Shown here in pieces: positions 1 through 64,000 of a stretch of DNA of 64,000 nt (positions within the stretch are counted from its first letter, which is position 1; each line of letters begins with the position of its first letter). The position numbers and the translations under genes were made by a program. The stretch covers positions 318,001-382,000 of the forward strand of contig NC_019904.1 in NCBI RefSeq assembly GCF_000325705.1, written 5' to 3'. Source of the stretch: Echinicola vietnamensis DSM 17526 (lineage in GTDB: Bacteria; Bacteroidota; Bacteroidia; Cytophagales; Cyclobacteriaceae). Under the pieces are notes generated by a model. That model worked only from the letters and a program-made list of their open reading frames with translations. It made no database searches and was not told the DNA's origin.

Positions 1-307
1 TATTATCGGCCAATAGCTCTCTGATTTCTTCCTTGCTTTCGAGGGCGGCATTCTTACCTTTCTCGGGATTGGCACCTGCCCCGAGTCCTTCGGTCAGGTT
101 TGCACCAATCTGAAGCTTCAGTGGCACCGGGCTGCTTTTCAGCGCCTGGGCGTCTGTATTGACCACCACAAACTCCACATCCTTTATTCCTTGTCCAAAC
201 ATGTGGTTCACTGCATTGGAACCACCTCCTCCCACGCCTATCACCTTGATGATAGATTTGTGGTTTTTAGGAATATCAAATTTGTAATCTCTCATAATAT
301 CTGACAT
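1..307 (-). CDS. ftsZ: Cell division protein FtsZ, N-terminal part (runs off the window)
   Basis: Tubulin-like GTPase that forms the cytokinetic ring at midcell. Reading the minus strand from the ATG at 307 gives about 102 residues: a short basic leader, then the FtsZ Rossmann start with [15 protein letters not shown] and VVNTDAQAL, the glycine-rich nucleotide-binding strand and loop. The C-terminal part, with the tubulin signature loop, lies outside the window. A second in-frame ATG at 295 is also possible. It is the last gene of the dcw cluster seen here, 67 bp downstream of ftsA in the same direction, the usual order. Identification is secure although partial. Confidence 0.95.
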
Positions 308-374
308 TATTTCCTCAATTTTTGGTGAACTGTATTTCTATTTATCTTGGGTTACTACCGGTATTCCATTACCA

Positions 375-1676
375 TCAGTAGTTTTCCTCATCTCCTAAAT
401 CGTCTGTAATAAAATCCTTTAAGCGTCTGCGAATGCTGCCGAAGATGTCTTTCCCTGGCAGCTCGGCACGCTTATCCGGCTTTCCGGGCACCTGCCGCTG
501 ACGGTAAACGTCTTCACGGTCATCCAAGGCCTTAAAGCCTGCCAACACCAATCCTACCGTCGTGGCAAACATTGGGCTTTTCACTTCTTCTATCTTGGAT
601 TTGCCTAGGTGCTCATTCGGATAGCCGATCCGGGTATCCAATCCCGTCATGTATTCAAATAGCTGCCCTACTCCCTGCAGCTGGGAACCTCCTCCCGTCA
701 GCACGATGCCTCCGGCCAATTTCTTGTAAAGACCACTGGCCACGATCTCGGACTGCACCATCTCGATGATCTCTTCCATGCGGGCTTCAATGATATGCGC
801 CAAATTCTTGACGGAAATCTCTTTTGGCGGACGGTTTCGCAACCCAGGAATGGAAACTATCTCATTTGGATTGGCCTCTTCCGCTATGGCCCGACCAAAT
901 TTGGTCTTCAGCAATTCAGCTTGGTTTTGCATCACCATGCATCCTTCCTTGATATCAGAGGTAATGATATTGCCCCCAAAAGGAATGACGGCGGTATGAC
1001 GGATGATATTATCGTAGAAAATAGCTATGTCGGTCGTACCACCACCAATATCCACCAAACAACATCCCGCTTCCTTGTCCAAATCACTGAGAACGGAAAG
1101 TGAACTTGCCAATGGCTCCAGGATCAGGTCTTGGGAATGAAGATCTGCCCTTTTCACACATCGGTTGATATTGTTGATAGCTGTGGTCTGTGCGGTAATG
1201 ATGTGGAAATCTGCTTCCAAACGGGCGCCGGACATGCCCACTGGGTCTTTGATACCATCTTCATAATCCACCGTATAATCCTGAGGCATCACGTGAATAA
1301 TCGTATTTCCGGGAGGCACGACGATATTCTCCATATCATTGGAAAGGCGACGTACATCTTCGATGGTGATCTCATCATCCTTGGTGTTACGGATGATCAC
1401 CCCGTGATGGACCGAACTGCGGATATGCTGCCCTGCGATCCCCACAATGACCTCTCTAATATCCACTTCCGCCATATCAGAAGCTTCATTCACGGCCTTT
1501 TGAATCGCATTTACCGTCTTGTCAATATTGGTCACTATGCCCCGGATTACGCCATCCGATACGGCCTTGCCCATGCCAAGCACTTCTAGCTTTCCAAATT
1601 CGTTTTTGCGCCCGATGATCGCACAAATCTTCGTGGTGCCAATGTCCAGTCCTACGATTAATTTTTCAGTTTCCAT
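375..1676 (-). CDS. ftsA: Cell division protein FtsA
   Basis: Actin-like ATPase that anchors FtsZ to the inner membrane and recruits later divisome proteins. The 433 residues open with the phosphate-1 motif LDIGTTKI (about residues 10-17), followed by a SHS2/1C-type insertion, a second actin motif DIGGGTTDIA near residue 210 and an LTGGGSQL adenosine motif near 325-335. The C-terminus ends in a basic segment (GSIRRRLKDFI) that could form the amphipathic membrane helix typical of FtsA. Length is normal for the family. It starts at ATG 1676, 11 bp after the ftsQ stop, and precedes ftsZ. Confidence 0.96.
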   Translation of the reverse strand: METEKLIVGLDIGTTKICAIIGRKNEFGKLEVLGMGKAVSDGVIRGIVTNIDKTVNAIQKAVNEASDMAEVDIREVIVGIAGQHIRSSVHHGVIIRNTKDDEITIEDVRRLSNDMENIVVPPGNTIIHVMPQDYTVDYEDGIKDPVGMSGARLEADFHIITAQTTAINNINRCVKRADLHSQDLILEPLASSLSVLSDLDKEAGCCLVDIGGGTTDIAIFYDNIIRHTAVIPFGGNIITSDIKEGCMVMQNQAELLKTKFGRAIAEEANPNEIVSIPGLRNRPPKEISVKNLAHIIEARMEEIIEMVQSEIVASGLYKKLAGGIVLTGGGSQLQGVGQLFEYMTGLDTRIGYPNEHLGKSKIEEVKSPMFATTVGLVLAGFKALDDREDVYRQRQVPGKPDKRAELPGKDIFGSIRRRLKDFITDDLGDEENY

Positions 1677-1687
1677 AGCTATATCAA

Positions 1688-2452
1688 TTATTCACAAATG
1701 ATTTGATCCTTAAATTTCACGTTTACCCTCGAATAGGCATCCCAGCCCTTCTTGGGAATAATTTCTTCATAGAATAAATTTATTCGATCGAATTTATCCT
1801 CTATATCCACAGGTTTGCCGAACTCAATCTCCTGTCTACCGACCTGCTGAAACAAACTAATGTCTCCATTCCTATCTATTTCTAAGGAGGCTATCTGTGC
1901 ACTCCAAAAGTCACTCTCGTCAATAAAATGGATCATGTCCAAAAGCGATTGATGCTCCTTGCTCAAATCCTTTGCGGCCAGCAAGTCGTCCACGCCCTTC
2001 CCCGAGATGATCAATACCCGGGAGGTATAATGGGATGAGGTCGGTAGGATCAGGCCTTCTGCCGAAATGTACCCATCCGCAGCCAGCGGCCGGGTAATCC
2101 GTGCCATCGGCCGATATTGATCGATCGTCACCAGGACATCTCCCTTTAGGTCATTGTACACCTCCGCATTTTTCACAAAAGGGTGGCTCTCTACCTTTTC
2201 TTCCAGCTTACTCAACTGGATAGAGGCGAGCTTGGCGCCTTCCGATAGATTCGGAAATGTCTTCAGCAACATACTCTTTATCTCATCCTCCTCCACAAAG
2301 TACACATCACTGATGCCGTTGACCTTTACGGACAACCCATGGTAACTTCGCTCGGCTCCTTTTTTCTCCACAAAGCCAATAAACACGACCAACACCAGTA
2401 CCAAAGCGGTGAAAATGAATGATTGCTTTATTTTCAATTGCTTCAATCCCAT
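1688..2452 (-). CDS. ftsQ: Cell division protein FtsQ/DivIB
   Basis: Bitopic divisome protein linking the cytoplasmic ring to septal peptidoglycan synthesis. Of its 254 residues, a short basic N-terminus (KQLKIKQS) is followed by one membrane helix at about 11-29 (FIFTALVLVLVVFIGFV) and then a periplasmic region whose first part fits a POTRA-like domain. Primary sequence of this family is poorly conserved, so the call rests on topology, size and position between murC and ftsA. Its start codon overlaps the end of murC by 10 bp, which suggests translational coupling. No ddl gene lies between murC and ftsQ. Confidence 0.88.
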   Translation of the reverse strand: MGLKQLKIKQSFIFTALVLVLVVFIGFVEKKGAERSYHGLSVKVNGISDVYFVEEDEIKSMLLKTFPNLSEGAKLASIQLSKLEEKVESHPFVKNAEVYNDLKGDVLVTIDQYRPMARITRPLAADGYISAEGLILPTSSHYTSRVLIISGKGVDDLLAAKDLSKEHQSLLDMIHFIDESDFWSAQIASLEIDRNGDISLFQQVGRQEIEFGKPVDIEDKFDRINLFYEEIIPKKGWDAYSRVNVKFKDQIICE

Positions 2453-3840
2453 TGTGCTATCAGATTATTGATCGGCTCTACCAATCGATCGATATCTCCT
2501 GCGCCCAACGTTACCAATACGGCTGGACGCTGCTTGTCCAAATATCCCAGCAAATCTTCCTTCGAATGCAGGGATTTTTGGGGTGCACTGATCTTTTCCA
2601 GCAGCATCGCTGCATTTACCCCGTCAATTGGCAACTCCCTTGCTGGATAAATGTCCAGCAGAATCACCTCATCCGCCAAGGACAAGGCCTCGGAAAACCC
2701 GTCTGCAAAATCCCTTGTCCTGGTATACAGGTGCGGCTGAAATACTGCCGTAAGCTTTTGCTCCGGATACATGGCTTTCACCGACTTTAAAAAAGCCCGG
2801 ATTTCCTCCGGATGATGTGCATAATCATCAATGAAAACACCCTTTTCATCCTGGCGCTTGATCTCAAACCGCCGCTTTACTCCTTTGAAGGTCTCCAGCC
2901 CCTTACGAATGGCTTCCTCACTGACCCCAAAGTGCAGGGCGATGGAAACCGAGGCCAAGGCATTTTCCACATTGTGAAAGCCCGGAACCCTCAAAATCAA
3001 GCCTTTGAGGATTTTCTCCTCGCTGACATAATCAAACTCAAAAGAGGCGATACCCGCCTTGATATTTTCTGCCCTGACAGCTCCTTCTCCCAATCCATAT
3101 TGACGCAAAGTCAAACTGCCAAAATCATTCCTATTTAGCTTCTGAAGGGCATTTTTTTGAATAAACAATACCCCATCTTCTGGAAGCAAATCTATGTACT
3201 GTTCGAAGTTCCTTGTAAGCTCCTGAGCATCACCATAAATATCCAAATGGTCTGCATCCACACTGGTAACCACTGCTACATTCGGGTGTAACCGCAAAAA
3301 GGAACGGTCAAACTCATCTGCCTCTACCACTACGATGGGCTGCTCCTCATTTTCCTCATCATGTAGAATAAGGTTACTCTCATAGTTCTGGGTCAGCCCA
3401 CCCAAAAACGCTGCAATGTTCTTTCCGGCCGATTTCAGCATATGCGCCACCATGCTGGAAGTAGTGGTCTTGCCGTGTGTGCCTGCCACGCCAACCGTGT
3501 ACATTGTAGCGGTAATCATACCCAGCACTTCAGAGCGCTTTTTCAGGTCAAAACCTTCCTGTTGGAAGAAATTTAGCTGCACACTATCCTTCGGAATGGC
3601 CGGTGTCCATACGATCAGCACATGTTCTTTATCGCCCCTGATCGCCGATGGAATCGTCTCTAACGTATCCTCATAGGTAATCCGCATCCCTTCTTCTTCC
3701 AGTTTTCTGGTCAAAGGTGAGGGCGTCTTGTCATAACCGCTTACCGGGATACCGATGTGGTTAAACCACCGGGCAATGGCACTCATGCCAATCCCGCCGA
3801 TTCCCAGAAAATATACACTATGTAACTTATCCCAATTCAT
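2443..3840 (-). CDS. murC: UDP-N-acetylmuramate--L-alanine ligase MurC
   Basis: Cytoplasmic ATP-dependent ligase adding the first amino acid, L-alanine, to UDP-MurNAc. The 465 residues begin with the UDP-binding glycine motif FLGIGGIGMSAIA (about 11-23). The Mur ligase P-loop GTHGKTTTSSM is near 119-129, and central-domain motifs such as EADEFDRSF and DADHLDIYG follow. The C-terminal ligase domain has DDYAHHPEEIRA, characteristic of MurC. Length is typical. The ATG at 3840 overlaps the murG stop by 4 bp, and ftsQ follows with a 10-bp overlap, so all three are probably translated from one leftward message. Confidence 0.96.
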   Translation of the reverse strand: MNWDKLHSVYFLGIGGIGMSAIARWFNHIGIPVSGYDKTPSPLTRKLEEEGMRITYEDTLETIPSAIRGDKEHVLIVWTPAIPKDSVQLNFFQQEGFDLKKRSEVLGMITATMYTVGVAGTHGKTTTSSMVAHMLKSAGKNIAAFLGGLTQNYESNLILHDEENEEQPIVVVEADEFDRSFLRLHPNVAVVTSVDADHLDIYGDAQELTRNFEQYIDLLPEDGVLFIQKNALQKLNRNDFGSLTLRQYGLGEGAVRAENIKAGIASFEFDYVSEEKILKGLILRVPGFHNVENALASVSIALHFGVSEEAIRKGLETFKGVKRRFEIKRQDEKGVFIDDYAHHPEEIRAFLKSVKAMYPEQKLTAVFQPHLYTRTRDFADGFSEALSLADEVILLDIYPARELPIDGVNAAMLLEKISAPQKSLHSKEDLLGYLDKQRPAVLVTLGAGDIDRLVEPINNLIAQWD

Positions 3841-4949
3841 TTGATCAAAGTCTCCAATTGCTTTACGATTTCAAGGGCAGCATCTGGCTTGCCCATTTTC
3901 TTTATATTTTCACCAAGTCGATCCATTTGTTCAGGATCACTCATCAATTCATCCACTTGAGCAGCCAGTCCCGCTACTGCTTCATCATCGCGCAGCAGCA
4001 CCGCTGCATGTTGCTCGACACAGGCCAAGGCATTTTTCATCTGATGGTCCTCGGCCACATTGGGAGAGGGTATGAAGATCACCGGTTTGCCCACCAGGCT
4101 CAATTCGGACACCGACAAGGCTCCCGCCCTGGAAATCACCAGATCTGCCGCCGCATAGGCCAAGTCCATCTCCCGGATAAATGCCATCGCATGTACATGG
4201 CTTAGCTTGGCCGTAGCCAGCTTGGCCGTCATTTCTTCAAAATAAAACTTCCCGGTCTGCCAAAGGACCTGATAGCCTTGTGCTACCATGTGCTCCATGG
4301 AGGCCACCACCGCATCATTGATGGTTCTGGCTCCCAGGCTTCCTCCCAGCACCAAAATCACCGGCCGATCCTTACTCAGACCAAAGTGGGACCATGCCTC
4401 TTCCTTCTTGGAAGCCAATTCCAAGATGTCCTTCCGCACAGGATTTCCCGTAAAATGGATCCTGTCTGCCGGAAAAAACTTTTCCATTCCCGCGTAAGCC
4501 ACACAGAACGCTTGCGCCTTTTTTGCCAAGAGCTTATTGGTCAATCCTGCAAAGGAATTTTGCTCTTGTATCAGCGTAGGAATTCCCTGCTGCTGGGCCA
4601 CAAAAAGCAACGGCCCACTGGCATATCCGCCTACACCTACCACCGCATGTGGCTTAAAGCGCTTGATCAGCTTCTTGGCTTTGTTTATGCTGTCCCAAAG
4701 CTTAAAGGGAAAACTCAGGTTTTGCAAGGTTAGCCTCCGCTGAAGGCCCGCCACGGGCAAGCCCTCAATGGTATAACCTGCTTCTGGGACTTTTTGCATC
4801 TCCATCTTTCCCTCGGCACCGACGAAGAGGACTTCACTTTCCGGATACCGGGCAGTCCAAGCGTGGGCGATCGCAATGGCAGGATAAATATGTCCGCCAG
4901 TTCCCCCTCCACTGATCATGATTCGATATGTTTCCTTCGCTTCGCTCAA
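3837..4949 (-). CDS. murG: MurG, UDP-GlcNAc:lipid I N-acetylglucosaminyltransferase
   Basis: Membrane-associated GT28 enzyme that converts lipid I to lipid II by adding GlcNAc. The 370 residues show the first glycine loop SGGGTGGHIYPA (about 13-24), the second loop LGGSLGAR near 200, and the sugar-nucleotide binding region SRAGALSVSEL in the C-terminal half. The annotated start is a TTG at 4949. The next ATG, at 4919, would remove the first beta strand (YRIMISGG), so the TTG is preferred. It overlaps murC by 4 bp and follows ftsW by 8 bp, the standard dcw arrangement. Confidence 0.95.
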   Translation of the reverse strand: MSEAKETYRIMISGGGTGGHIYPAIAIAHAWTARYPESEVLFVGAEGKMEMQKVPEAGYTIEGLPVAGLQRRLTLQNLSFPFKLWDSINKAKKLIKRFKPHAVVGVGGYASGPLLFVAQQQGIPTLIQEQNSFAGLTNKLLAKKAQAFCVAYAGMEKFFPADRIHFTGNPVRKDILELASKKEEAWSHFGLSKDRPVILVLGGSLGARTINDAVVASMEHMVAQGYQVLWQTGKFYFEEMTAKLATAKLSHVHAMAFIREMDLAYAAADLVISRAGALSVSELSLVGKPVIFIPSPNVAEDHQMKNALACVEQHAAVLLRDDEAVAGLAAQVDELMSDPEQMDRLGENIKKMGKPDAALEIVKQLETLIK

Positions 4950-4957
4950 TACTTTTA

Positions 4958-6127
4958 TTACTGCGCCATCTGCATGGCATTTTTATTTCCTATATTCATT
5001 TCACCGGCAAAACCATCCTCATGGTCGCCACGGCTGACACTTAGGATAATTCCCAAGGACACTCCCGTAAACAACAGGGATGTTCCTCCCATGCTGAGCA
5101 AGGGCAACGGCTGACCGGTAATCGGCCCCAACCCTACGGCCACTGCCATATTGACCATGGCCTGTATTACCAGGGCAAAACTCAATCCCGCCGAGAGCAA
5201 TCCGCCAAAGGGCCGGTTGGAAATGGCCACCACGCGCATGCCCCGGTAGAGTAATGCCAAGTAGAGGAACAACACTACTCCTCCGCCGACCATCCCATAT
5301 TCTTCAATGATGATGGCATAGATAAAGTCAGAATATGGGTGGGGCAATGAATTGCGTTGCTCACTGTTTCCAGGACCTTTTCCTGCTACTCCACCCGTTG
5401 CAATCGCCATGTACGACTGCTGTGCCTGATAAGGAATGTCCTCTTCTGACATGAAATTTTCGATCCTTGAAAAGAACGTTCCGCCCCGCTGTCCCAAGAA
5501 TATCGCAGAGGTCAGCGCTAAAAACCCAATAAGGCACACGGCTATCAAAAACTTGACAGGAACCCGCCCGATAAACATCAGCAACAAACAAGTGCACAGC
5601 AGCATCACTGCCGTGGACATATTGGCCAAGCCGATCAGCAGGCAGATCATGCCTATCCAAATCATAACCGGAATAAAGGTCTTCTTAAAGTCCTGGATGT
5701 TCTTTTGCCGCTTGCCCAGCATCCCCGCCACCGCAGCGATCAAGGCCAATTTGGCCAAATCGGACGGCTGAAAGGCCTGATTGATGATGGGAATGGTCAA
5801 CCACCTGTTGGCGTCGTTTACATTGGAGCCAAACATATAGGTGAATGCCAGCAAAGGAACTGATATCCACAAAGCCATCAAGCTCAACTTCGAATAGTAC
5901 TTATAGGGCAATCGGTGTGCGCCCCACATCACCACCAAACTCAGCAGAACCAACGACGAATGCTTGATCAGGTAAGCTTCGGTGTTTCCCCCCATCCTGC
6001 GGTATGCCAATGATCCCGTGGCAGAATATACCACCAAGATGCTGATGATCGACAGCACCAACACAATCCCCCAAATGATGGGATCTCCCTTCAGGTTTTT
6101 ATCTATCCATGTTTTGACACTTGTCAT
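4958..6127 (-). CDS. ftsW: FtsW, SEDS-family septal peptidoglycan glycosyltransferase
   Basis: Polytopic inner-membrane SEDS protein that polymerises lipid II at the septum with its partner transpeptidase, here the ftsI product upstream. The 389 residues are almost wholly hydrophobic, with roughly ten membrane helices. Family motifs near the C-terminus include GGGVVLFLYLALLYRGMRV and GPITGQPLPLLSMGG, a hallmark of SEDS proteins. The extracellular loop carries GNSEQRNSLPHPYSDFIY, matching the conserved 'LP..HTDFIF' region. The ATG at 6127 overlaps the murD stop by 4 bp. Position between murD and murG is canonical. Confidence 0.95.
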   Translation of the reverse strand: MTSVKTWIDKNLKGDPIIWGIVLVLSIISILVVYSATGSLAYRRMGGNTEAYLIKHSSLVLLSLVVMWGAHRLPYKYYSKLSLMALWISVPLLAFTYMFGSNVNDANRWLTIPIINQAFQPSDLAKLALIAAVAGMLGKRQKNIQDFKKTFIPVMIWIGMICLLIGLANMSTAVMLLCTCLLLMFIGRVPVKFLIAVCLIGFLALTSAIFLGQRGGTFFSRIENFMSEEDIPYQAQQSYMAIATGGVAGKGPGNSEQRNSLPHPYSDFIYAIIIEEYGMVGGGVVLFLYLALLYRGMRVVAISNRPFGGLLSAGLSFALVIQAMVNMAVAVGLGPITGQPLPLLSMGGTSLLFTGVSLGIILSVSRGDHEDGFAGEMNIGNKNAMQMAQ

Positions 6128-7473
6128 AGGGCCTTTAACTTCAATTGCTTTACTGCTTCCTTAAACTGATCACCACGGTCTTCGTAGTTTTTGAACAAAT
6201 CAAAACTCGCACAGGCCGGGGACAATAACACCACATCTCCCTTGGCGCCTTTTTCAAGGCCCCACTGAACCGCAGCTGCCATTTCTTGCGTTTCCAAAAT
6301 CTCGGGAACCACTCCCTCGAAAGCCGTTTTTAACTTTTTATTATCCTTGCCAAGGCAGATCAGTACTTTGACATGATCTTTTACCACTGGCATTAACGTT
6401 TCGTAATCATTGCCTTTGTCCACCCCACCGGCGATCCATATCAGCGGTTCCTTAAAGGTGGAAAGTGCATAAACGGTCGCATCCACATTGGTGCCCTTAC
6501 TATCATTGATGAAGGTCACCCCTTCCAGCTCCCTTACCAGTTCCATCCGGTGCGGGGCATTTTTAAAATCCGCCAATCCTGCTTTCAATGCTTCCTCGCT
6601 TATCCCCGCCAATAAAGCAGCCGTGGATGCGCACATGACATTGAGCATATTGTGGTTTCCCTTCATGGCCATCTCGCGCTCCGGAATCGAAATCATGTGG
6701 TTCCGGAAATTGAGCTTCACCTCCGTACCGTTAAACAATCCGCCATCTTTTCCTATGGTCTCCAAGGAGATCTCATGGATTTTTGGACGGACATTTATTT
6801 GGCTCATTCCCTGCCAAGTATGCTGATCCTCTCGGTAATAGATAAAATCATCCTCCTCGTCCATTTGTTTCAGCAATCCTAACTTGGACTGGACATAATG
6901 ATCCATTTTATAATCATACCGATCCAAATGGTCCGGGGTAATATTGGTCAGCACAGCTACTTTCGGTTTCAAACTCCTGAACCCGTCTATTTGGAAGCTA
7001 CTGACCTCCAAGACCCACCAATCGTGATCTCCCTGAACCAGCTGACTTGCCCAGCTTTGGCCGACATTGCCGCCCAAACCGACATCCAGTCCCCCGGTTT
7101 TCATCAGGTGATAGGTCAGCATGGCCGTGGTGGTCTTTCCATTGGTACCGGTAATGGCGATGACCCTGCCCCGCGAGAACCCATAGGCAAATTCCAGTTC
7201 GTCAATGACGGGAATATCCTGCTCCATCGCGGCTTTTACCACCGGGTGGGAATAGGGAATCCCTGGACTCTTGATCATCTCGGGAAATCCCAACAACCTT
7301 TCTGCATCGTGGCCACCTTCTTCAAAATCGACCCCTGCATCCTCAAGCTGTTGCTTTCTATGTTCTTTTATGCTGCCTCCGTCTGAGACAAAAACCTCAT
7401 AGCCGTTCACCTTGGCCAGCAATGCTGCACCAATCCCACTTTCTCCTGCTCCTAAAATGGCTATTCTCTTCAT
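6124..7473 (-). CDS. murD: UDP-N-acetylmuramoyl-L-alanine--D-glutamate ligase MurD
   Basis: Cytoplasmic ligase adding D-glutamate to UDP-MurNAc-L-Ala. The 449 residues start with a Rossmann glycine motif ILGAGESGIGAAL, carry the Mur P-loop ITGTNGKTTTAML near 106-118, the central motif NITPDHLDRY, and the C-terminal FINDSKGTNVDAT region with the KGTN signature of MurD. Size is normal. It overlaps ftsW by 4 bp and lies 3 bp downstream of mraY, inside a continuous leftward operon with no room for separate promoters. Confidence 0.96.
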   Translation of the reverse strand: MKRIAILGAGESGIGAALLAKVNGYEVFVSDGGSIKEHRKQQLEDAGVDFEEGGHDAERLLGFPEMIKSPGIPYSHPVVKAAMEQDIPVIDELEFAYGFSRGRVIAITGTNGKTTTAMLTYHLMKTGGLDVGLGGNVGQSWASQLVQGDHDWWVLEVSSFQIDGFRSLKPKVAVLTNITPDHLDRYDYKMDHYVQSKLGLLKQMDEEDDFIYYREDQHTWQGMSQINVRPKIHEISLETIGKDGGLFNGTEVKLNFRNHMISIPEREMAMKGNHNMLNVMCASTAALLAGISEEALKAGLADFKNAPHRMELVRELEGVTFINDSKGTNVDATVYALSTFKEPLIWIAGGVDKGNDYETLMPVVKDHVKVLICLGKDNKKLKTAFEGVVPEILETQEMAAAVQWGLEKGAKGDVVLLSPACASFDLFKNYEDRGDQFKEAVKQLKLKAL

Positions 7474-7476
7474 GCG

Positions 7477-8688
7477 TTATCGTAATTTCAGTGTTGCCAA
7501 GGTGATGATGGCCAACAGAATTCCTACAATCCAAAAGCGGGTCACGATCTTTGATTCGGGAACACCACCCTTTTGATAATGATGGTGCAAGGGTGACATC
7601 CTAAAGATCCGCCTTCCTTCGCCATACTTCTTTTTGGTATACTTGAAATAGCTCACCTGCATGATCACAGACAGGTTTTCTATCACGAAAATTCCACATA
7701 ATACCGGGATCAACAGCTCTTTGCGCAAGGTCAAACACAGCACGGCGATCACCCCACCCAGCATCAAACTTCCCGTATCGCCCATAAACACCTGTGCCGG
7801 AAAGGAATTGTACCACAGAAATCCCACACAAGCCCCCAAGAAAGCGGCACAGAAAATCACCAGCTCACCGGAATTGGGAATGAACATCACATTCAGGTAT
7901 TGGGAGAAAATGGCATTACCACTGATATAGGCAAAAATGGCAATCGCCAAACCGATGATCGCAGACGTACCTGCTGCCAAACCGTCGATCCCATCGGTGA
8001 TATTGGCACCATTGGAAACAGCAGTGATGATAAATATCACCAGCAGGATATAGAGGTAAGGTGTCACATCATCCCCCAAAAAGCCCAAGAATTGCTCATA
8101 ATTGAGCTCATTGTTCTTCATAAAAGGGATGGTGGTCTTCATGGCTTTTACATCCTCAAATGCCGGAGTCTCCACGACGCCTTCTTCGATGGAAACCGGG
8201 TTTTGGAATTCCCTTACCACCACGTCTTCGTGAAAGTATAAAGTGGCTCCCACGATGATCCCAATACCGATCTGGCCGATAATCTTGAATTTGCCCGCCA
8301 GTCCTTCTTTGTTTTTTCGAAATACCTTGATGAAATCGTCCAGAAAACCTATGCCTCCCAACCAGATCACGGTGACCAGCAGCAAGATGATATAGATATT
8401 GTACACATCAGCAAACAGCAAGGTGGGCAAGGTAATCGCCGCAATCATCATCAGCCCGCCCATGGTAGGCGTTCCTTTTTTCTCGCTTTGTCCTTCCAGC
8501 CCCAAGTCCCGAACTGTTTCACCAATTTGCTTCCTTCGGATCCAATCGATCATGCTCTTACCAAAGGTGATCGTTATGATCAATGAAAACATCGCTGCCA
8601 TCCCCGCCCGGAAGGAAATGTACCTAAACACCCCCGCCCCCGGAAAGTCATATGCACTGTCGATATAATCAAAAAGATGGTAAAGCAT
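7477..8688 (-). CDS. mraY: MraY, phospho-MurNAc-pentapeptide translocase
   Basis: Inner-membrane enzyme that transfers phospho-MurNAc-pentapeptide to undecaprenyl phosphate, forming lipid I. At 403 residues it is about 40 longer than the common size of around 360. Motifs seen are [10 protein letters not shown] (near 70-80), FLDDFIKV near 115, [15 protein letters not shown] near 220-235 and [12 protein letters not shown] near the C-terminus. The extra length is a mostly hydrophilic segment at roughly 150-195 (from VVREFQNP to NYEQFLGF) between two membrane helices. I believe similar insertions occur in other Bacteroidota MraY, but I have not checked. murE ends 3 bp upstream, so murF is absent from its usual place. 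Confidence 0.96.
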
Positions 8689-8691
8689 GCG

Positions 8692-10155
8692 TTATTTTGT
8701 ATGTATCAATTCCATTAATTCCTTTACAATTTTCAGATCGTCAAAAGGATGCTTTACCCCTTTGATTTCCTGATAGGTTTCGTGACCCTTTCCGGCCACT
8801 AAGATGATATCCCCCTTTTCGGCCATGACACAGGCCGTTTTGATGGCTTCCTTCCGATCCGCGATCACCACGGTCTTTTTGTAAGCCACAGGATTGACGC
8901 CCGTCTCCATATCCCGAAGGATTTCCATCGGATCCTCATCCCGGGGATTATCAGAGGTCAGCACTACCTTATCGCTCATATCAGTGGCGATCTTAGCCAT
9001 GACAGGACGTTTGGCCTTGTCACGGTTGCCGCCACAGCCAACGACGGTAATCACCTTTTCGCCTCCAGTACGCACTCCCTGGATGGTCTTGAGCACATTC
9101 TCCAAGGCATCAGGGGTATGGGCATAATCCACTATCGCCGTGATTCCTTCCACATGCAACTGGTCAAACCTCCCTTGGGCCCCTTTGATACTGGAAAGCT
9201 GCATCAGCACCTCTTCTTCCTCTTCTCCCAGCAATAGCGCCACGCCCAGCACACTGGTAATGTTATAGGCATTAAACTCCCCGATCATCCTGAACCATGC
9301 CTGACGGCCATTGAGGTCCAGCTCCAGCCCTTGCAAGGTATTGCTGAGCACCTTGGCCTTAAAATCCGTAGGATATTTCAAGCCGAAAGTACGTTTGCTG
9401 GCCTTGGTATTTTGCATCATCACCATCCCCCGCTTGTCGTCGGCATTAACCAAGGCAAAAGCACCTTTGGGAAGCTCATCAAACAGCTTCTTCTTGGCCT
9501 TTATGTATTCGTCAAATGTACCATGATAGTCCAAATGATCATGGGAAATATTGGTAAAGACTGCCCCGGACAGCTGTAAGCCGGCCATCCGCTCTTGCAC
9601 GATGGCATGGGAGCTCGCCTCCATAAAGCAATGCGTACACCCTTCCGCTACCATTTTGGCCATGAGCCTGTTGATCGCCACACTGTCCGGCGTCGTATGG
9701 GTCGCGGCAATGACCTCGTCATTGATTTTGTTCTCCACGGTACTGAGCATGCCCACCATGTAGCCCAACTCCATAAACAGCCTGTGCAAAAGCGTCACGC
9801 AGGTGGTCTTGCCATTGGTACCTGTTACAGCGACGACTTTTAACTGGGCAGAAGGATGGTCAAAGAAGTTGGATGCCATGATGCCCAAAGCCTTGGCGGA
9901 ATCCACCACTTGGACATAGGTAATGCCTTTAGGCAATTCCCCCGGCAATGCCTCACAGACAATGGCCTTGGCTCCACTGGCGATCGCCTTATCGATATAG
10001 GCATGCCCATCCACTTGTGTGCCTTTGGTGGCCACGAAAACATCACCTTCTTCCACCTTTCGGCTGTCAAAGACAATATCCTTCACCGCCACTTCCATAT
10101 CACCGGTAGTGGATGTCAAGGATACGTTGTACAATATGTCCTTCAAGGTCTTCAT
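8692..10155 (-). CDS. murE: UDP-MurNAc-L-alanyl-D-glutamate--2,6-diaminopimelate ligase MurE
   Basis: Cytoplasmic ligase adding the third stem-peptide residue. The 487 residues contain the P-loop VTGTNGKTTCVTLL near 106-119, HTTPDSVAIN for UDP-sugar binding, ISHDHLDYHGT, and the DNPRDEDP motif near 398-405. The DNPR tetrad is the known meso-diaminopimelate recognition motif, so the peptidoglycan is predicted to be DAP type rather than lysine type (established for the family; inferred here). It overlaps the ftsI stop by 1 bp and is followed 3 bp later by mraY, skipping murF. Confidence 0.96.
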   Translation of the reverse strand: MKTLKDILYNVSLTSTTGDMEVAVKDIVFDSRKVEEGDVFVATKGTQVDGHAYIDKAIASGAKAIVCEALPGELPKGITYVQVVDSAKALGIMASNFFDHPSAQLKVVAVTGTNGKTTCVTLLHRLFMELGYMVGMLSTVENKINDEVIAATHTTPDSVAINRLMAKMVAEGCTHCFMEASSHAIVQERMAGLQLSGAVFTNISHDHLDYHGTFDEYIKAKKKLFDELPKGAFALVNADDKRGMVMMQNTKASKRTFGLKYPTDFKAKVLSNTLQGLELDLNGRQAWFRMIGEFNAYNITSVLGVALLLGEEEEEVLMQLSSIKGAQGRFDQLHVEGITAIVDYAHTPDALENVLKTIQGVRTGGEKVITVVGCGGNRDKAKRPVMAKIATDMSDKVVLTSDNPRDEDPMEILRDMETGVNPVAYKKTVVIADRKEAIKTACVMAEKGDIILVAGKGHETYQEIKGVKHPFDDLKIVKELMELIHTK

Positions 10156-12266
10156 CAGCCTAAAACAATTCTTATCGAGCCTCCTTTGGGCACGTTTGCT
10201 CCGGCATGGAGGGACTGGCTTTTCACCCTTCCCCGACCGGAGTAATTCACTTTCAATCCTTTATTTTCCAACACATACAAGGCATCACGCAAGGTCATTC
10301 CCGAAACATCGGGCACCACGGGCGCCTCCACTTCATTGGCCTTCCAGGAAATGGAATGGTTGACCAATGAGGACTGCACCCATTGTTCGTCGCCATTGTA
10401 ATGGTTGGACAGCCCAAAACGGTTACAGATCATCTGCAACTCGTCCACTTTGCCGGCCTGGATGTAAGGGAACACTTCATCGCCAGATCGCTTTTTGGGC
10501 GCTGGGATGCCATCATCCTTGTTCAATTCCAGGTCTTGGGCGTATATTTTATCGGCAATCTCCTTAAAAACCGGCGCCGACACATCTCCACCATAAGCAT
10601 TAAAGCCCTTCGGGCTGTCGATCACGATGATCATGCTGTATTTGGGCGCATCTGCCGGGAAATAACCGGCAAAAGAAGTGTAATATTTTCGCGTATACCG
10701 TCCGTTGACCAGTTTTTGGGCCGTGCCCGTCTTCCCAGCAATTTTATAGTTACTGTTGCTGATATTTCGGGCAGTACCGCGCTCCACCACGCCTTCCAGC
10801 AATTCCTGCAACTGGCGGATGGTCCGATCCGAAGCAATGCTCTTGCGAACCACTTCAGTATCATACTCCTCCTCCACACTGTTGCCACGCTGGATGCGCT
10901 CCACGATCATCGGCTTCACTACCCGTCCGCCATTGGCCACGGCATTATACAGGGTCAGCGTATGCAGTGGCGTGAGCTTCACTTCATAGCCTATGGACAT
11001 CCAAGGCAAAGTGGTCCCGTACCAGTTTTTCTTGTTTTTGGGATCCTTGAAGTAAGGTACTCCTTCTCCTTTTAGCTGAAATCCCAATGGCTTATCCAAC
11101 CCCACTTGCTCCACATAACCCAAGAACTTCGCCGGATCCACTCCAAATTGTTCGTCCACCAATCGCGAAATCCCCACGTTAGAGGACTTTTCAAAGGCTT
11201 GTCTAACGGTAAGTTTCCCGTATCCTCCATATTTCGCATCCCGCATGGTCTGGTTATAGAACTTGTAATTACCATCTCCAGTGTCCACAGTGTCAGTCAG
11301 GTTTACCTTGCCTTCCTCCAAAAGGGCCAACATGGACAGCAACTTAAAAGTCGATCCTGGCTCGGTGAGCCCTTGCTCTCCGATGGCATAATTATAATAC
11401 TCGCCATACCCGTATCCACTGTCCTTCTTCTCCAGGTTGGCAATGGCCTTGATATGGCCGGTTTTTACTTCCATGACCACCACACAGCCATACTCGGCAT
11501 CCTTGTTCAGCAGCTGCCGCAGCAAGGCAGATTCTGCCACATCCTGGATGTTGATGTCAATGGTCGTGACCACATCATAACCATCTTCGGGCCTGATGTC
11601 CTCCGCGTCGTGCACGGGTTTCCAGGTCCCTCCGGCGATTTTTTGGAAAAGGGCCTCTCCATTTTTTCCTTCCAGGTAACCGTTAAAGCTATATTCCAAA
11701 CCAGCCCCATACCGGTCCTCATTTAAAAACCCGATGGTCCTGCCCGCCAAGTTTTTGAATGGGTTATAGCGTTTCTCGACCTTTTCGAAGATCACACCTC
11801 CGCCCATCCTGCCTTTCCGGAAAATGGGCCAGGTGGACATGGCCTGCTTTTCTTGATATCCTATTTGCCTTCTGTTCAGGACTATGTACCGCCTGCCCTC
11901 CAAACGGGCATCATTGATCATGCGCTTGTAAGCATTGGCGGATTTATCATTGTAAAAAGCGGACAACTTCCGGGAAAGGGAGTCAATACCTGCGCGGTAT
12001 TCATCCTCGTCGGCAATCCCCGGATCGAGGGCCACCCGGTAAAAAGGCAGGCTGGTCGCCAGCAAACTACCGTCATCGCTGTAGATATTTCCCCGCGTGG
12101 CACTGACCTTTCGGTACTGCAGGTTGATATCCTCGGCTTTTTGTCGCCATTTATCTCCATCCACAAACTGAACATGGGCTATCCTGTAAAGAATAGCCCC
12201 TGCAAAAAGCACTACCGCCAAAAAGGCAAGTCTTACCCTCAGTAATATGGATTTCTTAATGTTCAT
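10155..12266 (-). CDS. ftsI: Division-specific penicillin-binding protein (FtsI/PBP3 class B transpeptidase) with PASTA domain
   Basis: Septal DD-transpeptidase, the probable partner of FtsW. The 703 residues have one N-terminal membrane anchor (about 8-27) and a PBP dimerisation region. The transpeptidase domain shows three active-site motifs: GSTFK near 300 (SxxK serine), KSSN near 358-361 (SxN) and GKTGTAQ near 508-514 (KTG). The C-terminal 60 residues form one PASTA domain (VVPDVSGMTLRDAL... to the end), a feature missing from E. coli FtsI but common in class B enzymes of other phyla. It overlaps the ftsL-like gene by 4 bp and murE by 1 bp. Confidence 0.95.
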   Translation of the reverse strand: MNIKKSILLRVRLAFLAVVLFAGAILYRIAHVQFVDGDKWRQKAEDINLQYRKVSATRGNIYSDDGSLLATSLPFYRVALDPGIADEDEYRAGIDSLSRKLSAFYNDKSANAYKRMINDARLEGRRYIVLNRRQIGYQEKQAMSTWPIFRKGRMGGGVIFEKVEKRYNPFKNLAGRTIGFLNEDRYGAGLEYSFNGYLEGKNGEALFQKIAGGTWKPVHDAEDIRPEDGYDVVTTIDINIQDVAESALLRQLLNKDAEYGCVVVMEVKTGHIKAIANLEKKDSGYGYGEYYNYAIGEQGLTEPGSTFKLLSMLALLEEGKVNLTDTVDTGDGNYKFYNQTMRDAKYGGYGKLTVRQAFEKSSNVGISRLVDEQFGVDPAKFLGYVEQVGLDKPLGFQLKGEGVPYFKDPKNKKNWYGTTLPWMSIGYEVKLTPLHTLTLYNAVANGGRVVKPMIVERIQRGNSVEEEYDTEVVRKSIASDRTIRQLQELLEGVVERGTARNISNSNYKIAGKTGTAQKLVNGRYTRKYYTSFAGYFPADAPKYSMIIVIDSPKGFNAYGGDVSAPVFKEIADKIYAQDLELNKDDGIPAPKKRSGDEVFPYIQAGKVDELQMICNRFGLSNHYNGDEQWVQSSLVNHSISWKANEVEAPVVPDVSGMTLRDALYVLENKGLKVNYSGRGRVKSQSLHAGANVPKGGSIRIVLG

Positions 12267-12664
12267 TTATCCCTTATAATCTTTTTTGGAGGTTCCTCAA
12301 TTTCGTAGATGTTCAACACTTTGATCTTTCTGGCCACTTCCGACTGTTTGCTGCTGAACATATATTCCGCTTCCAGCGTAGTGACGTCCGCCCGCAAGTC
12401 TTCTACCTCCTGCTGCAGGTCTTCAATCTCTCGAATCGTACTCTCCGCTTTATGGTTGCTCCAGATATAGATCAACGCGATCAACGCGGCATATAGAAAA
12501 GGAGGCACTAGCTTCACGGGAATCCCTTCTCCCAGGATATTGCTCATCTTCAGCTTTTCCTCGATCAGGGCAAACACGTTTTTGCTGTTGGCAGGCTTGC
12601 CGGACCTGCGGCTTTCGTTGCTTCCTCTTTTCTTTATTTTCTTCTTAAAAGTATTTCCTTCCAT
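12263..12664 (-). CDS. FtsL-like small bitopic cell division protein
   Basis: Small protein of 133 residues with a very basic N-terminal tail (KKKIKKRGSNESRRSGK), one membrane helix at about 51-69 (KLVPPFLYAALIALIYIW) and a periplasmic coiled coil with leucine-type heptads (TIREIEDLQQEVEDLRADV). This is the architecture of FtsL, which forms a complex with FtsB and FtsQ and activates FtsWI. Sequence identity in the family is too low for a call by motif. Position between rsmH and ftsI, as in most dcw clusters, carries the identification. It overlaps ftsI by 4 bp and follows rsmH by 2 bp. Confidence 0.87.
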   Translation of the reverse strand: MEGNTFKKKIKKRGSNESRRSGKPANSKNVFALIEEKLKMSNILGEGIPVKLVPPFLYAALIALIYIWSNHKAESTIREIEDLQQEVEDLRADVTTLEAEYMFSSKQSEVARKIKVLNIYEIEEPPKKIIRDK

Positions 12665-12666
12665 GT

Positions 12667-13575
12667 CTATACTTTTTTTGCAATTCTCAATTTGGCACTT
12701 CTCGCACGGTTGTTTCTGGCCACTTCTTCAGGACTGGCCTGAATGGCTTTCCGGCTGACCGGCTCCAAGGGACGAATCAGGTTCCCATAGAAATCTTTTT
12801 CTACTTCCCCCTGGAATTTCCCTTTGCTGATAAAATTCTTGACCATCCTGTCCTCCAGGGAATGGTAACTCATCACCACCAGCCTGCCTCCGGTCTTGAG
12901 CACCTCCACGGACTGGGTCAAGGCATCTTCCAAAGCGCCCATCTCATCATTCACCTCGATCCGCAGGGCTTGGAACACTTGGGCAAAATACTTGAACTCC
13001 CGCCCTCTCGGCGCCAACTGCTGCAACAACTGCTTGAACTGCTCGGTGGTCTGAAAGGGTGCGTTGGCCCGTGCCGTCACCACCGCTTGCGCCAGTGACT
13101 TGGCATTCCGCACCTCCCCGTACATCCCGAACAACTTGTGCAGCGCCGCTTCCTCATAGGTGTTAAGCACATCCTGGGCAGACACACCGGCCAATTGGTT
13201 CATGCGCATGTCCAGCTCCCCATCAAAGCGGGTACTGAACCCCCTTGAGGGTTCATCGATCTGGTGGGAGGAAATCCCAAGGTCGCCCAAAACACCGTCT
13301 ACTTTGCTCAGCCCGTACAGCCGAAGGTACCTGGCCAGGTCCCTGAAATTCGCTTGGACAAAGGTGAAGCGCTCGTCATCAGGAGCATTTACCGCCGCAT
13401 CCTCATCTTGGTCAAAACCGTACAGTCTGCCCTCAGGCCCCAAATGTTTGAGGATTTCTTTGGAATGGCCACCCCCGCCAAACGTCAGGTCCACATAGAC
13501 CCCGTCAGGACGAATGGCCAAGCCCTCCACGCATTCGTGAAGCATCACTGGAATATGGTACGCTGTTGCACTCAT
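12667..13575 (-). CDS. rsmH: 16S rRNA (cytosine(1402)-N4)-methyltransferase RsmH (MraW)
   Basis: SAM-dependent methyltransferase acting on C1402 of 16S rRNA in the ribosomal P site. The 302 residues start with the MraW opening HIPVMLHECVEGL. The SAM motif I is DLTFGGGGHSKEIL (about 29-42), followed by GDLGISSHQID and RGFSTRFDGELDMRM. The C-terminal third holds VVMSYHSLEDRMVKNF, a conserved family block. Length is typical. It overlaps mraZ by 4 bp and is second in the operon, as in most bacteria. Confidence 0.96.
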   Translation of the reverse strand: MSATAYHIPVMLHECVEGLAIRPDGVYVDLTFGGGGHSKEILKHLGPEGRLYGFDQDEDAAVNAPDDERFTFVQANFRDLARYLRLYGLSKVDGVLGDLGISSHQIDEPSRGFSTRFDGELDMRMNQLAGVSAQDVLNTYEEAALHKLFGMYGEVRNAKSLAQAVVTARANAPFQTTEQFKQLLQQLAPRGREFKYFAQVFQALRIEVNDEMGALEDALTQSVEVLKTGGRLVVMSYHSLEDRMVKNFISKGKFQGEVEKDFYGNLIRPLEPVSRKAIQASPEEVARNNRARSAKLRIAKKV

Positions 13576-14024
13576 TTATTAGCATCTGACAAATACGTTC
13601 TCGCCTGATCGGCAAACACTTCTGGATCGTTTATCAAGAAATTATCATATCGCTCCGGATCCCATATCTCGATGGTCTTTCCCATCCCCACTACAATCAC
13701 TTCCTTGCTGATACCAGCAAACCCCAGCAATGGCTTGGGGATCAAAAACCTGCCCGTAGAATCCAGTTCTATTTCAGTATTTCCACGGTAAAAGCTGCGC
13801 TTAAAATTCCTTTGCTTGGGGTCAAAGTCATCTAAGGCAGACACTTTATTGTCCAATTTACGGTACTCATTCATGGGATAGAGCACCAAACAAGGGTCAA
13901 AACCTCTGCGCATAACAAGCTCATTACCAAAAGTCTCCGGTAGTGCCGCCTTCAATTTGGCAGGCAAAACCAGACGTCCTTTGGCGTCAAGCTTGCAGTA
14001 ATATTCGCTAGAGAAATTCCCCAT
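13572..14024 (-). CDS. mraZ: Transcriptional regulator MraZ
   Basis: DNA-binding protein of the AbrB/SpoVT fold that controls the dcw operon. The 150 residues contain two repeats of the fold, each with the DxxxR signature: DAKGRLVLPAKL (about 13-24) and DSTGRFLIPKPL (about 87-98). In enterobacteria MraZ forms a ring oligomer that binds GTGGG-type repeats upstream of its own gene. Three such repeats are present here at 14081-14106, so autoregulation is likely (inference). First gene of the operon, with ATG at 14024, overlapping rsmH by 4 bp. Confidence 0.96.
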   Translation of the reverse strand: MGNFSSEYYCKLDAKGRLVLPAKLKAALPETFGNELVMRRGFDPCLVLYPMNEYRKLDNKVSALDDFDPKQRNFKRSFYRGNTEIELDSTGRFLIPKPLLGFAGISKEVIVVGMGKTIEIWDPERYDNFLINDPEVFADQARTYLSDANK

Positions 14025-14052
14025 GTTATTATCGATCGATCTTCTTCAAATA

Positions 14053-14060
14053 CAAAAGTA
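14053..14060 (-). promoter_or_regulatory. Putative -7 promoter element for the mraZ/dcw operon
   Basis: On the minus strand the sequence TACTTTTG matches the Bacteroidota housekeeping -7 element TAnnTTTG. It lies 29 bp upstream of the mraZ ATG, giving a short leader. The -33 region about 20 bp further upstream (near 14081) is occupied by the innermost MraZ box rather than a clear TTTG. The site is inferred from consensus only. Confidence 0.45.
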
Positions 14061-14080
14061 ATAAAAGCAATCACACAATC

Positions 14081-14106
14081 CACCACCTTTCCCCACTTTT
14101 TCCCAC
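14081..14106 (-). promoter_or_regulatory. Three MraZ-box direct repeats upstream of mraZ
   Basis: Read on the minus strand this stretch holds GTGGGA, GTGGGG and GTGGTG, each starting exactly 10 bp after the last, with A-rich 4-nt spacers. MraZ is known to bind direct repeats of TGGG(N) at about one helical turn spacing. The innermost repeat covers the expected -33 region of the putative mraZ promoter, consistent with repression by steric block. The repeats are read directly; function is inferred from the family. Confidence 0.8.
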
Positions 14107-14479
14107 TTCTTTATAAATGTATCTAAAAGTTTAATTTTGTCCAATAATTATACAAAAAAATATATAAGTTATCAACTGATTCCCACCCTGTTACGACATA
14201 AAACAATGGTGATCAGCATTGGCTAAAAGGGGCTTATTTTGCAAATAGAGGATGTTTTTTGTAAAAAATCAAGAATTTATAAAAGCTACAAACAAAGCAA
14301 TTCCACGTCTAGTGGGGGGATTTCCCATAGAATTCCAAAATTTTCCATTTAAGGTTTCTTTTTTTAGAAAAAGCGCACGGCAATTACTTTTAAAAAGTTA
14401 ACAAAAAAACAACAAAATCAAGTAAAAATCACCTGTTGTTCATACACAAAAAACGAATTATGCTACACAATTAACCCCT
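14107..14479. other. Intergenic, AT-rich, no gene seen
   Basis: About 370 bp between the MraZ boxes and the polyprenyl synthase stop codon. It contains poly-A and poly-T runs and no convincing open frame on either strand. I see no strong terminator hairpin for the polyprenyl synthase gene that reads into it. It presumably holds the upstream region of the dcw promoter. Confidence 0.5.
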
Positions 14480-15454
14480 TTACTTTTTCCGCTCAATGGT
14501 ATATTTCACCAAATTGGCCAAAGAATCTTTATAGGCCGAACTCGGCTGTGCCTCCAAAATGGCCAAGGCTTCATCGAAAAATCGGGTCATCACCTCTTGG
14601 GCATATTCCAACCCGCCTGAAGCCTTCACAAACTTAATCACTTGATTGACAGCCTTTTTATCTTCGTTTTTGTTTCGGATCAGGTAAATAATCCGCTTCT
14701 TATCGGTCCAGCTGGCATGGTTCAAGGCATAAATCAAGGGAAGGGTCATCTTCTTTTCTTTGATGTCTATTCCCACCGGTTTTCCCACTTCGTCTTCCCC
14801 ATAGTCGAAAAGATCATCCTTGATCTGAAATGCCATCCCCACTTTCTCCCCAAACTCCCGCATACGCTCCACGGTAGCCTTATCTGCACCGGATGTCACC
14901 GCACCCACGGCACAACATGATGCGATCAAGCTGGCTGTTTTTTGTCTGATAATGGTATAATACACCTCCTCGGTGATGTCAAGGTTACGTGCCTTGGCGA
15001 TCTGCAGCAGCTCCCCTTCACTCATTTCCCGCACGGCATTGGAAACCTCCTTCAGCAGGTCAAAATCACCATTGTCCACACTGAGCAGCAGCCCCCGGGA
15101 CAACAGGTAATCTCCCACCAATACGGCAATTTTATTTTTCCAAAGTGCATTTACCGAAAAAAATCCCCGCCGGTAATTGGCATCGTCCACCACATCATCG
15201 TGTACCAGGGTCGCGGTATGCAGCAACTCAATCAACGCCGCTCCACGATAGGTGGATTCATTGATCCCGCCGGTGACCCCTGCCGTGAGAAACACGAACA
15301 TCGGCCGCATTTGTTTGCCTTTACGCTTGACGATGTAGCTGGTGATGTGGTCCAAAAGCTTGACCTTGCTCTTCATAAAAGAACGAAACTTCTTTTCGAA
15401 GTCGGTCATTTCCTCCGCTATGGGGGCTTGTATTTGTTTGAGGTCTGGCTTCAT
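14480..15454 (-). CDS. Trans-polyprenyl diphosphate synthase (IspB/HepT-like)
   Basis: Isoprenoid chain-elongating enzyme, probably making the side chain of menaquinone. The 324 residues (from ATG 15454) contain the first aspartate-rich motif HDDVVDDANYRRG and the second, FQIKDDLFDYG, plus the conserved RGKQMRPMFV near the N-terminus. Family knowledge places substrate-binding Mg ions on both DDxxD motifs. Chain length cannot be read with confidence. An upstream in-frame TTG at 15481 would add nine residues unlike the family, so the ATG is preferred. It stands alone between the dcw promoter and an outer-membrane gene. Confidence 0.93.
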   Translation of the reverse strand: MKPDLKQIQAPIAEEMTDFEKKFRSFMKSKVKLLDHITSYIVKRKGKQMRPMFVFLTAGVTGGINESTYRGAALIELLHTATLVHDDVVDDANYRRGFFSVNALWKNKIAVLVGDYLLSRGLLLSVDNGDFDLLKEVSNAVREMSEGELLQIAKARNLDITEEVYYTIIRQKTASLIASCCAVGAVTSGADKATVERMREFGEKVGMAFQIKDDLFDYGEDEVGKPVGIDIKEKKMTLPLIYALNHASWTDKKRIIYLIRNKNEDKKAVNQVIKFVKASGGLEYAQEVMTRFFDEALAILEAQPSSAYKDSLANLVKYTIERKK

Positions 15455-15560
15455 CACTATTTTGGAGATGCAATAATACAATCAAATAAGCCATTGACAA
15501 AATGGATGAGGGGAATATGAGCTATTTTATTGGATGGCACAAACCTGTTCCCCGCTAAAA

Positions 15561-16484
15561 TCAAAAAGTGTAATAAAAATACAAACTTCCTAAAAACTGC
15601 CCTTCTGCCAAGCGCGTTTCTTGTGTGCGGTAGTAAAAACGATAGGCAAATCCTACTTTCGGATAGGCCAACACCAGTTGTGCAAAAAACTCATTGACAT
15701 TTTTGACAGGCTCCATCGTCGCCAAATCAACATCATAGGACTGTTTCGTCCCCTGCAACGTAGCATTCCAGTACACGCGCTTAAGGCGCACGCCTCCTTG
15801 GAAATAAAGCTCCCTTTTGCTGGGCATCCCCACCCGACTGCCTGAAATAAAACTCTCCGAAGGGCGGTGGTTAAAACGGCCGATCCTAAAAGAGGGGGTG
15901 ATTCCTAAACTCCGATCATAATTCCCGAGTGCCACCCGTGGCTGCAGCCAAAAGTCCACCTTCCCTTCACGAAATACGTTCACCGCGCCTTCCAGCCGGA
16001 GGTTCACCAGTGCCCCATCTTGAATTTGATACTGCCATCCCTTAGGCTGTGGAAACCCGAAAAGGGTGTGGTACCACACTTGGACATCTTCTGCTTTTGA
16101 TCCAGGGCCTATTTTTCCTAAAAGAAAATCGCCAGACAACCACCCCTTTTTGATAAAATGCTGGTAACCCACTTCCCCATAAAGCACTCCTGCATAGGGA
16201 CGATCATAAATGTTGACATCATCCGAAGTGTACCGCTCCGGGGTATAAATCTGCTGGGAAACGGTCGCCTTCAGCCGTCCCCTCTCCGACAGGTAATGCC
16301 TATAACTAAAAAACATCCCATTGGTGTAGTAGCGGTCAAAATGGGAAAACGCCAGCGCATCGTTGTCTACCCGTAAGGAAAACTGGTGCTTTCTGATGGC
16401 TCCGGTCTCGGTTTGTCCGTGGGAAAAAGGCACGGACAAACCCAAAAAACAGGAGAAAAAGAAGATTATTTTGAGCTTCTTCAC
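15561..16484 (-). CDS. LpxR-family (DUF2219) outer-membrane lipid A deacylase-like protein
   Basis: The 307-residue protein has an N-terminal signal peptide (hydrophobic core IIFFFSCFLGLSVPF, cleavage near HGQ) and a beta-barrel-like body ending in YFYYTF, a typical outer-membrane C-terminus. Near the mature N-terminus, LRVDNDALAFSHFDRYYTNG matches the LpxR family, in which the Asn-Asp pair and the Thr of YYTNG belong to the calcium-dependent active site that removes the 3'-acyloxyacyl chain of lipid A. Activity in this organism is inferred. The start is a GTG at 16484. No operon partner is adjacent. Confidence 0.78.
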   Translation of the reverse strand: MKKLKIIFFFSCFLGLSVPFSHGQTETGAIRKHQFSLRVDNDALAFSHFDRYYTNGMFFSYRHYLSERGRLKATVSQQIYTPERYTSDDVNIYDRPYAGVLYGEVGYQHFIKKGWLSGDFLLGKIGPGSKAEDVQVWYHTLFGFPQPKGWQYQIQDGALVNLRLEGAVNVFREGKVDFWLQPRVALGNYDRSLGITPSFRIGRFNHRPSESFISGSRVGMPSKRELYFQGGVRLKRVYWNATLQGTKQSYDVDLATMEPVKNVNEFFAQLVLAYPKVGFAYRFYYRTQETRLAEGQFLGSLYFYYTF

Positions 16485-16622
16485 TTTATTAATAGATATC
16501 AGGCGATCAACCGTTAAATTATCAAAAAAACTTTATTTTGGTTACATTAACTAGTATTTGTTGATAGTTGAGATAAAGCTTCCTTAATAATCTCCCTCAC
16601 TACCAAAGCTTCATTTTTTCAT

Positions 16623-16630
16623 TATCTTTG
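16623..16630 (+). promoter_or_regulatory. Putative -7 element upstream of the acyltransferase-gpsA pair
   Basis: TATCTTTG matches TAnnTTTG exactly. Transcription would start about seven bases downstream, leaving a leader of under 20 nt before the TTG at 16654. This helps justify that unusual start codon, because no in-frame ATG exists between the upstream stop at 16588 and 16654. Confidence 0.5.
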
Positions 16631-16653
16631 AAAAATCATCAACGAAAATCCCC

Positions 16654-18354
16654 TTGACTGACGATTATATCAAACAAAAATACGACCCGATTCTTCCTCG
16701 TAAAGATGAATGGCCCGTGGTGAAGTTAGCCAAAAGCCGTAAGGATTTTGTCCAAAACGTGGCGACCTTCAGCAGAGATAAAATCATCAGCATGACCGGC
16801 AACAACCTTGACCTGCTCAAGGAAGAACTGGAGACCACGCTGTACCGCGAAAAACTGCGCATCAAACAGAACCCTTGGCTTGTGGACCCTGATGATGAAG
16901 AAGAGTTTTGGGCCGGAGTAAAGTCCGCCTTGGTACAGATTTCATTTGAAAGCCAAGCGACCGAAGAAGAGAAAAAAGCCGCTTACCATAAAATCCTGGA
17001 AAGCATCACTTCACGGTATTCGGAAGAAATCGCCAGTAACTTCAAACACAGCCATTACAAGGCCACCCGGAAGATCGTCACCTTTGGTTTTTCCAGGCTG
17101 TTAAATGCTGCCCGGGTAAAAGGGCTGGGCTCCATCTTCAGCAAGCAATACACCCTTCAGGACAAAATCCAAATCATTGGCGAAACCGAACAGCTCAGGG
17201 ATCTGGCTTCAAAGGGAACCATCGTCATGGTCCCCACGCATTTCAGCAACCTGGACAGTATCCTGATCGGCTGGACCATCAGCACCTTGGGCATGCCCCC
17301 TTTTCTTTACGGTGCCGGGTTAAACCTCTTTAACATCCAGATTTTCGCCTACTTTATGAACGCTCTTGGCGCCTATAAAGTGGACCGACGAAAGAAAAAC
17401 CTGCTGTACCTGGAAACCTTAAAAAGCTACTCCAGCGAGGCCCTCCAATTTGGCTGCCACAGCTTGTTTTTTCCCGGCGGCACGCGCTCCAGGAGTGGAA
17501 AGATCGAAAACAAACTCAAGCTCGGACTCCTCAGTACGGCCGTGGAAGCTCAGCGTGCCAATTACGAAAAAGGCTTTGATGATATAAGCGGAAAAATATT
17601 CATCGTCCCGGTCACGATAAACTATCACTTTACCTTGGAAGCACCCAGCTTGATCCGCGAACACCTGAGCCTTACCGGCCAAGAACGGTACTACAAAGAA
17701 ACGGATGAGTTTTCCAACTCCTACAAGATTTCAAAATTCTTGGTCAAGTTCTTTACCAAGGGCTCTGACATCTCAGTTTCCATAGGGCAGCCGATGGATA
17801 TCTTGGGCAACTACGTGAACAAAGCGGGAAACAGTACGGACCGCGATGGACGTATGATCGATTGCCGGGATTATTTCATGTCAAATGGCAAGGTAAGCAT
17901 AGATCCCCAGCGAGAGGAGGTCTATACCCAAATTCTCGGCGACCGCATCGTAGAGGAATTCCATAAGATCAACCGTGTTTTCAGCAGTCATTTGGTGGCC
18001 TTTACCGCCTTTCAGATGATCAAAAAGCAAAACAGCAAAATGGATCTCTTCAGCCTGCTGCGGCTGCCGGACGAGGACTTGATCCTGGACTACAGCGATT
18101 TTCGCGCTTCCTGCCAAATGGTGCTCAACCGCCTGATGGAAATCCGAGCCAAAGGGCTCGTGCATGTAGCGCCCCATTTGAAGCAGGACATCGAAAAAAT
18201 CATTGCCCATGGGCTGGCAAACGTCGGCATGTACCATGCCAAAAGGCCGCTGATCAAAACCAGTGACGATAAAATCACTACCCAAGACATGAGCCTCTTG
18301 TATTACTACCACAACAGACTGGACGGTTATGACCTTGAAAAACTCTTCAAATAA
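16654..18354 (+). CDS. 1-acyl-sn-glycerol-3-phosphate acyltransferase-like (PlsC/GPAT-type) protein
   Basis: Probable membrane-associated acyltransferase of glycerolipid synthesis. The 566 residues show the HX4D motif in VPTHFSNLDSILIGW near 192-206 (His nucleophile activation) and a block-III-like PGGTRSRSGK near 272-281. The flanking regions are long, so it is closer in size to a GPAT-like enzyme than to small PlsC proteins. The start codon is TTG, chosen because the upstream frame has no ATG and a promoter element sits just ahead. gpsA begins 26 bp before its stop, so glycerol-3-phosphate supply and acylation appear coupled (inference). Confidence 0.85.
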   Translation: MTDDYIKQKYDPILPRKDEWPVVKLAKSRKDFVQNVATFSRDKIISMTGNNLDLLKEELETTLYREKLRIKQNPWLVDPDDEEEFWAGVKSALVQISFESQATEEEKKAAYHKILESITSRYSEEIASNFKHSHYKATRKIVTFGFSRLLNAARVKGLGSIFSKQYTLQDKIQIIGETEQLRDLASKGTIVMVPTHFSNLDSILIGWTISTLGMPPFLYGAGLNLFNIQIFAYFMNALGAYKVDRRKKNLLYLETLKSYSSEALQFGCHSLFFPGGTRSRSGKIENKLKLGLLSTAVEAQRANYEKGFDDISGKIFIVPVTINYHFTLEAPSLIREHLSLTGQERYYKETDEFSNSYKISKFLVKFFTKGSDISVSIGQPMDILGNYVNKAGNSTDRDGRMIDCRDYFMSNGKVSIDPQREEVYTQILGDRIVEEFHKINRVFSSHLVAFTAFQMIKKQNSKMDLFSLLRLPDEDLILDYSDFRASCQMVLNRLMEIRAKGLVHVAPHLKQDIEKIIAHGLANVGMYHAKRPLIKTSDDKITTQDMSLLYYYHNRLDGYDLEKLFK

Positions 18355-19393
18355 CAGTGAAAAACCTGTCGGTGTCATCGGCATTGGCAGTTTTGGCACC
18401 GCCATAGCCAATATTTTGGCCGAAAAAAACAATGTCATCGTCTACGCCAGAAAGCAGGAAATCGTGGACGAAATCAATGAACAGCACAGCGCAGAGGGCC
18501 GGGAGCTCAACCAAAACATCACGGCGACGACGGATCCGCAGTCCCTTTGTGAGACCTGCGAAGTGATGTTTCCGGTGGTATCTTCCTCCGGCTTCAGGGA
18601 CGTCATGAAAAAATTCGCCCCTTTCCTGCACCCCTACCACATCCTCATCCACGGCACCAAAGGCTTGGTCCTGAACCTGCCCGAAGGCCGCAACCTCGAC
18701 AATGTGTCCAAAATCCACCGCGAAAACATCTGGACCATGAGCGAGGTGATCCAAAATGAAACGGTCGTCGTCCGCGTCGGCTGCCTGGCCGGGCCGAACT
18801 TGGCCAAGGAACTTGCCAAAGGACAACCTGCCGCCACCGTCGTCGCCAGCAGGTTCAACGAAGTCATCCTCGAAGGACAGCGGCTCCTCCGATCGGACCG
18901 GTTCCAAGTGTACGGCAACCAGGACATCATCGGTGTGGAACTCAGTGGTGTACTCAAAAACACCATCGCCATCGCCTCCGGCGCCTTGGCCGGGCTGGGA
19001 CTCGGCGAAAATGCCAAGGGACTGCTGATCTCCAGGGGAATGGTGGAAATGATCCACTTGGGCAATGCCCTTGGCGGACAAACCCAGTCTTTCGTAGGCC
19101 TCGCCGGGATCGGAGACCTGGTGACCACCTGCAGCTCTACTTTCTCCCGTAACTACACCGTAGGTTTCCGCTTGGCAAAAGGGGAAACCCTGGAGGCCAT
19201 CAATGACAGCATGGACGAAGTGGCCGAAGGAATCAACACCGTCAGGCTCTTGAAAACTTTCCTGGAAGGCACCGGCATGCGCGCGCCCATCACCGAAAAC
19301 CTGTACAAAGTGCTCTTCGAAGGCTTTAAGGTCGAAGATGCCCTCTACTACCTGATGAAATATCCGTTTAATGTGGACATCGATTTTCTGTGA
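18329..19393 (+). CDS. gpsA: NAD(P)H-dependent glycerol-3-phosphate dehydrogenase GpsA
   Basis: Cytoplasmic enzyme reducing dihydroxyacetone phosphate to sn-glycerol 3-phosphate for phospholipid synthesis. The 354 residues have the dinucleotide motif VIGIGSFGTAIANIL (about 15-29), the central motif HGTKGL, GPNLAKELAKGQPAA, the catalytic-lysine region SGVLKNTIAIASG and the substrate-binding GDLVTTCSSTFSRN. Length is normal. It overlaps the acyltransferase by 26 bp in another frame, with ATG at 18329. An antisense frame of 435 residues across it is a shadow. Confidence 0.95.
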   Translation: MTLKNSSNNSEKPVGVIGIGSFGTAIANILAEKNNVIVYARKQEIVDEINEQHSAEGRELNQNITATTDPQSLCETCEVMFPVVSSSGFRDVMKKFAPFLHPYHILIHGTKGLVLNLPEGRNLDNVSKIHRENIWTMSEVIQNETVVVRVGCLAGPNLAKELAKGQPAATVVASRFNEVILEGQRLLRSDRFQVYGNQDIIGVELSGVLKNTIAIASGALAGLGLGENAKGLLISRGMVEMIHLGNALGGQTQSFVGLAGIGDLVTTCSSTFSRNYTVGFRLAKGETLEAINDSMDEVAEGINTVRLLKTFLEGTGMRAPITENLYKVLFEGFKVEDALYYLMKYPFNVDIDFL

Positions 19394-19463
19394 TCCTCGT
19401 CGTGAGGTATCCCTGCCGAGGAAAATCGCTGCAAAGCTGAACCTAAACGAATGCAAAAAACCT

Positions 19464-20357
19464 ATGAAGACCGTATCCATTCCTTGCCTTTTCATCCTTT
19501 TGCTCACCATGCTAGCCTGCACTTCAAGCAAGTCCCCCCTGCTCCTCACCGGTACAGCACCGACCATGGTGTCGGATGAGTTTTCTTTTACCGAAGGACC
19601 GACCGTAGCGCCGGACGGGGACGTGTACTTCACCGACCAGCCCAACAACCGCATCTACCGGTGGTCGGCAGAAACGGAAACCATCAGCCTCTACATGGAA
19701 GATGCCGGCCGCGCCAACGGGCTTTATTTTGACAAAAAAGGCAATTTACTCGCTTGTGCGGATGAAAACTTCCAGCTGTGGCGTATTGATCAAAACCAAG
19801 AAGTGGAAGTACTGGTGGATGGCTTTGAGCAGCAAAACCTCAACGGCCCCAATGACCTGTGGGTGGACAAAAAAGGCGGCATCTACTTTACCGACCCTTA
19901 TTACCAGCGGGAATACTGGACGAGGCAAGCTCCGGACATGGACCGGCAACGTGTCTATTACCGGTCGCCCGATGGCCACACCAAAGTGGTGGCGGACCAC
20001 TTTGTCCGGCCAAACGGCATCATCGGCAGCCCAAAAGACAAAACACTCTACATCGCGGACATTGGCGACCAAAAAACCTACCGCTACGACATCCACAAAA
20101 ACGGCAGCCTCAGCGAGCCGACCCTATTTGTGAACATGGGCTCGGACGGCATGACCATGGATGAAAACGGCAACATCTACCTCACGGGAAACGGCGTAAC
20201 CATCTTCAACCCCGATGGCGAGCAAATCGGCCAAATCCCGATTCCCCAAAAATGGACGGCCAACGTGACCTTTGGTGGAAAAGACCGCAAAACCCTCTTC
20301 ATCACCGCTGGCCCAGCCGTCTACACCCTAAAACTAAACGTCTCCGGCACCAAGTAG
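19464..20357 (+). CDS. SMP-30/gluconolactonase-like lipoprotein
   Basis: Predicted six-bladed beta-propeller lactonase exported as a lipoprotein. From ATG 19464 the product is 297 residues with a lipobox (LLLTMLAC) ending its signal. The metal ligands of the SMP-30 fold are visible: Glu in FTEGPTV, Asn in LNGPNDLWVD and Asp in GSDGMTMDENGNIYLTG. Known members hydrolyse sugar lactones or organophosphates; the substrate here is unknown. The longer frame upstream overlaps gpsA and lacks a signal, so it was not used. Confidence 0.85.
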   Translation: MKTVSIPCLFILLLTMLACTSSKSPLLLTGTAPTMVSDEFSFTEGPTVAPDGDVYFTDQPNNRIYRWSAETETISLYMEDAGRANGLYFDKKGNLLACADENFQLWRIDQNQEVEVLVDGFEQQNLNGPNDLWVDKKGGIYFTDPYYQREYWTRQAPDMDRQRVYYRSPDGHTKVVADHFVRPNGIIGSPKDKTLYIADIGDQKTYRYDIHKNGSLSEPTLFVNMGSDGMTMDENGNIYLTGNGVTIFNPDGEQIGQIPIPQKWTANVTFGGKDRKTLFITAGPAVYTLKLNVSGTK

Positions 20358-20381
20358 AAACATCTATTTGTAACCGTTATT

Positions 20382-20464
20382 TTAAGCCACAGATAAAAGG
20401 AATGAACACAGATTAGTAATAGCTGGAGCATCCTATCTGCGTTTATCAACGTTCATCCGTGGCC
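20382..20464 (+). repeat. Dispersed ~80-bp intergenic repeat, copy 1
   Basis: Begins TAAGCCACAGAT and ends TTCATCCGTGGCC. Related copies occur at 53340-53421 and 53817-53897 (opposite orientation) and at 54254-54315 (shortened). The ends are partly complementary (GCCAC...GTGGC), so it can fold back on itself. Function unknown. Confidence 0.75.
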
Positions 20465-20497
20465 AAAGAGAAACCATAGACGACAAAGAATAGGCAT

Positions 20498-20514
20498 AGC
20501 CATCGAAATAGGCT
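20498..20514 (+). repeat. 17-bp repeat shared with 40640-40656
   Basis: AGCCATCGAAATAGGCT occurs here and, identically, at 40640-40656, both times just after a rightward gene or gene-flanking region. The ends AGCC/GGCT can pair. Probably a short REP-like unit. Confidence 0.6.
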
Positions 20515-20575
20515 TTCCATAATCAAGCGGAATTGACGTTTAAGCCAACCTCATTGCTAGCGAAACTTTGGTAAC

Positions 20576-21670
20576 TCAATTATTCATTTCCTGTGCTTTG
20601 AACATCTCATACCCTTTCTCCTGAAACGGATAATCCCAGCAGCCCATGCGGTGAAAAAGCTGGCCACCAAAGCCCTTCTTGTAGAGGTGGACGCCATGCA
20701 GCGGATGGGAGCGGTCCAGGTTGGGGGCACAGCCAAACATGTCATACTCCTCACAGCCAAAAGCCTTGGCACGCTTAATCGCTTCCCACTGCAGTGCATA
20801 ACTCGCCATGGCCTGGCGTTGGTCTGATGCTGAAGCTCCAAAAAGATAAGTCGCCCGCTTATGGCTGAGCACCAGCAGCATCGAAGCCAACTCCTGCCCT
20901 TCATGTGACGCCATCAGCAAGCATACCCGCACCTGCTCGTCCTGATGGGCAAAGAGGTCCAAAAAGTAATCCTTGGTCTGATACGTGATGCCTTTCCGGA
21001 TCCCCGTTTCTTCATACAGGGCATACCAGTCATCCAACTTTTCGACACCATATTCGCGGACTTCCACCCCCTTCTTATTCGCCTGGCGGATATTATAACG
21101 CGTATTGTAACGCATCTCGTACAGCAATTCTTCCGACCCGCGGTCCAAATCCAGAAAAAAGGTGTTTTTCGGCAGGGCATCGCCGGGGCTCTTGCGCAGG
21201 TTCCAATGGTCGGTATTGAAGTTTACGCGAAATTCCTGCGTCTGCACCGGGGGCGGCCCTTGCCAATTGCCCTTGGGATCGTACAACTCCTGCTCATCGG
21301 CCCATTGGTTTTCCCAAAGGAGATCGTAGCGGATAAAGACGCAATGCTCAGGTAAATGAGGCCTCAAGGATTCCGAAAGCTTCTCCAGAAATAGCCCTTG
21401 GTGCTCAAACCGCGGCTCCAATTTCGGCCCATAAGGCACATAGGCAAAGCAGTGCCCTTCGCCAATATCCTTGAGCAAGATCAGCAAGTCCTCCTCCAAC
21501 TGCTGCGAGGCCCCAGCATAGGGATCCAACAGTGCCTTGGACACCTTCAGCCGAAAGCCGTTGGGCTTAAACCCCTGTTTGTGTTTTACCTTTGCCCAGA
21601 ATGGGGTCTGTGGCAAAATATTAGTCGCATTGATTTGGTCAACTGACGTTCGCTCCGCAGTACAGGTCAT
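20576..21670 (-). CDS. FemA/FemB-like (GNAT fold) aminoacyl or acyl transferase
   Basis: The 364-residue protein resembles the FemAB group of double-GNAT enzymes, whose best-known members add amino acids to lipid II from aminoacyl-tRNA. Supporting stretches are TPFWAKVKHKQGFKPNGF near the N-terminus, ELLYEMRYNTRYNIRQANKKG (first 20 residues typical of the mid-protein R-x-N-I-R block) and ASYALQWEAIKRAKAFGC near the C-terminus. No signal peptide is seen. ATG 21670 is preferred over a GTG one codon upstream. The substrate is not evident. It could instead be a BioF2-like acetyltransferase linked to polysaccharide synthesis. It stands alone. Confidence 0.75.
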   Translation of the reverse strand: MTCTAERTSVDQINATNILPQTPFWAKVKHKQGFKPNGFRLKVSKALLDPYAGASQQLEEDLLILLKDIGEGHCFAYVPYGPKLEPRFEHQGLFLEKLSESLRPHLPEHCVFIRYDLLWENQWADEQELYDPKGNWQGPPPVQTQEFRVNFNTDHWNLRKSPGDALPKNTFFLDLDRGSEELLYEMRYNTRYNIRQANKKGVEVREYGVEKLDDWYALYEETGIRKGITYQTKDYFLDLFAHQDEQVRVCLLMASHEGQELASMLLVLSHKRATYLFGASASDQRQAMASYALQWEAIKRAKAFGCEEYDMFGCAPNLDRSHPLHGVHLYKKGFGGQLFHRMGCWDYPFQEKGYEMFKAQEMNN

Positions 21671-21844
21671 CACATGTTAATTTTCAGCCGGCCGGGGGAA
21701 GCACCTCTCCCACTCGCCATAAAACAAGCCGCAAAGCTAAAAAATCATCCAAAGACCAAAAAATATTTCGTGTAGTTTTCTATAAATCAAGGCATTCGGA
21801 ATAAAACCCACCCTTTATCCTTTCTCCATGGCTATTGTTATGAC

Positions 21845-22040
21845 GCCCTGCCAGGGCTGGGGTTGGGGAAGTTGTAGGGGCTACAATCGGTTCCTTGTGC
21901 ATGCTGTTCCTGATTTGGAATCAGGAACTCTTGAAAAGGGGGATTTGCAATCCCCATGGAGGGGAATCTACTTGCCAATACATATTACTTGACATCGAAT
22001 ATTCATTTTCTTTTACCACGCTGCTGCTCCTAACGGAGCA
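21845..22040. repeat. Cluster of five perfect short hairpins (REP-like); rest of 21674-22314 has no gene
   Basis: Perfect inverted repeats sit side by side: GCCCTG-C-CAGGGC (21845-21857), TTGTAG-GGG-CTACAA (21872-21886), GTTCCTGATT-TGG-AATCAGGAAC (21906-21928), GGGGATT-TGC-AATCCCC (21939-21955) and TGCTCC-TAAC-GGAGCA (22025-22040). Such units resemble REP sequences mobilised by IS200-like REP-associated transposases, but no transposase is in the window. The remaining gene-free sequence on either side shows no coding signal. Confidence 0.75.
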
Positions 22041-22314
22041 TTATTGCGACACTTTTCTACGCCCTACCAGCCCAATGCCCAAACTGACTTATGCCGCTAG
22101 CTATAAAACAGTTTGGTAAAGTCATGCTACTGCTAAATCTCCTTGTGCCGTAGGCTCAAAACTGCTTCTCGAATTTACCTAGCCTACTCATAGTTAACCA
22201 CTGAATAGCATCCATTGACGTTCCAAAAGTACCGTATTTGTTTCGCCCCAAACCGCCATAAATATAAAAAGACAAAAAAGCTTCCCCATAATCACCCCAT
22301 TCCCAGCAACAGTC

Positions 22315-22375
22315 ATTCAACAAGGCATTCAGGCTTGGCTGTTCCAGCCGTCAGCATGCTTAGTTATTGTGTGTA
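22315..22375 (-). other. attC-like site 1 (61 bp), after the antitoxin gene
   Basis: Read on the minus strand this begins TACACACAATAAC eight bases after the antitoxin stop, folds into an imperfect palindrome (AAC/GTT, GCAT/ATGC, GGCTG-GAA-CAGCC) and ends GTTGAAT, an exact match to the integron core GTTRRRY. Length equals the classical 59-base element. Its opening TACACACAA is complementary to TTGTGTGTA at the start of the same cassette (23124-23133 region). This is the most canonical of the four sites. No integrase is nearby. Confidence 0.65.
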
Positions 22376-22382
22376 GTGCTTT

Positions 22383-22700
22383 TTATTCAGTTGCCAAATC
22401 CATTTTCTGGTTTAGCAACTCTACGTTAAAATTAATTTTTGCGTTTAACGCCCTGAAAACTTTTAAAATCGTCTCAAACCTTGCGTCTGTCAAATTATTC
22501 TCGATTTTGGAAATCTGAGCTTTTTTCACTCCGATTAATTCTCCGAGTTGGGTTTGTGTCAATTTCCTTTCTTTTCGAGCTTGTTTGATTGCTTCTCCGA
22601 TTAAGTCAAGTCGCAATTCGTTTTCATAAGCATCTCTTTCCGCTGTACCTTTTTTCCCAAGATATTTGTCTTTTACTTCGTCAAGTGTGTATGTTTTCAT
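22383..22700 (-). CDS. XRE-family antitoxin (HigA-like)
   Basis: DNA-binding antitoxin of a host-inhibition-type toxin-antitoxin pair. The 105 residues have a charged N-terminus and a complete helix-turn-helix at about 37-75 (KLTQTQLGELIGVKKAQISK). It starts at ATG 22700, which overlaps by one base the stop of the upstream toxin remnant; toxin-first order is the rule for higBA. The antitoxin frame is intact whereas the toxin is broken. The gene is AT-rich compared with the flanking chromosome and sits in a cassette bounded by attC-like sites, so lateral acquisition is likely. Confidence 0.85.
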   Translation of the reverse strand: MKTYTLDEVKDKYLGKKGTAERDAYENELRLDLIGEAIKQARKERKLTQTQLGELIGVKKAQISKIENNLTDARFETILKVFRALNAKINFNVELLNQKMDLATE

Positions 22701-23046
22701 TACTTCTTGTTTTTACTTTCAAAATATTTGTTCATCAATTCGGTCGCTTTGTCAATTTTCTTTTTCGGTGTTTTTTGCATTTTTTTTGACAATTCCGTGA
22801 GTTGCAATCACAATAGTCACTTCATTATCCGTTTTGTCCCAAAATGCAAAGAGTCGGTATTGCTTTTTGTTGTACAAGGTTCGAAATTCCCAAATATCTT
22901 ATGTCAGTTTTTTAAAGAGCGTATTGTCGGTTTTAACTTTTGCTCTGTCAATATTGAAAAGTATATTCTTTCGAGCCTTTTCATCGAGTGTATCCAAGAA
23001 GTCAAAAAACTTCTTTTAGAAAATCAACTTTAAATTTTTCCGTCAT
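22700..23046 (-). pseudogene. Decayed HigB/RelE-family (Gp49-like) toxin gene
   Basis: Minus-strand translation from ATG 23046 gives a RelE-superfamily toxin only if three lesions are ignored. They are a one-base expansion of a T run (plus-strand A6 at 23004-23009), an in-frame TAA at 22899-22901 in the context LT*DIWEFR, and a one-base expansion of an A run (22780-22787). Restored pieces read FDFLDTLDEKARKNILF, DIWEFRTLYNKKQYRLFAFW, IVIATHGIVKK and MQKTPKKKIDKATELMNK, matching Gp49-like HigB toxins (mRNA interferases). Two homopolymer shifts might be sequencing errors, but the nonsense codon could not be. The final stop overlaps the antitoxin ATG. Confidence 0.85.
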
Positions 23047-23123
23047 TCAGATATTTGTTTGTTACAAATGTAAAAGTTTCCTTTTTAGTAAATAAATTTT
23101 ATTCCGAAGACGTTTTCTCACAA

Positions 23124-23260
23124 TACACACAACGGTCAAGTATAAGAGCAGTAGCGGATTTCAAGGTAATTACCTTTCCGCCACCACAAAAGTTTATTAA
23201 ATGCACAGACCTTGAATTTATCACTTTCCCCGCTATTGCTCTTATACAATGTTGTAGGGC
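23124..23260 (-). other. attC-like site 2 (about 137 bp), after the DUF262 gene
   Basis: Imperfect palindrome with outer arms GCCCTACAAC (minus strand, 23260-23251) and GTTGTGTGTA (23133-23124). The inner arms TATAAGAGCAnTAGCGG and their complement match over 17 bp with one mismatch. It shares CAACGGTC, CGGATTT and CAGACCTT blocks with site 3 at 25111-25252. The last codons and stop of the DUF262 gene lie inside it, as is common when an integron cassette gene runs into its attC. Confidence 0.6.
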
Positions 23261-25068
23261 GTTTTTTCTTGTTCCGTATTCTCTCGTATTATTTTCTTCA
23301 ACAACTTTTCTCTCTCCTGAATGTACACTTTAAAGTTTTCAAATTTTAGGTCTATTGATTCAGGTATCAAAAGTGAGTTTCTTATTCCAAGGTTATGTTT
23401 CTCTTGTTTTTCTATCCAATTCTTTAATTCCGATTTGTTCTTAGATTTATTTTGTTCTTCTGAAAGTAACGCCAAATTCAACACAGTATTCCAATGACTT
23501 TGATAGAACTCAATGTCTTCTTCATCTTCTAAAAAGCTGAAATCTGAATTTTCAAATTGACTTCTTGGATATAGATGGTCAATATTTGGATTTTTAAATT
23601 CAAAATTGAATTTTGGAAAGAGAAGCGACAATACATAAAACCCATCTAAACTGTCATATGAGGTTCTTAGTATATTTTCTAACTTTTCTTCGTCCATTAA
23701 AAAACTACGGTTCGTGCCTTTGAACTTTTCCTTTAGCTGAACTAAAGGGAAATCGCTTTCGTGGTTTTTTTCAATCACTTGTTTAATTGATTTTAAAAAG
23801 CCGTCTGAACTGCCACCGAATAGCTTATTCAAAAGGGATAGGTGAAGGTAATTTTTAATTATAGATTTATTTCTAACGTGTTTGTTATCCTTATTTATCT
23901 CATTTGAACAGTCTTTTAAGTAGATGTAGTAGATTATTGGAATAACTGCATTTTTTGACCGTAAAGAATGATTGTTAAAAGACAGTGATTTTACAAGCTC
24001 AAAGCTTGATTTAATGCTTCTTGTTATTTTACCCCATTCAGATTTAATTTTTTGAATTGTTTCGCCTTGAAAGTTTTTTAAAGCAAACCTGATGTCCGCT
24101 GAGAAAAAAACCAAGCAAGTTTTTAAAACAAAGTCCTGATTAATCCCAAAACCAATATCTTCTACCTGTCTGATTAATTCGTCAATTTCTTCACGTGCTC
24201 CTTTTGTGGATTTTCCTGATTCCCAAGATGCTGTTATAATTGACATTAGTAGGTCTGCGAAAGAAAGTATAGATCCACCTGAATTAGTTCTTATGAATTC
24301 ATAAAGCACTTTGTCAAAGTCTTGATTTTTTTCTAAGAAGAAGTTGATTATTGGCTTTTCATTGGTCAGCTTATATAGCTTTAACAATGTCTCGCCTGGA
24401 AATCCACCAATATCAAGCTCGTTTTTAGATAGATAAGTAATTACGCTATGTTCGTTCTGAAATTTCAGAATTTCTCCAACTTCAAACCAAAAGCAATCAA
24501 CTTCAAATCTTTTGCCTTCTTCATCTACGACTCCTTTAGTTTTTCGATTGTTTTGTTGTTCGTGTTCATTATGAATGAGAAATCGAAAATCATATACTTT
24601 CTTTTCTTCATCATCAACAATTGGATTTAGAATATCAAGGTATAATTTCCTGCTTGGGTAATCTCGCTCATCCTTTTGATATTTCTTCTTCCTGTAAACA
24701 TACTTTTTGTAGGCATATGTACCTTTTAAACCAATATACAGACTGTTCAGTCGCTGTTGTCCGTCAATTACAGCTTTAAAGTCTTTATAGCCATTAGTAT
24801 TTCTTTCTTCGTTGTTTCCCCCTTTGTATTCAATGTATTTTCTCAAAAAATCGTAGAAACGGAACTGATTTTTAATGTTCGCATCTGTTACAGACCAAAA
24901 CATAAAAGTGTTTATGGGGTAATCCTGCATAATTGAGTCAAAAAGAAACTCAACTTGTCTTGTATTCCAAACGAACCGTCTTTGAATTGAGGGAAGAAGC
25001 AAGTCTCCTGAATCTATATTGTCTATTGCTTCCTTTACAGTTATAGCTTTCTCTAGTTCGTTTGCCAT
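23242..25068 (-). CDS. DUF262/DUF1524 protein (GmrSD/SspE-like restriction nuclease)
   Basis: Likely anti-phage nuclease. The 608 residues have an N-terminal DUF262 domain, a ParB/Srx-like NTPase fold, with LLPSIQRRFVWNTRQVEFLFDSI (first 20 residues diagnostic) near 24-46 and FKAVIDGQQRLNSLYIGL near 95-112. A long helical middle follows. The C-terminal DUF1524 HNH-type nuclease has PNIDHLYPRSQF, and HWNTVLNLALLSEEQNKSK as the downstream N...K part. GmrSD cuts glucosylated phage DNA and SspE acts with phosphorothioation systems; which applies here is unknown, and no modification genes adjoin it. AT-rich, single-gene cassette with 10-bp complementary ends, GTTGTAGGGC and GCCCTACAAC. Confidence 0.88.
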   Translation of the reverse strand: MANELEKAITVKEAIDNIDSGDLLLPSIQRRFVWNTRQVEFLFDSIMQDYPINTFMFWSVTDANIKNQFRFYDFLRKYIEYKGGNNEERNTNGYKDFKAVIDGQQRLNSLYIGLKGTYAYKKYVYRKKKYQKDERDYPSRKLYLDILNPIVDDEEKKVYDFRFLIHNEHEQQNNRKTKGVVDEEGKRFEVDCFWFEVGEILKFQNEHSVITYLSKNELDIGGFPGETLLKLYKLTNEKPIINFFLEKNQDFDKVLYEFIRTNSGGSILSFADLLMSIITASWESGKSTKGAREEIDELIRQVEDIGFGINQDFVLKTCLVFFSADIRFALKNFQGETIQKIKSEWGKITRSIKSSFELVKSLSFNNHSLRSKNAVIPIIYYIYLKDCSNEINKDNKHVRNKSIIKNYLHLSLLNKLFGGSSDGFLKSIKQVIEKNHESDFPLVQLKEKFKGTNRSFLMDEEKLENILRTSYDSLDGFYVLSLLFPKFNFEFKNPNIDHLYPRSQFENSDFSFLEDEEDIEFYQSHWNTVLNLALLSEEQNKSKNKSELKNWIEKQEKHNLGIRNSLLIPESIDLKFENFKVYIQEREKLLKKIIRENTEQEKTPYNIV

Positions 25069-25110
25069 TTTAGTTTAATATTTCTCGTTAATCCAACTGT
25101 TGTTTTAAAT

Positions 25111-25252
25111 GCCCTACAACGGTCTCGAGTATGATTAGTAACGGATTTTTAAGCACTAACTTTTCGGATTATTACAGACCTTTAATCTCTTCATTTTGTT
25201 TCGTTTAAGCGATTAAACCGCTATTTTTTATATACGTTGTTAGCCACTGGGC
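25111..25252 (-). other. attC-like site 3 (about 142 bp), after the 525-residue gene
   Basis: Minus-strand sequence opens GTGGCTAACAACG three bases after the upstream gene's stop and closes with GACCGTTGTAGGGC. Interior blocks (ATAGCGG near the start, CCGTTACT and GACC just before the GTT core) recur in site 2. The bases after GTT differ between the two sites, as expected if GTT is the crossover point. Confidence 0.6.
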
Positions 25253-25254
25253 TT

Positions 25255-26832
25255 TTATTCTTTCAACTCAAAATATTTTTCCAGAGTGTTTAATGTAAAT
25301 ACTGATTTTACAAATATTTCTCCCAAAACTTCAATGTAATTACTATCTGTAATTACAAAATATTCAATAGCTTTTTTACAGTCCTTATTAGACTCGCTAA
25401 ATGTGTGAGCAATTAGTCCAGACCTTAAATTTTGAAGATTTCTTAAAAACACAAACATATCTGGAATATTCATTCCTTTTGACTCTAAAAACTTTTCAAA
25501 CTTTCCAATTCCTCGAATTTTTGAGTCCAAATCTAACCCTTTTGCTAATTCCTTCTCATTAAGTCTATCAATAGTCAGTTTTACTATTGTTAGAGTTTGT
25601 TCACAGAAAGCTTTAACGTTGTTTGTAGTTATTTTATGCAATGCAGTAAAAAGATGCTCTTCTGTTTTTGATAATGGTTTGTACAATTGCCAACCAAACT
25701 TTTCTTGCCATTTTTTATTGAAGCTTTTATACTTTGATTTAAAGAACAAGTCAACTGTTTCAGGTTGTTCTGCCCATTGACCTTCTATCATTGTTCTGTA
25801 ATAAGTTCTACTAATATTCATTCCCTCTTTTGGTGGAATATTATATTGTTTCCAATGAAGTTGTTCCTTTTCCGGAAGCATTCTCAAATTGGTAAGAAAG
25901 ACAGGAATGTATTCATCTACATTATTGTCTATTTTTAATCTAAAAAATTTCGAACCAACACTAAATCCATCAACTTGATATTTGTTTGGTTGATTGTAGT
26001 ATTTGTTTAAAACCTCTTTTTTGAAATAAGTAACTTTAAAATGATTGCCGTCTGTTTTTCCGCAATCTTCATAAATTAATTCCCCTTCGTCATCAATTCC
26101 GATTATAAAGCTTTCATTTTTTGATTCTCCAAAATCAAAATGTGATCTCTTTGAATTATTTGGTTTAATGAATACTTTTCCCATAATCCAACTTTGAGTT
26201 TTGTCGGATACATTGCGAATTAAATGACTATAAATAAAGTCGTTTTCTTTGATTAATTCATCCTTGTGTATGATGTTCCAATCTGAAGGGATTTCTTTTA
26301 GCAACCTCATAAAATCATAGCATACTACGAAGTTCATATCTCTCATTGTGATATATTCCCTCAAATAATTGATTTTTACTTTAATCAATTTTGGCTCAAT
26401 AATTAGAACTTCGTCTAATTCCCCATAATCGCTTACATAATAAAATGTACGGTTTTGTTTGTCATTTCCTTTTTCGTAAAGTCGAAAGTAGAGAACAAAT
26501 TCCTCGGCAACATCTATGTATTTTATTGAAGTTTCCTGTAATGAAAAGCTTTTGTAGAATAAAAAAGGTTCTAAACCTTCTTCGTCATTTGATTTATATG
26601 TGTTGTCTCCGTAAACAGATGGCTTTCCTTCACTTCCCATTGAAAGTGGCCAATTATAATCTTCACTATATTTCTCAACTTTGTCGTTTGATATTAGACA
26701 ACAATATATTCCAGCAGAATCGTCAAAGTCTTTAGAATCATCTTCATATATTTTCAGCCAACCGTTTTTGATTAAGAACTTGGATTCAATTTCTTTTTTT
26801 TTGTCCTCTAAAAGAAAATAATCTTTCTCCAT
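25255..26832 (-). CDS. Unrecognised 525-residue accessory protein with a candidate HEPN-like C-terminus
   Basis: I do not recognise the family. The protein is soluble-looking, rich in Lys, Asp, Glu, Tyr and Phe, without signal peptide or membrane helices. The first 330 residues look like mixed alpha-beta; the last 150 are helical and contain LRNLQNLRSGLIAHTFSES, where RSGLIAH has the R-x5-H spacing of HEPN ribonucleases (R-polar-x4-6-H), though the usual second residue is Asn, Asp or His. A role in defence or stress is only a guess from this motif and from its place in a cassette array beside DUF262 and toxin-antitoxin genes. AT-rich codon use unlike the chromosome around it. Confidence 0.7.
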   Translation of the reverse strand: MEKDYFLLEDKKKEIESKFLIKNGWLKIYEDDSKDFDDSAGIYCCLISNDKVEKYSEDYNWPLSMGSEGKPSVYGDNTYKSNDEEGLEPFLFYKSFSLQETSIKYIDVAEEFVLYFRLYEKGNDKQNRTFYYVSDYGELDEVLIIEPKLIKVKINYLREYITMRDMNFVVCYDFMRLLKEIPSDWNIIHKDELIKENDFIYSHLIRNVSDKTQSWIMGKVFIKPNNSKRSHFDFGESKNESFIIGIDDEGELIYEDCGKTDGNHFKVTYFKKEVLNKYYNQPNKYQVDGFSVGSKFFRLKIDNNVDEYIPVFLTNLRMLPEKEQLHWKQYNIPPKEGMNISRTYYRTMIEGQWAEQPETVDLFFKSKYKSFNKKWQEKFGWQLYKPLSKTEEHLFTALHKITTNNVKAFCEQTLTIVKLTIDRLNEKELAKGLDLDSKIRGIGKFEKFLESKGMNIPDMFVFLRNLQNLRSGLIAHTFSESNKDCKKAIEYFVITDSNYIEVLGEIFVKSVFTLNTLEKYFELKE

Positions 26833-26864
26833 TTTTTATTCGTGTAGATTGGTTTTCGCCTTGT

Positions 26865-27109
26865 GCCCAACGTCTTTATATACTCAATTTGAGTATATAT
26901 TCTATTGAATATTTTTCTGTTAAATTACTAATATTTAGATCGTTATTATTTAATAATTGGTCAAATGTACTTTTAATGTTTTACAATTTTTTGGTCGATA
27001 CAGGTGTATAATTATCGGTTTAGAACCTTAGCAATTCCGAGTGGTCTCCCCGAACTTATTTCGGGATAGGCAAATCCACCGTAATTGCGGTTATACATTG
27101 GTGTAACCA
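26865..27109 (-). other. attC-like site 4 (about 245 bp), after the DUF6624 gene
   Basis: Minus strand opens TGGTTACACCAATG just after the gene's stop, shares the GTATAA and GCAATTACGG pattern with sites 2 and 3, and ends ACGTTGGGC, where GTTGGGC fits GTTRRRY exactly. It is longer than the others and contains a perfect 10-bp-arm palindrome (26877-26899, TATATACTCA and TGAGTATATA) and a small hairpin CCCGAA...TTCGGG near 27049. It may be a composite of an attC site and extra AT-rich spacer. No gene is seen in this 280-bp gap. Confidence 0.55.
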
Positions 27110-27112
27110 GCT

Positions 27113-27802
27113 TTATAGATCATTTAATTCGTTAATTTGATATAACTTAAATTCAACATCCATATCTTTTAAATATTCTTCAAGGCTTTTTTTAAATCCA
27201 ACTTGTTTTCTCCAAGTATCTATTGAGTCAGCGTTTTTAATAGGCCAAAGAAAATAAATCCATTCTCCTTTTTTATTGGCTTTTCCTTTTATTTGAGTCC
27301 CATAAATCTGTTCAAGCCCTTGTTCCATTAAGTTTCTATCTTCCATCATTGCCAAAGAAGTTTGAGTTATGTCCCCATTTTCTGCTGCTTTTCTAATTAT
27401 TGGAAGATACTTGCTTATTTTATCTGAATGCTGAATTACATAAAAAACAGCTTTGCTAGCGGGTTCACCAACTGTAGATTTACTGGGATACCCATATTTG
27501 CTGATAATACTTTCTATTTCTAAAATATTAATGCTGTCAATTTTACGCATTAAATCAAATTTTTTATTTCCATCAATATCTGATTCTTTTAAGTTCATTT
27601 GGGTTAGCAATTCAGCTTTTCTCTCCTCAGATAAGCTTCCATTTACAATTTCTCTTATTCCTTGGTCTTTCAGTAAAATGTTTTCAAGATTAGCCTTTAG
27701 TTCAAGATTAATCTTATTTTCTACAGAATTATCTTTATCGCTTTTCTTACAAGAAATTAAGATTGTCAATAGCGTCAAGAAAACTATTTTAAAGCATTTC
27801 AT
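27113..27802 (-). CDS. DUF6624-like lipoprotein
   Basis: A 229-residue predicted lipoprotein: signal with lipobox (FLTLLTILISC, Cys near residue 18) from ATG 27802; a TTG three codons upstream is less likely. The body resembles DUF6624, a family of unknown function: SIISKYGYPSKSTVGEPASK, FYVIQHSDKISKYLP, AMMEDRNLMEQGLEQIYGTQ follow the family's KYG-P, QH-D and YGTQ pattern. No role can be assigned. It is the first cassette of the minus-strand array, and its AT-rich composition differs from neighbouring chromosomal genes. Its ends (TTGTAACCA and TGGTTACA) are complementary over 8 bp. Confidence 0.78.
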   Translation of the reverse strand: MKCFKIVFLTLLTILISCKKSDKDNSVENKINLELKANLENILLKDQGIREIVNGSLSEERKAELLTQMNLKESDIDGNKKFDLMRKIDSINILEIESIISKYGYPSKSTVGEPASKAVFYVIQHSDKISKYLPIIRKAAENGDITQTSLAMMEDRNLMEQGLEQIYGTQIKGKANKKGEWIYFLWPIKNADSIDTWRKQVGFKKSLEEYLKDMDVEFKLYQINELNDL

Positions 27803-27813
27803 TTTTTTCAAAT

Positions 27814-27823
27814 TGGTTACAAC
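27814..27823 (-). other. GTT core at the outer end of the cassette array
   Basis: Minus strand reads GTTGTAACCA, the presumed start of the first cassette. It pairs with TGGTTACA at 27102-27109 after the same cassette's gene. The sequence beyond it does not look like an attC site and could be an attI-like or original chromosomal target. Confidence 0.45.
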
Positions 27824-28276
27824 ACCTTTACATCCACCACATCCCGTTCATAAACGATGACTTCCGTTTGCAAACGGGTATTCTCGAAAATTAAGCTTTT
27901 GCTCACGTTTAAAAAATACCACAAAATGGGTATTTTTCTGGGGTATAGGAGATGGGCTGGAGATCTCATCGCCAAACGGCAGGCGTACCCGGTCGGTATA
28001 GGCCCTTGGATTACTGCTGCCCAAGAGCTGGTAGGTGCGAGGGTGGTTCATGAGTAGTAGTGTTTAGGATCAAAAAACTTTTTATCCCTTAATATAGCAC
28101 TTTTCTGGTTTTTAGCGGTTACCCTCCCCGATCAATCTAGGAAAATCGTTTTTGAACTATTAGTAGAGATGTCAGCCTGAGCGTAGTCGAAGGCTAGACG
28201 TTGGATCTCGACTCCCTGCCGGACAGGCAAGCGCTTGATCTGACCCTTTTTGCCTGAATTAAATAACTTCATGGGG
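27824..28276. other. Gap with small hairpins and a possible 50-codon frame
   Basis: No convincing gene. A minus-strand frame at 27817-27969 would encode 50 residues ending RDVVDVKVL, with its stop inside the cassette core; a second 67-residue frame (27848-28051) overlaps it. Palindromes seen: CCGTTTGCAAACGG at 27864-27877 and AAAAATACC...GGTATTTTT near 27912-27938. The latter may act as a weak bidirectional terminator. A near copy of the 3' end of the next gene lies at 28114-28137. Confidence 0.5.
28174..28195. repeat. REP-like motif AGCCT...AGGCT
   Basis: AGCCTGAGCGTAGTCGAAGG plus CT: the ends AGCCT and AGGCT pair. The core GAGCGTAGTCGA is a motif I know as recurrent in Bacteroidota intergenic DNA; only one copy is in this window. 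Confidence 0.5.
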
Positions 28277-29095
28277 TTAAAAGCGATTACCCTCCTTGAT
28301 CAATCCCTTTGCCCAGTCCTTTACCTTTTCGTTTGCGGTGACCACAAACTCTTGGCCCTTGGCGGCGGACTGGAAGTAAGTTGGGCGGAAGCTCTTGGGG
28401 GTGTGGTAGCTGATGGAAACGTTCCGGAAGCAATCGGGCAATTGCCAGCGGCTTTTGGAGAAGCCCGGCTTGGTCAGCTGCAGGCCAGGGTGTGCTTTCA
28501 GGACACCTCCTCCCGGCAGCTCCGGCAAAAAGTCCAGCCACTCGCTGGCCCGGTAAATCCTATTGTGCTTCGCCGCCCGAAACCGCTCCTGCGCATGGGG
28601 ATGGTAGCTGATTTCGGGACCATCATCCTCCAAGGGATCGATCACCTCCCCGACCTGCAAGTAGCCAAAGATCATGTGCACTTCCGGGGCATCCTTCCGA
28701 TAGGCCAGTCCTTGCTCCCCCCTTTCAGTCTGCCGAAAGGTCCCAAAAAACAGGAACAGGTCGCCTTTGCCCACCCCGCACTTTGCCAAGTGGCCCTGGG
28801 CGGCGCCGGTCTGTCCCAGCAATGGCCGCCATCCGGGAGTCCTGGGAAGTGCCTGGTCATCCAAGTCGGGATCCAAATGGCAGCAGCTTTTCCCGCGAAG
28901 GGGTGTGGAGGGACGAAGTCCTTGGATGATCGCCCCATAGGACTGACCACCATGCTGCAGTTCATCATAGGTCAAGGTATCCCGCGGCTCCGGGATGGGC
29001 AGACTCAGCAAGGTCCCATCCGGCAAAATCGGACTGGGCTGCCCTCCATACTGGGCATCGAAACCTTTTCTACTTAAAATTATGCGCAAAACCAC
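28277..29095 (-). CDS. Nucleotide modification associated domain 3 (Nmad3)-like protein
   Basis: The 272 residues open with IILSRKGFDAQYGGQPSPIL and LPDGTLLSLPIPE, which match Nmad3, a domain first defined by association with phage and bacterial DNA base-modification genes; its own activity is not established. The rest holds CCHLDPDLDD, FLFFGTFRQTE and PEVHMIFGYLQVGEVI. No start ATG exists in frame; GTG 29095 or TTG 29089 is likely. Composition resembles the core chromosome, unlike the AT-rich island beside it, and no modification enzymes are adjacent. A 275-residue antisense frame across it is taken as a shadow. Confidence 0.75.
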   Translation of the reverse strand: MVLRIILSRKGFDAQYGGQPSPILPDGTLLSLPIPEPRDTLTYDELQHGGQSYGAIIQGLRPSTPLRGKSCCHLDPDLDDQALPRTPGWRPLLGQTGAAQGHLAKCGVGKGDLFLFFGTFRQTERGEQGLAYRKDAPEVHMIFGYLQVGEVIDPLEDDGPEISYHPHAQERFRAAKHNRIYRASEWLDFLPELPGGGVLKAHPGLQLTKPGFSKSRWQLPDCFRNVSISYHTPKSFRPTYFQSAAKGQEFVVTANEKVKDWAKGLIKEGNRF

Positions 29096-29273
29096 CTTCG
29101 TTTGATCATAAAAGCCCTTCGCTCCACCACAAGGAGGCGATCACTGGCTACAATCGCCTGCGATGACGGCTTCCTTGGTCGGATTATAAACATTCTTGTT
29201 GATTACCCCCCGGCAAGGCCGTCGTTCATCAACAACGCCCGCACCGCACAAAAATCGGCCAGGGAAAGATTAT

Positions 29274-29367
29274 CTATTCTCAAAGTATTGAGTATCAAGA
29301 TTCAAGTATCAAGGCTCAAGACTCACATCTCACATCTCAATACTCAGGACTCAATACTCAAGACTAA
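29274..29367 (+). repeat. Degenerate short tandem repeat (CTCAAGA/CTCAATA units)
   Basis: Roughly 95 bp of variants of a 7-10 bp unit (TCAAGTATCAAG, ACTCAATACTCAAGAC). A similar tract at 31239-31340 lies on the other side of the M81 gene in the same orientation. Confidence 0.7.
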
Positions 29368-29370
29368 AGC

Positions 29371-30957
29371 CTACTCCTCATGCGACAACGGAACCAATTT
29401 TGCCGAAAGGTCCGGCCGCTCCATGCCCGGGTCAAAAGGAAACATGGGGCGTTTGATCCGCTCGTACTCCAAGCGCATCAGGTCTTGGTCCACTCCACCC
29501 GGGGTGAGCGCCAAAAGCCAATCCGCCCGCATATCGTACAGCTCGGGCACCAGGTAGCCTATTTTTACCACGACGATATCCGTCTGCTTGGGCTGCAATC
29601 CCAAGGCGGTAAAATCAGCTTCATGATGGTAAGGCTTTCTTTTTTTGGTCACGATGACGTTGACACTGCCACATTTGACCACCACTTCAGTTTCGGCATG
29701 GCGGTCTCCTTTTTTGATGGACTCCACGGATCCTTTGAGCATGATCGGGCCTTCATACCGGTCATCCACGGCTGCTCCCACGGGGGCTTCCACATGGCCG
29801 CCCACGCCCACTTTTTCGGCCGCCTCCACCAACTTCGGCCCAGGAATGGAGGCATAGATCACCGACGGGCCGTTGGCATCCTTGAACTCGGGCCGGTTTA
29901 AGATCTGGCGAAGGGTCCACGTCACATCCCCTGCTCCACCGGCCGTGGGATTGTCCCCGGAGTCGCTGATCATAAAGGGCTGCTCTTCACTGGCAATCGC
30001 CGAATCCAACGCTTCCGTTAGTGTGGCCGTCGGGGCGACAAATTCAAATTCATCCCTGACCGCCCAAAACTGCTCGGCAAGCTCTTCTGCCGTGGCGGTA
30101 ACCTTCTCCTCATCATCACCGGTGACCATGACCACCCCGTGGTTTCGTGGCTCATCTGCCCAAGCATAGCCGATCCAAATGGCGGCATCCACGATTCCCG
30201 TTTGATTGGCTGCCGGTGCCACCGCGGCATACAAGCTTTTGCCCGGCTCCACACGGGTACTGGTCTTTTCGCCCGGCAATAAAATGGGCACGGGCACATA
30301 GGCCTTGTATGCGGGCTTGCCTTTTCCGGATTCTATACGCGCCAGCAAATTGTCCATGGCACGCTTCTTCGACTCCAGTGCATCCTCATGGGGCGCCATG
30401 CGGTAACAGGTGATCAAATCAGAATGCTTGGCCAACCGCCACGACACATTGCCATGGAGGTCCATGGAGGTCGAAATGATGGGCTCCTTACCGATTACCT
30501 CGCGAATCCGCGTAATCATATCCCCTTCAGGATCATCCAGCCCCTGTACGCTCATGGCGCCGTGGATATCAAAGAACAACCCGTCATAGGGACCGTTTTC
30601 TTTCAGCATCTTCAAGGTCTTCTCCATCAATGATTCATACGCCTCTCTGCTGACGATCCCCCCGGGAATAGCCTTCCCGGTCAATGTAGGCACCCATTCG
30701 GCCCGCTGGCGGTTTTCGGATCCTGCGGCCATGAAGGGATAGTTGTCATAAATCTCCTCACCTGTCTTGGCATGGAAGGCGGGCGCTTCTGTCACGGCAG
30801 GGGAAAAAGTACTGGACTCAATCGCCAGCCCAGCAATGGCTATTCGAGGGAGGTTGACTTTCTCGGCCTGCTGCTCAGATGTACTGCTACAGCTTGAAAA
30901 CAGGGCCAAAAAACTTAATAAACTTGATGTCAATAGTAGGGTGAATGATTTTATCAT
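29371..30957 (-). CDS. M81-family metallopeptidase-like lipoprotein (MlrC-like)
   Basis: The 528 residues start with a lipoprotein signal (LLSFLALFSSC, Cys near 23) and then RIAIAGLAIESSTFSPAVTE, the opening of the MlrC/DUF1485 family. Other family features are YDGLFFDIHGAM with its DxHG, SMDLHGNVS, ITCYRMAPHEDALE and SDSGDNPTAGGAGD. MlrC of Sphingomonas acts late in microcystin breakdown and is assigned to peptidase family M81; many homologues have unknown substrates. Export to the envelope is inferred from the signal. It is monocistronic and bracketed by degenerate tandem repeats. Confidence 0.85.
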   Translation of the reverse strand: MIKSFTLLLTSSLLSFLALFSSCSSTSEQQAEKVNLPRIAIAGLAIESSTFSPAVTEAPAFHAKTGEEIYDNYPFMAAGSENRQRAEWVPTLTGKAIPGGIVSREAYESLMEKTLKMLKENGPYDGLFFDIHGAMSVQGLDDPEGDMITRIREVIGKEPIISTSMDLHGNVSWRLAKHSDLITCYRMAPHEDALESKKRAMDNLLARIESGKGKPAYKAYVPVPILLPGEKTSTRVEPGKSLYAAVAPAANQTGIVDAAIWIGYAWADEPRNHGVVMVTGDDEEKVTATAEELAEQFWAVRDEFEFVAPTATLTEALDSAIASEEQPFMISDSGDNPTAGGAGDVTWTLRQILNRPEFKDANGPSVIYASIPGPKLVEAAEKVGVGGHVEAPVGAAVDDRYEGPIMLKGSVESIKKGDRHAETEVVVKCGSVNVIVTKKRKPYHHEADFTALGLQPKQTDIVVVKIGYLVPELYDMRADWLLALTPGGVDQDLMRLEYERIKRPMFPFDPGMERPDLSAKLVPLSHEE

Positions 30958-31238
30958 AAATGCAATTAGGTTTTTTAATGATGTACAAACCTCCTGAAAC
31001 GATCGAAATCAGGCAGGTATTCACGAAATGCCTGCCATAGGGCTTGATAATGAAAGGGGCAGGCGTGTGATTAATTGGTGGTTATCTGTGGTTCTTGATG
31101 CGTCTGATGCAAACATCGATCAATTCATCCACCTAATTTAGGTAAAAAATTCCAACTTCAAAGTTTCCCGCGAGTACCCAAGCGCAGCTGAGAACAGGAA
31201 TCCCCCACCGCGCGCGCCCAATGACAGCCCTACACATA
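30958..31238. other. Intergenic upstream region of the M81 gene, no gene seen
   Basis: Includes AT-rich sequence next to the M81 start and GC-rich stretches near 31170-31215. No open frame or hairpin stands out. A repeat tract follows at 31239. Confidence 0.4.
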
Positions 31239-31340
31239 TCTCAAGTTCAAGTATCAAGAGGCAAGACGCAAGTATCGAGACTCTAGACTCAATATTCACG
31301 TCTCATATCTCAAGACTCAAGACTCAATACTCAAATCTCC
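31239..31340 (+). repeat. Degenerate short tandem repeat, second tract
   Basis: About 100 bp of related units (TCAAGTATCAAGAG, CTCAAGACTCAATACTC) ending just before the M48 gene stop at 31344. It resembles the tract at 29274-29367. Confidence 0.7.
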
Positions 31341-31343
31341 CTA

Positions 31344-32576
31344 CTAGTTTTCCAACTGCTCCAAGCGCTGCATCAGTGGGGGATGGGAATAATTGACGAA
31401 GACATGCAAGGGATGGGGATTGATCTGGGTGAGCGTCTTGACGGAGAGGGTCTTCAGGCCTTCGGCCAAAGGTTTTGCGGCATACGTTTCCTTTGCATAG
31501 CGGTCCGCCTCAAACTCATTCTTGCGGCTCAGCATGTTCATCCCAATGCCCAGCAAGGTCGAAATGGGCGAAAACAGCAATACAAACCCGATCAAATTGA
31601 GGTGGACCGCCACCCGTTCGCCGCCCAGGGCCAAGCTGATGGTCTCGCTATTGACAAAAAGGGAAAGCACAAACAGCATGACCCCAATTTGCAGGACACT
31701 GATGACCATGCTCTGGAGAATATGTTTCTTCTTATAGTGGCCGATCTCATGGGCCAGCACCGCCGTCAGCTCCTCGGTGGTATGTTGTGCGATCAAGGTA
31801 TCGTAAAGCACCACCTTTTTGCGCTTGCCCATGCCGGAAAAGAAAGCATTGGCCTTGGTGGAGCGGGTGCTGCCGTCAATGACAAACACATTGTCCAGGG
31901 AAAACCCGACCGATGACGCATAGGCCAGGATACTTTTCTTTAGCGGTCCTTCCTCCAGCGGGGTAAGCTTATTGAACAGGGGAAGGATCCACGAAGTGTA
32001 AAACAGGTTGATCAGCACCATAAAGAAGGCTGCCACCGCCCAAAAGTACCACCAAAACCCACTTCCCAAACCATTGATCAGCCAAAGCAGCAAGGCCAGC
32101 AGTCCACCGCCCAAGATGATGCCCAGGGCATATCCTTTCAGCTTATCCAGTACAAAGGTTTTCTTCGTCGTTTTATTGAACCCAAAATCGGCTTCAATCT
32201 TAAACGTATGGTAATAGTCAAACGGCAGGGAAAGCAAGTCGGAAGCCAAAAACAGGATGCCAAAAAACAACAGGGATTGCCAAAGGGGAGCTGCCACCCC
32301 AGTGCTTACCCAGGCATCCAACCAGCCAAAAACGCCCCATTGGAGGCAGGCCACCGTCACCAAAAAGGACAGCCCGCTCGTCAGGAGCCCAAAGCGGTAA
32401 TTGGTGCGTTGATAGTTTTTGGATTCTTGGAGTTTTTCCTGGCTCAAGTGACCGCGCAATGTGTCGGGCACTGGCGGCACCGGCTGCCGGACATTTAGCC
32501 AACTGGTCCATTTATCAAACAAAAAACCGGCTACGACCAAGCCGATCAGGAGGTATTTCAGTTGTTCTGCATTCAT
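31344..32576 (-). CDS. M48-family membrane metalloprotease (Ste24/CAAX protease-like)
   Basis: Integral-membrane zinc protease of 410 residues. Several hydrophobic segments precede the active site LAHEIGHYKKKH near 272-283 (HExxH), and EFEADRYAKE near 355 supplies the third zinc ligand. The N-terminal region with PVPPVPDTLRG and an AAPLWQSLLFFGILFLASD-like helix resembles the peptidase M48 N-terminal domain of Ste24 enzymes. Bacterial members are thought to act in membrane protein quality control; the substrate is unknown. The ATG at 32576 lies 12 bp after the PorP/SprF stop, so both may be cotranscribed. Confidence 0.93.
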   Translation of the reverse strand: MNAEQLKYLLIGLVVAGFLFDKWTSWLNVRQPVPPVPDTLRGHLSQEKLQESKNYQRTNYRFGLLTSGLSFLVTVACLQWGVFGWLDAWVSTGVAAPLWQSLLFFGILFLASDLLSLPFDYYHTFKIEADFGFNKTTKKTFVLDKLKGYALGIILGGGLLALLLWLINGLGSGFWWYFWAVAAFFMVLINLFYTSWILPLFNKLTPLEEGPLKKSILAYASSVGFSLDNVFVIDGSTRSTKANAFFSGMGKRKKVVLYDTLIAQHTTEELTAVLAHEIGHYKKKHILQSMVISVLQIGVMLFVLSLFVNSETISLALGGERVAVHLNLIGFVLLFSPISTLLGIGMNMLSRKNEFEADRYAKETYAAKPLAEGLKTLSVKTLTQINPHPLHVFVNYSHPPLMQRLEQLEN

Positions 32577-32588
32577 GCAGCAAAGCTA

Positions 32589-33638
32589 TTAAAATTTAGG
32601 ACAAGGAAGAATGGTATTTCGGAGCCGGGGCGCTCCGGGATTCCGGTCGGGAAACCGGTAGGACACGCTGATCTCATGGGCACCGCCCGATTGGATCCCC
32701 AGCTGGGACATGGTGTAATCAAAGCTGTAGCCCACATCCAGTCCCGTGGGAAGGCTCAGTCCGAGCAACATGACGATGGCATCCCGGTTACTTTCGCTGT
32801 TGAGCGGCTTGTAGGGAAGTCCGCGGTACCAAACCCCAAAGATCAACGGTTCGGCATAGACATAGGCACCAATGTCAAGTTGCTCAAAAACGCCCTGCTT
32901 TTTATAGTTGATGGTTGGGACAAAATACCGCTGTTTGTACGTATGGGTAAAGTCACGCTTCATGGCGCCATGGCCTAGCCCAATGCGGTAGCCACCGTGA
33001 AAGGACAGCTTTCGGGGCAGTGGACTTTCCCCTTCCAGAAAAGACTGGTTGGGTTCATTGATATGGTGAATGGCTCCTCCCAGCCAGAGGTTCTCAGTAA
33101 AGAGCAACCCGCCAAAGGACAGGGAGAGCAAGCTGACCGGTTCTCCCAATCCGGTGAGGTCCGTATTTCCCGGAAAGATCGGCCCAAAGGGATCCTGGGG
33201 ATTGATCTGATTGGCAAAGACCAGGTTTTCGTAATAGCCCACTTCCCGGCGGATGTAGCTACCTTCAAAACCGGGGCGAAAATAAACGGATTCGCCGAGC
33301 TTCAGCTCATAGGCATACATGGCCGAGATGGTCAGCGAGCGCAAATCCGCCGCTCCCTGTACGTCATTCATGACCATCAAGCCAAATCCGCTGTTATACT
33401 TTTCCAAAAAAGTATCGGCATAAGCAGAGAAGGTATTGTATTGGGCGTCCAGCCCGGGCCACTGGCTACGGTAATTGGCCCCTATGCGCGTCTGTAAGTC
33501 TGAGCCGGCAAATGCAGGATTCAGGTAGAGGGGTGCCGCGTAATATTGACTGTATTGCGGATCCTGTCCAAAACTATTGCCAGTAGAGAACGTTAATGCT
33601 AAGATGCAAAAAACTAGATATATATAAGACCTAAACAA
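32589..33638 (-). CDS. PorP/SprF family type IX secretion outer-membrane protein
   Basis: Beta-barrel protein of the PorP/SprF family, members of which help secrete or anchor large T9SS type B substrates. The 349 residues have a signal peptide (LVFCILALTFSTG, cleavage after FGQ) followed by the family opening DPQYSQYYAAPLYLNPAFAG. The barrel continues with WPGLDAQYNTFSAYAD and LRNTILPCPKF at the end. The start is a TTG at 33638, as no ATG is available. It is divergent from the 1876-residue type B sorting-domain gene at 33720, its probable client (a pairing seen in flavobacteria; inferred here). Confidence 0.93.
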   Translation of the reverse strand: MFRSYIYLVFCILALTFSTGNSFGQDPQYSQYYAAPLYLNPAFAGSDLQTRIGANYRSQWPGLDAQYNTFSAYADTFLEKYNSGFGLMVMNDVQGAADLRSLTISAMYAYELKLGESVYFRPGFEGSYIRREVGYYENLVFANQINPQDPFGPIFPGNTDLTGLGEPVSLLSLSFGGLLFTENLWLGGAIHHINEPNQSFLEGESPLPRKLSFHGGYRIGLGHGAMKRDFTHTYKQRYFVPTINYKKQGVFEQLDIGAYVYAEPLIFGVWYRGLPYKPLNSESNRDAIVMLLGLSLPTGLDVGYSFDYTMSQLGIQSGGAHEISVSYRFPDRNPGAPRLRNTILPCPKF

Positions 33639-33719
33639 AGAAATGTTCGTTTATTTGAATAACGTTAAGCTTATTAAACGGCTCTCTGGCGCATCGTGTT
33701 TTAAAGCTACCCGTAATAT

Positions 33720-36700
33720 ATGAAAAGGACTCCTTTTGACATAAATTTAAGATTCATTTATCTTTTTTTGCCGTTATTCCTGTGCCTGCGCTTTTCAGTA
33801 CATGTCCATGGGCAAGGTTACAATGATAACGAATGGATCTTTGGTTACTGTGGGCCAAACACGGAAAATAATTATATTTCTTTTGGTAAAGGAGACAACC
33901 CAAACGTCAACACCCTGCCGGGAACAGTGGTGGTCGGCCAAGACAACAACGCCATAGCCATTGACCCGCTGACGGGGGAACCCATTTTTTATACGAATGG
34001 AGAATTAGTTTACGACGGTGATAATGGGCCATTAGAAGGAATGTCTCCTGGTATTAACGGGGACATTAATGGAAATCAAACTGTAGCAATTTCATCTCTA
34101 AATTTTGATATTGAAGGTGAAAAAACCTACTATATTTTTTACCTCAGCACTTCTGATCAACTTCAATATGCCGTAGTTGACATGAATGCCCCGGGACAGG
34201 CTACTGGCAATGAACCTCCTCGTGGAGAAATTACGGATAAGGACATCCAGTTTGGCACCGCCGCGGGTGCCATTGCCGTGGTCAAAACGCCCAGTTCGCC
34301 CAGCTACCTGATCAGCTACGAAAACGGGCAATTGCTCTCCAGGGAAATTACCGATACGGAAGGGGTATTCAATGAAACGGGCAATGCGGCCCTCGGCTTT
34401 ACGCCAGAAAAAATTGCTTTTGATGAAAATTCGGGCACCTTGGCCCTGATCCCCGAAAATGCGGTTGACCCCATTGTCCTGATGGACTTTGACACCAGTA
34501 CCGGGAATTTTGCGAATCCTCGACCACTGGATCAATCCACAGGTGATGCATCTGAAAATTATGGTGGAACGGGACTTGCCCCTGATGGCGATTATTTCTA
34601 TTATTCTAAGGATGACCAATTGCTCCGGATCCCTGTGGACACGCTGGATGCCGATCCGCAAGTGGTGCCGATTACCAGTCCCTCTGGAAGCACTATCCGC
34701 CAAATCCACGACATTAAAGTAGGACCTGACGGCCAATTGTACTACATCTACCAAGAGGAAGATGATGATGCCTTTTATGTGGGCACGGTCGAAAACCCGG
34801 ACCATACCGTACTGGAAGAGCTGACGGTGGACGACAATCCCTTTGACGGCACGGATTTCTGCGGCAGCACCTTTCCTAGCTTCGCCCCGAATGCGGACAT
34901 TGACGTTTCCGTGGATTTTACCTACTCCCCACAAATGCCCTGCATGAACAATCCGCTGCAGCTCACGTCCCAGCTCACGCCGCCCAATATTGCCGTGGAA
35001 TCTTATGAATGGGAGCTCAGCCCACCCCCTACCGACCAAGACGGGGAGGAAATCGAACTGGACCTGACAGAGGAACATTTGCTCTTGCCAGCAGATGCGA
35101 CCAGCGAACAAAACATCAACGTCACCTTAACGGTAACACTCGCGGACGGAAGCACCCAAACGGCCTCCCAGTCCATCACCTTTCAGGAAAACAACCTGCA
35201 AGCAAGCTTCACCCCTTCGGACACCACCACGTGTATGACCTGCATCGACCTCAACGAAATGCTGGAGGTCAGCTCAGGTGAAGAAGGCCAAGGCGGCTCC
35301 GGTGGCGGAGGTGGCGGCGGCGGCGGAATTCCCGGAATTCCCGGCGGCGGTAGCGGTGGCGGCCAAAATGGCGGTTCCAGCTACGAATATTTCTGGTCAA
35401 ACAAAAAGGAAGAAGGATGGATCCCGGAAGGGGCCAATGAGGTATGTGATCCTGGCACCTATTGGGTACTGGCACGGGAGCAGGGCTCTTCCTGCTATGT
35501 ATATGCCGAGACCACAGTCAAAATGTGGGACCCCGTGGCCAACGAAAAAGTCGACGACCAAACGAATAACGTGTGGTATTTTGGGAACAATGCCGGGCTC
35601 GATTTTAACCCAGATCCTGACGACCCGGACGCGCCGTCTCCCCGGCCTGTGGAAGTCCCCGACGGCCATCCGGGCTGGAGCATTCCGGAGGGTACGACGA
35701 CCATCTCTGATCAAGCCGGAGACGTGCTTTTCTATACCGATGGACAAACCGTTTGGGACCTCAACGGCAATCCCATGCAGGACGGGGAAAATATCGGTGG
35801 CGACAATACCTCCGCACAGAGTGTCATTGCCGTCAAAGTCCCTCAGGAACAAACCCTTTACTACCTCTTCACCACCCAATCGGAAGGCGGCAACTCCACC
35901 ACCAAATTCTCTTTGGTAGACATCAAAGGGGAAAACCAAAACGGTGTGGGCAGTGTGGTCAGCGGTGACAACTTCCTCTTTAGCCCCGGCACGGAGCAAT
36001 CTGCGGCCATTGCCTCCGGCGACACGACTTGGGTGATGTTTCACGAAGTCGGCAACAACACCTTTCGCGCCTATCCCGCTACTTCCCAAGGCATTGGCCA
36101 GCCGGTAACCAGCGATGTGGGCACCAACCACAGTTTCAGCAACTCGGCAGGCACGATGAAATTCAGCCCCGACGGGGAAAAGGTGGCCGTGACCATCGTG
36201 GACGAAAATGGCTGTAGCTTTGTGGATGTCCTTGACTTTGATGAGGAAACGGGTGAACTGAGTGAATATGCCACCATTGACCTGGGCTGCGAGGATGAGG
36301 TCTACGGGCTGGAATTTGGCGGAGACAGCAATAAGATCTTTGTTTCCTACCAAAATGGAAAAGGACTGGAAGAATACCAGATCCAAGCTCCGGAGGACGA
36401 CGACGATGATGATGGTGGCGGCAACAATTGCCCTACCTGCTTCGAAAATGCCGCCGACCAAGCCGCACTGGAGCAATGCATCCAAGACAACGTCAATGTA
36501 CTCGCCAACAGCGCAGGCACCAACTTCGGTGCCGTCCAAATGGGACCCAACGGCCAAATTTACGTAGCCATCCCCGGCGCCACCAATATCGGCACGATCA
36601 ATCCTGGGGCAGACTGCAACAACTCCAACTACAGCCAACAGCAAGCCGTGTCGACCACTGGCGGCACCAGTAACCTGGGCCTCCCTGCCTATGCCCAAAA

Positions 36701-39350
36701 CAGCGGCAGCAATATCCCCGACCCGGAAATCGCAGGCCCTGAAAGCCTTTGTTTGCAAGATGGCATTGCATTGGGAGAATTTGAAGGAGGCGGGGAGCCG
36801 GACATTGACACGTATACTTGGACCATCCTGGACAGCGAAGACCAAACGGTATTCACCACTTCCGGTCCTGGCGATGAGTTTCAAATCCTGGAATATGAGT
36901 TTGACTCTGCCGGTGTGTATCAGGTCACCTTGGATGTCGAGCGCTGTGGCAATCCGGATTATTACAATGGGGAGCTTACCGTCGAAGTGATCGGCCCGCC
37001 ACCTTTGACCCTCACCGATGACATTACCCTTTGTAGTGGCAGCCCCATTACCTTGACGGCCATTGACGATTACGATCCTGCCGAAGGGCTTTACCTGTTC
37101 GAGTGGACCAATGCGGCTGGCGAAATCCTGGGCAATACCAATTCGATCGAAGTGACCGAAGAAAGCATCTATACGGTCAGCGTCGTACTGGCAAACAGCG
37201 AGGAAGAGGACCCCGCATTTCAAGCCTGTTCGGCATCTTCATCGGTCTTTGTGGGACCGGCGTTTGATTTTGAACTGAATCAAGATGCCGAATCATCCTG
37301 TTACGAAGAAAATTACATCAATTTTGCCCCGGACACGCCCGTTTCCGGCGAGTGGTCCTATCAGCTGCAGGGCTCCACGGAAGATCCCACTGTTTTGGGC
37401 GAAGGCTATGAATGGGAAGTAGCCGTGGAAGAATTGCCGGCTCCCGGCACCTATGACATTATCTTCCGGGCTGTCGACCCGATCCTAGAGGGCTGTATCG
37501 TAGAAAAAAGGGCCACGCTGGTAGTGGATCCGTTGCCGGAATTCACCATCAATGTGATCACTCCCACCAGCGAATGTGACAATCCCAGTGGGAGCTTTGA
37601 ATTCACCATGCTTGCGGATGCAGAGACCGTAACGATCGAAGAAATAGACCAGGAATTTTCAAATGTGGCCGAGGGTGAAACCATCGGTCCCTTCGAAGAC
37701 CTGCCCCCGGGAGTCTACACCATCACCGCCGAAAATGAAGGCTGTACCTACACCGAAACCGTCAGCATCGAAAATACCAGCCCGCCGGATGGGCTGGATG
37801 ACTACAGCATTGTGACATCCGCAGAACGCTGTACCAATGACGGCATACTGGACGGCAATATTCTGATCACCTTCCCGGCGGATGGGACGATCACTGAAGC
37901 CAATTACACCATCACCCGAGAGGAAGACGGACAACAGTTTACCGGTTCTACGGCTGATATGCCCTTGGCCGTTCCACACGGCACCTATGCCATTGAGATT
38001 TCCACGCCGGACGGCTGTGCGGTAGCAGCTCCCCAGACGTACGAAATACAGGAAAAAGCCCTGGTCAGCTTCAGCGTTCCATCTGCGCCGTTGGCATGTG
38101 AGATTTTCTTCTTTGAGCCGGAAAACGCAGATGTGATCGACTACACCATCACGGCGCCTGACGGTGCAGAAATCACGCCGCAGCCCAACGGCCTGTACCC
38201 GCTGGACCAAGAAGGCCTTTACTTGGTTCGGGGAGAAGATCCGAACGGGGTGGACTGCCCTCGGACCCGGGAAATGGACCTGACCTTGACGGGCCAAGTG
38301 GACTATGAGCTGGAAGGTCCTTTTTATGATTGTGAAACGGGACTGCGGTATGAGGCGGTGATTGCACCGGGATTTGATGAAGCTGATTATGTTTACCTTT
38401 GGAGGACTTTTCCGCAAGGGGAAATCATCGGTCGGGAAAGGATCTTTACGCCTACGCGCGAAGGCGCCTACACCTTGGATGTACAGCCCAAGACGGGCAC
38501 AGGCTGCCCCGCACCGTGGATAGAATTTGATGTCCCGGTCATCGTCCGCAATGTCCCCGTGGAGCTGACCTTGGAGGCGGGCATTTGTTCTGACAATCCG
38601 GAGGGAACTATCCGAGCTGATTTTGAAGCACCAGCATCCGCCAATATAGCAGTGGCCTGGTTCAGGACAGACCAAAACGGCATTAACATCAGGATGCCCG
38701 AATTTGACGGTTCTTCCACCATAACGGTCACCCAAGCAGGGCAATACCAAGTGCAGCTGATCAATTCCACCAATGGCCAGGAATGCACCGTGGGCTCCGA
38801 CGAAATCACCGTGCTCAACTCCGATGCCGAACCGCCGCAACTGGCCGAAAGCTACACCATCTGTGCCGCGGAAGGCGTCACGGAAACCTTGGAACCTGAA
38901 GGCAACTGGACGGCCTACGAATGGTGGCGAGAAGACCAACTGATGAGCACCGATCCTACCTTCACTCCGACAGAGGAGGGCGACTACACCTTGATCGTTA
39001 CCGATGCGGCAGCGTGCTCCTTTGCCGTTACCTTTGAGGTAATAGAGGATTGTGGGCTGAAGGTCACCACGCCGGACGCCATCATCCCCGGTGATCCAGA
39101 GCGGAATTTCGTGGTGTATGTCAATGACTTCGTCGATGAGATTTCTGTGTTGATCTACAATCGCTGGGGCGAGCTGATCTTTCACTGCATCCAAGAAAAC
39201 ATCCCGGAAAATGCTCCCTTCTGTCCTTGGGACGGAAAAGTCAATGACAAAAAAGTCCCTGTCGGAACCTATCCGGTGGTAATTAAGTTAAAAAGCAATG
39301 CTCAAGGAGTGGAGCAAACCATTAAAAAAGCTATTGTTGTAATAGAATAA
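33720..39350 (+). CDS. Giant secreted protein with T9SS type B (CHU_C) sorting domain
   Basis: Very large (1876 residues) exported surface or secreted protein. A signal peptide covers about 1-32. Two related beta-propeller-like modules follow, near 35-400 and 615-1010: each opens NEWIFG/NVWYFG and repeats PIFYTNGELVYD or VLFYTDGQTVWD. They are separated by Ig/PKD-like sequence and a glycine-rich linker at about 523-552. An acidic run (EDDDDDDGGG) is near 890. The second half is a chain of PKD/Ig-like repeats with cysteine pairs. The last 85 residues are the gliding-motility C-terminal domain (YNRWGELIFHC, GKVNDKKVPVGTYPVVIKL), the type B sorting signal. Client of the divergent PorP/SprF gene; ligand unknown. 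Confidence 0.93.
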   Translation: MKRTPFDINLRFIYLFLPLFLCLRFSVHVHGQGYNDNEWIFGYCGPNTENNYISFGKGDNPNVNTLPGTVVVGQDNNAIAIDPLTGEPIFYTNGELVYDGDNGPLEGMSPGINGDINGNQTVAISSLNFDIEGEKTYYIFYLSTSDQLQYAVVDMNAPGQATGNEPPRGEITDKDIQFGTAAGAIAVVKTPSSPSYLISYENGQLLSREITDTEGVFNETGNAALGFTPEKIAFDENSGTLALIPENAVDPIVLMDFDTSTGNFANPRPLDQSTGDASENYGGTGLAPDGDYFYYSKDDQLLRIPVDTLDADPQVVPITSPSGSTIRQIHDIKVGPDGQLYYIYQEEDDDAFYVGTVENPDHTVLEELTVDDNPFDGTDFCGSTFPSFAPNADIDVSVDFTYSPQMPCMNNPLQLTSQLTPPNIAVESYEWELSPPPTDQDGEEIELDLTEEHLLLPADATSEQNINVTLTVTLADGSTQTASQSITFQENNLQASFTPSDTTTCMTCIDLNEMLEVSSGEEGQGGSGGGGGGGGGIPGIPGGGSGGGQNGGSSYEYFWSNKKEEGWIPEGANEVCDPGTYWVLAREQGSSCYVYAETTVKMWDPVANEKVDDQTNNVWYFGNNAGLDFNPDPDDPDAPSPRPVEVPDGHPGWSIPEGTTTISDQAGDVLFYTDGQTVWDLNGNPMQDGENIGGDNTSAQSVIAVKVPQEQTLYYLFTTQSEGGNSTTKFSLVDIKGENQNGVGSVVSGDNFLFSPGTEQSAAIASGDTTWVMFHEVGNNTFRAYPATSQGIGQPVTSDVGTNHSFSNSAGTMKFSPDGEKVAVTIVDENGCSFVDVLDFDEETGELSEYATIDLGCEDEVYGLEFGGDSNKIFVSYQNGKGLEEYQIQAPEDDDDDDGGGNNCPTCFENAADQAALEQCIQDNVNVLANSAGTNFGAVQMGPNGQIYVAIPGATNIGTINPGADCNNSNYSQQQAVSTTGGTSNLGLPAYAQNSGSNIPDPEIAGPESLCLQDGIALGEFEGGGEPDIDTYTWTILDSEDQTVFTTSGPGDEFQILEYEFDSAGVYQVTLDVERCGNPDYYNGELTVEVIGPPPLTLTDDITLCSGSPITLTAIDDYDPAEGLYLFEWTNAAGEILGNTNSIEVTEESIYTVSVVLANSEEEDPAFQACSASSSVFVGPAFDFELNQDAESSCYEENYINFAPDTPVSGEWSYQLQGSTEDPTVLGEGYEWEVAVEELPAPGTYDIIFRAVDPILEGCIVEKRATLVVDPLPEFTINVITPTSECDNPSGSFEFTMLADAETVTIEEIDQEFSNVAEGETIGPFEDLPPGVYTITAENEGCTYTETVSIENTSPPDGLDDYSIVTSAERCTNDGILDGNILITFPADGTITEANYTITREEDGQQFTGSTADMPLAVPHGTYAIEISTPDGCAVAAPQTYEIQEKALVSFSVPSAPLACEIFFFEPENADVIDYTITAPDGAEITPQPNGLYPLDQEGLYLVRGEDPNGVDCPRTREMDLTLTGQVDYELEGPFYDCETGLRYEAVIAPGFDEADYVYLWRTFPQGEIIGRERIFTPTREGAYTLDVQPKTGTGCPAPWIEFDVPVIVRNVPVELTLEAGICSDNPEGTIRADFEAPASANIAVAWFRTDQNGINIRMPEFDGSSTITVTQAGQYQVQLINSTNGQECTVGSDEITVLNSDAEPPQLAESYTICAAEGVTETLEPEGNWTAYEWWREDQLMSTDPTFTPTEEGDYTLIVTDAAACSFAVTFEVIEDCGLKVTTPDAIIPGDPERNFVVYVNDFVDEISVLIYNRWGELIFHCIQENIPENAPFCPWDGKVNDKKVPVGTYPVVIKLKSNAQGVEQTIKKAIVVIE

Positions 39351-39352
39351 AT

Positions 39353-40105
39353 ATGATCGCATTGATTTCTCCAGCAAAGACGCTGGACATGAGTACTACA
39401 GACATTTCGCTGGCCACGCAGCCGGATTTTAAAACCGACATCAAGGCCTTGGTCAGCATCATGAAGAAAAAGTCCGCCGGTGACATCAAGCAACTGATGA
39501 AAGTCAGTGATAATATCGCCGAGCTAAACGAAGAAAGATACCATCATTTCAGCAAGGACTTTACCACTGAAAATGCCAAGCAGGCCCTTTTGGCCTTCAA
39601 GGGGGATGTGTACCGCAGCATGGAAGTGGACGATTATTCGGAAGAGGACCTGGCCTTTGCCCAAGACCATCTGCGCATCCTTTCCGGACTTTATGGGCTC
39701 CTCAAGCCCATGGACCTGATTCAGCCTTACCGCCTGGAAATGGGCATTGGGCTGGAGAATAAAAAGGGCAAAAACCTCTACGAATACTGGGGAACCAAAA
39801 TCTCCAAGGCCATCAACAAGGCCGCAGACGGTCAGCCAGTGATCAATTTGGCCTCCCAGGAATACGCCAAAGCCGTGGACAAAAAAGCCCTCAAATCCCC
39901 CTTGATCCATGTCAACTTCAAGGAGTACCGGGAAGGCAAATACAAGGTCATCGGCATTTTTGCGAAGCAGGCCAGGGGCATGATGGCGGATTATATCATC
40001 AAAAACAAAATCACCGATCCGGCTCAGTTGAAGCTATTTAACCGGGAAGGCTATGAATTTTCTGAACCCCAGAGCAAGGAAAATGAATGGATCTTCGTTA
40101 GGTAA
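39353..40105 (+). CDS. yaaA: YaaA-family peroxide stress protein
   Basis: Cytoplasmic DUF328/UPF0246 protein; E. coli YaaA limits free iron and DNA damage during peroxide stress and binds DNA. The 250 residues begin MIALISPAKTLDM, the family signature, and include SGLYGLLKPMDLIQPYRLEM, NLASQEYAK and GIFAKQARGMMADYII. Length is standard. The ATG lies only 2 bp after the preceding stop, so it may be read from the long upstream message, although the two functions look unrelated. Confidence 0.93.
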   Translation: MIALISPAKTLDMSTTDISLATQPDFKTDIKALVSIMKKKSAGDIKQLMKVSDNIAELNEERYHHFSKDFTTENAKQALLAFKGDVYRSMEVDDYSEEDLAFAQDHLRILSGLYGLLKPMDLIQPYRLEMGIGLENKKGKNLYEYWGTKISKAINKAADGQPVINLASQEYAKAVDKKALKSPLIHVNFKEYREGKYKVIGIFAKQARGMMADYIIKNKITDPAQLKLFNREGYEFSEPQSKENEWIFVR

Positions 40106-40107
40106 CA

Positions 40108-40150
40108 GGTTTGAAAGTTGGAAGGTTGGAAAGTTGGAAGGTTGGAAGGT
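40108..40150 (+). repeat. Short tandem repeat (GGAAGGTT/GGAAAGTT units)
   Basis: About five imperfect copies of an 8-bp unit, GAAAGTTG and GAAGGTTG, directly after yaaA. Probably slippage-derived. Confidence 0.7.
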
Positions 40151-40261
40151 TGTAAAATTGGCTGTTGGTAAAACCGAAGGGTAAATTTCATTTAAACCGG
40201 GTTTAACCTTTACCGGTCAATTATGTTTTCCTCATACTTTCACCAGTAGCACAATTCCTAT

Positions 40262-40624
40262 ATGAAGAAACAAGTATTGCTTTGGAGCATTCTGTTGTTC
40301 CTGTTTAGCTCATGTGCGGCTACAAGGTCCGCATCCAGTCGCGTGGAAAAGGGCCAGGCCAGTTATTATGCCGACAAGTTCAATGGCCGCAAAACGGCAA
40401 GTGGAGAACGCTACCGCTCAGGAAAAATGACCGCAGCCCACCGATCATTGCCCTTCGGGACGGTGGTAAAAGTCAAAAACCTGCGCAATGGCAAAACCGT
40501 CAAGGTCCGCATCAACGACCGGGGGCCGTTTGTCCGAGGACGCATCATCGACGTTTCCAAAAAGGCCGCCCGACAACTGGACATGATCCGTGCCGGTGTG
40601 GTACCGGTGGAGGTAAGATATTAA
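40262..40624 (+). CDS. RlpA-like septal ring lytic transglycosylase family lipoprotein
   Basis: Small lipoprotein of 120 residues: signal with lipobox LFLFSSC (Cys 18), then a double-psi beta-barrel domain. Conserved features are [35 protein letters not shown] and [16 protein letters not shown], the last being the catalytic-region signature of RlpA, which cleaves naked glycan strands in Pseudomonas. There is no C-terminal SPOR domain, unlike full-length RlpA, so septal targeting by SPOR is not expected. It stands alone, followed by a strong bidirectional terminator. Confidence 0.92.
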
Positions 40625-40712
40625 CGGAAAGGATGATAAAGCCATCGAAATAGGCTACTCCGATCTTTTCTGTTTGATCAGGGATAAGGCCTGAAGCCCA
40701 TCCGGATCAAAA

Positions 40713-40742
40713 AAAAAGCTACCTCATACGAAGTAGCTTTTT
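40713..40742. terminator. Bidirectional rho-independent terminator between rlpA-like gene and pgk
   Basis: AAAAAGCTAC, a 10-nt loop, then GTAGCTTTTT: perfect stem flanked by A and T tracts on both sides, placed between convergent genes. Confidence 0.85.
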
Positions 40743-40765
40743 GGATTCATATCAAAATAAAGTGA

Positions 40766-41965
40766 TCAAGGCTCTAGCGCCTTCACACCTGGCAATTCTT
40801 TTCCTTCCATGTATTCAAGTAGCGCACCGCCACCAGTGGATACAAAGGATACTTCTTCGCCAAAGCCAAACTTGTTTACCGCGGCGGCAGAATCCCCTCC
40901 ACCGATCAAGCTGAAGGCACCTTCTTTCGTCGCTGCCACCACTGCTTCGGCTACTGCTTTGGTACCTTTGTCAAAGCTTTCCATCTCAAAAACGCCCATT
41001 GGACCGTTCCAAAGGATGGTTTTGGAGTTTTTGATCACATCTGCAAAAATCTTCCTTGTTTCCTCTCCGATGTCCAATCCCATCCAGCCGTCAGGAATTT
41101 CGCCACTTTTGGCTTTTCCTTGCTCGGCATCATTGGCAAATTCCTTGGAAGTGATATTGTCCACGGGCAGGTAAAGGTTTACGCCATTGGCTTTGGCCTT
41201 TGCTTCCAGCTCCTTGGTGAGGTCCATCTTGTCGGCTTCCAATAAGGAATCCCCGATGCTTCCGCCTTTGGCCTTGGCAAAGGTATAGGACATGCCTCCG
41301 CCAATGATCAGGTTATCCACCTTGTCAAGAAGTTTTTCGATGATCAAGATCTTATCAGAAATTTTGGCTCCGCCCATAATCGCCGTCAATGGCCTTACAG
41401 GATTACCAAGAACTTTATCAGCATTTTCAAGTTCGGAAAGCATCAAGTAGCCACACACTTTATCGTTAAAGTTTTCAGCCACAATGGCGGTAGAAGCATG
41501 GGCACGGTGCGCGGTACCAAAGGCATCGTTCACGTAAATATCACCCATTGCCGCAAGTTTTTTGGCAAACCCAGCATCACCTTTTGTTTCTTCATCATAA
41601 AAACGAAGGTTTTCCAAAAGCAAGACTTCTCCTCCTTTCAGAGCTGCTGCTACTTGCACGGCTTCTTCACCAATGCAGTCCGGAGCAAACTTCACCGGAC
41701 GATCCAGTGCTTTCTCCAAATCCAGCAGGATATGCTTTAATGAAAATTTTTCATCGGGACCTCCTTTTGGCCGGCCCAAGTGAGACATCAAAATGACCGC
41801 TCCCCCATCATTCAAGATCTTGTTAATGGTCGGCAAAGCGGCTTGGATTCGCGTGTCATCAGTAACTTCAAAATTAGCGTTCAAGGGCACGTTAAAGTCT
41901 ACCCGTACCAACGCTCTTTTACCTTCAAAACTAAGGTTGTCAACAGATTTTATCCTACTGTTCAT
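40766..41965 (-). CDS. pgk: Phosphoglycerate kinase
   Basis: Glycolytic enzyme transferring phosphate from 1,3-bisphosphoglycerate to ADP. The 399 residues contain [12 protein letters not shown] near 15-26, [18 protein letters not shown], the hinge and nucleotide motifs [24 protein letters not shown] and [15 protein letters not shown]. Length and motif order are standard. Single gene in its own transcription unit, ending at the bidirectional terminator. Confidence 0.97.
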
Positions 41966-42018
41966 GGTTAAATAGGTTTTATATGATTTATTTCTTTAAA
42001 TTCTTTAAAAGAAAGATG

Positions 42019-42148
42019 CTGTCTCATAAATAAATAATCCGTCATCACGAACGAAGTGAAGTGATCTCGATGTGCTTTCATTGCACGTATGACGAGATTG
42101 CTTCTTCCGATATCCATAGGATCGCAATGACGAGAACTTTTGAGACAG
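42019..42148. mobile_element. Putative 130-bp MITE-like element
   Basis: Terminal inverted repeats CTGTCTCATAA (42019-42029) and TTTTGAGACAG (42138-42148) match over 11 bp with one mismatch. They enclose about 110 bp of non-coding DNA that is itself partly palindromic (CGTCAT...ATGACG). Size and structure fit a miniature inverted-repeat element lying between pgk and the sua5-like gene. No transposase is present in the window. Confidence 0.6.
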
Positions 42149-42208
42149 TCTCTCAAGGGCCTAAAAGCCAATTTCTCTATACCTTTCATTTTGGTCACAG
42201 CCTCTTGA

Positions 42209-43171
42209 CTATCGTGCCGCGGCCCTTCTCAATCGGTCGTTCACCGCTTTTCCAAGTCCTCTTTCGGGCATTTCTCCTGACAAGATCACACTTACATCCT
42301 GCTTATCCAAATAACGCATCGCGGCAAACAACTGCTGTGCGGCTTCCTTAAAATCTCCTGCTGCACTCAACACCCGCTGATGCTCAGCAGGGACGCCCTC
42401 AAACGTTTTGGTAAAGCTCAGCACGCCAAACCGCTCATTCTTTTCCAAATAATGCGGCACCAGCTGCTCCAGGTCCCCTACGATAAAGGGAATGCGGGGT
42501 GCATAGTGGCTCTTGAGCATTCCGGGAGACTTTGGATTGCTGCTGGACTGTGGCAAAATCAGCACATTTCCCACTACTTTTTTGATATCTGCCACCTCAA
42601 TTCCTCCCAAACGGTAGATGGTAATCTGCCCTTCTTCCACGCCCACTATCGTACTCTCCAAGCCCACTTCACAATTACCGCCATCCAACACATAATCGAT
42701 CTTTCCTTCCAACTGATCCACCACGTGGCTGGCACAGGTAGGGCTAATATAGCCAAAAGGATTGGCACTTGGTGCGGCCAGTGGAAAATCCAACGACAAC
42801 AGCAACTCACGGGTCAAGGGATGACTGGGAACCCGCACGGCCACCTGATCCAGTCCACTGGTCACCAGGTCGGGCACAATACTTTTTTTCGGAAGGAGCA
42901 AGGTCAACGGCCCTGGCCAGAAGGCATCGGCAAGCACTTCCAGCTCTTCCGGAATGCCGGTCGTGTACGCGCTGATCTGTTCGATACTGCCAGTATGCAC
43001 AATCAGCGGATCAAAACTCGGCCGATTTTTGGTTTCGAAGATTTTACTTACTGCTGCTGCATCCAAGGCATTTCCAGCCAATCCATAAACGGTCTCCGTA
43101 GGAATCCCTACCAGCTCACCCTTTTCCAAAAGTGCTTTGGCCTTCTTGATGTCCTTTCCGATTGTAGTCAT
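42209..43171 (-). CDS. L-threonylcarbamoyladenylate synthase (Sua5/YrdC/TsaC)
   Basis: Makes threonylcarbamoyl-AMP from threonine, bicarbonate and ATP for the t6A modification of ANN-decoding tRNAs. The 320 residues have the YrdC core with LVGIPTETVYGLAGNALD and KNRPSFDPLIVH near the start, SGLDQVAVRVPSHP and PLAAPSANPFGYISPT in the core. A C-terminal Sua5 domain begins after the linker PGMLKSHYAPRIP. This two-domain form is Sua5 rather than the short TsaC. Its ATG overlaps by one base the stop of the TPR lipoprotein gene upstream. Confidence 0.95.
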   Translation of the reverse strand: MTTIGKDIKKAKALLEKGELVGIPTETVYGLAGNALDAAAVSKIFETKNRPSFDPLIVHTGSIEQISAYTTGIPEELEVLADAFWPGPLTLLLPKKSIVPDLVTSGLDQVAVRVPSHPLTRELLLSLDFPLAAPSANPFGYISPTCASHVVDQLEGKIDYVLDGGNCEVGLESTIVGVEEGQITIYRLGGIEVADIKKVVGNVLILPQSSSNPKSPGMLKSHYAPRIPFIVGDLEQLVPHYLEKNERFGVLSFTKTFEGVPAEHQRVLSAAGDFKEAAQQLFAAMRYLDKQDVSVILSGEMPERGLGKAVNDRLRRAAAR

Positions 43172-43893
43172 TAAGATTCCGATTCGGTATCACAAAATTC
43201 ATCGATCCATTCTTTAGCATCCGCATAGCCTAAGCCAAGTGCGGTCTTAAGGTGCATGCACCCTTCCTCTTTTTCACTCAAGGCACTCATCTCCGTAACC
43301 CCCAGCAGGTAAAAAGCAGCCCCGTTGGTATTGTCGATGGCCACAGACCGCTTCAGGGCATTGATTGCCTCCAGTGGATTATTATTCCCTATCAGGGCTT
43401 TTGCACGGTTAAAATGCACCAAGGCCTGATTCGGGTCCACTTGAAGGGCATTGTCAAAATCCAAGATCGCATCTTCATAGGCTTCCATCCCCAATAGTGC
43501 CAACCCACGGTTATAATAGATATCTGTCTGGTTGGGATCCAAGGAGCTGGCCATATTATAATTGATCACAGCATCCTTAAACGCTTTCTTCTCCAAGTAA
43601 GCATTTCCGAGATTTAAATAAGGTTTGTAAGAAGTAGAATCTTTCTCCATGGCCACCTTAAAATGCTTGATGGCCTCATCCCATTTTCCCTGTTCAAAAA
43701 ATGCTACTCCTTTGGCATTATGGGCTTCTGTATGGTCTGGATTTTGTTCGATCACCCGGTCAAAATAGGTAATCGCCTCATTAAATTTCTCCAATCTCAT
43801 TTCCTTTATGCCGGCATCGTATAATTCCTGCTCAGAGGGGGAGCAACTCCATAGCAGCACGGCCATTAAAGGAAGAATAAATAGCTTTTTCAC
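43171..43893 (-). CDS. TPR-repeat lipoprotein
   Basis: Envelope protein of about 240 residues: signal with lipobox (LPLMAVLLWSC) and then five or more tetratricopeptide repeats such as FNEAITYFDRVIEQNPDHTE, WDEAIKHFKVAMEKDS and AYEDAILDFDNALQVDPNQA. TPR arrays bind partner proteins; the partner here is unknown. The frame extends to a TTG at 43914, but that codon overlaps a good -7 promoter element, so GTG 43893 is the preferred start. The stop overlaps the Sua5 start, suggesting coupling. Confidence 0.88.
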   Translation of the reverse strand: MKKLFILPLMAVLLWSCSPSEQELYDAGIKEMRLEKFNEAITYFDRVIEQNPDHTEAHNAKGVAFFEQGKWDEAIKHFKVAMEKDSTSYKPYLNLGNAYLEKKAFKDAVINYNMASSLDPNQTDIYYNRGLALLGMEAYEDAILDFDNALQVDPNQALVHFNRAKALIGNNNPLEAINALKRSVAIDNTNGAAFYLLGVTEMSALSEKEEGCMHLKTALGLGYADAKEWIDEFCDTESES

Positions 43894-43911
43894 TTTTGGT
43901 AATTTTTCAGA

Positions 43912-43919
43912 CAAAGATA
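43912..43919 (-). promoter_or_regulatory. Putative -7 element for the TPR lipoprotein-sua5 unit
   Basis: Minus strand TATCTTTG matches TAnnTTTG exactly. Transcription would begin near 43905, leaving a leader of about 12 nt before GTG 43893 and excluding the TTG at 43914. Confidence 0.5.
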
Positions 43920-44058
43920 CGAATTATAGGCAATTTGACAGCTTATTAATCCGATCTTTGACAGAAAGACAATCATCATGGGTAAAAAAGAAAAGCTTGG
44001 ACGACTTTAAGGCTTTCCTGCCCCATTTCCCATTCACGGATTTCGCAAGATAAGGATG

Positions 44059-44610
44059 CTAACACACCACTTCAGATTTGCTGGTCTTCTCCAGCATTCT
44101 CAATATGGAATCGTTGGCCTTGACCACGTCTGGAATGGTTTCATATTTTACCCAAGCCAAGTCCTTGCTCTCTTCACTGATGGTCAGCGGCTCATCCATG
44201 GCTGCCTCGATCAAGAACCGTACATCGTAGTGAAAATGCTGCGGGTCTTTGGCATTGGCAGGAATGATGTGCTTGTCAATATCAAAAATCCCTCGATCCA
44301 CCAGCTTAAGCGAAATCAGGCCACTCTCTTCACGGGCTTCGTTCATGGCCACCTCCAGCAGGTTCTCGTTGCCGTCAGCATGGCCGCCGAGCTGTAGCCA
44401 GCGATTCAACTTCCGATGATGGGTAAGCAGGGCGTGGGTCCGTGTTTTATTGACAATCCAAGCAGATGCAGTAAAATGTCCTTCTTTTCGATCCCGATGA
44501 AAGGCCAATGGATCATCGGTCAGCTCGATAAATTGCTGAACAAACAACTGCTCCTCTTCAAATGGTGTCCGATAACTTTTCAGTGCTTTTGCTAATTCTT
44601 CTCTATTCAT
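44059..44610 (-). CDS. NUDIX hydrolase
   Basis: Small cytoplasmic pyrophosphohydrolase of 183 residues. The Nudix box is GHADGNENLLEVAMNEAREE, followed by SGL, at about 78-100. It fits Gx5Ex7REUxEExGU except that the first Arg of the RE pair is Asn; the catalytic glutamates (REE) remain. Substrate cannot be predicted. Last gene of a run with enoyl-CoA hydratase, recQ and a hypothetical gene; it starts 7 bp after the hypothetical gene's stop. Confidence 0.9.
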   Translation of the reverse strand: MNREELAKALKSYRTPFEEEQLFVQQFIELTDDPLAFHRDRKEGHFTASAWIVNKTRTHALLTHHRKLNRWLQLGGHADGNENLLEVAMNEAREESGLISLKLVDRGIFDIDKHIIPANAKDPQHFHYDVRFLIEAAMDEPLTISEESKDLAWVKYETIPDVVKANDSILRMLEKTSKSEVVC

Positions 44611-44617
44611 AGGATGA

Positions 44618-45199
44618 TTACTGCGGATTAAATATTGCTTCTATAAAGGAATCAAATGAACGCGCCTTGGTATAAAGTCTATCCGAATAGACGGTCACCA
44701 AAATCTTGATCATCTGAGGCTTGTGATTTACCGACACTTTTTCGATAGCAACATTCCCAAAAAGTTGGTCGGTACGTGCTGCCGAGAAGGTTGCTTTGGG
44801 CTTTAGGTATTGTTTTTCGATGGTGTTTACCCCGGAAGCTTTCTCTTGAATGGTCCGGTCCAAACTCACCCTTTCATACCCTAAATCTACAATTCGCTGG
44901 CCAAAAGCAAAGAAAAGTCGGGAAAAAGTTTTGGAATTTAGCGGTAAATCGTACGAAATCGCTATTCCATTGGCATATGGAGACCTAAAAACCTGCAGCT
45001 CCGGCGTGGTTTCCTGTCCACTTTTTTGAAGGTGATAGTTGTTATAAATCAGTTCAAAAACCTCTTTTCCGTCCACCGAATCCATCCACTGCAACAGTGC
45101 CTCCACTTCTCCTTCTTCCTGTACAAAATTCTCCTTATGTGTCATGGCCGTATTCTTATCCGAAAACAGCCTTTTCAAAATCTCATCTACAAACTTCAT
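44618..45199 (-). CDS. Conserved-looking hypothetical protein, 193 residues
   Basis: I do not recognise the family. The protein is soluble, without signal peptide or membrane helix, with regular alpha-beta patterning (ELQVFRSPYANGIAISYDL, SRLFFAFGQRIVDLGYER). It overlaps the 3' end of recQ by 4 bp and precedes the NUDIX gene by 7 bp, so it is translated as part of that operon and is surely a real gene. Its role might be tied to recQ, but nothing in the sequence shows this. Confidence 0.8.
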   Translation of the reverse strand: MKFVDEILKRLFSDKNTAMTHKENFVQEEGEVEALLQWMDSVDGKEVFELIYNNYHLQKSGQETTPELQVFRSPYANGIAISYDLPLNSKTFSRLFFAFGQRIVDLGYERVSLDRTIQEKASGVNTIEKQYLKPKATFSAARTDQLFGNVAIEKVSVNHKPQMIKILVTVYSDRLYTKARSFDSFIEAIFNPQ

Positions 45200-47118
45200 T
45201 CATTCTTGATTTTTATCCTGCCATCAGCCAAGCTGACGATTTCGCCTTCATCTTCCATGACCCTCAAGAGCTTGGTGGCATAGGGATCCGTACTGGACAG
45301 ATTGGCTTTGGCCAGAAGGTCCTGATAGGTAAACGCATCTCCATCCGCTAAAGTTTGCAAAAGCTTCTCACGGACCTCTTCTTGGTAATTTGGAGCGTTG
45401 GCCGCTTTCTTCTTTTCCAGACAAACATCGCATACACCACAAGAAGTGTCTGACACTTCCCCGAAATATGCCAAGAGCTGCCGGGTACGGCACATGGTGG
45501 TATTGGTCACATAAGCCACCATCGCCTTGGCTTTTTCCACGCTGGTATCCCTTCGCTCCGCAATCCTTTTGGTATTTAGCGGAAGGCGTCCCGCATCATA
45601 CCGGTGGGTCAGAAAGGTCACCTGTGGCTGGTCTTTTTTCTTGTTGTAGGCAGCAATGTCCAAATTATCCATCCGCTCCAGCAGCTTGACAACCTCTCGT
45701 TCCGGAATGTTGAGCACAGTGGCGAGCTTATCTTCCCTGATTTTCAAATACTCGGAAAAGAGCTCTCCACCATACATCCTCAGCAGCACTTTGATCACTG
45801 GATCCAAGGCCGCATGGGCAATCTGGTATTCGTACAGCCGGCTTTGTCCAATCAGAAAATGAAAGGTACTGGGACTATAATACCCTTCACTCAACTCCAC
45901 CAATGCTTCTTCCTGAAGGATCTTCAGGGCATTATAGGTCATCAGTAAATCCAGGTGATAGGTATTGGTAAACGCAATGATGTCAAAATCATAACTGACC
46001 ATCAAGCTACTGCCCACGGCAATGCGGTAATAATTGGCCAGGCTTTGGTATACGCGCTTGATAAAGTCAATGGGAGGATAGGATTGCTCTGCGCGCTCCA
46101 CCAGTACCTCCAGGTCTTTGTCTTGATACAGCAACACCGCAAAAGCCTTCCATTCGTCCCGGCCAGCCCGTCCTGCTTCCTGATAGTAATTTTCAAGGTT
46201 TTCCGGAAGGTCCACATGGATGACCACCCGCACATCTGGCTTATCGATTCCCATTCCAAAGGCATTGGTGGCCACCATTACCCTTACCTTATTATTTTTC
46301 CACTCCATCTGGCGCTGCTCGCGCAATTGTTTGTCCAGGCCGGCGTGGTAAAAGGTCGCAGAAATCCCCAATCGGTAAAGCGCCTGAGCCAGCTCTTTGG
46401 TAGCCTTTCTGCTTCGCACATAAACAATGGCTGACCCGCCCACCTTTTGTAGGATTTCGATGGCTTTTTCCAACTTATTCTCCGCTTTCCTGACGGCATA
46501 TGACAGGTTTTTACGGGCAAAAGACTTCACAAAAACCGCCGGATCACGTAATGCCAACTTCTCCAAAATATCTTGCTTCACCTGTAGGGTCGCTGAGGCT
46601 GTAAGGGCGATAAAAGGAGTGTCCGGGTGGTATTCCCGCAAAGCAGCGATTTCCAAATATGGCGGCCTGAAATCATAGCCCCACTGGGATATGCAGTGCG
46701 CCTCATCGATCGCCACCATATTGACCTTCATCCGCTTAAACCGCTCGATAAAAAGATCCGATTTCAAGCGCTCTGGAGAGACGTACAAAAACTTATAGTT
46801 CCCATAAATGCAATTGTCCAGCGTGGTATCGATTTCCCGCTTCCGCATCCCCGAATAAATGGCCGTGGCCAATACGCCCCGCTTCCGCAAATTGTCCACC
46901 TGATCTTTCATCAATGCAATCAAAGGGCTCACCACCACACAGATGCCTTCTTGCATCAGCGCCGGCACTTGGAAGCAAATGGATTTTCCTCCACCGGTAG
47001 GCAATAGCGCCAAGGTATCCTTGCCAGCTGCTACCGAGAGGACAATATCCAACTGCATGGGCCTGAAATCATCATACCCAAACACCTTTTTTAATACCGA
47101 AAGCGCCTTCGTTTTCAA
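45196..47118 (-). CDS. recQ: ATP-dependent DNA helicase RecQ
   Basis: 3'-5' SF2 helicase acting in recombination and repair. The 640 residues have motif 0 FGYDDFRPMQLDIV, Walker A LLPTGGGKSICFQVPAL near 37-53, DEAH box VAIDEAHCISQWGYDFRPPY near 135-154, TASAT, and motif VI YYQEAGRAGRDEWKA. The C-terminal RQC region has a zinc-binding pattern CRTRQLLAYFG...SCGVCDVC. An HRDC domain is not evident. The start is a TTG at 47118, one base after the stop of the enoyl-CoA hydratase gene. It ends overlapping the hypothetical gene by 4 bp. Confidence 0.95.
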   Translation of the reverse strand: MKTKALSVLKKVFGYDDFRPMQLDIVLSVAAGKDTLALLPTGGGKSICFQVPALMQEGICVVVSPLIALMKDQVDNLRKRGVLATAIYSGMRKREIDTTLDNCIYGNYKFLYVSPERLKSDLFIERFKRMKVNMVAIDEAHCISQWGYDFRPPYLEIAALREYHPDTPFIALTASATLQVKQDILEKLALRDPAVFVKSFARKNLSYAVRKAENKLEKAIEILQKVGGSAIVYVRSRKATKELAQALYRLGISATFYHAGLDKQLREQRQMEWKNNKVRVMVATNAFGMGIDKPDVRVVIHVDLPENLENYYQEAGRAGRDEWKAFAVLLYQDKDLEVLVERAEQSYPPIDFIKRVYQSLANYYRIAVGSSLMVSYDFDIIAFTNTYHLDLLMTYNALKILQEEALVELSEGYYSPSTFHFLIGQSRLYEYQIAHAALDPVIKVLLRMYGGELFSEYLKIREDKLATVLNIPEREVVKLLERMDNLDIAAYNKKKDQPQVTFLTHRYDAGRLPLNTKRIAERRDTSVEKAKAMVAYVTNTTMCRTRQLLAYFGEVSDTSCGVCDVCLEKKKAANAPNYQEEVREKLLQTLADGDAFTYQDLLAKANLSSTDPYATKLLRVMEDEGEIVSLADGRIKIKNE

Positions 47119-47119
47119 C

Positions 47120-47896
47120 TTACCATTCGATTTTTTTCTTCCCCAAAAATGCCGCTATTCCCCGCTTGCAATCCTCCGTCTCACGGGCTTTTGCATTCAT
47201 CCTTGCCGCATACTCCAACGCCTCCTCCAAGGGCAGATCCTGAACTGCCGCGATCATCTTTTTGGTCAGGGCCATGGACTCTCCGGAGTTTTGGCTGATA
47301 AGGCGCTCCGCAATCTCCTGCACCGCTCCATCCAACGCCGCTGGTTCAAACACCTCCTGAATCAACCCTATTTCCTTGGCGGCAGGCGCTACCAGCAATT
47401 CCCCTGTGAGCAAAAGCTCCTTGGCCTTTCCTTCGCCCAATTTCCTCACCAAAAACACCAAAACCATGGCCGGCACAAAGCCGATCCGCACTTCTGTGTA
47501 GCCGAGTTTGGCCGTGGGCACGGCATACGCAAAATCACACACCGACACTAAGCCACAGCCCCCCGCCAAGGCATGGCCCTGCACTTGGGCAATGACCACC
47601 TTAGGGAAAGTATACAGTCGTAAAAACAGCTTCTTGAGCCCCTCACTATCCGCTAAATTCTCGTCAAAGGTATTGTCCTGCATCCGCTCGATATCTTGCA
47701 AGTCAGCCCCCGAGCAGAACACCTTCCCTTCTGCTTTGATGATGACCACCTTTACCGTTTCTATGGCCTCGCACCTATCCAGTGCCGCTTGGAGGCCACT
47801 GACCATGGCCGCATTCAGCGCATTTCGCTTTTCTGGCCGCGACAAGATCACATAGCCTATCCGGCCTTTTTGTTCAAATTTCACATGCTCTTCCAT
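47120..47896 (-). CDS. Enoyl-CoA hydratase/isomerase family protein
   Basis: Crotonase-fold enzyme of 258 residues, likely in fatty acid or branched-chain acyl-CoA breakdown. Features: RIGYVILSRPEKRNALNAAM near the N-terminus, the first oxyanion-hole segment FCSGADLQDIERM near 59-71 and the second ALAGGCGLVSVCDFA near 107-121. The segment LGYTEVRIGFVPAMV follows. Glutamates of the hydratase type at both usual positions are not clearly seen, so isomerase or methylglutaconyl-type activity is possible. First gene of the unit with recQ, an odd pairing by function. Confidence 0.9.
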   Translation of the reverse strand: MEEHVKFEQKGRIGYVILSRPEKRNALNAAMVSGLQAALDRCEAIETVKVVIIKAEGKVFCSGADLQDIERMQDNTFDENLADSEGLKKLFLRLYTFPKVVIAQVQGHALAGGCGLVSVCDFAYAVPTAKLGYTEVRIGFVPAMVLVFLVRKLGEGKAKELLLTGELLVAPAAKEIGLIQEVFEPAALDGAVQEIAERLISQNSGESMALTKKMIAAVQDLPLEEALEYAARMNAKARETEDCKRGIAAFLGKKKIEW

Positions 47897-47961
47897 AGTT
47901 TGGGGCGTTGGTTAAATGAAGATAGGGCGTGCAAGCTGTTCTTCCAAAAAAATCAATTCAC

Positions 47962-49920
47962 TCACTCGAAAATAAGTCTTAAGGCCCCGTTTTTGGTGGA
48001 CCACCTCATCTCCTCTGGCGTTTGCACCCACCCGTCGCCGTCGAAATAAGCAGCCGAGACACCTGTATTTGCGCTTAGCCATATTTTTCCTTCACGTGCC
48101 GTCACCAAGCAACCATTGGGCAGGTAAACCCGTGTTTTGCTACCTTCTTGGGTAAATTTCAACGGAAAGTCTCCTTGCATATTCGTGGCCAGTCTGTGGG
48201 GATCCACTTGGTAATGAAGGTCTTTTTCAGCGACTCCGTATTGAAAGCTGCCTGATAGCCTGGAAGAATGATAGTCCACCGCGACACCTTCTCCCAAGCT
48301 ATAAACATATAATTCCTGCTGTGAAGGAGCGGCAAAGCGGGTCCACCAACTCGTCCCGATGAGGCCCATCACGACGACTAGCGCTCCATAGGCATAGGCC
48401 TTTTTTCGTTCCTTCAGCCACAAGTAAAGGCACACCACCAAGCCCCACATGGCAAACACGGTGATCACGTTCAGGTAAAGGCCTTCCGTTTGGGCAAATG
48501 GAAGGGCATCGAATAAAAAAACACCCCCATTCATCAGCTGTAGCAAAAGCTCCAACAACCGGCCCAAAGGCCACCATGCCCAGCCGATCATGGACAGCAG
48601 CAAAAACGGCAACCCGACGGCCATCACCATAAAGGCACAAGGGATGACCCACAAATTGGATAATAAAAAATAGTTGGGAAAGACGTGAAAGTAATACACG
48701 GACAAGGGGAAAGTCGCCACTTGTGCCGCGATGCTGACCGAAGTGATTTCCCAGAGGTAATACATCACTTTATTTTGGGGCAGCCAAATGGACACAATGG
48801 CCGGCTGCAGGACCAGAATCCCAAACATCGCTGCATAGGAAAGCTGAAAACCCACTTCAAAAATAATATAGGGATTGAACAGCATCAGCAACAATGCCGA
48901 AATCGCCAATGTATTGAAAACAGAAGGGCTTCTGGATTGCATTTGTGCCAATGAAAGCACCGTAAACATCGTCGCTGCCCGCATCACGGAAGGTGACATC
49001 CCGGTCAGCAATGCATAGACCCATATCAGCAGCACCACGAGGCCCAAGTATACGATCCGCTTCATCCGTGGAAGCTGGGCCGGTTTAAAAAACAGCAGGA
49101 AAAAACCATAGATAATGCCCACATGTAAGCCAGAAACGGCCAACACATGCATGGCTCCTGCGGTGACATACGCTTCACTCACCGCTTCGCCCAAATTGGC
49201 CTTTTGTCCAAGCAGGAGGGCTTTGCCAACTTCTACCGCATGATCGTCCCCAAAAGTCCTTTCCAACAAAAGCCCTAACCTTTCCCGCAACAATAGCAAC
49301 GGCTCGGCGACTGAAAGCCTATCCACCGTTCCCAACCTCGTCAGTGCTTTCCCGACAAAATGCTGATGGTAAACTTGCTTTCGCGCCATAAATTCCCGGT
49401 AATCAAATCCATTCGGGTTTTTGGGTGGAGCGACCCGCTGCGGCGCACCTTCCACCCAGACCACTTCACCCGGCCGCAAGGGAGTTTCCAACCGATGATA
49501 GACCAATACCTTCCCGTGGGCCTTTTCATAGCCTTCATCGGTCCACACATACCTAACCGCCAGTTCATTCCCAAACGTACTGGTCTTTTGCTCATCCACT
49601 CCCAGCACTTCCCCCATATAGCCCTGAATTTTGGAGTGACGCAGAAGGTGATCTGCTTGGTTATTTGCATCTTTTAGGCTGCTAAAAGCATAACCGGACA
49701 TCACCAGCAGCAGGTAAGCCAGAAAGGGAAACAAGCTCCGGAAGGTAAAACGCTTGTTCTTCCCATTAAGAACCGCAAAAATCAAATACAGTAACAGGAC
49801 CGCTGCCATCGCCCCCCAAAGCACCTCATCCGGAACCCTACTCCCCAAAACCATATAGCACCATATTCCCGCGGCAAAAAACAGGACGTATCTCAAAAAA
49901 GGGAATTCATTAAACCTCAT
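47962..49920 (-). CDS. ComEC/Rec2 family DNA-uptake channel protein
   Basis: Polytopic membrane protein of 652 residues, related to the channel that carries single-stranded DNA into competent cells. The N-terminal DUF4131-like region (first 200 residues) is followed by the competence domain with AGAMHVLAVSGLHVGIIYGF and LTGMSPSVMRAATMF, its best-known motifs, and many membrane helices. The C-terminal 110 residues contain no HxHxDH metallo-beta-lactamase motif, so the nuclease-like domain of Bacillus ComEC is missing. Competence in this organism is not shown. Stands alone. Confidence 0.93.
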   Translation of the reverse strand: MRFNEFPFLRYVLFFAAGIWCYMVLGSRVPDEVLWGAMAAVLLLYLIFAVLNGKNKRFTFRSLFPFLAYLLLVMSGYAFSSLKDANNQADHLLRHSKIQGYMGEVLGVDEQKTSTFGNELAVRYVWTDEGYEKAHGKVLVYHRLETPLRPGEVVWVEGAPQRVAPPKNPNGFDYREFMARKQVYHQHFVGKALTRLGTVDRLSVAEPLLLLRERLGLLLERTFGDDHAVEVGKALLLGQKANLGEAVSEAYVTAGAMHVLAVSGLHVGIIYGFFLLFFKPAQLPRMKRIVYLGLVVLLIWVYALLTGMSPSVMRAATMFTVLSLAQMQSRSPSVFNTLAISALLLMLFNPYIIFEVGFQLSYAAMFGILVLQPAIVSIWLPQNKVMYYLWEITSVSIAAQVATFPLSVYYFHVFPNYFLLSNLWVIPCAFMVMAVGLPFLLLSMIGWAWWPLGRLLELLLQLMNGGVFLFDALPFAQTEGLYLNVITVFAMWGLVVCLYLWLKERKKAYAYGALVVVMGLIGTSWWTRFAAPSQQELYVYSLGEGVAVDYHSSRLSGSFQYGVAEKDLHYQVDPHRLATNMQGDFPLKFTQEGSKTRVYLPNGCLVTAREGKIWLSANTGVSAAYFDGDGWVQTPEEMRWSTKNGALRLIFE

Positions 49921-49978
49921 AAAGAATTGAAAAAGATCAACTTATAAACTAATAAAAATCCGATAAAAAGCAAGTAAC

Positions 49979-50013
49979 AAAAAAAGGCTTCCCTTTGAGA
50001 AAGCCTTTTTTTT
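49979..50013. terminator. Rho-independent terminator after the beta-barrel gene
   Basis: AAAAAAGGCTT, short loop, AAGCCTTTTTTT; strong stem with A and T tracts, 30 bp beyond the stop at 50043 in the leftward direction. It separates that gene from comEC. Confidence 0.85.
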
Positions 50014-50042
50014 GTAAAAACGTTTAGTTAGGATGCTGCCAA

Positions 50043-50585
50043 TTAAAATCGATATCCGATGCTCACACCAGCATTTACTTCCACGGCTGCAAACCTGTCA
50101 TTCACCTCTTCGCTAAAGCCCCTGGCAATGTTTACGTAAGGAGCAATCGCAAATTTGTCACGCTGCACCCATTTGTATCCTGCGCCAATCCCGATCATGC
50201 CGCTGTTCATGTCAGTAACCAAAACCCCACCTCCGTCAGCAGGTTCGGTAAAATCACCAAAACGGTACTTAAAGAACGGGTAAACATAGATATTGCCCTG
50301 CTCTGGATCGTTGTTCAGGAAGTAAAAATTGTACGAAAGCAACAAACTGCTCGTATTGTATTTTTTTCCGTCCCCCTGACCATTATAGCCAAAACGGTCA
50401 TTGATCAGGTATTCCACACCAATCGATTGGTCACTGTCCACAAACCGCTCATAACCGATTTCTACAGAGCCTTGAACGATGGTATTTAAAATGTTCAATT
50501 TGATTTCGTTGGGGTTGTAATCGGTTTGGGCATAAGCCCCCATCATCATGCCTGAAAAGAGAACAATAAGTAATAGCTTTTTCAT
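50043..50585 (-). CDS. Outer-membrane beta-barrel protein, unassigned
   Basis: Predicted small outer-membrane barrel of 180 residues from ATG 50585: signal MKKLLLIVLFSGMMMGAYAQ, then alternating strands (SVEIGYERFVDSDQSIGVEY, SSLLLSYNFYFL, IYVYPFFKYRFG) and a terminal aromatic residue (SIGYRF), as needed for barrel assembly. It resembles the DUF3575-like group of Bacteroidota barrels but no function can be assigned. The longer frame to 50651 adds 22 residues before the signal and was rejected. A strong terminator follows. Confidence 0.85.
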   Translation of the reverse strand: MKKLLLIVLFSGMMMGAYAQTDYNPNEIKLNILNTIVQGSVEIGYERFVDSDQSIGVEYLINDRFGYNGQGDGKKYNTSSLLLSYNFYFLNNDPEQGNIYVYPFFKYRFGDFTEPADGGGVLVTDMNSGMIGIGAGYKWVQRDKFAIAPYVNIARGFSEEVNDRFAAVEVNAGVSIGYRF

Positions 50586-50666
50586 AACGTAATTAATTCT
50601 AATAATTGGTACTAATAACAAAAACTTGGTAAAATTTAACTTGCAATACAAATAATGATAAACCTA

Positions 50667-51107
50667 TCACAAATATCGCTCCATTTTATAGTGCAGGATG
50701 TCACATTCTGAAAAAATGTCGCCTACTTTTTCAAAACCAAACTTGGCATACAGGGGAACCGCATGCAGCTGGGCATGGAGATAGATGCATTGGCCAGTCG
50801 TCCCTTCACTGGCGGCAATATCCTCCAACGTAGCCTTCACCAATGCCTGTCCCACACCTTTTCCCCGTGCTTCTTCCAAGACGGCAAAGCGCTCCAATTT
50901 GATGCCTTTATCGGTAAATCGCCATCGTGCCGTTCCTGCGGGCACATCATCCAGCAGGGCTAGAAAGTGGATCGACGTCTCCTCGAATTCATCGTATTCT
51001 TCTGCTGGCGGTACCTGCTGGCCAACTACAAAAACTTCTTGTCTAATGCCAAACACCTTGTCCAGGGTGGACTTATCCGTTACCTTTCTGACGGTTATTT
51101 TGCTCAT
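50667..51107 (-). CDS. GNAT family N-acetyltransferase
   Basis: Acetyl-CoA-dependent acetyltransferase of 146 residues from ATG 51107. Motif A, which binds the CoA pyrophosphate, is RFAVLEEARGKGVGQALVKA. The N-terminal VFGIRQEVFVVGQQVPPAEE resembles ElaA-type members. Substrate unknown. The start lies inside the 3' end of phoH (35-bp overlap in another frame), so the two are probably cotranscribed. A longer frame to 51152 has no recognisable extra domain. Confidence 0.9.
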   Translation of the reverse strand: MSKITVRKVTDKSTLDKVFGIRQEVFVVGQQVPPAEEYDEFEETSIHFLALLDDVPAGTARWRFTDKGIKLERFAVLEEARGKGVGQALVKATLEDIAASEGTTGQCIYLHAQLHAVPLYAKFGFEKVGDIFSECDILHYKMERYL

Positions 51108-52065
51108 TTTTAAACGCTTCCTTATGCTGATCGTCCCGATCATATGCTTCAATAATGGATTTTACCAGTTTGTGTCGGATGACATCTTTCCCGCTGAGAT
51201 TGACCAAGCCAATGCCCTTTACATCCTTGAGCACCCGTAATGCTTCACGTAAGCCAGATTTTTGCTTGGACGGCAGGTCCACCTGACTTTGATCACCATT
51301 GATGATCACTTTTGAATTGGGCCCCATACGGGTCAAAAACATCTTGATCTGCTCCCTGGTGGTGTTTTGGGCTTCATCCAGCAGGACAAAGGCATCATTC
51401 AGCGTCCGGCCCCGCATGTAGGCTAGTGGAGCAATTTCGATCACCCGGTTTTCCTGATAAAATTTCAATTTCTCTGCCGGCACCATATCGCCCAAGGCAT
51501 CATAAATCGGCCGCAGGTAAGGATCCAGCTTTTCCTGCAAATCACCGGGCAAAAAGCCCAGGTTTTCGCCAGCTTCTACGGCAGGCCTGGTGATGATGAT
51601 CCGCTTGACCTCTCTGTTTTTCAATGCCCGCACCGCTAAGGCCACTGCAATGTAAGTCTTACCGGTCCCGGCAGGCCCGAGCGCAAACACCAGGTCATTC
51701 TTAAAAGCAGCATCCACCAGCTTCCGCTGATTAGTGGATTTCGGCTTAATGGCCAAACCCTTGTTTCCGTAAACAATGATGTCATTCTTTGGGTCTTCCT
51801 CAAAAGGCACCCCTTCCAGCTCAATGTATTCCTTGACATTTTCCGGGGTGACCTGACCAAACCTGTTAAAATGCTGCAAGAGCATGTTGAGCACATCATT
51901 GATCCGGATAATCTCAGGAGCCCTGCCCTGGATGCGAATTTCATTTCCGCGCGAAACAATTTTGCTTTTGGGAAATGCCGCAGCAATCTGGCGGATATTC
52001 TCATTCTCAGTGCCAAGAAAATCCAAAAGCGGAATATTTTCTAAAGTAATTACCTTTTCTACCAA
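51073..52065 (-). CDS. PhoH family ATPase
   Basis: Cytoplasmic P-loop protein of 330 residues (PhoH/YbeZ type), linked in other bacteria to RNA processing with YbeY. Walker A is ALGPAGTGKTYIAVALAVRA near 124-143, Walker B FVLLDEAQNTTREQIKMFLT, and the preceding KH-like N-terminal region includes IVSRGNEIRIQGRAPEI. The start is a TTG at 52065, since no ATG is in frame upstream. A TACTTTTG promoter element at 52138-52145 fits. The gene is divergent from the SAM hydrolase. Confidence 0.94.
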   Translation of the reverse strand: MVEKVITLENIPLLDFLGTENENIRQIAAAFPKSKIVSRGNEIRIQGRAPEIIRINDVLNMLLQHFNRFGQVTPENVKEYIELEGVPFEEDPKNDIIVYGNKGLAIKPKSTNQRKLVDAAFKNDLVFALGPAGTGKTYIAVALAVRALKNREVKRIIITRPAVEAGENLGFLPGDLQEKLDPYLRPIYDALGDMVPAEKLKFYQENRVIEIAPLAYMRGRTLNDAFVLLDEAQNTTREQIKMFLTRMGPNSKVIINGDQSQVDLPSKQKSGLREALRVLKDVKGIGLVNLSGKDVIRHKLVKSIIEAYDRDDQHKEAFKNEQNNRQKGNG

Positions 52066-52096
52066 TCCGTTAATGTGTATTTAGGGTTGTCAGATT

Positions 52097-52110
52097 ATTC
52101 TTGCAAGAAT
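52097..52110. promoter_or_regulatory. 14-bp perfect palindrome in the phoH/SAM hydrolase divergent region
   Basis: ATTCTTGCAAGAAT is a perfect dyad lying between the phoH start and the rightward promoter element. It could be an operator for either gene or for both; no regulator can be named. Confidence 0.45.
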
Positions 52111-52118
52111 AAAATTTC

Positions 52119-52126
52119 TATTTTTG
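52119..52126 (+). promoter_or_regulatory. Putative -7 element for the SAM hydrolase gene
   Basis: TATTTTTG matches TAnnTTTG and lies 43 bp before the ATG at 52170. It interleaves with the oppositely directed element at 52138-52145. Confidence 0.45.
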
Positions 52127-52137
52127 TTTATACTTTA

Positions 52138-52145
52138 CAAAAGTA
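52138..52145 (-). promoter_or_regulatory. Putative -7 element for phoH
   Basis: Minus strand TACTTTTG matches TAnnTTTG, about 72 bp upstream of the phoH TTG. The palindrome at 52097-52110 would fall within the phoH leader. Confidence 0.45.
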
Positions 52146-52169
52146 CAAAATTTTAATTGACTTCGTTCT

Positions 52170-52949
52170 ATGGCCTTAGTAACATTCCTGTCAGATTTTG
52201 GGGATAGCGATTATTATGTACCTGCCGTCAAAGCCAAGATGTTATCCATCAACCCGCAGCTGCACATCGTCGACATCACCCACCAAATTGAAACCTATGA
52301 CATTGCGCATGCGGCTTTTGTCCTGAGGTCTGTCTATAAGGAATTCCCAAAAGGCACCATTCACTTGGTAGCCCTTAACAGTACCAGCAGCATGACCGAT
52401 GGCTACATCGGCATTAAACTGGAAGAACATATCTTCGTGGGTCCCAATAACGGTGTCCTCAGCATGCTGGCTGATTATGATCCAGGCATTGTGGTGAAAT
52501 TTGCCGATATCCATATCAAGGACAGCACCTTCCCCGCCAAGGACATCTTGGCGCCCATTGCGGCCAAAGTAGCCAGCGGCGCAGCAATCCATGATTTTGG
52601 AGGACCGCTGCAATCTATCCGAAAGATGATGCCCCGACAGATCAAAGCCACCAAAAAGCAAATCGTCGGCCATGTGCTGCGCATGGACGGATACGGCAAT
52701 TTGATCACCAATATTCCCAAAAGTGTCTTTAACCAGTTAAACCCCGGAAAATTCACCCTAGAATTTAGCCGGGAAGTACTGACCGAATTTCATGCCTCCT
52801 ATGACAGCGTGGAGCCCGGTGACTGTTTTGCCCTTTTTAACAGCCTGGACTTTTTGGAAATCGGCATAAACCATGGTCACGGAGGGGATTTGCTGGGATT
52901 AAAATACGACAGTCCTGTGGTGATCAATTTTATCCGTGAGGAGGAATAA
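52170..52949 (+). CDS. SAM hydrolase / DUF62 family (SAM hydroxide adenosyltransferase)
   Basis: Related to fluorinase and chlorinase, but most bacterial members hydrolyse S-adenosylmethionine to adenosine and methionine. The 259 residues begin with LVTFLSDFGDSDYYVPAVKA, the diagnostic D-x-G region, then IVDITHQIETYDIAHAAFVL and FVGPNNGVLSMLADYDPG, which matches the family's PDNG block. The C-terminal domain holds DGYGNLITNIPKS. Nothing suggests halogenase activity. Transcribed alone, divergent from phoH. Confidence 0.92.
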   Translation: MALVTFLSDFGDSDYYVPAVKAKMLSINPQLHIVDITHQIETYDIAHAAFVLRSVYKEFPKGTIHLVALNSTSSMTDGYIGIKLEEHIFVGPNNGVLSMLADYDPGIVVKFADIHIKDSTFPAKDILAPIAAKVASGAAIHDFGGPLQSIRKMMPRQIKATKKQIVGHVLRMDGYGNLITNIPKSVFNQLNPGKFTLEFSREVLTEFHASYDSVEPGDCFALFNSLDFLEIGINHGHGGDLLGLKYDSPVVINFIREEE

Positions 52950-53042
52950 AAAATCACCAAAAACAACCCCTTGATCACTAGACGATTAGAAAGAAAGACG
53001 TTTTATCCCCATAAAAAATTTCAAATTAGTAGGGTTCAGATA

Positions 53043-53073
53043 TTGCATAGCAATAAATCTTTGCTCATATTTG
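53043..53073 (+). promoter_or_regulatory. Putative promoter of tRNA-Leu
   Basis: TTG at 53043-53045 and CATATTTG at 53066-53073 are separated by 20 bp, close to the Bacteroidota -33/-7 layout (one mismatch to TAnnTTTG). The tRNA begins 50 bp downstream. Confidence 0.45.
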
Positions 53074-53122
53074 CATCCCGTTCGGAACGGAACTGGAAAA
53101 AAGCATAGTGAAAAACTATCAA

Positions 53123-53206
53123 GCCTTGGTGGCGGAATTGGTAGACGCGTTGGTCTCAAACACCAATGAGGTAACACTCGTGCCGGTTCGACTCCGGCCC
53201 AAGGTA
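53123..53206 (+). tRNA. tRNA-Leu (anticodon CAA)
   Basis: Folds as a class II tRNA of 84 nt. Acceptor GCCTTGG pairs with CCAAGGT (first pair G-U), D stem GCG/CGC, anticodon arm TTGGT-CTCAAAC-ACCAA with anticodon CAA reading UUG, a long variable arm (TGAG...CTCG) and T arm GCCGG-TTCGACT-CCGGC. Discriminator base is A. The CCA end is not encoded. Confidence 0.97.
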
Positions 53207-53210
53207 CTAG

Positions 53211-53242
53211 AAACCCCTTCAGATGAAAATTTGAAGGGGTTT
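53211..53242 (+). terminator. Rho-independent terminator after tRNA-Leu
   Basis: AAACCCCTTCA, loop, TGAAGGGGTTT followed by TGTCGTTTTT; a GC-rich perfect stem starting 5 bp after the tRNA. Confidence 0.88.
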
Positions 53243-53310
53243 TGTCGTTTTTGGGCTAAAAGGAAATCAAGCGAAATTTCTAGGGAACAAGGATTTTTCG
53301 GGAGGTAAAG

Positions 53311-53738
53311 ATGTTATTTGCTACATTTGATTGCCATTTGGTCACGGATGAACACTGATAAACACGGATAGGATACTTGGAGCATTGCAAACCTATGTTC
53401 ACATCTTTTATCCGCGGCTTAACCTAATTTAAAAATTTACGATGCCCATGCCTTTGGCTACGAAGTGGGTCTTTCGTCAAAACTTGAATTCATCCAGTTC
53501 ATAAATGAAATAGTATCCTTTTAAATAAAGCTGCCCTCAGAAATATTGCTTGATCCGTGGTATGGTGTATGAGGTAAACTCGAATGCCAGCCCCAAAGGG
53601 GCGGCACATTCTTAGCCACGGGTGAAGCCCATGGTGATTTTGCCCAGCAAATGTTTCCCGTTTTAGCAGCATTGCCTTCACTATCCCCCATAAATTCCCG
53701 CTAAAACCCTTTCGTGTGGATGGAGGAAAACCATCTTT
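53311..53738 (+). repeat. Tandem non-coding duplication, copy 1 (about 430 bp)
   Basis: Strongly similar to 53788-54213 along its full length, including the block AATATTGCTTGATCCGTGGT, hairpins GCCCC-AAA-GGGGC (53590-53602) and CCACGGG-TGAAG-CCCATGG (53616-53634, one mismatch), and an ~80-bp dispersed repeat at 53340-53421. No gene is seen on either strand of this gap (53243-54364). Confidence 0.9.
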
Positions 53739-53787
53739 TTAACGGATCAAGCAGAAAGGATGGGGTTAGCCTGTTTTGATGGGAAAT

Positions 53788-54213
53788 ATGTTATTCGCTA
53801 CTTTTGATTGCAATTTGGCCACGGATGAACACTGATAAACACGGATAGGATCCTTGAGGCATTGCAAATCTACGTTCACATCTTTTATCCACGGCTTATC
53901 CTAATTTAAAAATTTACGATGCCCATGCCTTTGGCTACGAAGAGGATTTCTCGGCAAAGCTTGAATTCATCCAGTCCATTTATAAATGCCATCCTTTTAA
54001 GAAAATCGCCCTCAGAAATATTGCTTGATCCGTGGTATAGTGTATGAGGTAAACTCGAATGCCAGCCCCAAAGGGGGCGGCACATTCATAGCCATGGGTG
54101 AAGCCCATGGTAATTTTGCCCAGCAAATGTTTCGCGTTTTAGCAGCATTGCCTTCACTATCCCCCACAACTTCCCGCTAAAACCCATTCGTGCGGATAGA
54201 GGAAATCCATCGT
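53788..54213 (+). repeat. Tandem non-coding duplication, copy 2
   Basis: Direct repeat of 53311-53738, offset 477 bp. The hairpin CCATGGG-TGAAG-CCCATGG (54092-54110) is perfect here. The dispersed ~80-bp unit lies at 53817-53897. Differences from copy 1 are scattered substitutions and small indels, so the duplication is not recent. Confidence 0.9.
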
Positions 54214-54253
54214 TCAACTCCCACTATGCCACTTAGCAGATTCACTTCATTCT

Positions 54254-54315
54254 AAGCCACAGAATCAATTGGAGAAACACAGATTGCAATGACTTGGGCA
54301 TCCTATCCGTGGCCA
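54254..54315 (+). repeat. Dispersed intergenic repeat, shortened copy
   Basis: Begins AAGCCACAGAATC and ends GGCATCCTATCCGTGGCC. It is related to 20382-20464 but lacks the part around GTTTATCAACGTTCATC. Confidence 0.6.
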
Positions 54316-54364
54316 AAGGCGGCAAAGCCCAATCATTGAACGCCCCTAATTTCTTGGCTAACCC

Positions 54365-55705
54365 CTACAGCATTACGTAATTTTCCACATACAACTTCCA
54401 GTCTAACCCATGCGGGATAATGATAAATTTCCGCTCTGGTGTGACCAGCACCTTGGTAGGGAAGTTGGACACGCCAAATGCTTCCAACGCCCCGCGATCA
54501 ATTTCTTCAACCGGGAAGGTATAGTCATTCTCCTCCATAAACTGAGAAAGGTCTTCCGACATAAAAGATAGCGAGTAGAACATGAGCTTTGGCACACCGC
54601 CCCTTGTGAGGTTCTCATGGTAAAAAGCCTGTACTTGGGGCATTTCCTTGACACAGGGTGGACACCAGCCCCCCCAAAAGTCAAACATCAACCATTTGTT
54701 ACTTTTTTCTTTCAAATTAACCTTATGGTACTTGGAAAAGCGAAGTTTAAGGTTGGGCACTTCTGTTCCTTTGCTGTTGATATAAGCCTGCCAAAAGATT
54801 GGAAAGCCCTGCTCTCCGCCATAATTCGCATAATAGTCGATCAGGAATTTCATATTGCCTTCCGAGGGATAGGCAAAGGCAATGGCCGCCATTTCCTCTA
54901 ATGCTTCTTCATGGTTTCCGTCCTCATCCAACCAAGAACAATAGGCAATACGGTATTTCAACAGCTCTATCTGCCCTGTAAACATCAACGCATCTGGCAA
55001 AAACGCCTGCTTTTCGATCACATCCCTTACATCCGGACTATATTCGGCAGCCAAGGCCATATATTCGGGATTTTTATCAAAATGCTCGAAGCGGTAATGA
55101 TAAGCCTGAGCCAGCAAATAACGACTCCAAGCCCGTTCGCTCCAGTTGACCTCTTCCATTTTCGTGGATGTCAAGCACGCGCAGGCTTCCAGATTCGAAA
55201 TGACTTTTTCCAGCGCTTGCTGCTGCCGCTCCTTTGAAACAAAAGGCTTCTGTTCCAGCTCCTGCAGGGTCATCAACATATAGGTCTCCGCTTTGGAATT
55301 TGCAAACCCTGTCCCTTCCTCCAGGTACTCGGCCAAATCCGAAAAATTTTCATTCACCTGGACAGAATCGGTGCTATACCGCACCTTCCCCCAGAGGTAC
55401 AGCGGGGTAAGCATCTCCTTGATTTCCGTATTGCCTTTAGAAATAAGGACTTTCAAAAAGCCCAAGACTTTTATGCCATAGTCATCTTCTATCAGCCGTT
55501 TACTCAGCACTCGATGATGTGCATCCCAAAAATAAGGGACATAAATCCGGTACATTTTCAATGAAAGCGGGAGGGCATTCATGATTTGCTCCTTCTTCAG
55601 CTTGTCGCTTAAATCATTGTAGAGCGATGCGGATCCTTTTGGGGATTGGCAAAAAACAGGAAGGCTCATTGCACTGACCATCAGCACAAGCAAAAATCTT
55701 CTCAT
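54365..55705 (-). CDS. TlpA-like thiol-disulfide reductase, exported
   Basis: Exported protein of 446 residues: signal peptide (FLLVLMVSAMSLPVFCQS), a helical middle of about 300 residues without known motif, and a C-terminal thioredoxin-like domain with MFDFWGGWCPPCVKEMPQVQ near 340-359. CPPC is the redox-active pair, and VSNFPTKVLVTPERK supplies the cis-proline loop in FPT. TlpA/ResA proteins reduce disulfides in the periplasm, for example during cytochrome c maturation; the client here is unknown. The long helical region may bind a partner. Single gene. Confidence 0.9.
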   Translation of the reverse strand: MRRFLLVLMVSAMSLPVFCQSPKGSASLYNDLSDKLKKEQIMNALPLSLKMYRIYVPYFWDAHHRVLSKRLIEDDYGIKVLGFLKVLISKGNTEIKEMLTPLYLWGKVRYSTDSVQVNENFSDLAEYLEEGTGFANSKAETYMLMTLQELEQKPFVSKERQQQALEKVISNLEACACLTSTKMEEVNWSERAWSRYLLAQAYHYRFEHFDKNPEYMALAAEYSPDVRDVIEKQAFLPDALMFTGQIELLKYRIAYCSWLDEDGNHEEALEEMAAIAFAYPSEGNMKFLIDYYANYGGEQGFPIFWQAYINSKGTEVPNLKLRFSKYHKVNLKEKSNKWLMFDFWGGWCPPCVKEMPQVQAFYHENLTRGGVPKLMFYSLSFMSEDLSQFMEENDYTFPVEEIDRGALEAFGVSNFPTKVLVTPERKFIIIPHGLDWKLYVENYVML

Positions 55706-55798
55706 AAAAAAGGGTCATTGTTAATGTACGCTAATAATAGCCATTAAACGCCACAAAAGAAAGCTGAAACCGTCCAATCAGCGCCGGAAGGCAGCATA

Positions 55799-56620
55799 CT
55801 ACCGCATGCTGAACGGCCCACTTTCCATTTCTTGTTTCGGCATTTCTACCCCTTGCGCTTGCCGAAACAGCAGATAAATGCAGGCGATATCAAAAACCGC
55901 CCAAGTCAGTGTCCCTAGCAACGTAAAAATCACCGTCACAAACATCACAGCAGTAATCAACCCTAAAACCCCTACAATTTGATAATGCTGACCGAAAGAC
56001 CTCTTGGACTGCACCAACCCGATAGAAAATGGAACAAGCGAAACCCCAAAAGCCACTACTTCAAATACTCCAACCCACATATCTTCTGCTCCCACCACCT
56101 TACCGGAATAGATGTCTGCACCAATAATTCCCGCATTGACCAGGATCAGAAACACCACCCCAAATTGGAGGACTTTGTTGTTTGTGCGCTGACCGATCAG
56201 GTAAAAGCCATAGGCAAATGCAGCATAGGAGAGCAGCACAACGGCCTTAAGCAAAGTGAAATATTCAGGCTGCTGCATGCCAGCATCTGCCATCAAAACG
56301 ATGTTCCAAAACACCTCATACGAAGACACCAAAAAATAGATTACTCCCGCGATGCCAGTCCACCATAATTGGCGCCTATCGACGGTGGAGAAAATAGACC
56401 CTACTGCTGAGCGGGGCATTTCGGGATCCTTGGTGGGCATTTGGATTTGCAGCACTTCCATGATGGTTTTCACGGTAAAAGCACGCGGCGTCACCTCTCC
56501 CGCCTCAATGCGCTGGATGGTTCGGACATTGATATTGCAGCGCTCCACCAGTTCTTCTTGGGTCATTCCCTTGGACAGGCGGTGTTGCTGGATCAGTTTT
56601 CCCAATTCCGGTTGTTTCAT
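55799..56620 (-). CDS. Membrane-bound XRE-family transcriptional regulator
   Basis: A 273-residue protein from ATG 56620: an N-terminal helix-turn-helix at about 6-60 (QHRLSKGMTQEELVERCNIN, VRTIQRIEAGEVTPRAFTVK) joined to a hydrophobic C-terminal region with about five membrane helices (AVVLLSYAAFAYGFYLIG, FGVVFLILVNAGIIGADIY and others). Bacteroidota carry many such HTH-membrane fusions of unknown signal. The frame extends 28 codons upstream without family similarity. It lies convergent to nothing and 129 bp from PorU2. Confidence 0.87.
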   Translation of the reverse strand: MKQPELGKLIQQHRLSKGMTQEELVERCNINVRTIQRIEAGEVTPRAFTVKTIMEVLQIQMPTKDPEMPRSAVGSIFSTVDRRQLWWTGIAGVIYFLVSSYEVFWNIVLMADAGMQQPEYFTLLKAVVLLSYAAFAYGFYLIGQRTNNKVLQFGVVFLILVNAGIIGADIYSGKVVGAEDMWVGVFEVVAFGVSLVPFSIGLVQSKRSFGQHYQIVGVLGLITAVMFVTVIFTLLGTLTWAVFDIACIYLLFRQAQGVEMPKQEMESGPFSMR

Positions 56621-56749
56621 TGTTAATAGTGTTTGATTGACCATCGCAAATTGGAATTTATTCTTCATAGATTGCCCGGAAAACCACCGGATTTGACCCG
56701 ACATTTACCCGACATTGGGATCAAAACCGCCATGAGCACCCTTTTCCCT

Positions 56750-59700
56750 TTACCGAAGCAAGTACATTTTACCATATCCTTTCTTAAAGGCTTTGTCACC
56801 AGCAGTGGCACGATGCTCGACAAACTGTCCATCCTTCCGTACCAATACCCGATAAATGTACACCCCATTTGCCAACTGGTCGCCAAACTCGTCCTTGCCA
56901 TCCCAAGCATATTCGGAAATATTGTTCCCAATCTTGACAGGGCCGAGTTCCTCTTGCAAGATCTCGCGCACCACTTTTCCTGTCACCGTCATGATCTGGA
57001 TTTTGATTTCATCCGGCGGCACAGCACCCGTAACGGTAAATACAAATCGCACACTTGTACTGAAAGGATTGGGATAGGGGTAAAAATGGGTAATGGTAGA
57101 TTCATTGATCACCTCAAAGGTCACCTCGTAAGGTTTCTCTCCGGCTTTGTTACCGCTGGCATCCTCGGCATTGATCCGCAAGGTGTACACCCCATCCTCC
57201 AGCGGACCCGGCTGATACTCCACCTTAAAATCGGTATTTTCACTGGCCTCAAACCATTTCAGGGAAGGGTTGCTGAAGGCCACTCGCTCAAAGACGCAGG
57301 TTTCACAATCCCTTTTCAGATAAACTTCCACTCCCGTGGTATCTTGCTTTAGCAACGTTTCGTTTTCATCTTTCACCAAAGCCGAGATCAGGACATTCGG
57401 GGATACGATGTCCCCGTCCATGATATAAACCCCGTCAAAACTCACGTCCAGCACGGGATCTTGATCATCTGCTGCCACTACCACATAATCCGCCAAATCC
57501 AACACGTTATTTTTGTAGGATTGCTCCAGATATTCCCTGGGGTTTACCGTCACGTTCAGGGAATTCTTTCCGGCCTTACCAAAAGTATCAAAATCAATGT
57601 CAAAAGCATACGATTCCCCGGCTTTCACAGCAGGAATTTTCTTTTCAAACTCCTCTATGGTGTTGTGCTGTTTATTCTGCCATGACCACCGAACTGTCAG
57701 GGAATCGGTAAAATCATAGTTGGAAATGTTCACAAATTCAAACGCCACATTCGCCTGCTCTCCTTCCTGCAGTTTGAGCACCTTCTCGGTATTTTCCACC
57801 AGCAATACTCCTTCGGGAACACCCGTATAATTCACCTGCCATTGTGCTAATTGCCGGGGAATGCGCGTCGCTGACTCCTCCAGCCTGTACACCAACCGCA
57901 AGAAGGGATACAAACCGGCATTGATCTCTTCCAGCCTCACTTCGCCATCCACCACATTTTCAAAAAGCAAGGTTTCCGCCCCTTCCTCAGATACCCCAAT
58001 GACATCAAAAGCAAATTGCTCCGTCCCCGCATTGGCTGCCGACTGCGTTTGGTTATAAAAAGCCGCCCAAGAAGACGCGGGACCTACGCGGCGAGTGGCT
58101 ACGCTTCCTTGGTCATAAAACCCGTTCATCTGTGTAGAAAAGCTGATGGATTGGGCCGCTGCTGGCACTTCCGAGGTTTTGTCCGCCAAGACCTCGACAG
58201 CCTCACCGGGCGCCATCCCCTTTCTGCCAAAAAGGATATAGGGATCTCCATTTTTTAAATTCCGCAAAGTGGCTTCATTGGCGCCAATTTCCCGCATCTT
58301 CAAAAAAGCAGCATCAGGCCAATCCTCGAAATTCATTTGACCTACCGAAAAAATCAATACATAATCCCCGTCCTTCAGCCCATCGATATAATTCAACAGC
58401 ATGGACTGTCCCTCTTCGTTAATCCAGCCGCTTCTGATATTCTGGATGATCTGCGGAGTCTTCCCACAGCTCTTCGGATCCAGCACGTCAAAATTGGTCA
58501 AGGGAATCACCAAATAAGGGGCCAAGCTCCGCTGGTCAAAGGCCATCAGCCCAAAGGAATTATTGGTGCATCGACGCTGGAACAGGTCCTGATTATAGGG
58601 AATCCCATCCAATTCGACCTGCACTTGACCGTAACTGAGCCCTTCGGTTTCTGGCCCAAAAGTAAACACCTCCACCTCGCGCTGGGTGCCCAAATACTCC
58701 CATTGCCCGACGGCTTCATTGATCATAAGCTTATCGAGGTGATCTTCCGCAAGCTGGGCAAACTCCCGCTGAATCCAACCCTCTGGACCGTTCGGGATGT
58801 ATGAAAAGCTGCTCCTCGTCCAAGCCCCGCTTTCCCCTTCCCGCTGCTCCAGGAATTTGGTCCGCCAATAAAAGGTCACCGTATCGGTGGCATTGATCTG
58901 GTCACTGATGCTTTGTCGCCACCGTGCGATACCCCGTGTGGTCACTCGCTGTTCTTTGCGCCAGGCCGAACTGAAATCTGGTAAAACATCCATTTGAAAG
59001 ACAATGGTCCTATCCTCTTCGGCCTTTCCCGGCACCTGAGCGATCAACTCGACCGAACCCTCTTGATGGATCGCATAGTCCAGTGGACTTAGGTTTTGCG
59101 TTCCGCTGGAAGGGATAAACTTATTGACGACAATGGTATTATTGGCATACGTGATCTCGGGAATGGCCCTTTCAGTGTTCAGCGAGATGGTAAAGACATT
59201 GTCTCCTGCTGCCACCAACCCGACATTTGGCACCGCAAACTTCACCGTATCACGGTAAAATACCGGTGTCAATTGCTGGTTATCGTAGTTTACCATCGTC
59301 CCGTCCGGGAGCTGGCGGGTGATTTTATAGTCCAGTGTATCTTGATTGACGATTCCCAGGTTTTTGATCACAAACGCCAATTCCAACGTATCTGCCAAGG
59401 AGGTGACCTGCTCACCGTCGACAGTACCGAGGGTTACCTCATCAGGGTTTAAGGAATAATCCGCTTCCTTGGCAGGAAAAATACGCACCGCAGGATCGCC
59501 CAGCATGATCATTTGATTGGCATGCGACTGGTTGATGGCCGAGGTGCCATACCGTTCAAAAAACCGCTTATCCCCTGCCAGCTTCACCTTGCCAATGGGC
59601 TGGTAGATCATCGCAGAATCGGCAAAGGCTGCATGGTAGAAAGACTCCGAATACCTGCGCAGAAACACGTCCACACCAATACTGGCATGCGCCATAAAAT

Positions 59701-61777
59701 TGGACGCTCCCCGGTCAGGGGTCAGAATCCAGTCTTCTCCAAAAGTATAGGCCCCGCCAAAGGAATTCCCCGCATCGCAGCCATTGAGCAGAAGGACGGG
59801 ATATTTGCCTTTATTGTGATAGCCCAGCTCGTCTTGGCTCACAAAGCCAATGTCAATGTCCGTCGTGGAAGTCGCGGCATGGCCAAAAAAGGTCACCATA
59901 CTCACTCCCTCATTGACCTTATCAGAGATATTGATCAGCTCGACTTCGGTATTGCTGCGTTTACGATAGGTGGTGACATCCGCGCCAAAATAAGGGCCTT
60001 CGGCAATGTTTTCGAATCCCCGTACAAAATTATAGTAGCGCTCCAGCTCAAAAGCCGAAAGCCCCCCGCTCAGATGGACCATGTCTTTCTGCCAAGCAGC
60101 TGAAGTCCCCAGCGCTTCCTTCTCCTTGACCTTGTCCAAATAGTAATTGATCTCTTCCGGTACCCTTGCCGGAATCCTTCCCACGGCAATGGTTTCGGCC
60201 AGGGAGTCTCCTCCATCCAGGCCTACCACAAAGCGGTTGTCATTGTAGGGGTAGCCGTAAGTAGGCACCAGGTCCTGAATCGAAAACAGCTCCGGGCGAT
60301 CCCTGTAATAATACCGCTCTCCCCCCGAGCTGGTAGAATTGTACATGCCGTAAGCCCTTCCCATGAGCAAAAGATACGCTGGATCATGGCGGGCTGCATA
60401 CTGGCGCAAAAATGTCTTTACCGCCAAAGGGGACTTTTCACCATAGTTAAACTGATTGTACAATTCCTCTGCTGTAAAGGTCAGTGTCTGATGTCCTCCT
60501 CCCGCAGCAGATTCCCGGTAAGTGGCATAAGCAGCCACGGGATCTGTATTGGAGGCCGTAGCCTGCTGAAGGCTTGCATGGGTGAGGATGAGGTAGTCGG
60601 CTGCCACGCCCAATAAATCACGGAACCTTACCCGATCGAGCACTGTGGGTTCGGTCACCTCCCTCGTCGCCTGCACCAGCACTTCCGCTTTCTGGGCTGC
60701 ATTCCCCATCTGAACAGTGGCATTCGCCCCATTTTCTTGGACATTAAGCCGTAGGGGCTGGTATGGATTGGTCACATCATAAGCCAGGTAATCCTCACTG
60801 ATCTGCTCTAAGCGCATTTGATAGGATCCTGCTTCCAGCCCTATCCGCTCCTGGTCAAAATCTCCTAAAACTTTTTCTTTTTGATAGGTGAGCGCAGTAT
60901 AACTGACCGAGATGTTGTCATTGGACCCTGTGGTCCCAATAGGTGCCAATCTTACCACCATTCGACCATCAGAACCAATATCAGAAGCCTGTAAGCGCGC
61001 TGTGTATTCGGCATAGGAATAACCGTCAATGGTCACCTCTCCCACTTTACGCAAAGCATCTTGACTGGCGCCCACATACACTTCTACCAAATGCTCCACA
61101 CCAGACCTGCCCACCATCCCCAACTTGGCTGATGCCGAAAATCCTGCCGCTGCCGTCCCGAGGTCCTTAAAGACGACATCGTGCACATTGCCACGGGTGA
61201 TGATTGGCCCTGTCCATCCCTGCCCTTTATCGTAAATCCCCAAATGGATTCCCAAGGTGTAGGTTTGGCCGAGGGAATATTGGTCCGCAAAAATTTGGGT
61301 GACGGTAGTTTCATAATTGACCAGGTTGTCAGCCGGGGTGCTGAAATCTGCCGTGGCCATCCGCTTTCCATTCTGACCAGGCGTAGCCGTGAGGAAAAAC
61401 ACGGTGGCATCGCTATGGTTATTGTAGAGGGGATTGGCCATCTGGTCCGGCTGCGGATACAATGGCCTGTCGGACGTCCCGTCATTCCGCTCCCCGATAA
61501 ATTCCACATAATCACCTTGGTCAAAGCGCCCATCTTCCTGTCCATGCACATAAATGGCCACCTCTTCGCCACGATGGTACAACCTAAAAGTGCGGGGATC
61601 CACGCCAGACGGATTCATCCCGGATGCTGAAAGCGCCGCAAAGCCTATCCTATAAATGCCGTCTGTGGTGGTCGGTATTTTATAATAGGTCTGGGCATAG
61701 TCGATCCATTCGGTCTGCCCTTTTGCACCCAACGCCCAAACCATCAACAAAAGATATAGGAAACCTGCTTTTTTCAT
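56750..61777 (-). CDS. PorU2-like C25 (gingipain-family) sortase-type protein of type IX secretion
   Basis: Exported protein of 1675 residues from ATG 61777 (signal MKKAGFLYLLLMVWALGAKG). The central peptidase C25 domain has the His in MVTFFGHAATSTTDI near 626 and the Cys in LLLNGCDAGNSFGG near 665. In the family these form the catalytic dyad. PorU removes T9SS sorting domains and attaches cargo to the surface; this longer protein with a following PorV homologue matches the type called PorU2. Long Ig-like repeats follow, and the C-terminus (FYPYPNPFSTSVRFVF, ANGVYIYRVLVRKDGQ) resembles a T9SS type A sorting or FlgD-like domain. It begins 5 bp after the PorV2 stop. Confidence 0.87.
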   Translation of the reverse strand: MKKAGFLYLLLMVWALGAKGQTEWIDYAQTYYKIPTTTDGIYRIGFAALSASGMNPSGVDPRTFRLYHRGEEVAIYVHGQEDGRFDQGDYVEFIGERNDGTSDRPLYPQPDQMANPLYNNHSDATVFFLTATPGQNGKRMATADFSTPADNLVNYETTVTQIFADQYSLGQTYTLGIHLGIYDKGQGWTGPIITRGNVHDVVFKDLGTAAAGFSASAKLGMVGRSGVEHLVEVYVGASQDALRKVGEVTIDGYSYAEYTARLQASDIGSDGRMVVRLAPIGTTGSNDNISVSYTALTYQKEKVLGDFDQERIGLEAGSYQMRLEQISEDYLAYDVTNPYQPLRLNVQENGANATVQMGNAAQKAEVLVQATREVTEPTVLDRVRFRDLLGVAADYLILTHASLQQATASNTDPVAAYATYRESAAGGGHQTLTFTAEELYNQFNYGEKSPLAVKTFLRQYAARHDPAYLLLMGRAYGMYNSTSSGGERYYYRDRPELFSIQDLVPTYGYPYNDNRFVVGLDGGDSLAETIAVGRIPARVPEEINYYLDKVKEKEALGTSAAWQKDMVHLSGGLSAFELERYYNFVRGFENIAEGPYFGADVTTYRKRSNTEVELINISDKVNEGVSMVTFFGHAATSTTDIDIGFVSQDELGYHNKGKYPVLLLNGCDAGNSFGGAYTFGEDWILTPDRGASNFMAHASIGVDVFLRRYSESFYHAAFADSAMIYQPIGKVKLAGDKRFFERYGTSAINQSHANQMIMLGDPAVRIFPAKEADYSLNPDEVTLGTVDGEQVTSLADTLELAFVIKNLGIVNQDTLDYKITRQLPDGTMVNYDNQQLTPVFYRDTVKFAVPNVGLVAAGDNVFTISLNTERAIPEITYANNTIVVNKFIPSSGTQNLSPLDYAIHQEGSVELIAQVPGKAEEDRTIVFQMDVLPDFSSAWRKEQRVTTRGIARWRQSISDQINATDTVTFYWRTKFLEQREGESGAWTRSSFSYIPNGPEGWIQREFAQLAEDHLDKLMINEAVGQWEYLGTQREVEVFTFGPETEGLSYGQVQVELDGIPYNQDLFQRRCTNNSFGLMAFDQRSLAPYLVIPLTNFDVLDPKSCGKTPQIIQNIRSGWINEEGQSMLLNYIDGLKDGDYVLIFSVGQMNFEDWPDAAFLKMREIGANEATLRNLKNGDPYILFGRKGMAPGEAVEVLADKTSEVPAAAQSISFSTQMNGFYDQGSVATRRVGPASSWAAFYNQTQSAANAGTEQFAFDVIGVSEEGAETLLFENVVDGEVRLEEINAGLYPFLRLVYRLEESATRIPRQLAQWQVNYTGVPEGVLLVENTEKVLKLQEGEQANVAFEFVNISNYDFTDSLTVRWSWQNKQHNTIEEFEKKIPAVKAGESYAFDIDFDTFGKAGKNSLNVTVNPREYLEQSYKNNVLDLADYVVVAADDQDPVLDVSFDGVYIMDGDIVSPNVLISALVKDENETLLKQDTTGVEVYLKRDCETCVFERVAFSNPSLKWFEASENTDFKVEYQPGPLEDGVYTLRINAEDASGNKAGEKPYEVTFEVINESTITHFYPYPNPFSTSVRFVFTVTGAVPPDEIKIQIMTVTGKVVREILQEELGPVKIGNNISEYAWDGKDEFGDQLANGVYIYRVLVRKDGQFVEHRATAGDKAFKKGYGKMYLLR

Positions 61778-61782
61778 TGGTC

Positions 61783-62916
61783 TTAGTTTTGTCCCCATCC
61801 TTTATGCAATCGGAATCCTTCCCCCAAGGGCTCTAAACTAACCTTAAGGCTAAACACATGGGAGTAGGGTGTTTCGGACACCGCACCGATATCAGTCAAT
61901 GCATAATCGATATAGGCTTTTTCATTCAGAAAAACCCCCAGCCCAAAGCTTGGCTTCAGGGCAAGGGATTCCGCCCCATCAAAATCCTTGATGTATTGGA
62001 AATTACTGACGCCCCCTCTCAGGTAAGCCACTTGTTTGTATCCGATCTCCATGCCCACCTTGGGGTCGATGCTCACCACCGAAGTGCTGATCACGGTGTT
62101 TCGCCGCCCATCGAAGGTCATGTTCAAGTCCACCACCGCCTGAGCCGTGAAATGCTCCTGCACTTCGAGCGTCTTGGAGAGGCTCAACACCGCCTGTGGC
62201 AAGGTCAGCTCAATGCTGTTTTGCGGCAGCTCATTATCTGTCTGGGCATATATCTCCCGCACCATTTCGGCATTATGCGACCAGGCGTTAAAGGTCGTCG
62301 TGACATCTCTTAGCATCACCCCAATTTGCCAAGTATCCGCCAAAAAAATCCCTCCTACATCAAACCCAAAACCCCAGGCTTTGGCAAACTTCCCGACGTT
62401 CCGGTGGATAATCTTGGTATTGATCCCTGCCTTGAAAACATCGCTGAAATCCCGTGCATAAGAAAGGGTCAATGCATAATCCGCAGCATTAAAAAACTGG
62501 ATATTATCATAATTTAATGCGCCATTGGCATCATATAAAAAGCGGGTATCAGGAATATCATCCACACCAAACCTGACCAGTGAAATGGCCACTTGATTGT
62601 CTTCTTCTATGTTGGTAGAAAACCCTGCGTAGTCGTATTTGGCAATACCGGCAAAATATTCCGCATGCATCAGCGAAAATTCATACTTATGCTCTATGGC
62701 CAACAGGGCAGCCGGATTCCAATACGCCGCTGTCACATCCTTCACAGCTGATACTTGTGCTCCTCCCATCCCCAAAGCCCGGGCGCCCACGCCGATATTC
62801 ATAAATTCGTTGGAGTACTTTGGCGTAATTCCTTGAGCCACTACATCTACATTGGCCAATAGCAGAACCAAGCCAATTAAAAAGTGTTTACATGCAGTGA
62901 GTTCCAATTTTTCCAC
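61783..62916 (-). CDS. PorV2-like outer-membrane protein (PorV/PorQ family)
   Basis: FadL-like barrel of 377 residues with a signal peptide (FLIGLVLLLANVDVVAQG) and the family opening NIGVGARALGMGGAQVSAVK plus DVTAAYWNPAALL. PorV shuttles T9SS cargo from the translocon to the sortase PorU; this gene lies directly upstream of a PorU-like gene, so the pair probably acts together (inference). The start is GTG 62916; TTG 62907 is an alternative, since a promoter-like TTACTTTG lies very close upstream. The last strand ends EGFRLHKGWGQN, which is not a clear barrel terminus. Confidence 0.88.
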   Translation of the reverse strand: MEKLELTACKHFLIGLVLLLANVDVVAQGITPKYSNEFMNIGVGARALGMGGAQVSAVKDVTAAYWNPAALLAIEHKYEFSLMHAEYFAGIAKYDYAGFSTNIEEDNQVAISLVRFGVDDIPDTRFLYDANGALNYDNIQFFNAADYALTLSYARDFSDVFKAGINTKIIHRNVGKFAKAWGFGFDVGGIFLADTWQIGVMLRDVTTTFNAWSHNAEMVREIYAQTDNELPQNSIELTLPQAVLSLSKTLEVQEHFTAQAVVDLNMTFDGRRNTVISTSVVSIDPKVGMEIGYKQVAYLRGGVSNFQYIKDFDGAESLALKPSFGLGVFLNEKAYIDYALTDIGAVSETPYSHVFSLKVSLEPLGEGFRLHKGWGQN

Positions 62917-63327
62917 GGATGCAAAGTAAAAAATAATTTAGATAAACGAACAACTCATATTTAAATTATAAGTGCTCATTATAATTTTCAATACTGTTCA
63001 TTACCGAACAAATCCTGTTCACTAAATATACATTGCGGAAAAGGATATATGTACCAAAAAATTAGTCGAAAAAAAATTCAAAAAAATTTCCATCCATCAA
63101 AAACATGTACCAAACCCGCTCCAGCGCGCCATAATAGGGCAAAATGCCAAATCTTATATATTAAAAACATCCTTTGTTTACCCAGTTTTATGTTATACAA
63201 GGTAGCTGTTGTAACTTTGGTATTATTTTTCGGCATAGGATTAGGGAAATGAATCGAACAGCAGGGAAAACAGCAAACGATGTACATGAATCACCCTGGT
63301 TTCATCTACACTAAAAAAGAAGCATTG
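62917..63327. other. Divergent intergenic region between porV2-like gene and padR
   Basis: AT-rich. It contains a small inverted repeat TGTTC-ATTACC-GAACA (62995-63010) with a third half-site GTTCA near 63018, and the padR promoter element. No coding frame or RNA is recognised. Confidence 0.45.
63212..63219 (+). promoter_or_regulatory. Putative -7 element for padR-pspC
   Basis: TAACTTTG matches TAnnTTTG exactly, giving a leader of about 100 nt before ATG 63328. Confidence 0.45.
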
Positions 63328-63657
63328 ATGAAAGCATCCAACACACAAATACAAATGCGGAAAGGAATCCTGGAATTCTGTATCCTGCATATCATCTCTC
63401 GGGGGGAAGTATATGCCTCGGATATGATCGAAGAACTGACAGAAGCAAAATTAATTGTCGTAGAAGGCACGCTCTATCCACTGCTCAACCGGCTAAAAAC
63501 AGCCGCATTGGTTTCATACAAATGGGTGGAGTCGGAGTCTGGGCCACCCAGAAAATATTATTCCATCACCCCTGAGGGAAGTCAATTTCTCGACCAGCTC
63601 AGCGGCACCTGGAATGATCTGGTCACTTCTACCACATTAATCACCTCGAAAAAATAA
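63328..63657 (+). CDS. PadR family transcriptional regulator
   Basis: Winged-helix repressor of 109 residues. TQIQMRKGILEFCILHIISR and GEVYASDMIEEL form the N-terminal helices, and VVEGTLYPLLNRLKTAALVS the recognition helix and wing start, both closely typical of PadR. ATG 63328 is chosen because the family begins just before the TQ-QMRKG block; a frame to 63280 adds 16 residues. It is followed after 4 bp by a PspC-domain gene, a pair common in Bacteroidota, where PadR probably represses the envelope-stress genes downstream (inference). Confidence 0.93.
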   Translation: MKASNTQIQMRKGILEFCILHIISRGEVYASDMIEELTEAKLIVVEGTLYPLLNRLKTAALVSYKWVESESGPPRKYYSITPEGSQFLDQLSGTWNDLVTSTTLITSKK

Positions 63658-63661
63658 GGCC

Positions 63662-64000
63662 ATGAAAAAGACAATAAGCATAAATATCAGCGGCATCCTC
63701 TTCCATATTGAGGAAGACGGTTATGACCATCTTAAAAAATACCTGGAGTCTATAAACAAACACTTCTCGCATTACGAGGACAACCAGGAGATTATCAAGG
63801 ACATTGAAAACCGTATTGCCGAGATTTTCCTCAGCAATCTGAAAAACAACAAGCAGGTCATCACTGCCGAAAACGTGGACCGTCTCATCGAAAAGATGGG
63901 AACCATTGCTGATTTCAAGGCAGTGGAAGAAGAAAAAGCATCGGAGACGGAAACGCAGCAAGACACCGAAAACCAAGAAAGTGAGTTTTATAAATACATC
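63662..64000 (+). CDS. PspC domain-containing protein, N-terminal part (runs off the window)
   Basis: The first 113 residues are visible: MKKTISINISGILFHIEEDG, YDHLKKYLESINKHF and DIENRIAEIFLSNLKNNKQV, then a helical acidic stretch. This is the cytoplasmic N-terminal region found ahead of the PspC membrane domain in Bacteroidota proteins; the PspC domain itself lies beyond the window end. The ATG follows the padR stop by 4 bp. Confidence 0.85.
   Translation, partial: MKKTISINISGILFHIEEDGYDHLKKYLESINKHFSHYEDNQEIIKDIENRIAEIFLSNLKNNKQVITAENVDRLIEKMGTIADFKAVEEEKASETETQQDTENQESEFYKYI

Follow-up and report, generated by a model that had tools for sequence, protein, structure and literature searches.

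A decayed integron-like cassette array in Echinicola vietnamensis, probably derived from a platform whose recombinase lacks the I2 domain

Results

We analysed a window of 64,000 nucleotides from the chromosome of Echinicola vietnamensis DSM 17526 (NC_019904.1, positions 318,001 to 382,000), whose minus strand carries, at 22315..27823, an array of four cassettes with attC-like sites. With a probability of about 0.83, we read this array as what is left, after decay, of an integron-like cassette platform served by a recombinase that lacks the I2 domain of IntI. An intact copy of the platform comprises a tyrosine recombinase gene, then an attI-like region of ~100 bp, then cassettes inserted serially at GTT. 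A typical cassette is a gene with an imperfect palindrome of ~137 bp (R''-L''-loop-L'-R'), and the outermost bases of the palindrome are complementary to those that open the same cassette.

The cassette array

Rereading the region at 22.3-27.8 kb bore out the sequence features described in the initial annotation: the attC-like sites are real, with hairpins and with cassette ends complementary to cassette starts, and the array does lie in a Bacteroidota chromosome. The core pattern ACAACNNNGTATANNNNNAATAGCGG matches three times in the window (at most 3 mismatches), against 0.01 expected in shuffles.

Cassette 1 opens at a GTT (27821..27823, minus strand as for all features below) with the start GTTGTAACCA (27823-27814). 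Homology with a congener (locus L221) stops at this GTT, window positions 27821-27955 being alignable and cassette 1 not. Its gene (27113..27811) encodes a DUF6624 protein of 232 aa (Pfam PF20329, 3.8e-15), judged lipoprotein-like by reading. The site that follows, previously counted as a full one, is only a half site (27027..27109; R'' TGGTTACACC, L'' GTATAACCGCAATTACGG); its 3' arm is deleted and the remainder is fused to an integrase relic. A complete counterpart, with the same L'', a full L' arm and GTT, was found by reading in another locus (L039, about 5450-5295). The gene of cassette 2 (25255..26832) encodes 525 aa with no Pfam, PADLOC or NCBIfam match at E<=0.001, hence no family match. 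It is followed by site S2 (25111..25248), which scores 50.1 bits with R1, a covariance model trained on 17 hand-picked sites with trimmed loops, S2 among them. At full length S2 folds no better than shuffles, so it may be worn.

Cassette 3 (gene at 23242..25068) encodes a GmrSD_N/DUF262-like protein of 608 aa (PF03235, 4.8e-27) whose match to PADLOC HEC-05 at 3e-191 bears out, for part of the cargo, the proposed defence type. Its stop codon lies inside site S3 (23124..23260; R1 62 bits, also a training site), 19 bp beyond the start of R'', and S3 folds better than shuffles (z -4.6 and -4.4). When the best two candidates per genome were scored, cassette 3 DNA was matched in at least 12 of 117 other genomes of the family, over the site and the near edge but excluding the gene. 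The query ended 2 bases past GTT, so only the 5' limit of these matches is informative, and we rejected them as evidence for a precise end at GTT.

Cassette 4 contains a frame broken by stops (22701..23046, by reading), which we take to be RelE/HigB-like, and an HTH antitoxin-like gene of 105 aa (22383..22700; HTH_3, 2.3e-14) that matches TIGR03070 at 5.2e-15, under the cut-off of that family. It ends in S4 (22319..22375; TACACACAATAACTAAGCATGC...TTGTTGAATG), which represents a second type of site, also present in L221 and in locus L220, and twice in locus L036 (by reading). Beyond it, a terminal stretch without a gene opens at GTT (21999..22321) and is common to L220 and L221; near-copies of it follow both S4-like sites of L036 (by reading). 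An Rfam search of the region gave nothing over threshold and one sub-threshold match elsewhere.

The pairing of R' and R'' within cassettes, as initially proposed, was confirmed in three of its four instances: all 7 of 7 variable bases are complementary between GTTGTAGGGC and GCCCTACAAC, and the pairs GTTGTAACCA/TGGTTACACC and GTTGTGTGTA/TACACACAAT are complementary by reading. The fourth, GTTGGGC with GCCCA, had been presented as a weaker pair and probably arose by chance. At that site R'' reads AGTGGCTAAC, and the start and end halves of cassette 2 are therefore mismatched.

Relics of an integrase and of an attI site

It had been stated that no integrase was in view. This was wrong: inside the array, at 27013-26869, the remains of an integrase gene (its 3' end) stand together with an attI-like relic. 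The integrase relic (26951..27013, NYTPVSTKKL*NIKSTFDQLL) was recognised by reading against L221, which holds at the same position a better-kept relic with a second frame, KNLQNIKSPFDQI, matching the recombinase family described below in tblastn (8.6e-13). Intact members of this family are present in relatives. The attI-like relic (26869..26950), ending in ..GAGTATATAAAGAC followed by GTTGGGC, aligns with L221 as far as GTT and gives a weak covariance-model match (26862-26913, E 0.097). The GTT at 26871-26869 opens cassette 2, and here the window and L221 part ways. The comparison proposed in the initial annotation thus gave, in the one congener compared, breaks of homology at the GTT of 26871-26869 and at that of 27823-27821.

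Sites of the same kind also exist in the genome outside the window. A second locus carries a tyrosine recombinase gene with one stop codon, an attI-like region and cassettes. With the best five candidates scored, this interrupted gene was the single family recombinase found in the genome. No IntI of the genome exceeded the cut-off (TIGR02249, 265 bits; best single piece 120.9 bits). A whole-genome search with the covariance model recovered only 3 sites and lost those with long loops, and fetched loci were therefore used for the comparisons below. Long-loop sites were likewise lost when the window was searched with filters off, probably through a limit on hit length. The short core pattern alone is uninformative genome-wide, because, with at most 3 mismatches allowed, it matched 8 times and its backward form 6 times. 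A regular-expression scan proved too strict and was dropped; at a minimum score of 15 it gave 6 sites, and its reversed control gave 1.

Cassette platforms in other Bacteroidota

To describe the platform in its intact form we turned to loci carrying the recombinase gene. R1 is not a fully sensitive model, missing 5 of its own 17 training sites at E<1e-3. At this threshold all 33 of its matches, from 14 of 21 recombinase loci, lay on the recombinase strand and downstream of the gene; by coordinates, 24 of them are not training sites. Among 80 named relatives, the 36 matches (E<=0.1, 23 loci) were again all on the recombinase strand, 34 of them downstream, and pooling of recombinase loci across Bacteroidota yielded 69/69 on that strand and 67 downstream. 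Fourteen random 20-kb regions gave a single match (E 0.99). No match was found in 17 of the 46 recombinase loci with at least 3 kb downstream, 8 of these 17 being from Flavobacterium; such loci have either another type of site or have lost theirs.

An attI-like region lies next to the recombinase gene, where the cassettes begin: by eye, the motif [AG]AGTT occurs within about 150 nt of the recombinase stop codon in 19 of 21 loci. Two platforms with 98%-identical recombinases are the same up to ..GATATACAA followed by GTT and then continue with different inserts. The sites have an attC-like fold with R''/R' pairing, window site S2 being poor at full length. Cassette start and end paired at 6-7 of 7 positions in 12/20 neighbouring site pairs of one set and in 9/13 of the other; in both sets the observed sum was higher than in every one of 20000 permutations. 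The remaining pairs (8/20 and 4/13) reflect missed sites or decay. As a raw count, the cassette start after attI paired with the R'' of the first site at 6 or more of 7 positions in 15 of 28 loci, these being the loci with an attI motif among 36 tested.

In 21 cassettes validated by pairing, 32 open reading frames follow the direction of the site and 6 oppose it. Most of these cassettes (15/21) hold one frame on the same strand and none opposed, and the last stop codon falls within 28 bp of R'' in 16 of 20. Defence cargo of arrays across the class includes Septu.

The recombinase family

The stretch of ~40 residues that contains the IntI-specific domain is absent from 104/104 aligned rows of the family and present in 30/30 IntI. 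Accordingly, the spacing from RVVPL to LHWLRHS is 53-55 residues in all 104 rows as against 95 in all 30 IntI, and the match of the family to the IntI structure 2a3v falls in two pieces. The 104 rows represent at most 102 genes, as two are duplicated (L205 = L075, L206 = L081); broken or partial genes (L036, L166, L172, L210) were excluded, and for IntI the 30 top-scoring matches of the IntI search were taken. Three intact relatives score 198-218 bits with TIGR02249, under its 265-bit cut-off. All three members scanned pass NCBIfam NF040815 (recomb_XerA_Arch), and the structures closest to the recombinase core are XerA and Xer-like (5hxy, 4a8e). The residues that we take to be catalytic are invariant in 20/20 recombinases. 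The N-terminal extension resembles HARP domains (Pfam PF07443), weakly in every single test.

Scoring of the best five candidates per genome, which yields lower bounds, placed the I2-less recombinase in at least 118 of 395 genomes of the class and IntI over cut-off in at least 1. A full-length match at 50% identity or more was found in 24 of 148 genomes, our own included. Of 74 recombinase genes, 32 had a contig end on their downstream side at a distance of up to 1.5 kb, and of 53 other genes 2 had one upstream. Trees were built on subsets of 88 and 55 rows. In the Xer-rooted tree (55 rows) IntI is nested inside the insert-less family, while a single clade of insert-less recombinases was not rejected (p-AU 0.44). 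This is only a hint that IntI might be an offshoot of the I2-less family.

Folding and strand choice

Loop-trimmed sites fold better as the bottom strand in 68 of 72 cases (p 7e-13); the reversed-sequence control of this test keeps the pairs and is hence uninformative. Under the bottom-strand rule, at least 14 of 16 positions are paired in the 16-bp ungapped stems of 56/72 sites. Mismatches are polarized, A(L'').C(L') occurring 109 times versus 7 for C.A among 220 non-Watson-Crick cells. On the other hand, two full-length window sites slightly favour the top strand (-21.8 vs -21.2 and -7.0 vs -4.6 kcal/mol), and a claim for the bottom strand from trimmed sites alone would therefore be too strong.

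These folds bear on the rival that survives best, although we hold it to be unlikely: the recombinase might act on double-stranded or cruciform DNA in the manner of Xer, with no need for the palindromes to fold as single strands. The lack of bottom-strand preference in the two full-length folds agrees with this, as do the proximity of the recombinase core to XerA and Xer-like structures and the absence of I2, a domain that cassette capture by IntI requires (PMC7790495). Yet complementarity between cassette start and end across ~137 bp would be relevant only in a folded site, and the bias of the trimmed sites suggests a strand-specific substrate.

Discussion

Recognition of the site fold is the job of the I2 domain in IntI. 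In the platform proposed here, the HARP-like N-terminal domain may help in this task, and strand choice would depend less on bulged bases than on the conserved A.C mismatches, which turn into G.T pairs in the bottom strand. Judging from sequence, the recombinase would excise cassettes as circles and insert them at attI by way of the site's bottom strand in its folded form. At the window locus the integrase would have been lost through cassette insertion and deletion. Given this loss and the stop codon in the other copy, the array can probably no longer move in this strain.

We consider it improbable that the array is an ordinary CALIN, that is, canonical attC sites that a canonical IntI once moved, either here or in a donor. 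The general anatomy is identical, and the initial annotation had called the array CALIN-like. As a cassette array it is, but its partner recombinase is not IntI, and a strict CALIN consists of the attCs of IntI integrons. Integrons in Bacteroidota are on record (PMC9024848, PMC8618304). Polaribacter phage P12002L, in which R1 finds six matches (E<2e-4), is reported in PMC9892861 to carry attCs, of which one was recombined by IntI1. Nevertheless, our genome has no IntI over cut-off, and such a gene was counted in as few as the one genome (a lower bound) of the 395 in the class. Twenty loci chosen by their canonical IntI gene gave a single R1 match (E 0.18), the comparison having been made in this one direction. 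The sites of relatives sit behind the I2-less recombinase instead, and it is this recombinase that the L221 relic at the window locus matches.

That the palindromes play no part in recombination, being terminators or members of a repeat family, and that the recombinase adjoins them by coincidence, is scarcely credible: hairpins do lie immediately 3' of genes and S4 has a repeated gene-less tail, but the strand and position rules (69/69 and 67/69), the GTT breaks between relatives and the near absence of matches in random regions speak against it, and pairing within cassettes largely refutes it. Equally remote is an array built by single-strand transposons (IS91- or IS605-like) with GTT targets; in L071, L076 and L084, elements opening at GTTGAAC, presumably IS91-like, do stand immediately after attI or a site, but transposon ends are conserved whereas cassette ends are variable yet complementary within each cassette.

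The I2-less platform resembles chromosomal integrons in its recombinase gene with an adjacent insertion region, in its mostly one-gene cassettes in one direction, in its palindromic sites, whose R''/R' end in AAC/GTT, in its decay to integrase-less arrays and in cargo that is partly defence and toxin-antitoxin-like. It differs from them in a recombinase without the I2 insert, with an N-terminal extension and oriented with its cassettes, in the conserved A.C mismatches of its sites and in the failure of R1 to find sites near canonical IntI genes. A full-text search of integron papers, preprints and most subscription journals aside, gave no description that we recognised as such a platform. We tentatively entertain, without favouring it, the idea of a second kind of integron near the ancestral lineage of IntI, with hairpin cassettes, an I2-less recombinase and a HARP-like fold reader, common in a class of Bacteroidota that has almost no IntI, in which attC-like cassettes would predate I2.

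The platform is widespread in Bacteroidota and its integrase does without a part supposed to be essential, so that it could illuminate the origin of integrons. If our reading is true, a working recombinase without I2, accompanied by an attI and attC-like cassettes of its own, would make this origin testable, and cassette arrays found across a class, part of them carrying defence systems like Septu, would escape the definition used in integron searches.

Xer enzymes serve in chromosome dimer resolution. XerA and Xer provide the best core match of the new recombinase (5hxy, 4a8e), of which the three members scanned also pass NF040815; unlike them, the new family adjoins cassette arrays and has a C-terminal SP..D much like that of the IntI structure (by reading). 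Another relative is the gene at 4009-4815 of L071, which we take to encode the recombinase of an IS91-like element. It shares the insert-less core and clusters with IntI in trees, but belongs to a transposable element and has no N-terminal extension.

The window array

Imperfect palindromes separate the minus-strand genes of the window from 27.8 down to 22.3 kb, and the core pattern of these sites is far more frequent there than expected by chance, in agreement with the initial annotation, which had described core-conserved sites and gene-end palindromes. Its claim that the two ends of each cassette are complementary also holds for three minus-strand cassettes: cassette 3 (25120-23131), the clean example, where start GTTGTAGGGC answers a site beginning GCCCTACAAC; cassette 4 (start GTTGTGTGTA, end TACACACAAT); and cassette 1 (start 27823, GTTGTAACCA; end 27100, TGGTTACACC). 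It fails for cassette 2, also on the minus strand, for which a weaker pair (GTTGGGC with GCCCA) had been proposed: its site begins AGTGGCTAAC, which does not match the GTTGGGC start, and therefore the two ends do not form a pair. The site of cassette 1 is cut to one half, and the same L'' plus a second arm occurs in L039, another array of this genome. One window site looks worn.

If cassettes are circles with co-folding ends, the bases after the first GTT must pair with those before the last AAC. The start/end pairing sum was 93 of 140 for neighbouring sites (permuted mean 50.4) and 65 of 91 in a set of named loci (permuted mean 35.5), values equalled by 0 of 20,000 permutations in each case. 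Of 36 loci tested, 28 had a recognisable motif; in 15 of these, the bases that begin the first cassette after the attI-like insertion region are complementary to the first site. Many mismatching neighbour pairs are widely separated, and between such distant pairs an intervening site may have been missed. With the whole of cassette 3 as query, matches came from 12 of the 117 other genomes of the family and covered the site with its adjacent edge, leaving out the gene; what these genomes have in common is therefore the site and not the gene.

A gene-less stretch (22321-21999) runs from GTT behind a second site type. Like stretches lie in L036, the second array and recombinase locus of this genome (about 8710-8520 and 5345-5190), and in congeners, so that a gene-less cassette is possible.

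A former integrase platform

No integrase had been seen in the initial annotation. Comparison with the congener locus L221 revealed a 3'-end relic of one at 27013-26951 (NYTPVSTKKL*NIKSTFDQLL), followed by GAGTATATAAAGAC and then GTTGGGC; cassette 1 is located inside this relic. The array flanks of L221 (one congener) align with the window and the contents differ. At the position of cassette 1, L221 carries the C-terminus of a tyrosine recombinase, including KNLQNIKSPFDQI in another frame (tblastn 8.6e-13), and the counterpart of the window junction is GAGTATATTAAGAC followed by GTTAGCTGTA, so that divergence begins at GTT, the point at which a comparison of relatives had been proposed as a check. 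This C-terminus, the relic and the divergence at GTT indicate that the window locus once combined an integrase, an insertion region and cassettes in one platform. Behind the insertion region of L221 stands a single cassette, which carries PtuA/PtuB (Septu) genes (PADLOC 5.6e-162 and 3.3e-98) and whose start GTTAGCTGTA answers its end CTACAGCTAAT. Between the flanks, congener locus L220 holds 7.5 kb with other genes and one R1 match (12826-12961; R1 is our covariance model of the sites), L222 holds 2.3 kb of other contents, and L223, L224 and L225 hold at most about 0.5 kb.

A second locus in the same genome

A genome-wide intI search did return a best IntI-profile match, the L036 recombinase at 3.875 Mb, but this protein scores below the TIGR02249 (IntI profile) cut-off. 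Further copies of the window-type sites were found directly downstream of it, in an array on the same strand. One in-frame TAA interrupts its reading frame; a near-identical congener recombinase (98% over the searched piece) is without that stop. The window array, for its part, has lost its integrase and has one site halved and one toxin-like frame broken. The novelty is the system itself, not the activity of this strain's copy.

L036 and the congener locus agree up to GGTTTACAGATATACAA and the following GTT, and then carry different inserts: in one, a cassette (GTTAGCTTGC to GCAAGCAAAC) that we take to be rhomboid-like; in the other, a mobile element, presumably IS91-like. Within L036, a two-gene element (5844-8225), which we assume to be IS21-like, interrupts a cassette of the second array.

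Recombinase family and site model

Of 148 genomes of the family, this one among them, 24 have the recombinase at full length and at least 50% identity; 20 loci were fetched. In a consensus fold from 17 sites, 86.9% of cells were paired (65.0% in shuffles) and covariation was strong, at 0.50 (0.15 in shuffles), being lost when the partner was slid; the sites were picked by their stems, which biases the level. R1 gave 36 matches at E<1e-3 in 26 sources, 33 of them within recombinase loci (14 of 21), and all 33 lie downstream on the recombinase strand. Fourteen random regions of this and related genomes yielded one match, at E 0.99. The named set comprises the best 80 named loci of a genome scan, whose titles, with few exceptions, name Bacteroidota or a group within that phylum (Cyclobacterium, Algoriphagus, Flavobacterium, Polaribacter, Winogradskyella, Pedobacter and others, besides one Azoarcus and a MAG labelled Ignavibacteria); it gave 36 matches at E<=0.1 in 23 loci, 36/36 on the recombinase strand and 34 downstream. 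A downstream match was present in 29 of the 46 loci having at least 3 kb downstream. Seven Flavobacterium loci (L106, L111, L115, L118, L121, L131, L160) gave none in at least 8 kb behind the recombinase, and may have another site type or lost arrays. Contigs end within 1.5 kb behind the recombinase in 32 of 74 assemblies and on the other side in 2 of 53, as repeat arrays would cause.

Distinction from IntI

Residues R225, K250, H315, R318, H341 and Y350, which we take to be catalytic, are invariant in 20/20 family recombinases. The interval of the IntI-specific insert measures 53-55 residues in all 104 family rows, against 95 in 30/30 IntI of the same phylum and 60-61 in two Xer-like proteins of this genome; the IntI structure 2a3v aligns in two pieces flanking the missing part. 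Scores of family members against TIGR02249 likewise do not reach the cut-off of that profile. With the five best candidates scored per genome, so that counts are lower bounds, IntI exceeded the cut-off in at least 1 of 395 genomes of the class Bacteroidia and the new family (E<=1e-95) occurred in at least 118 of 395. In a phylum-wide sample, IntI exceeded it in at least 105 of 395 genomes; among the 107 with a listed match, one belongs to this class. Around 20 IntI genes, R1 gave a single match (E 0.18). In trees, IntI and the recombinases of IS91-like elements fall within the insert-less family or next to it, and a test of sister versus descendant position did not separate the alternatives (p-AU 0.44). 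The NCBIfam model NF040815 ('site-specific tyrosine recombinase/integron integrase') had its cut-off passed by 3/3 scanned family members, and automatic annotation through it may mislead for members without the insert.

Possible strand recognition

In IntI integrons, according to the parts consulted of PMC2727003 and PMC4792948, the substrate is the bottom strand, favoured by bulged bases that I2 accommodates. The family recombinase lacks this insert, and in 56 of 72 sites the stem pairs well with no gap. The strand signal would instead lie in mismatches and unequal spacers. Among non-pairing cells, A on L'' stands opposite C on L' in 109 of 220 and the reverse in 7 of 220. Once loops are trimmed, 68 of the 72 sites fold better as bottom than as top strand (mean -18.2 versus -15.3 kcal/mol), because A.C cells become G.T on the other strand; full-length folds of two window sites did not follow this preference. 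The recombinases are also extended at the N-terminus, with a median of 199 residues ahead of the core (125.5 in IntI). The extension is modelled as a small domain (18 rows, mean pLDDT 87.2), which comes closest to the HARP domain of SMARCAL1 and the N-terminal part of archaeal XPB, each single match being weak. According to the part consulted of PMC4035279, other SNF2 proteins gain annealing-helicase activity when a HARP domain is fused to them. The HARP-like domain might read the folded site.

Mobile elements and phage at the sites

In L071 (from 3868), L076 and L084, loci of relatives, elements behind attI or sites start precisely on the cassette GTT, with the sequence GTTGAAC(A/T)AAACCTCC. 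We take them to be IS91-like, and that of L071 has its own insert-less recombinase plus a transposase. To judge from these junctions, it is as if IS91-like elements targeted the core of attI and of the sites. Polaribacter phage P12002L (L274) has six R1 matches between 30002 and 39251 (E<2e-4), all on the plus strand, with most surrounding genes, methyltransferases included, on the minus strand. In the part consulted of PMC9892861, attCs are described in this phage, not necessarily the R1-matched sites, and one was recombined by IntI1.
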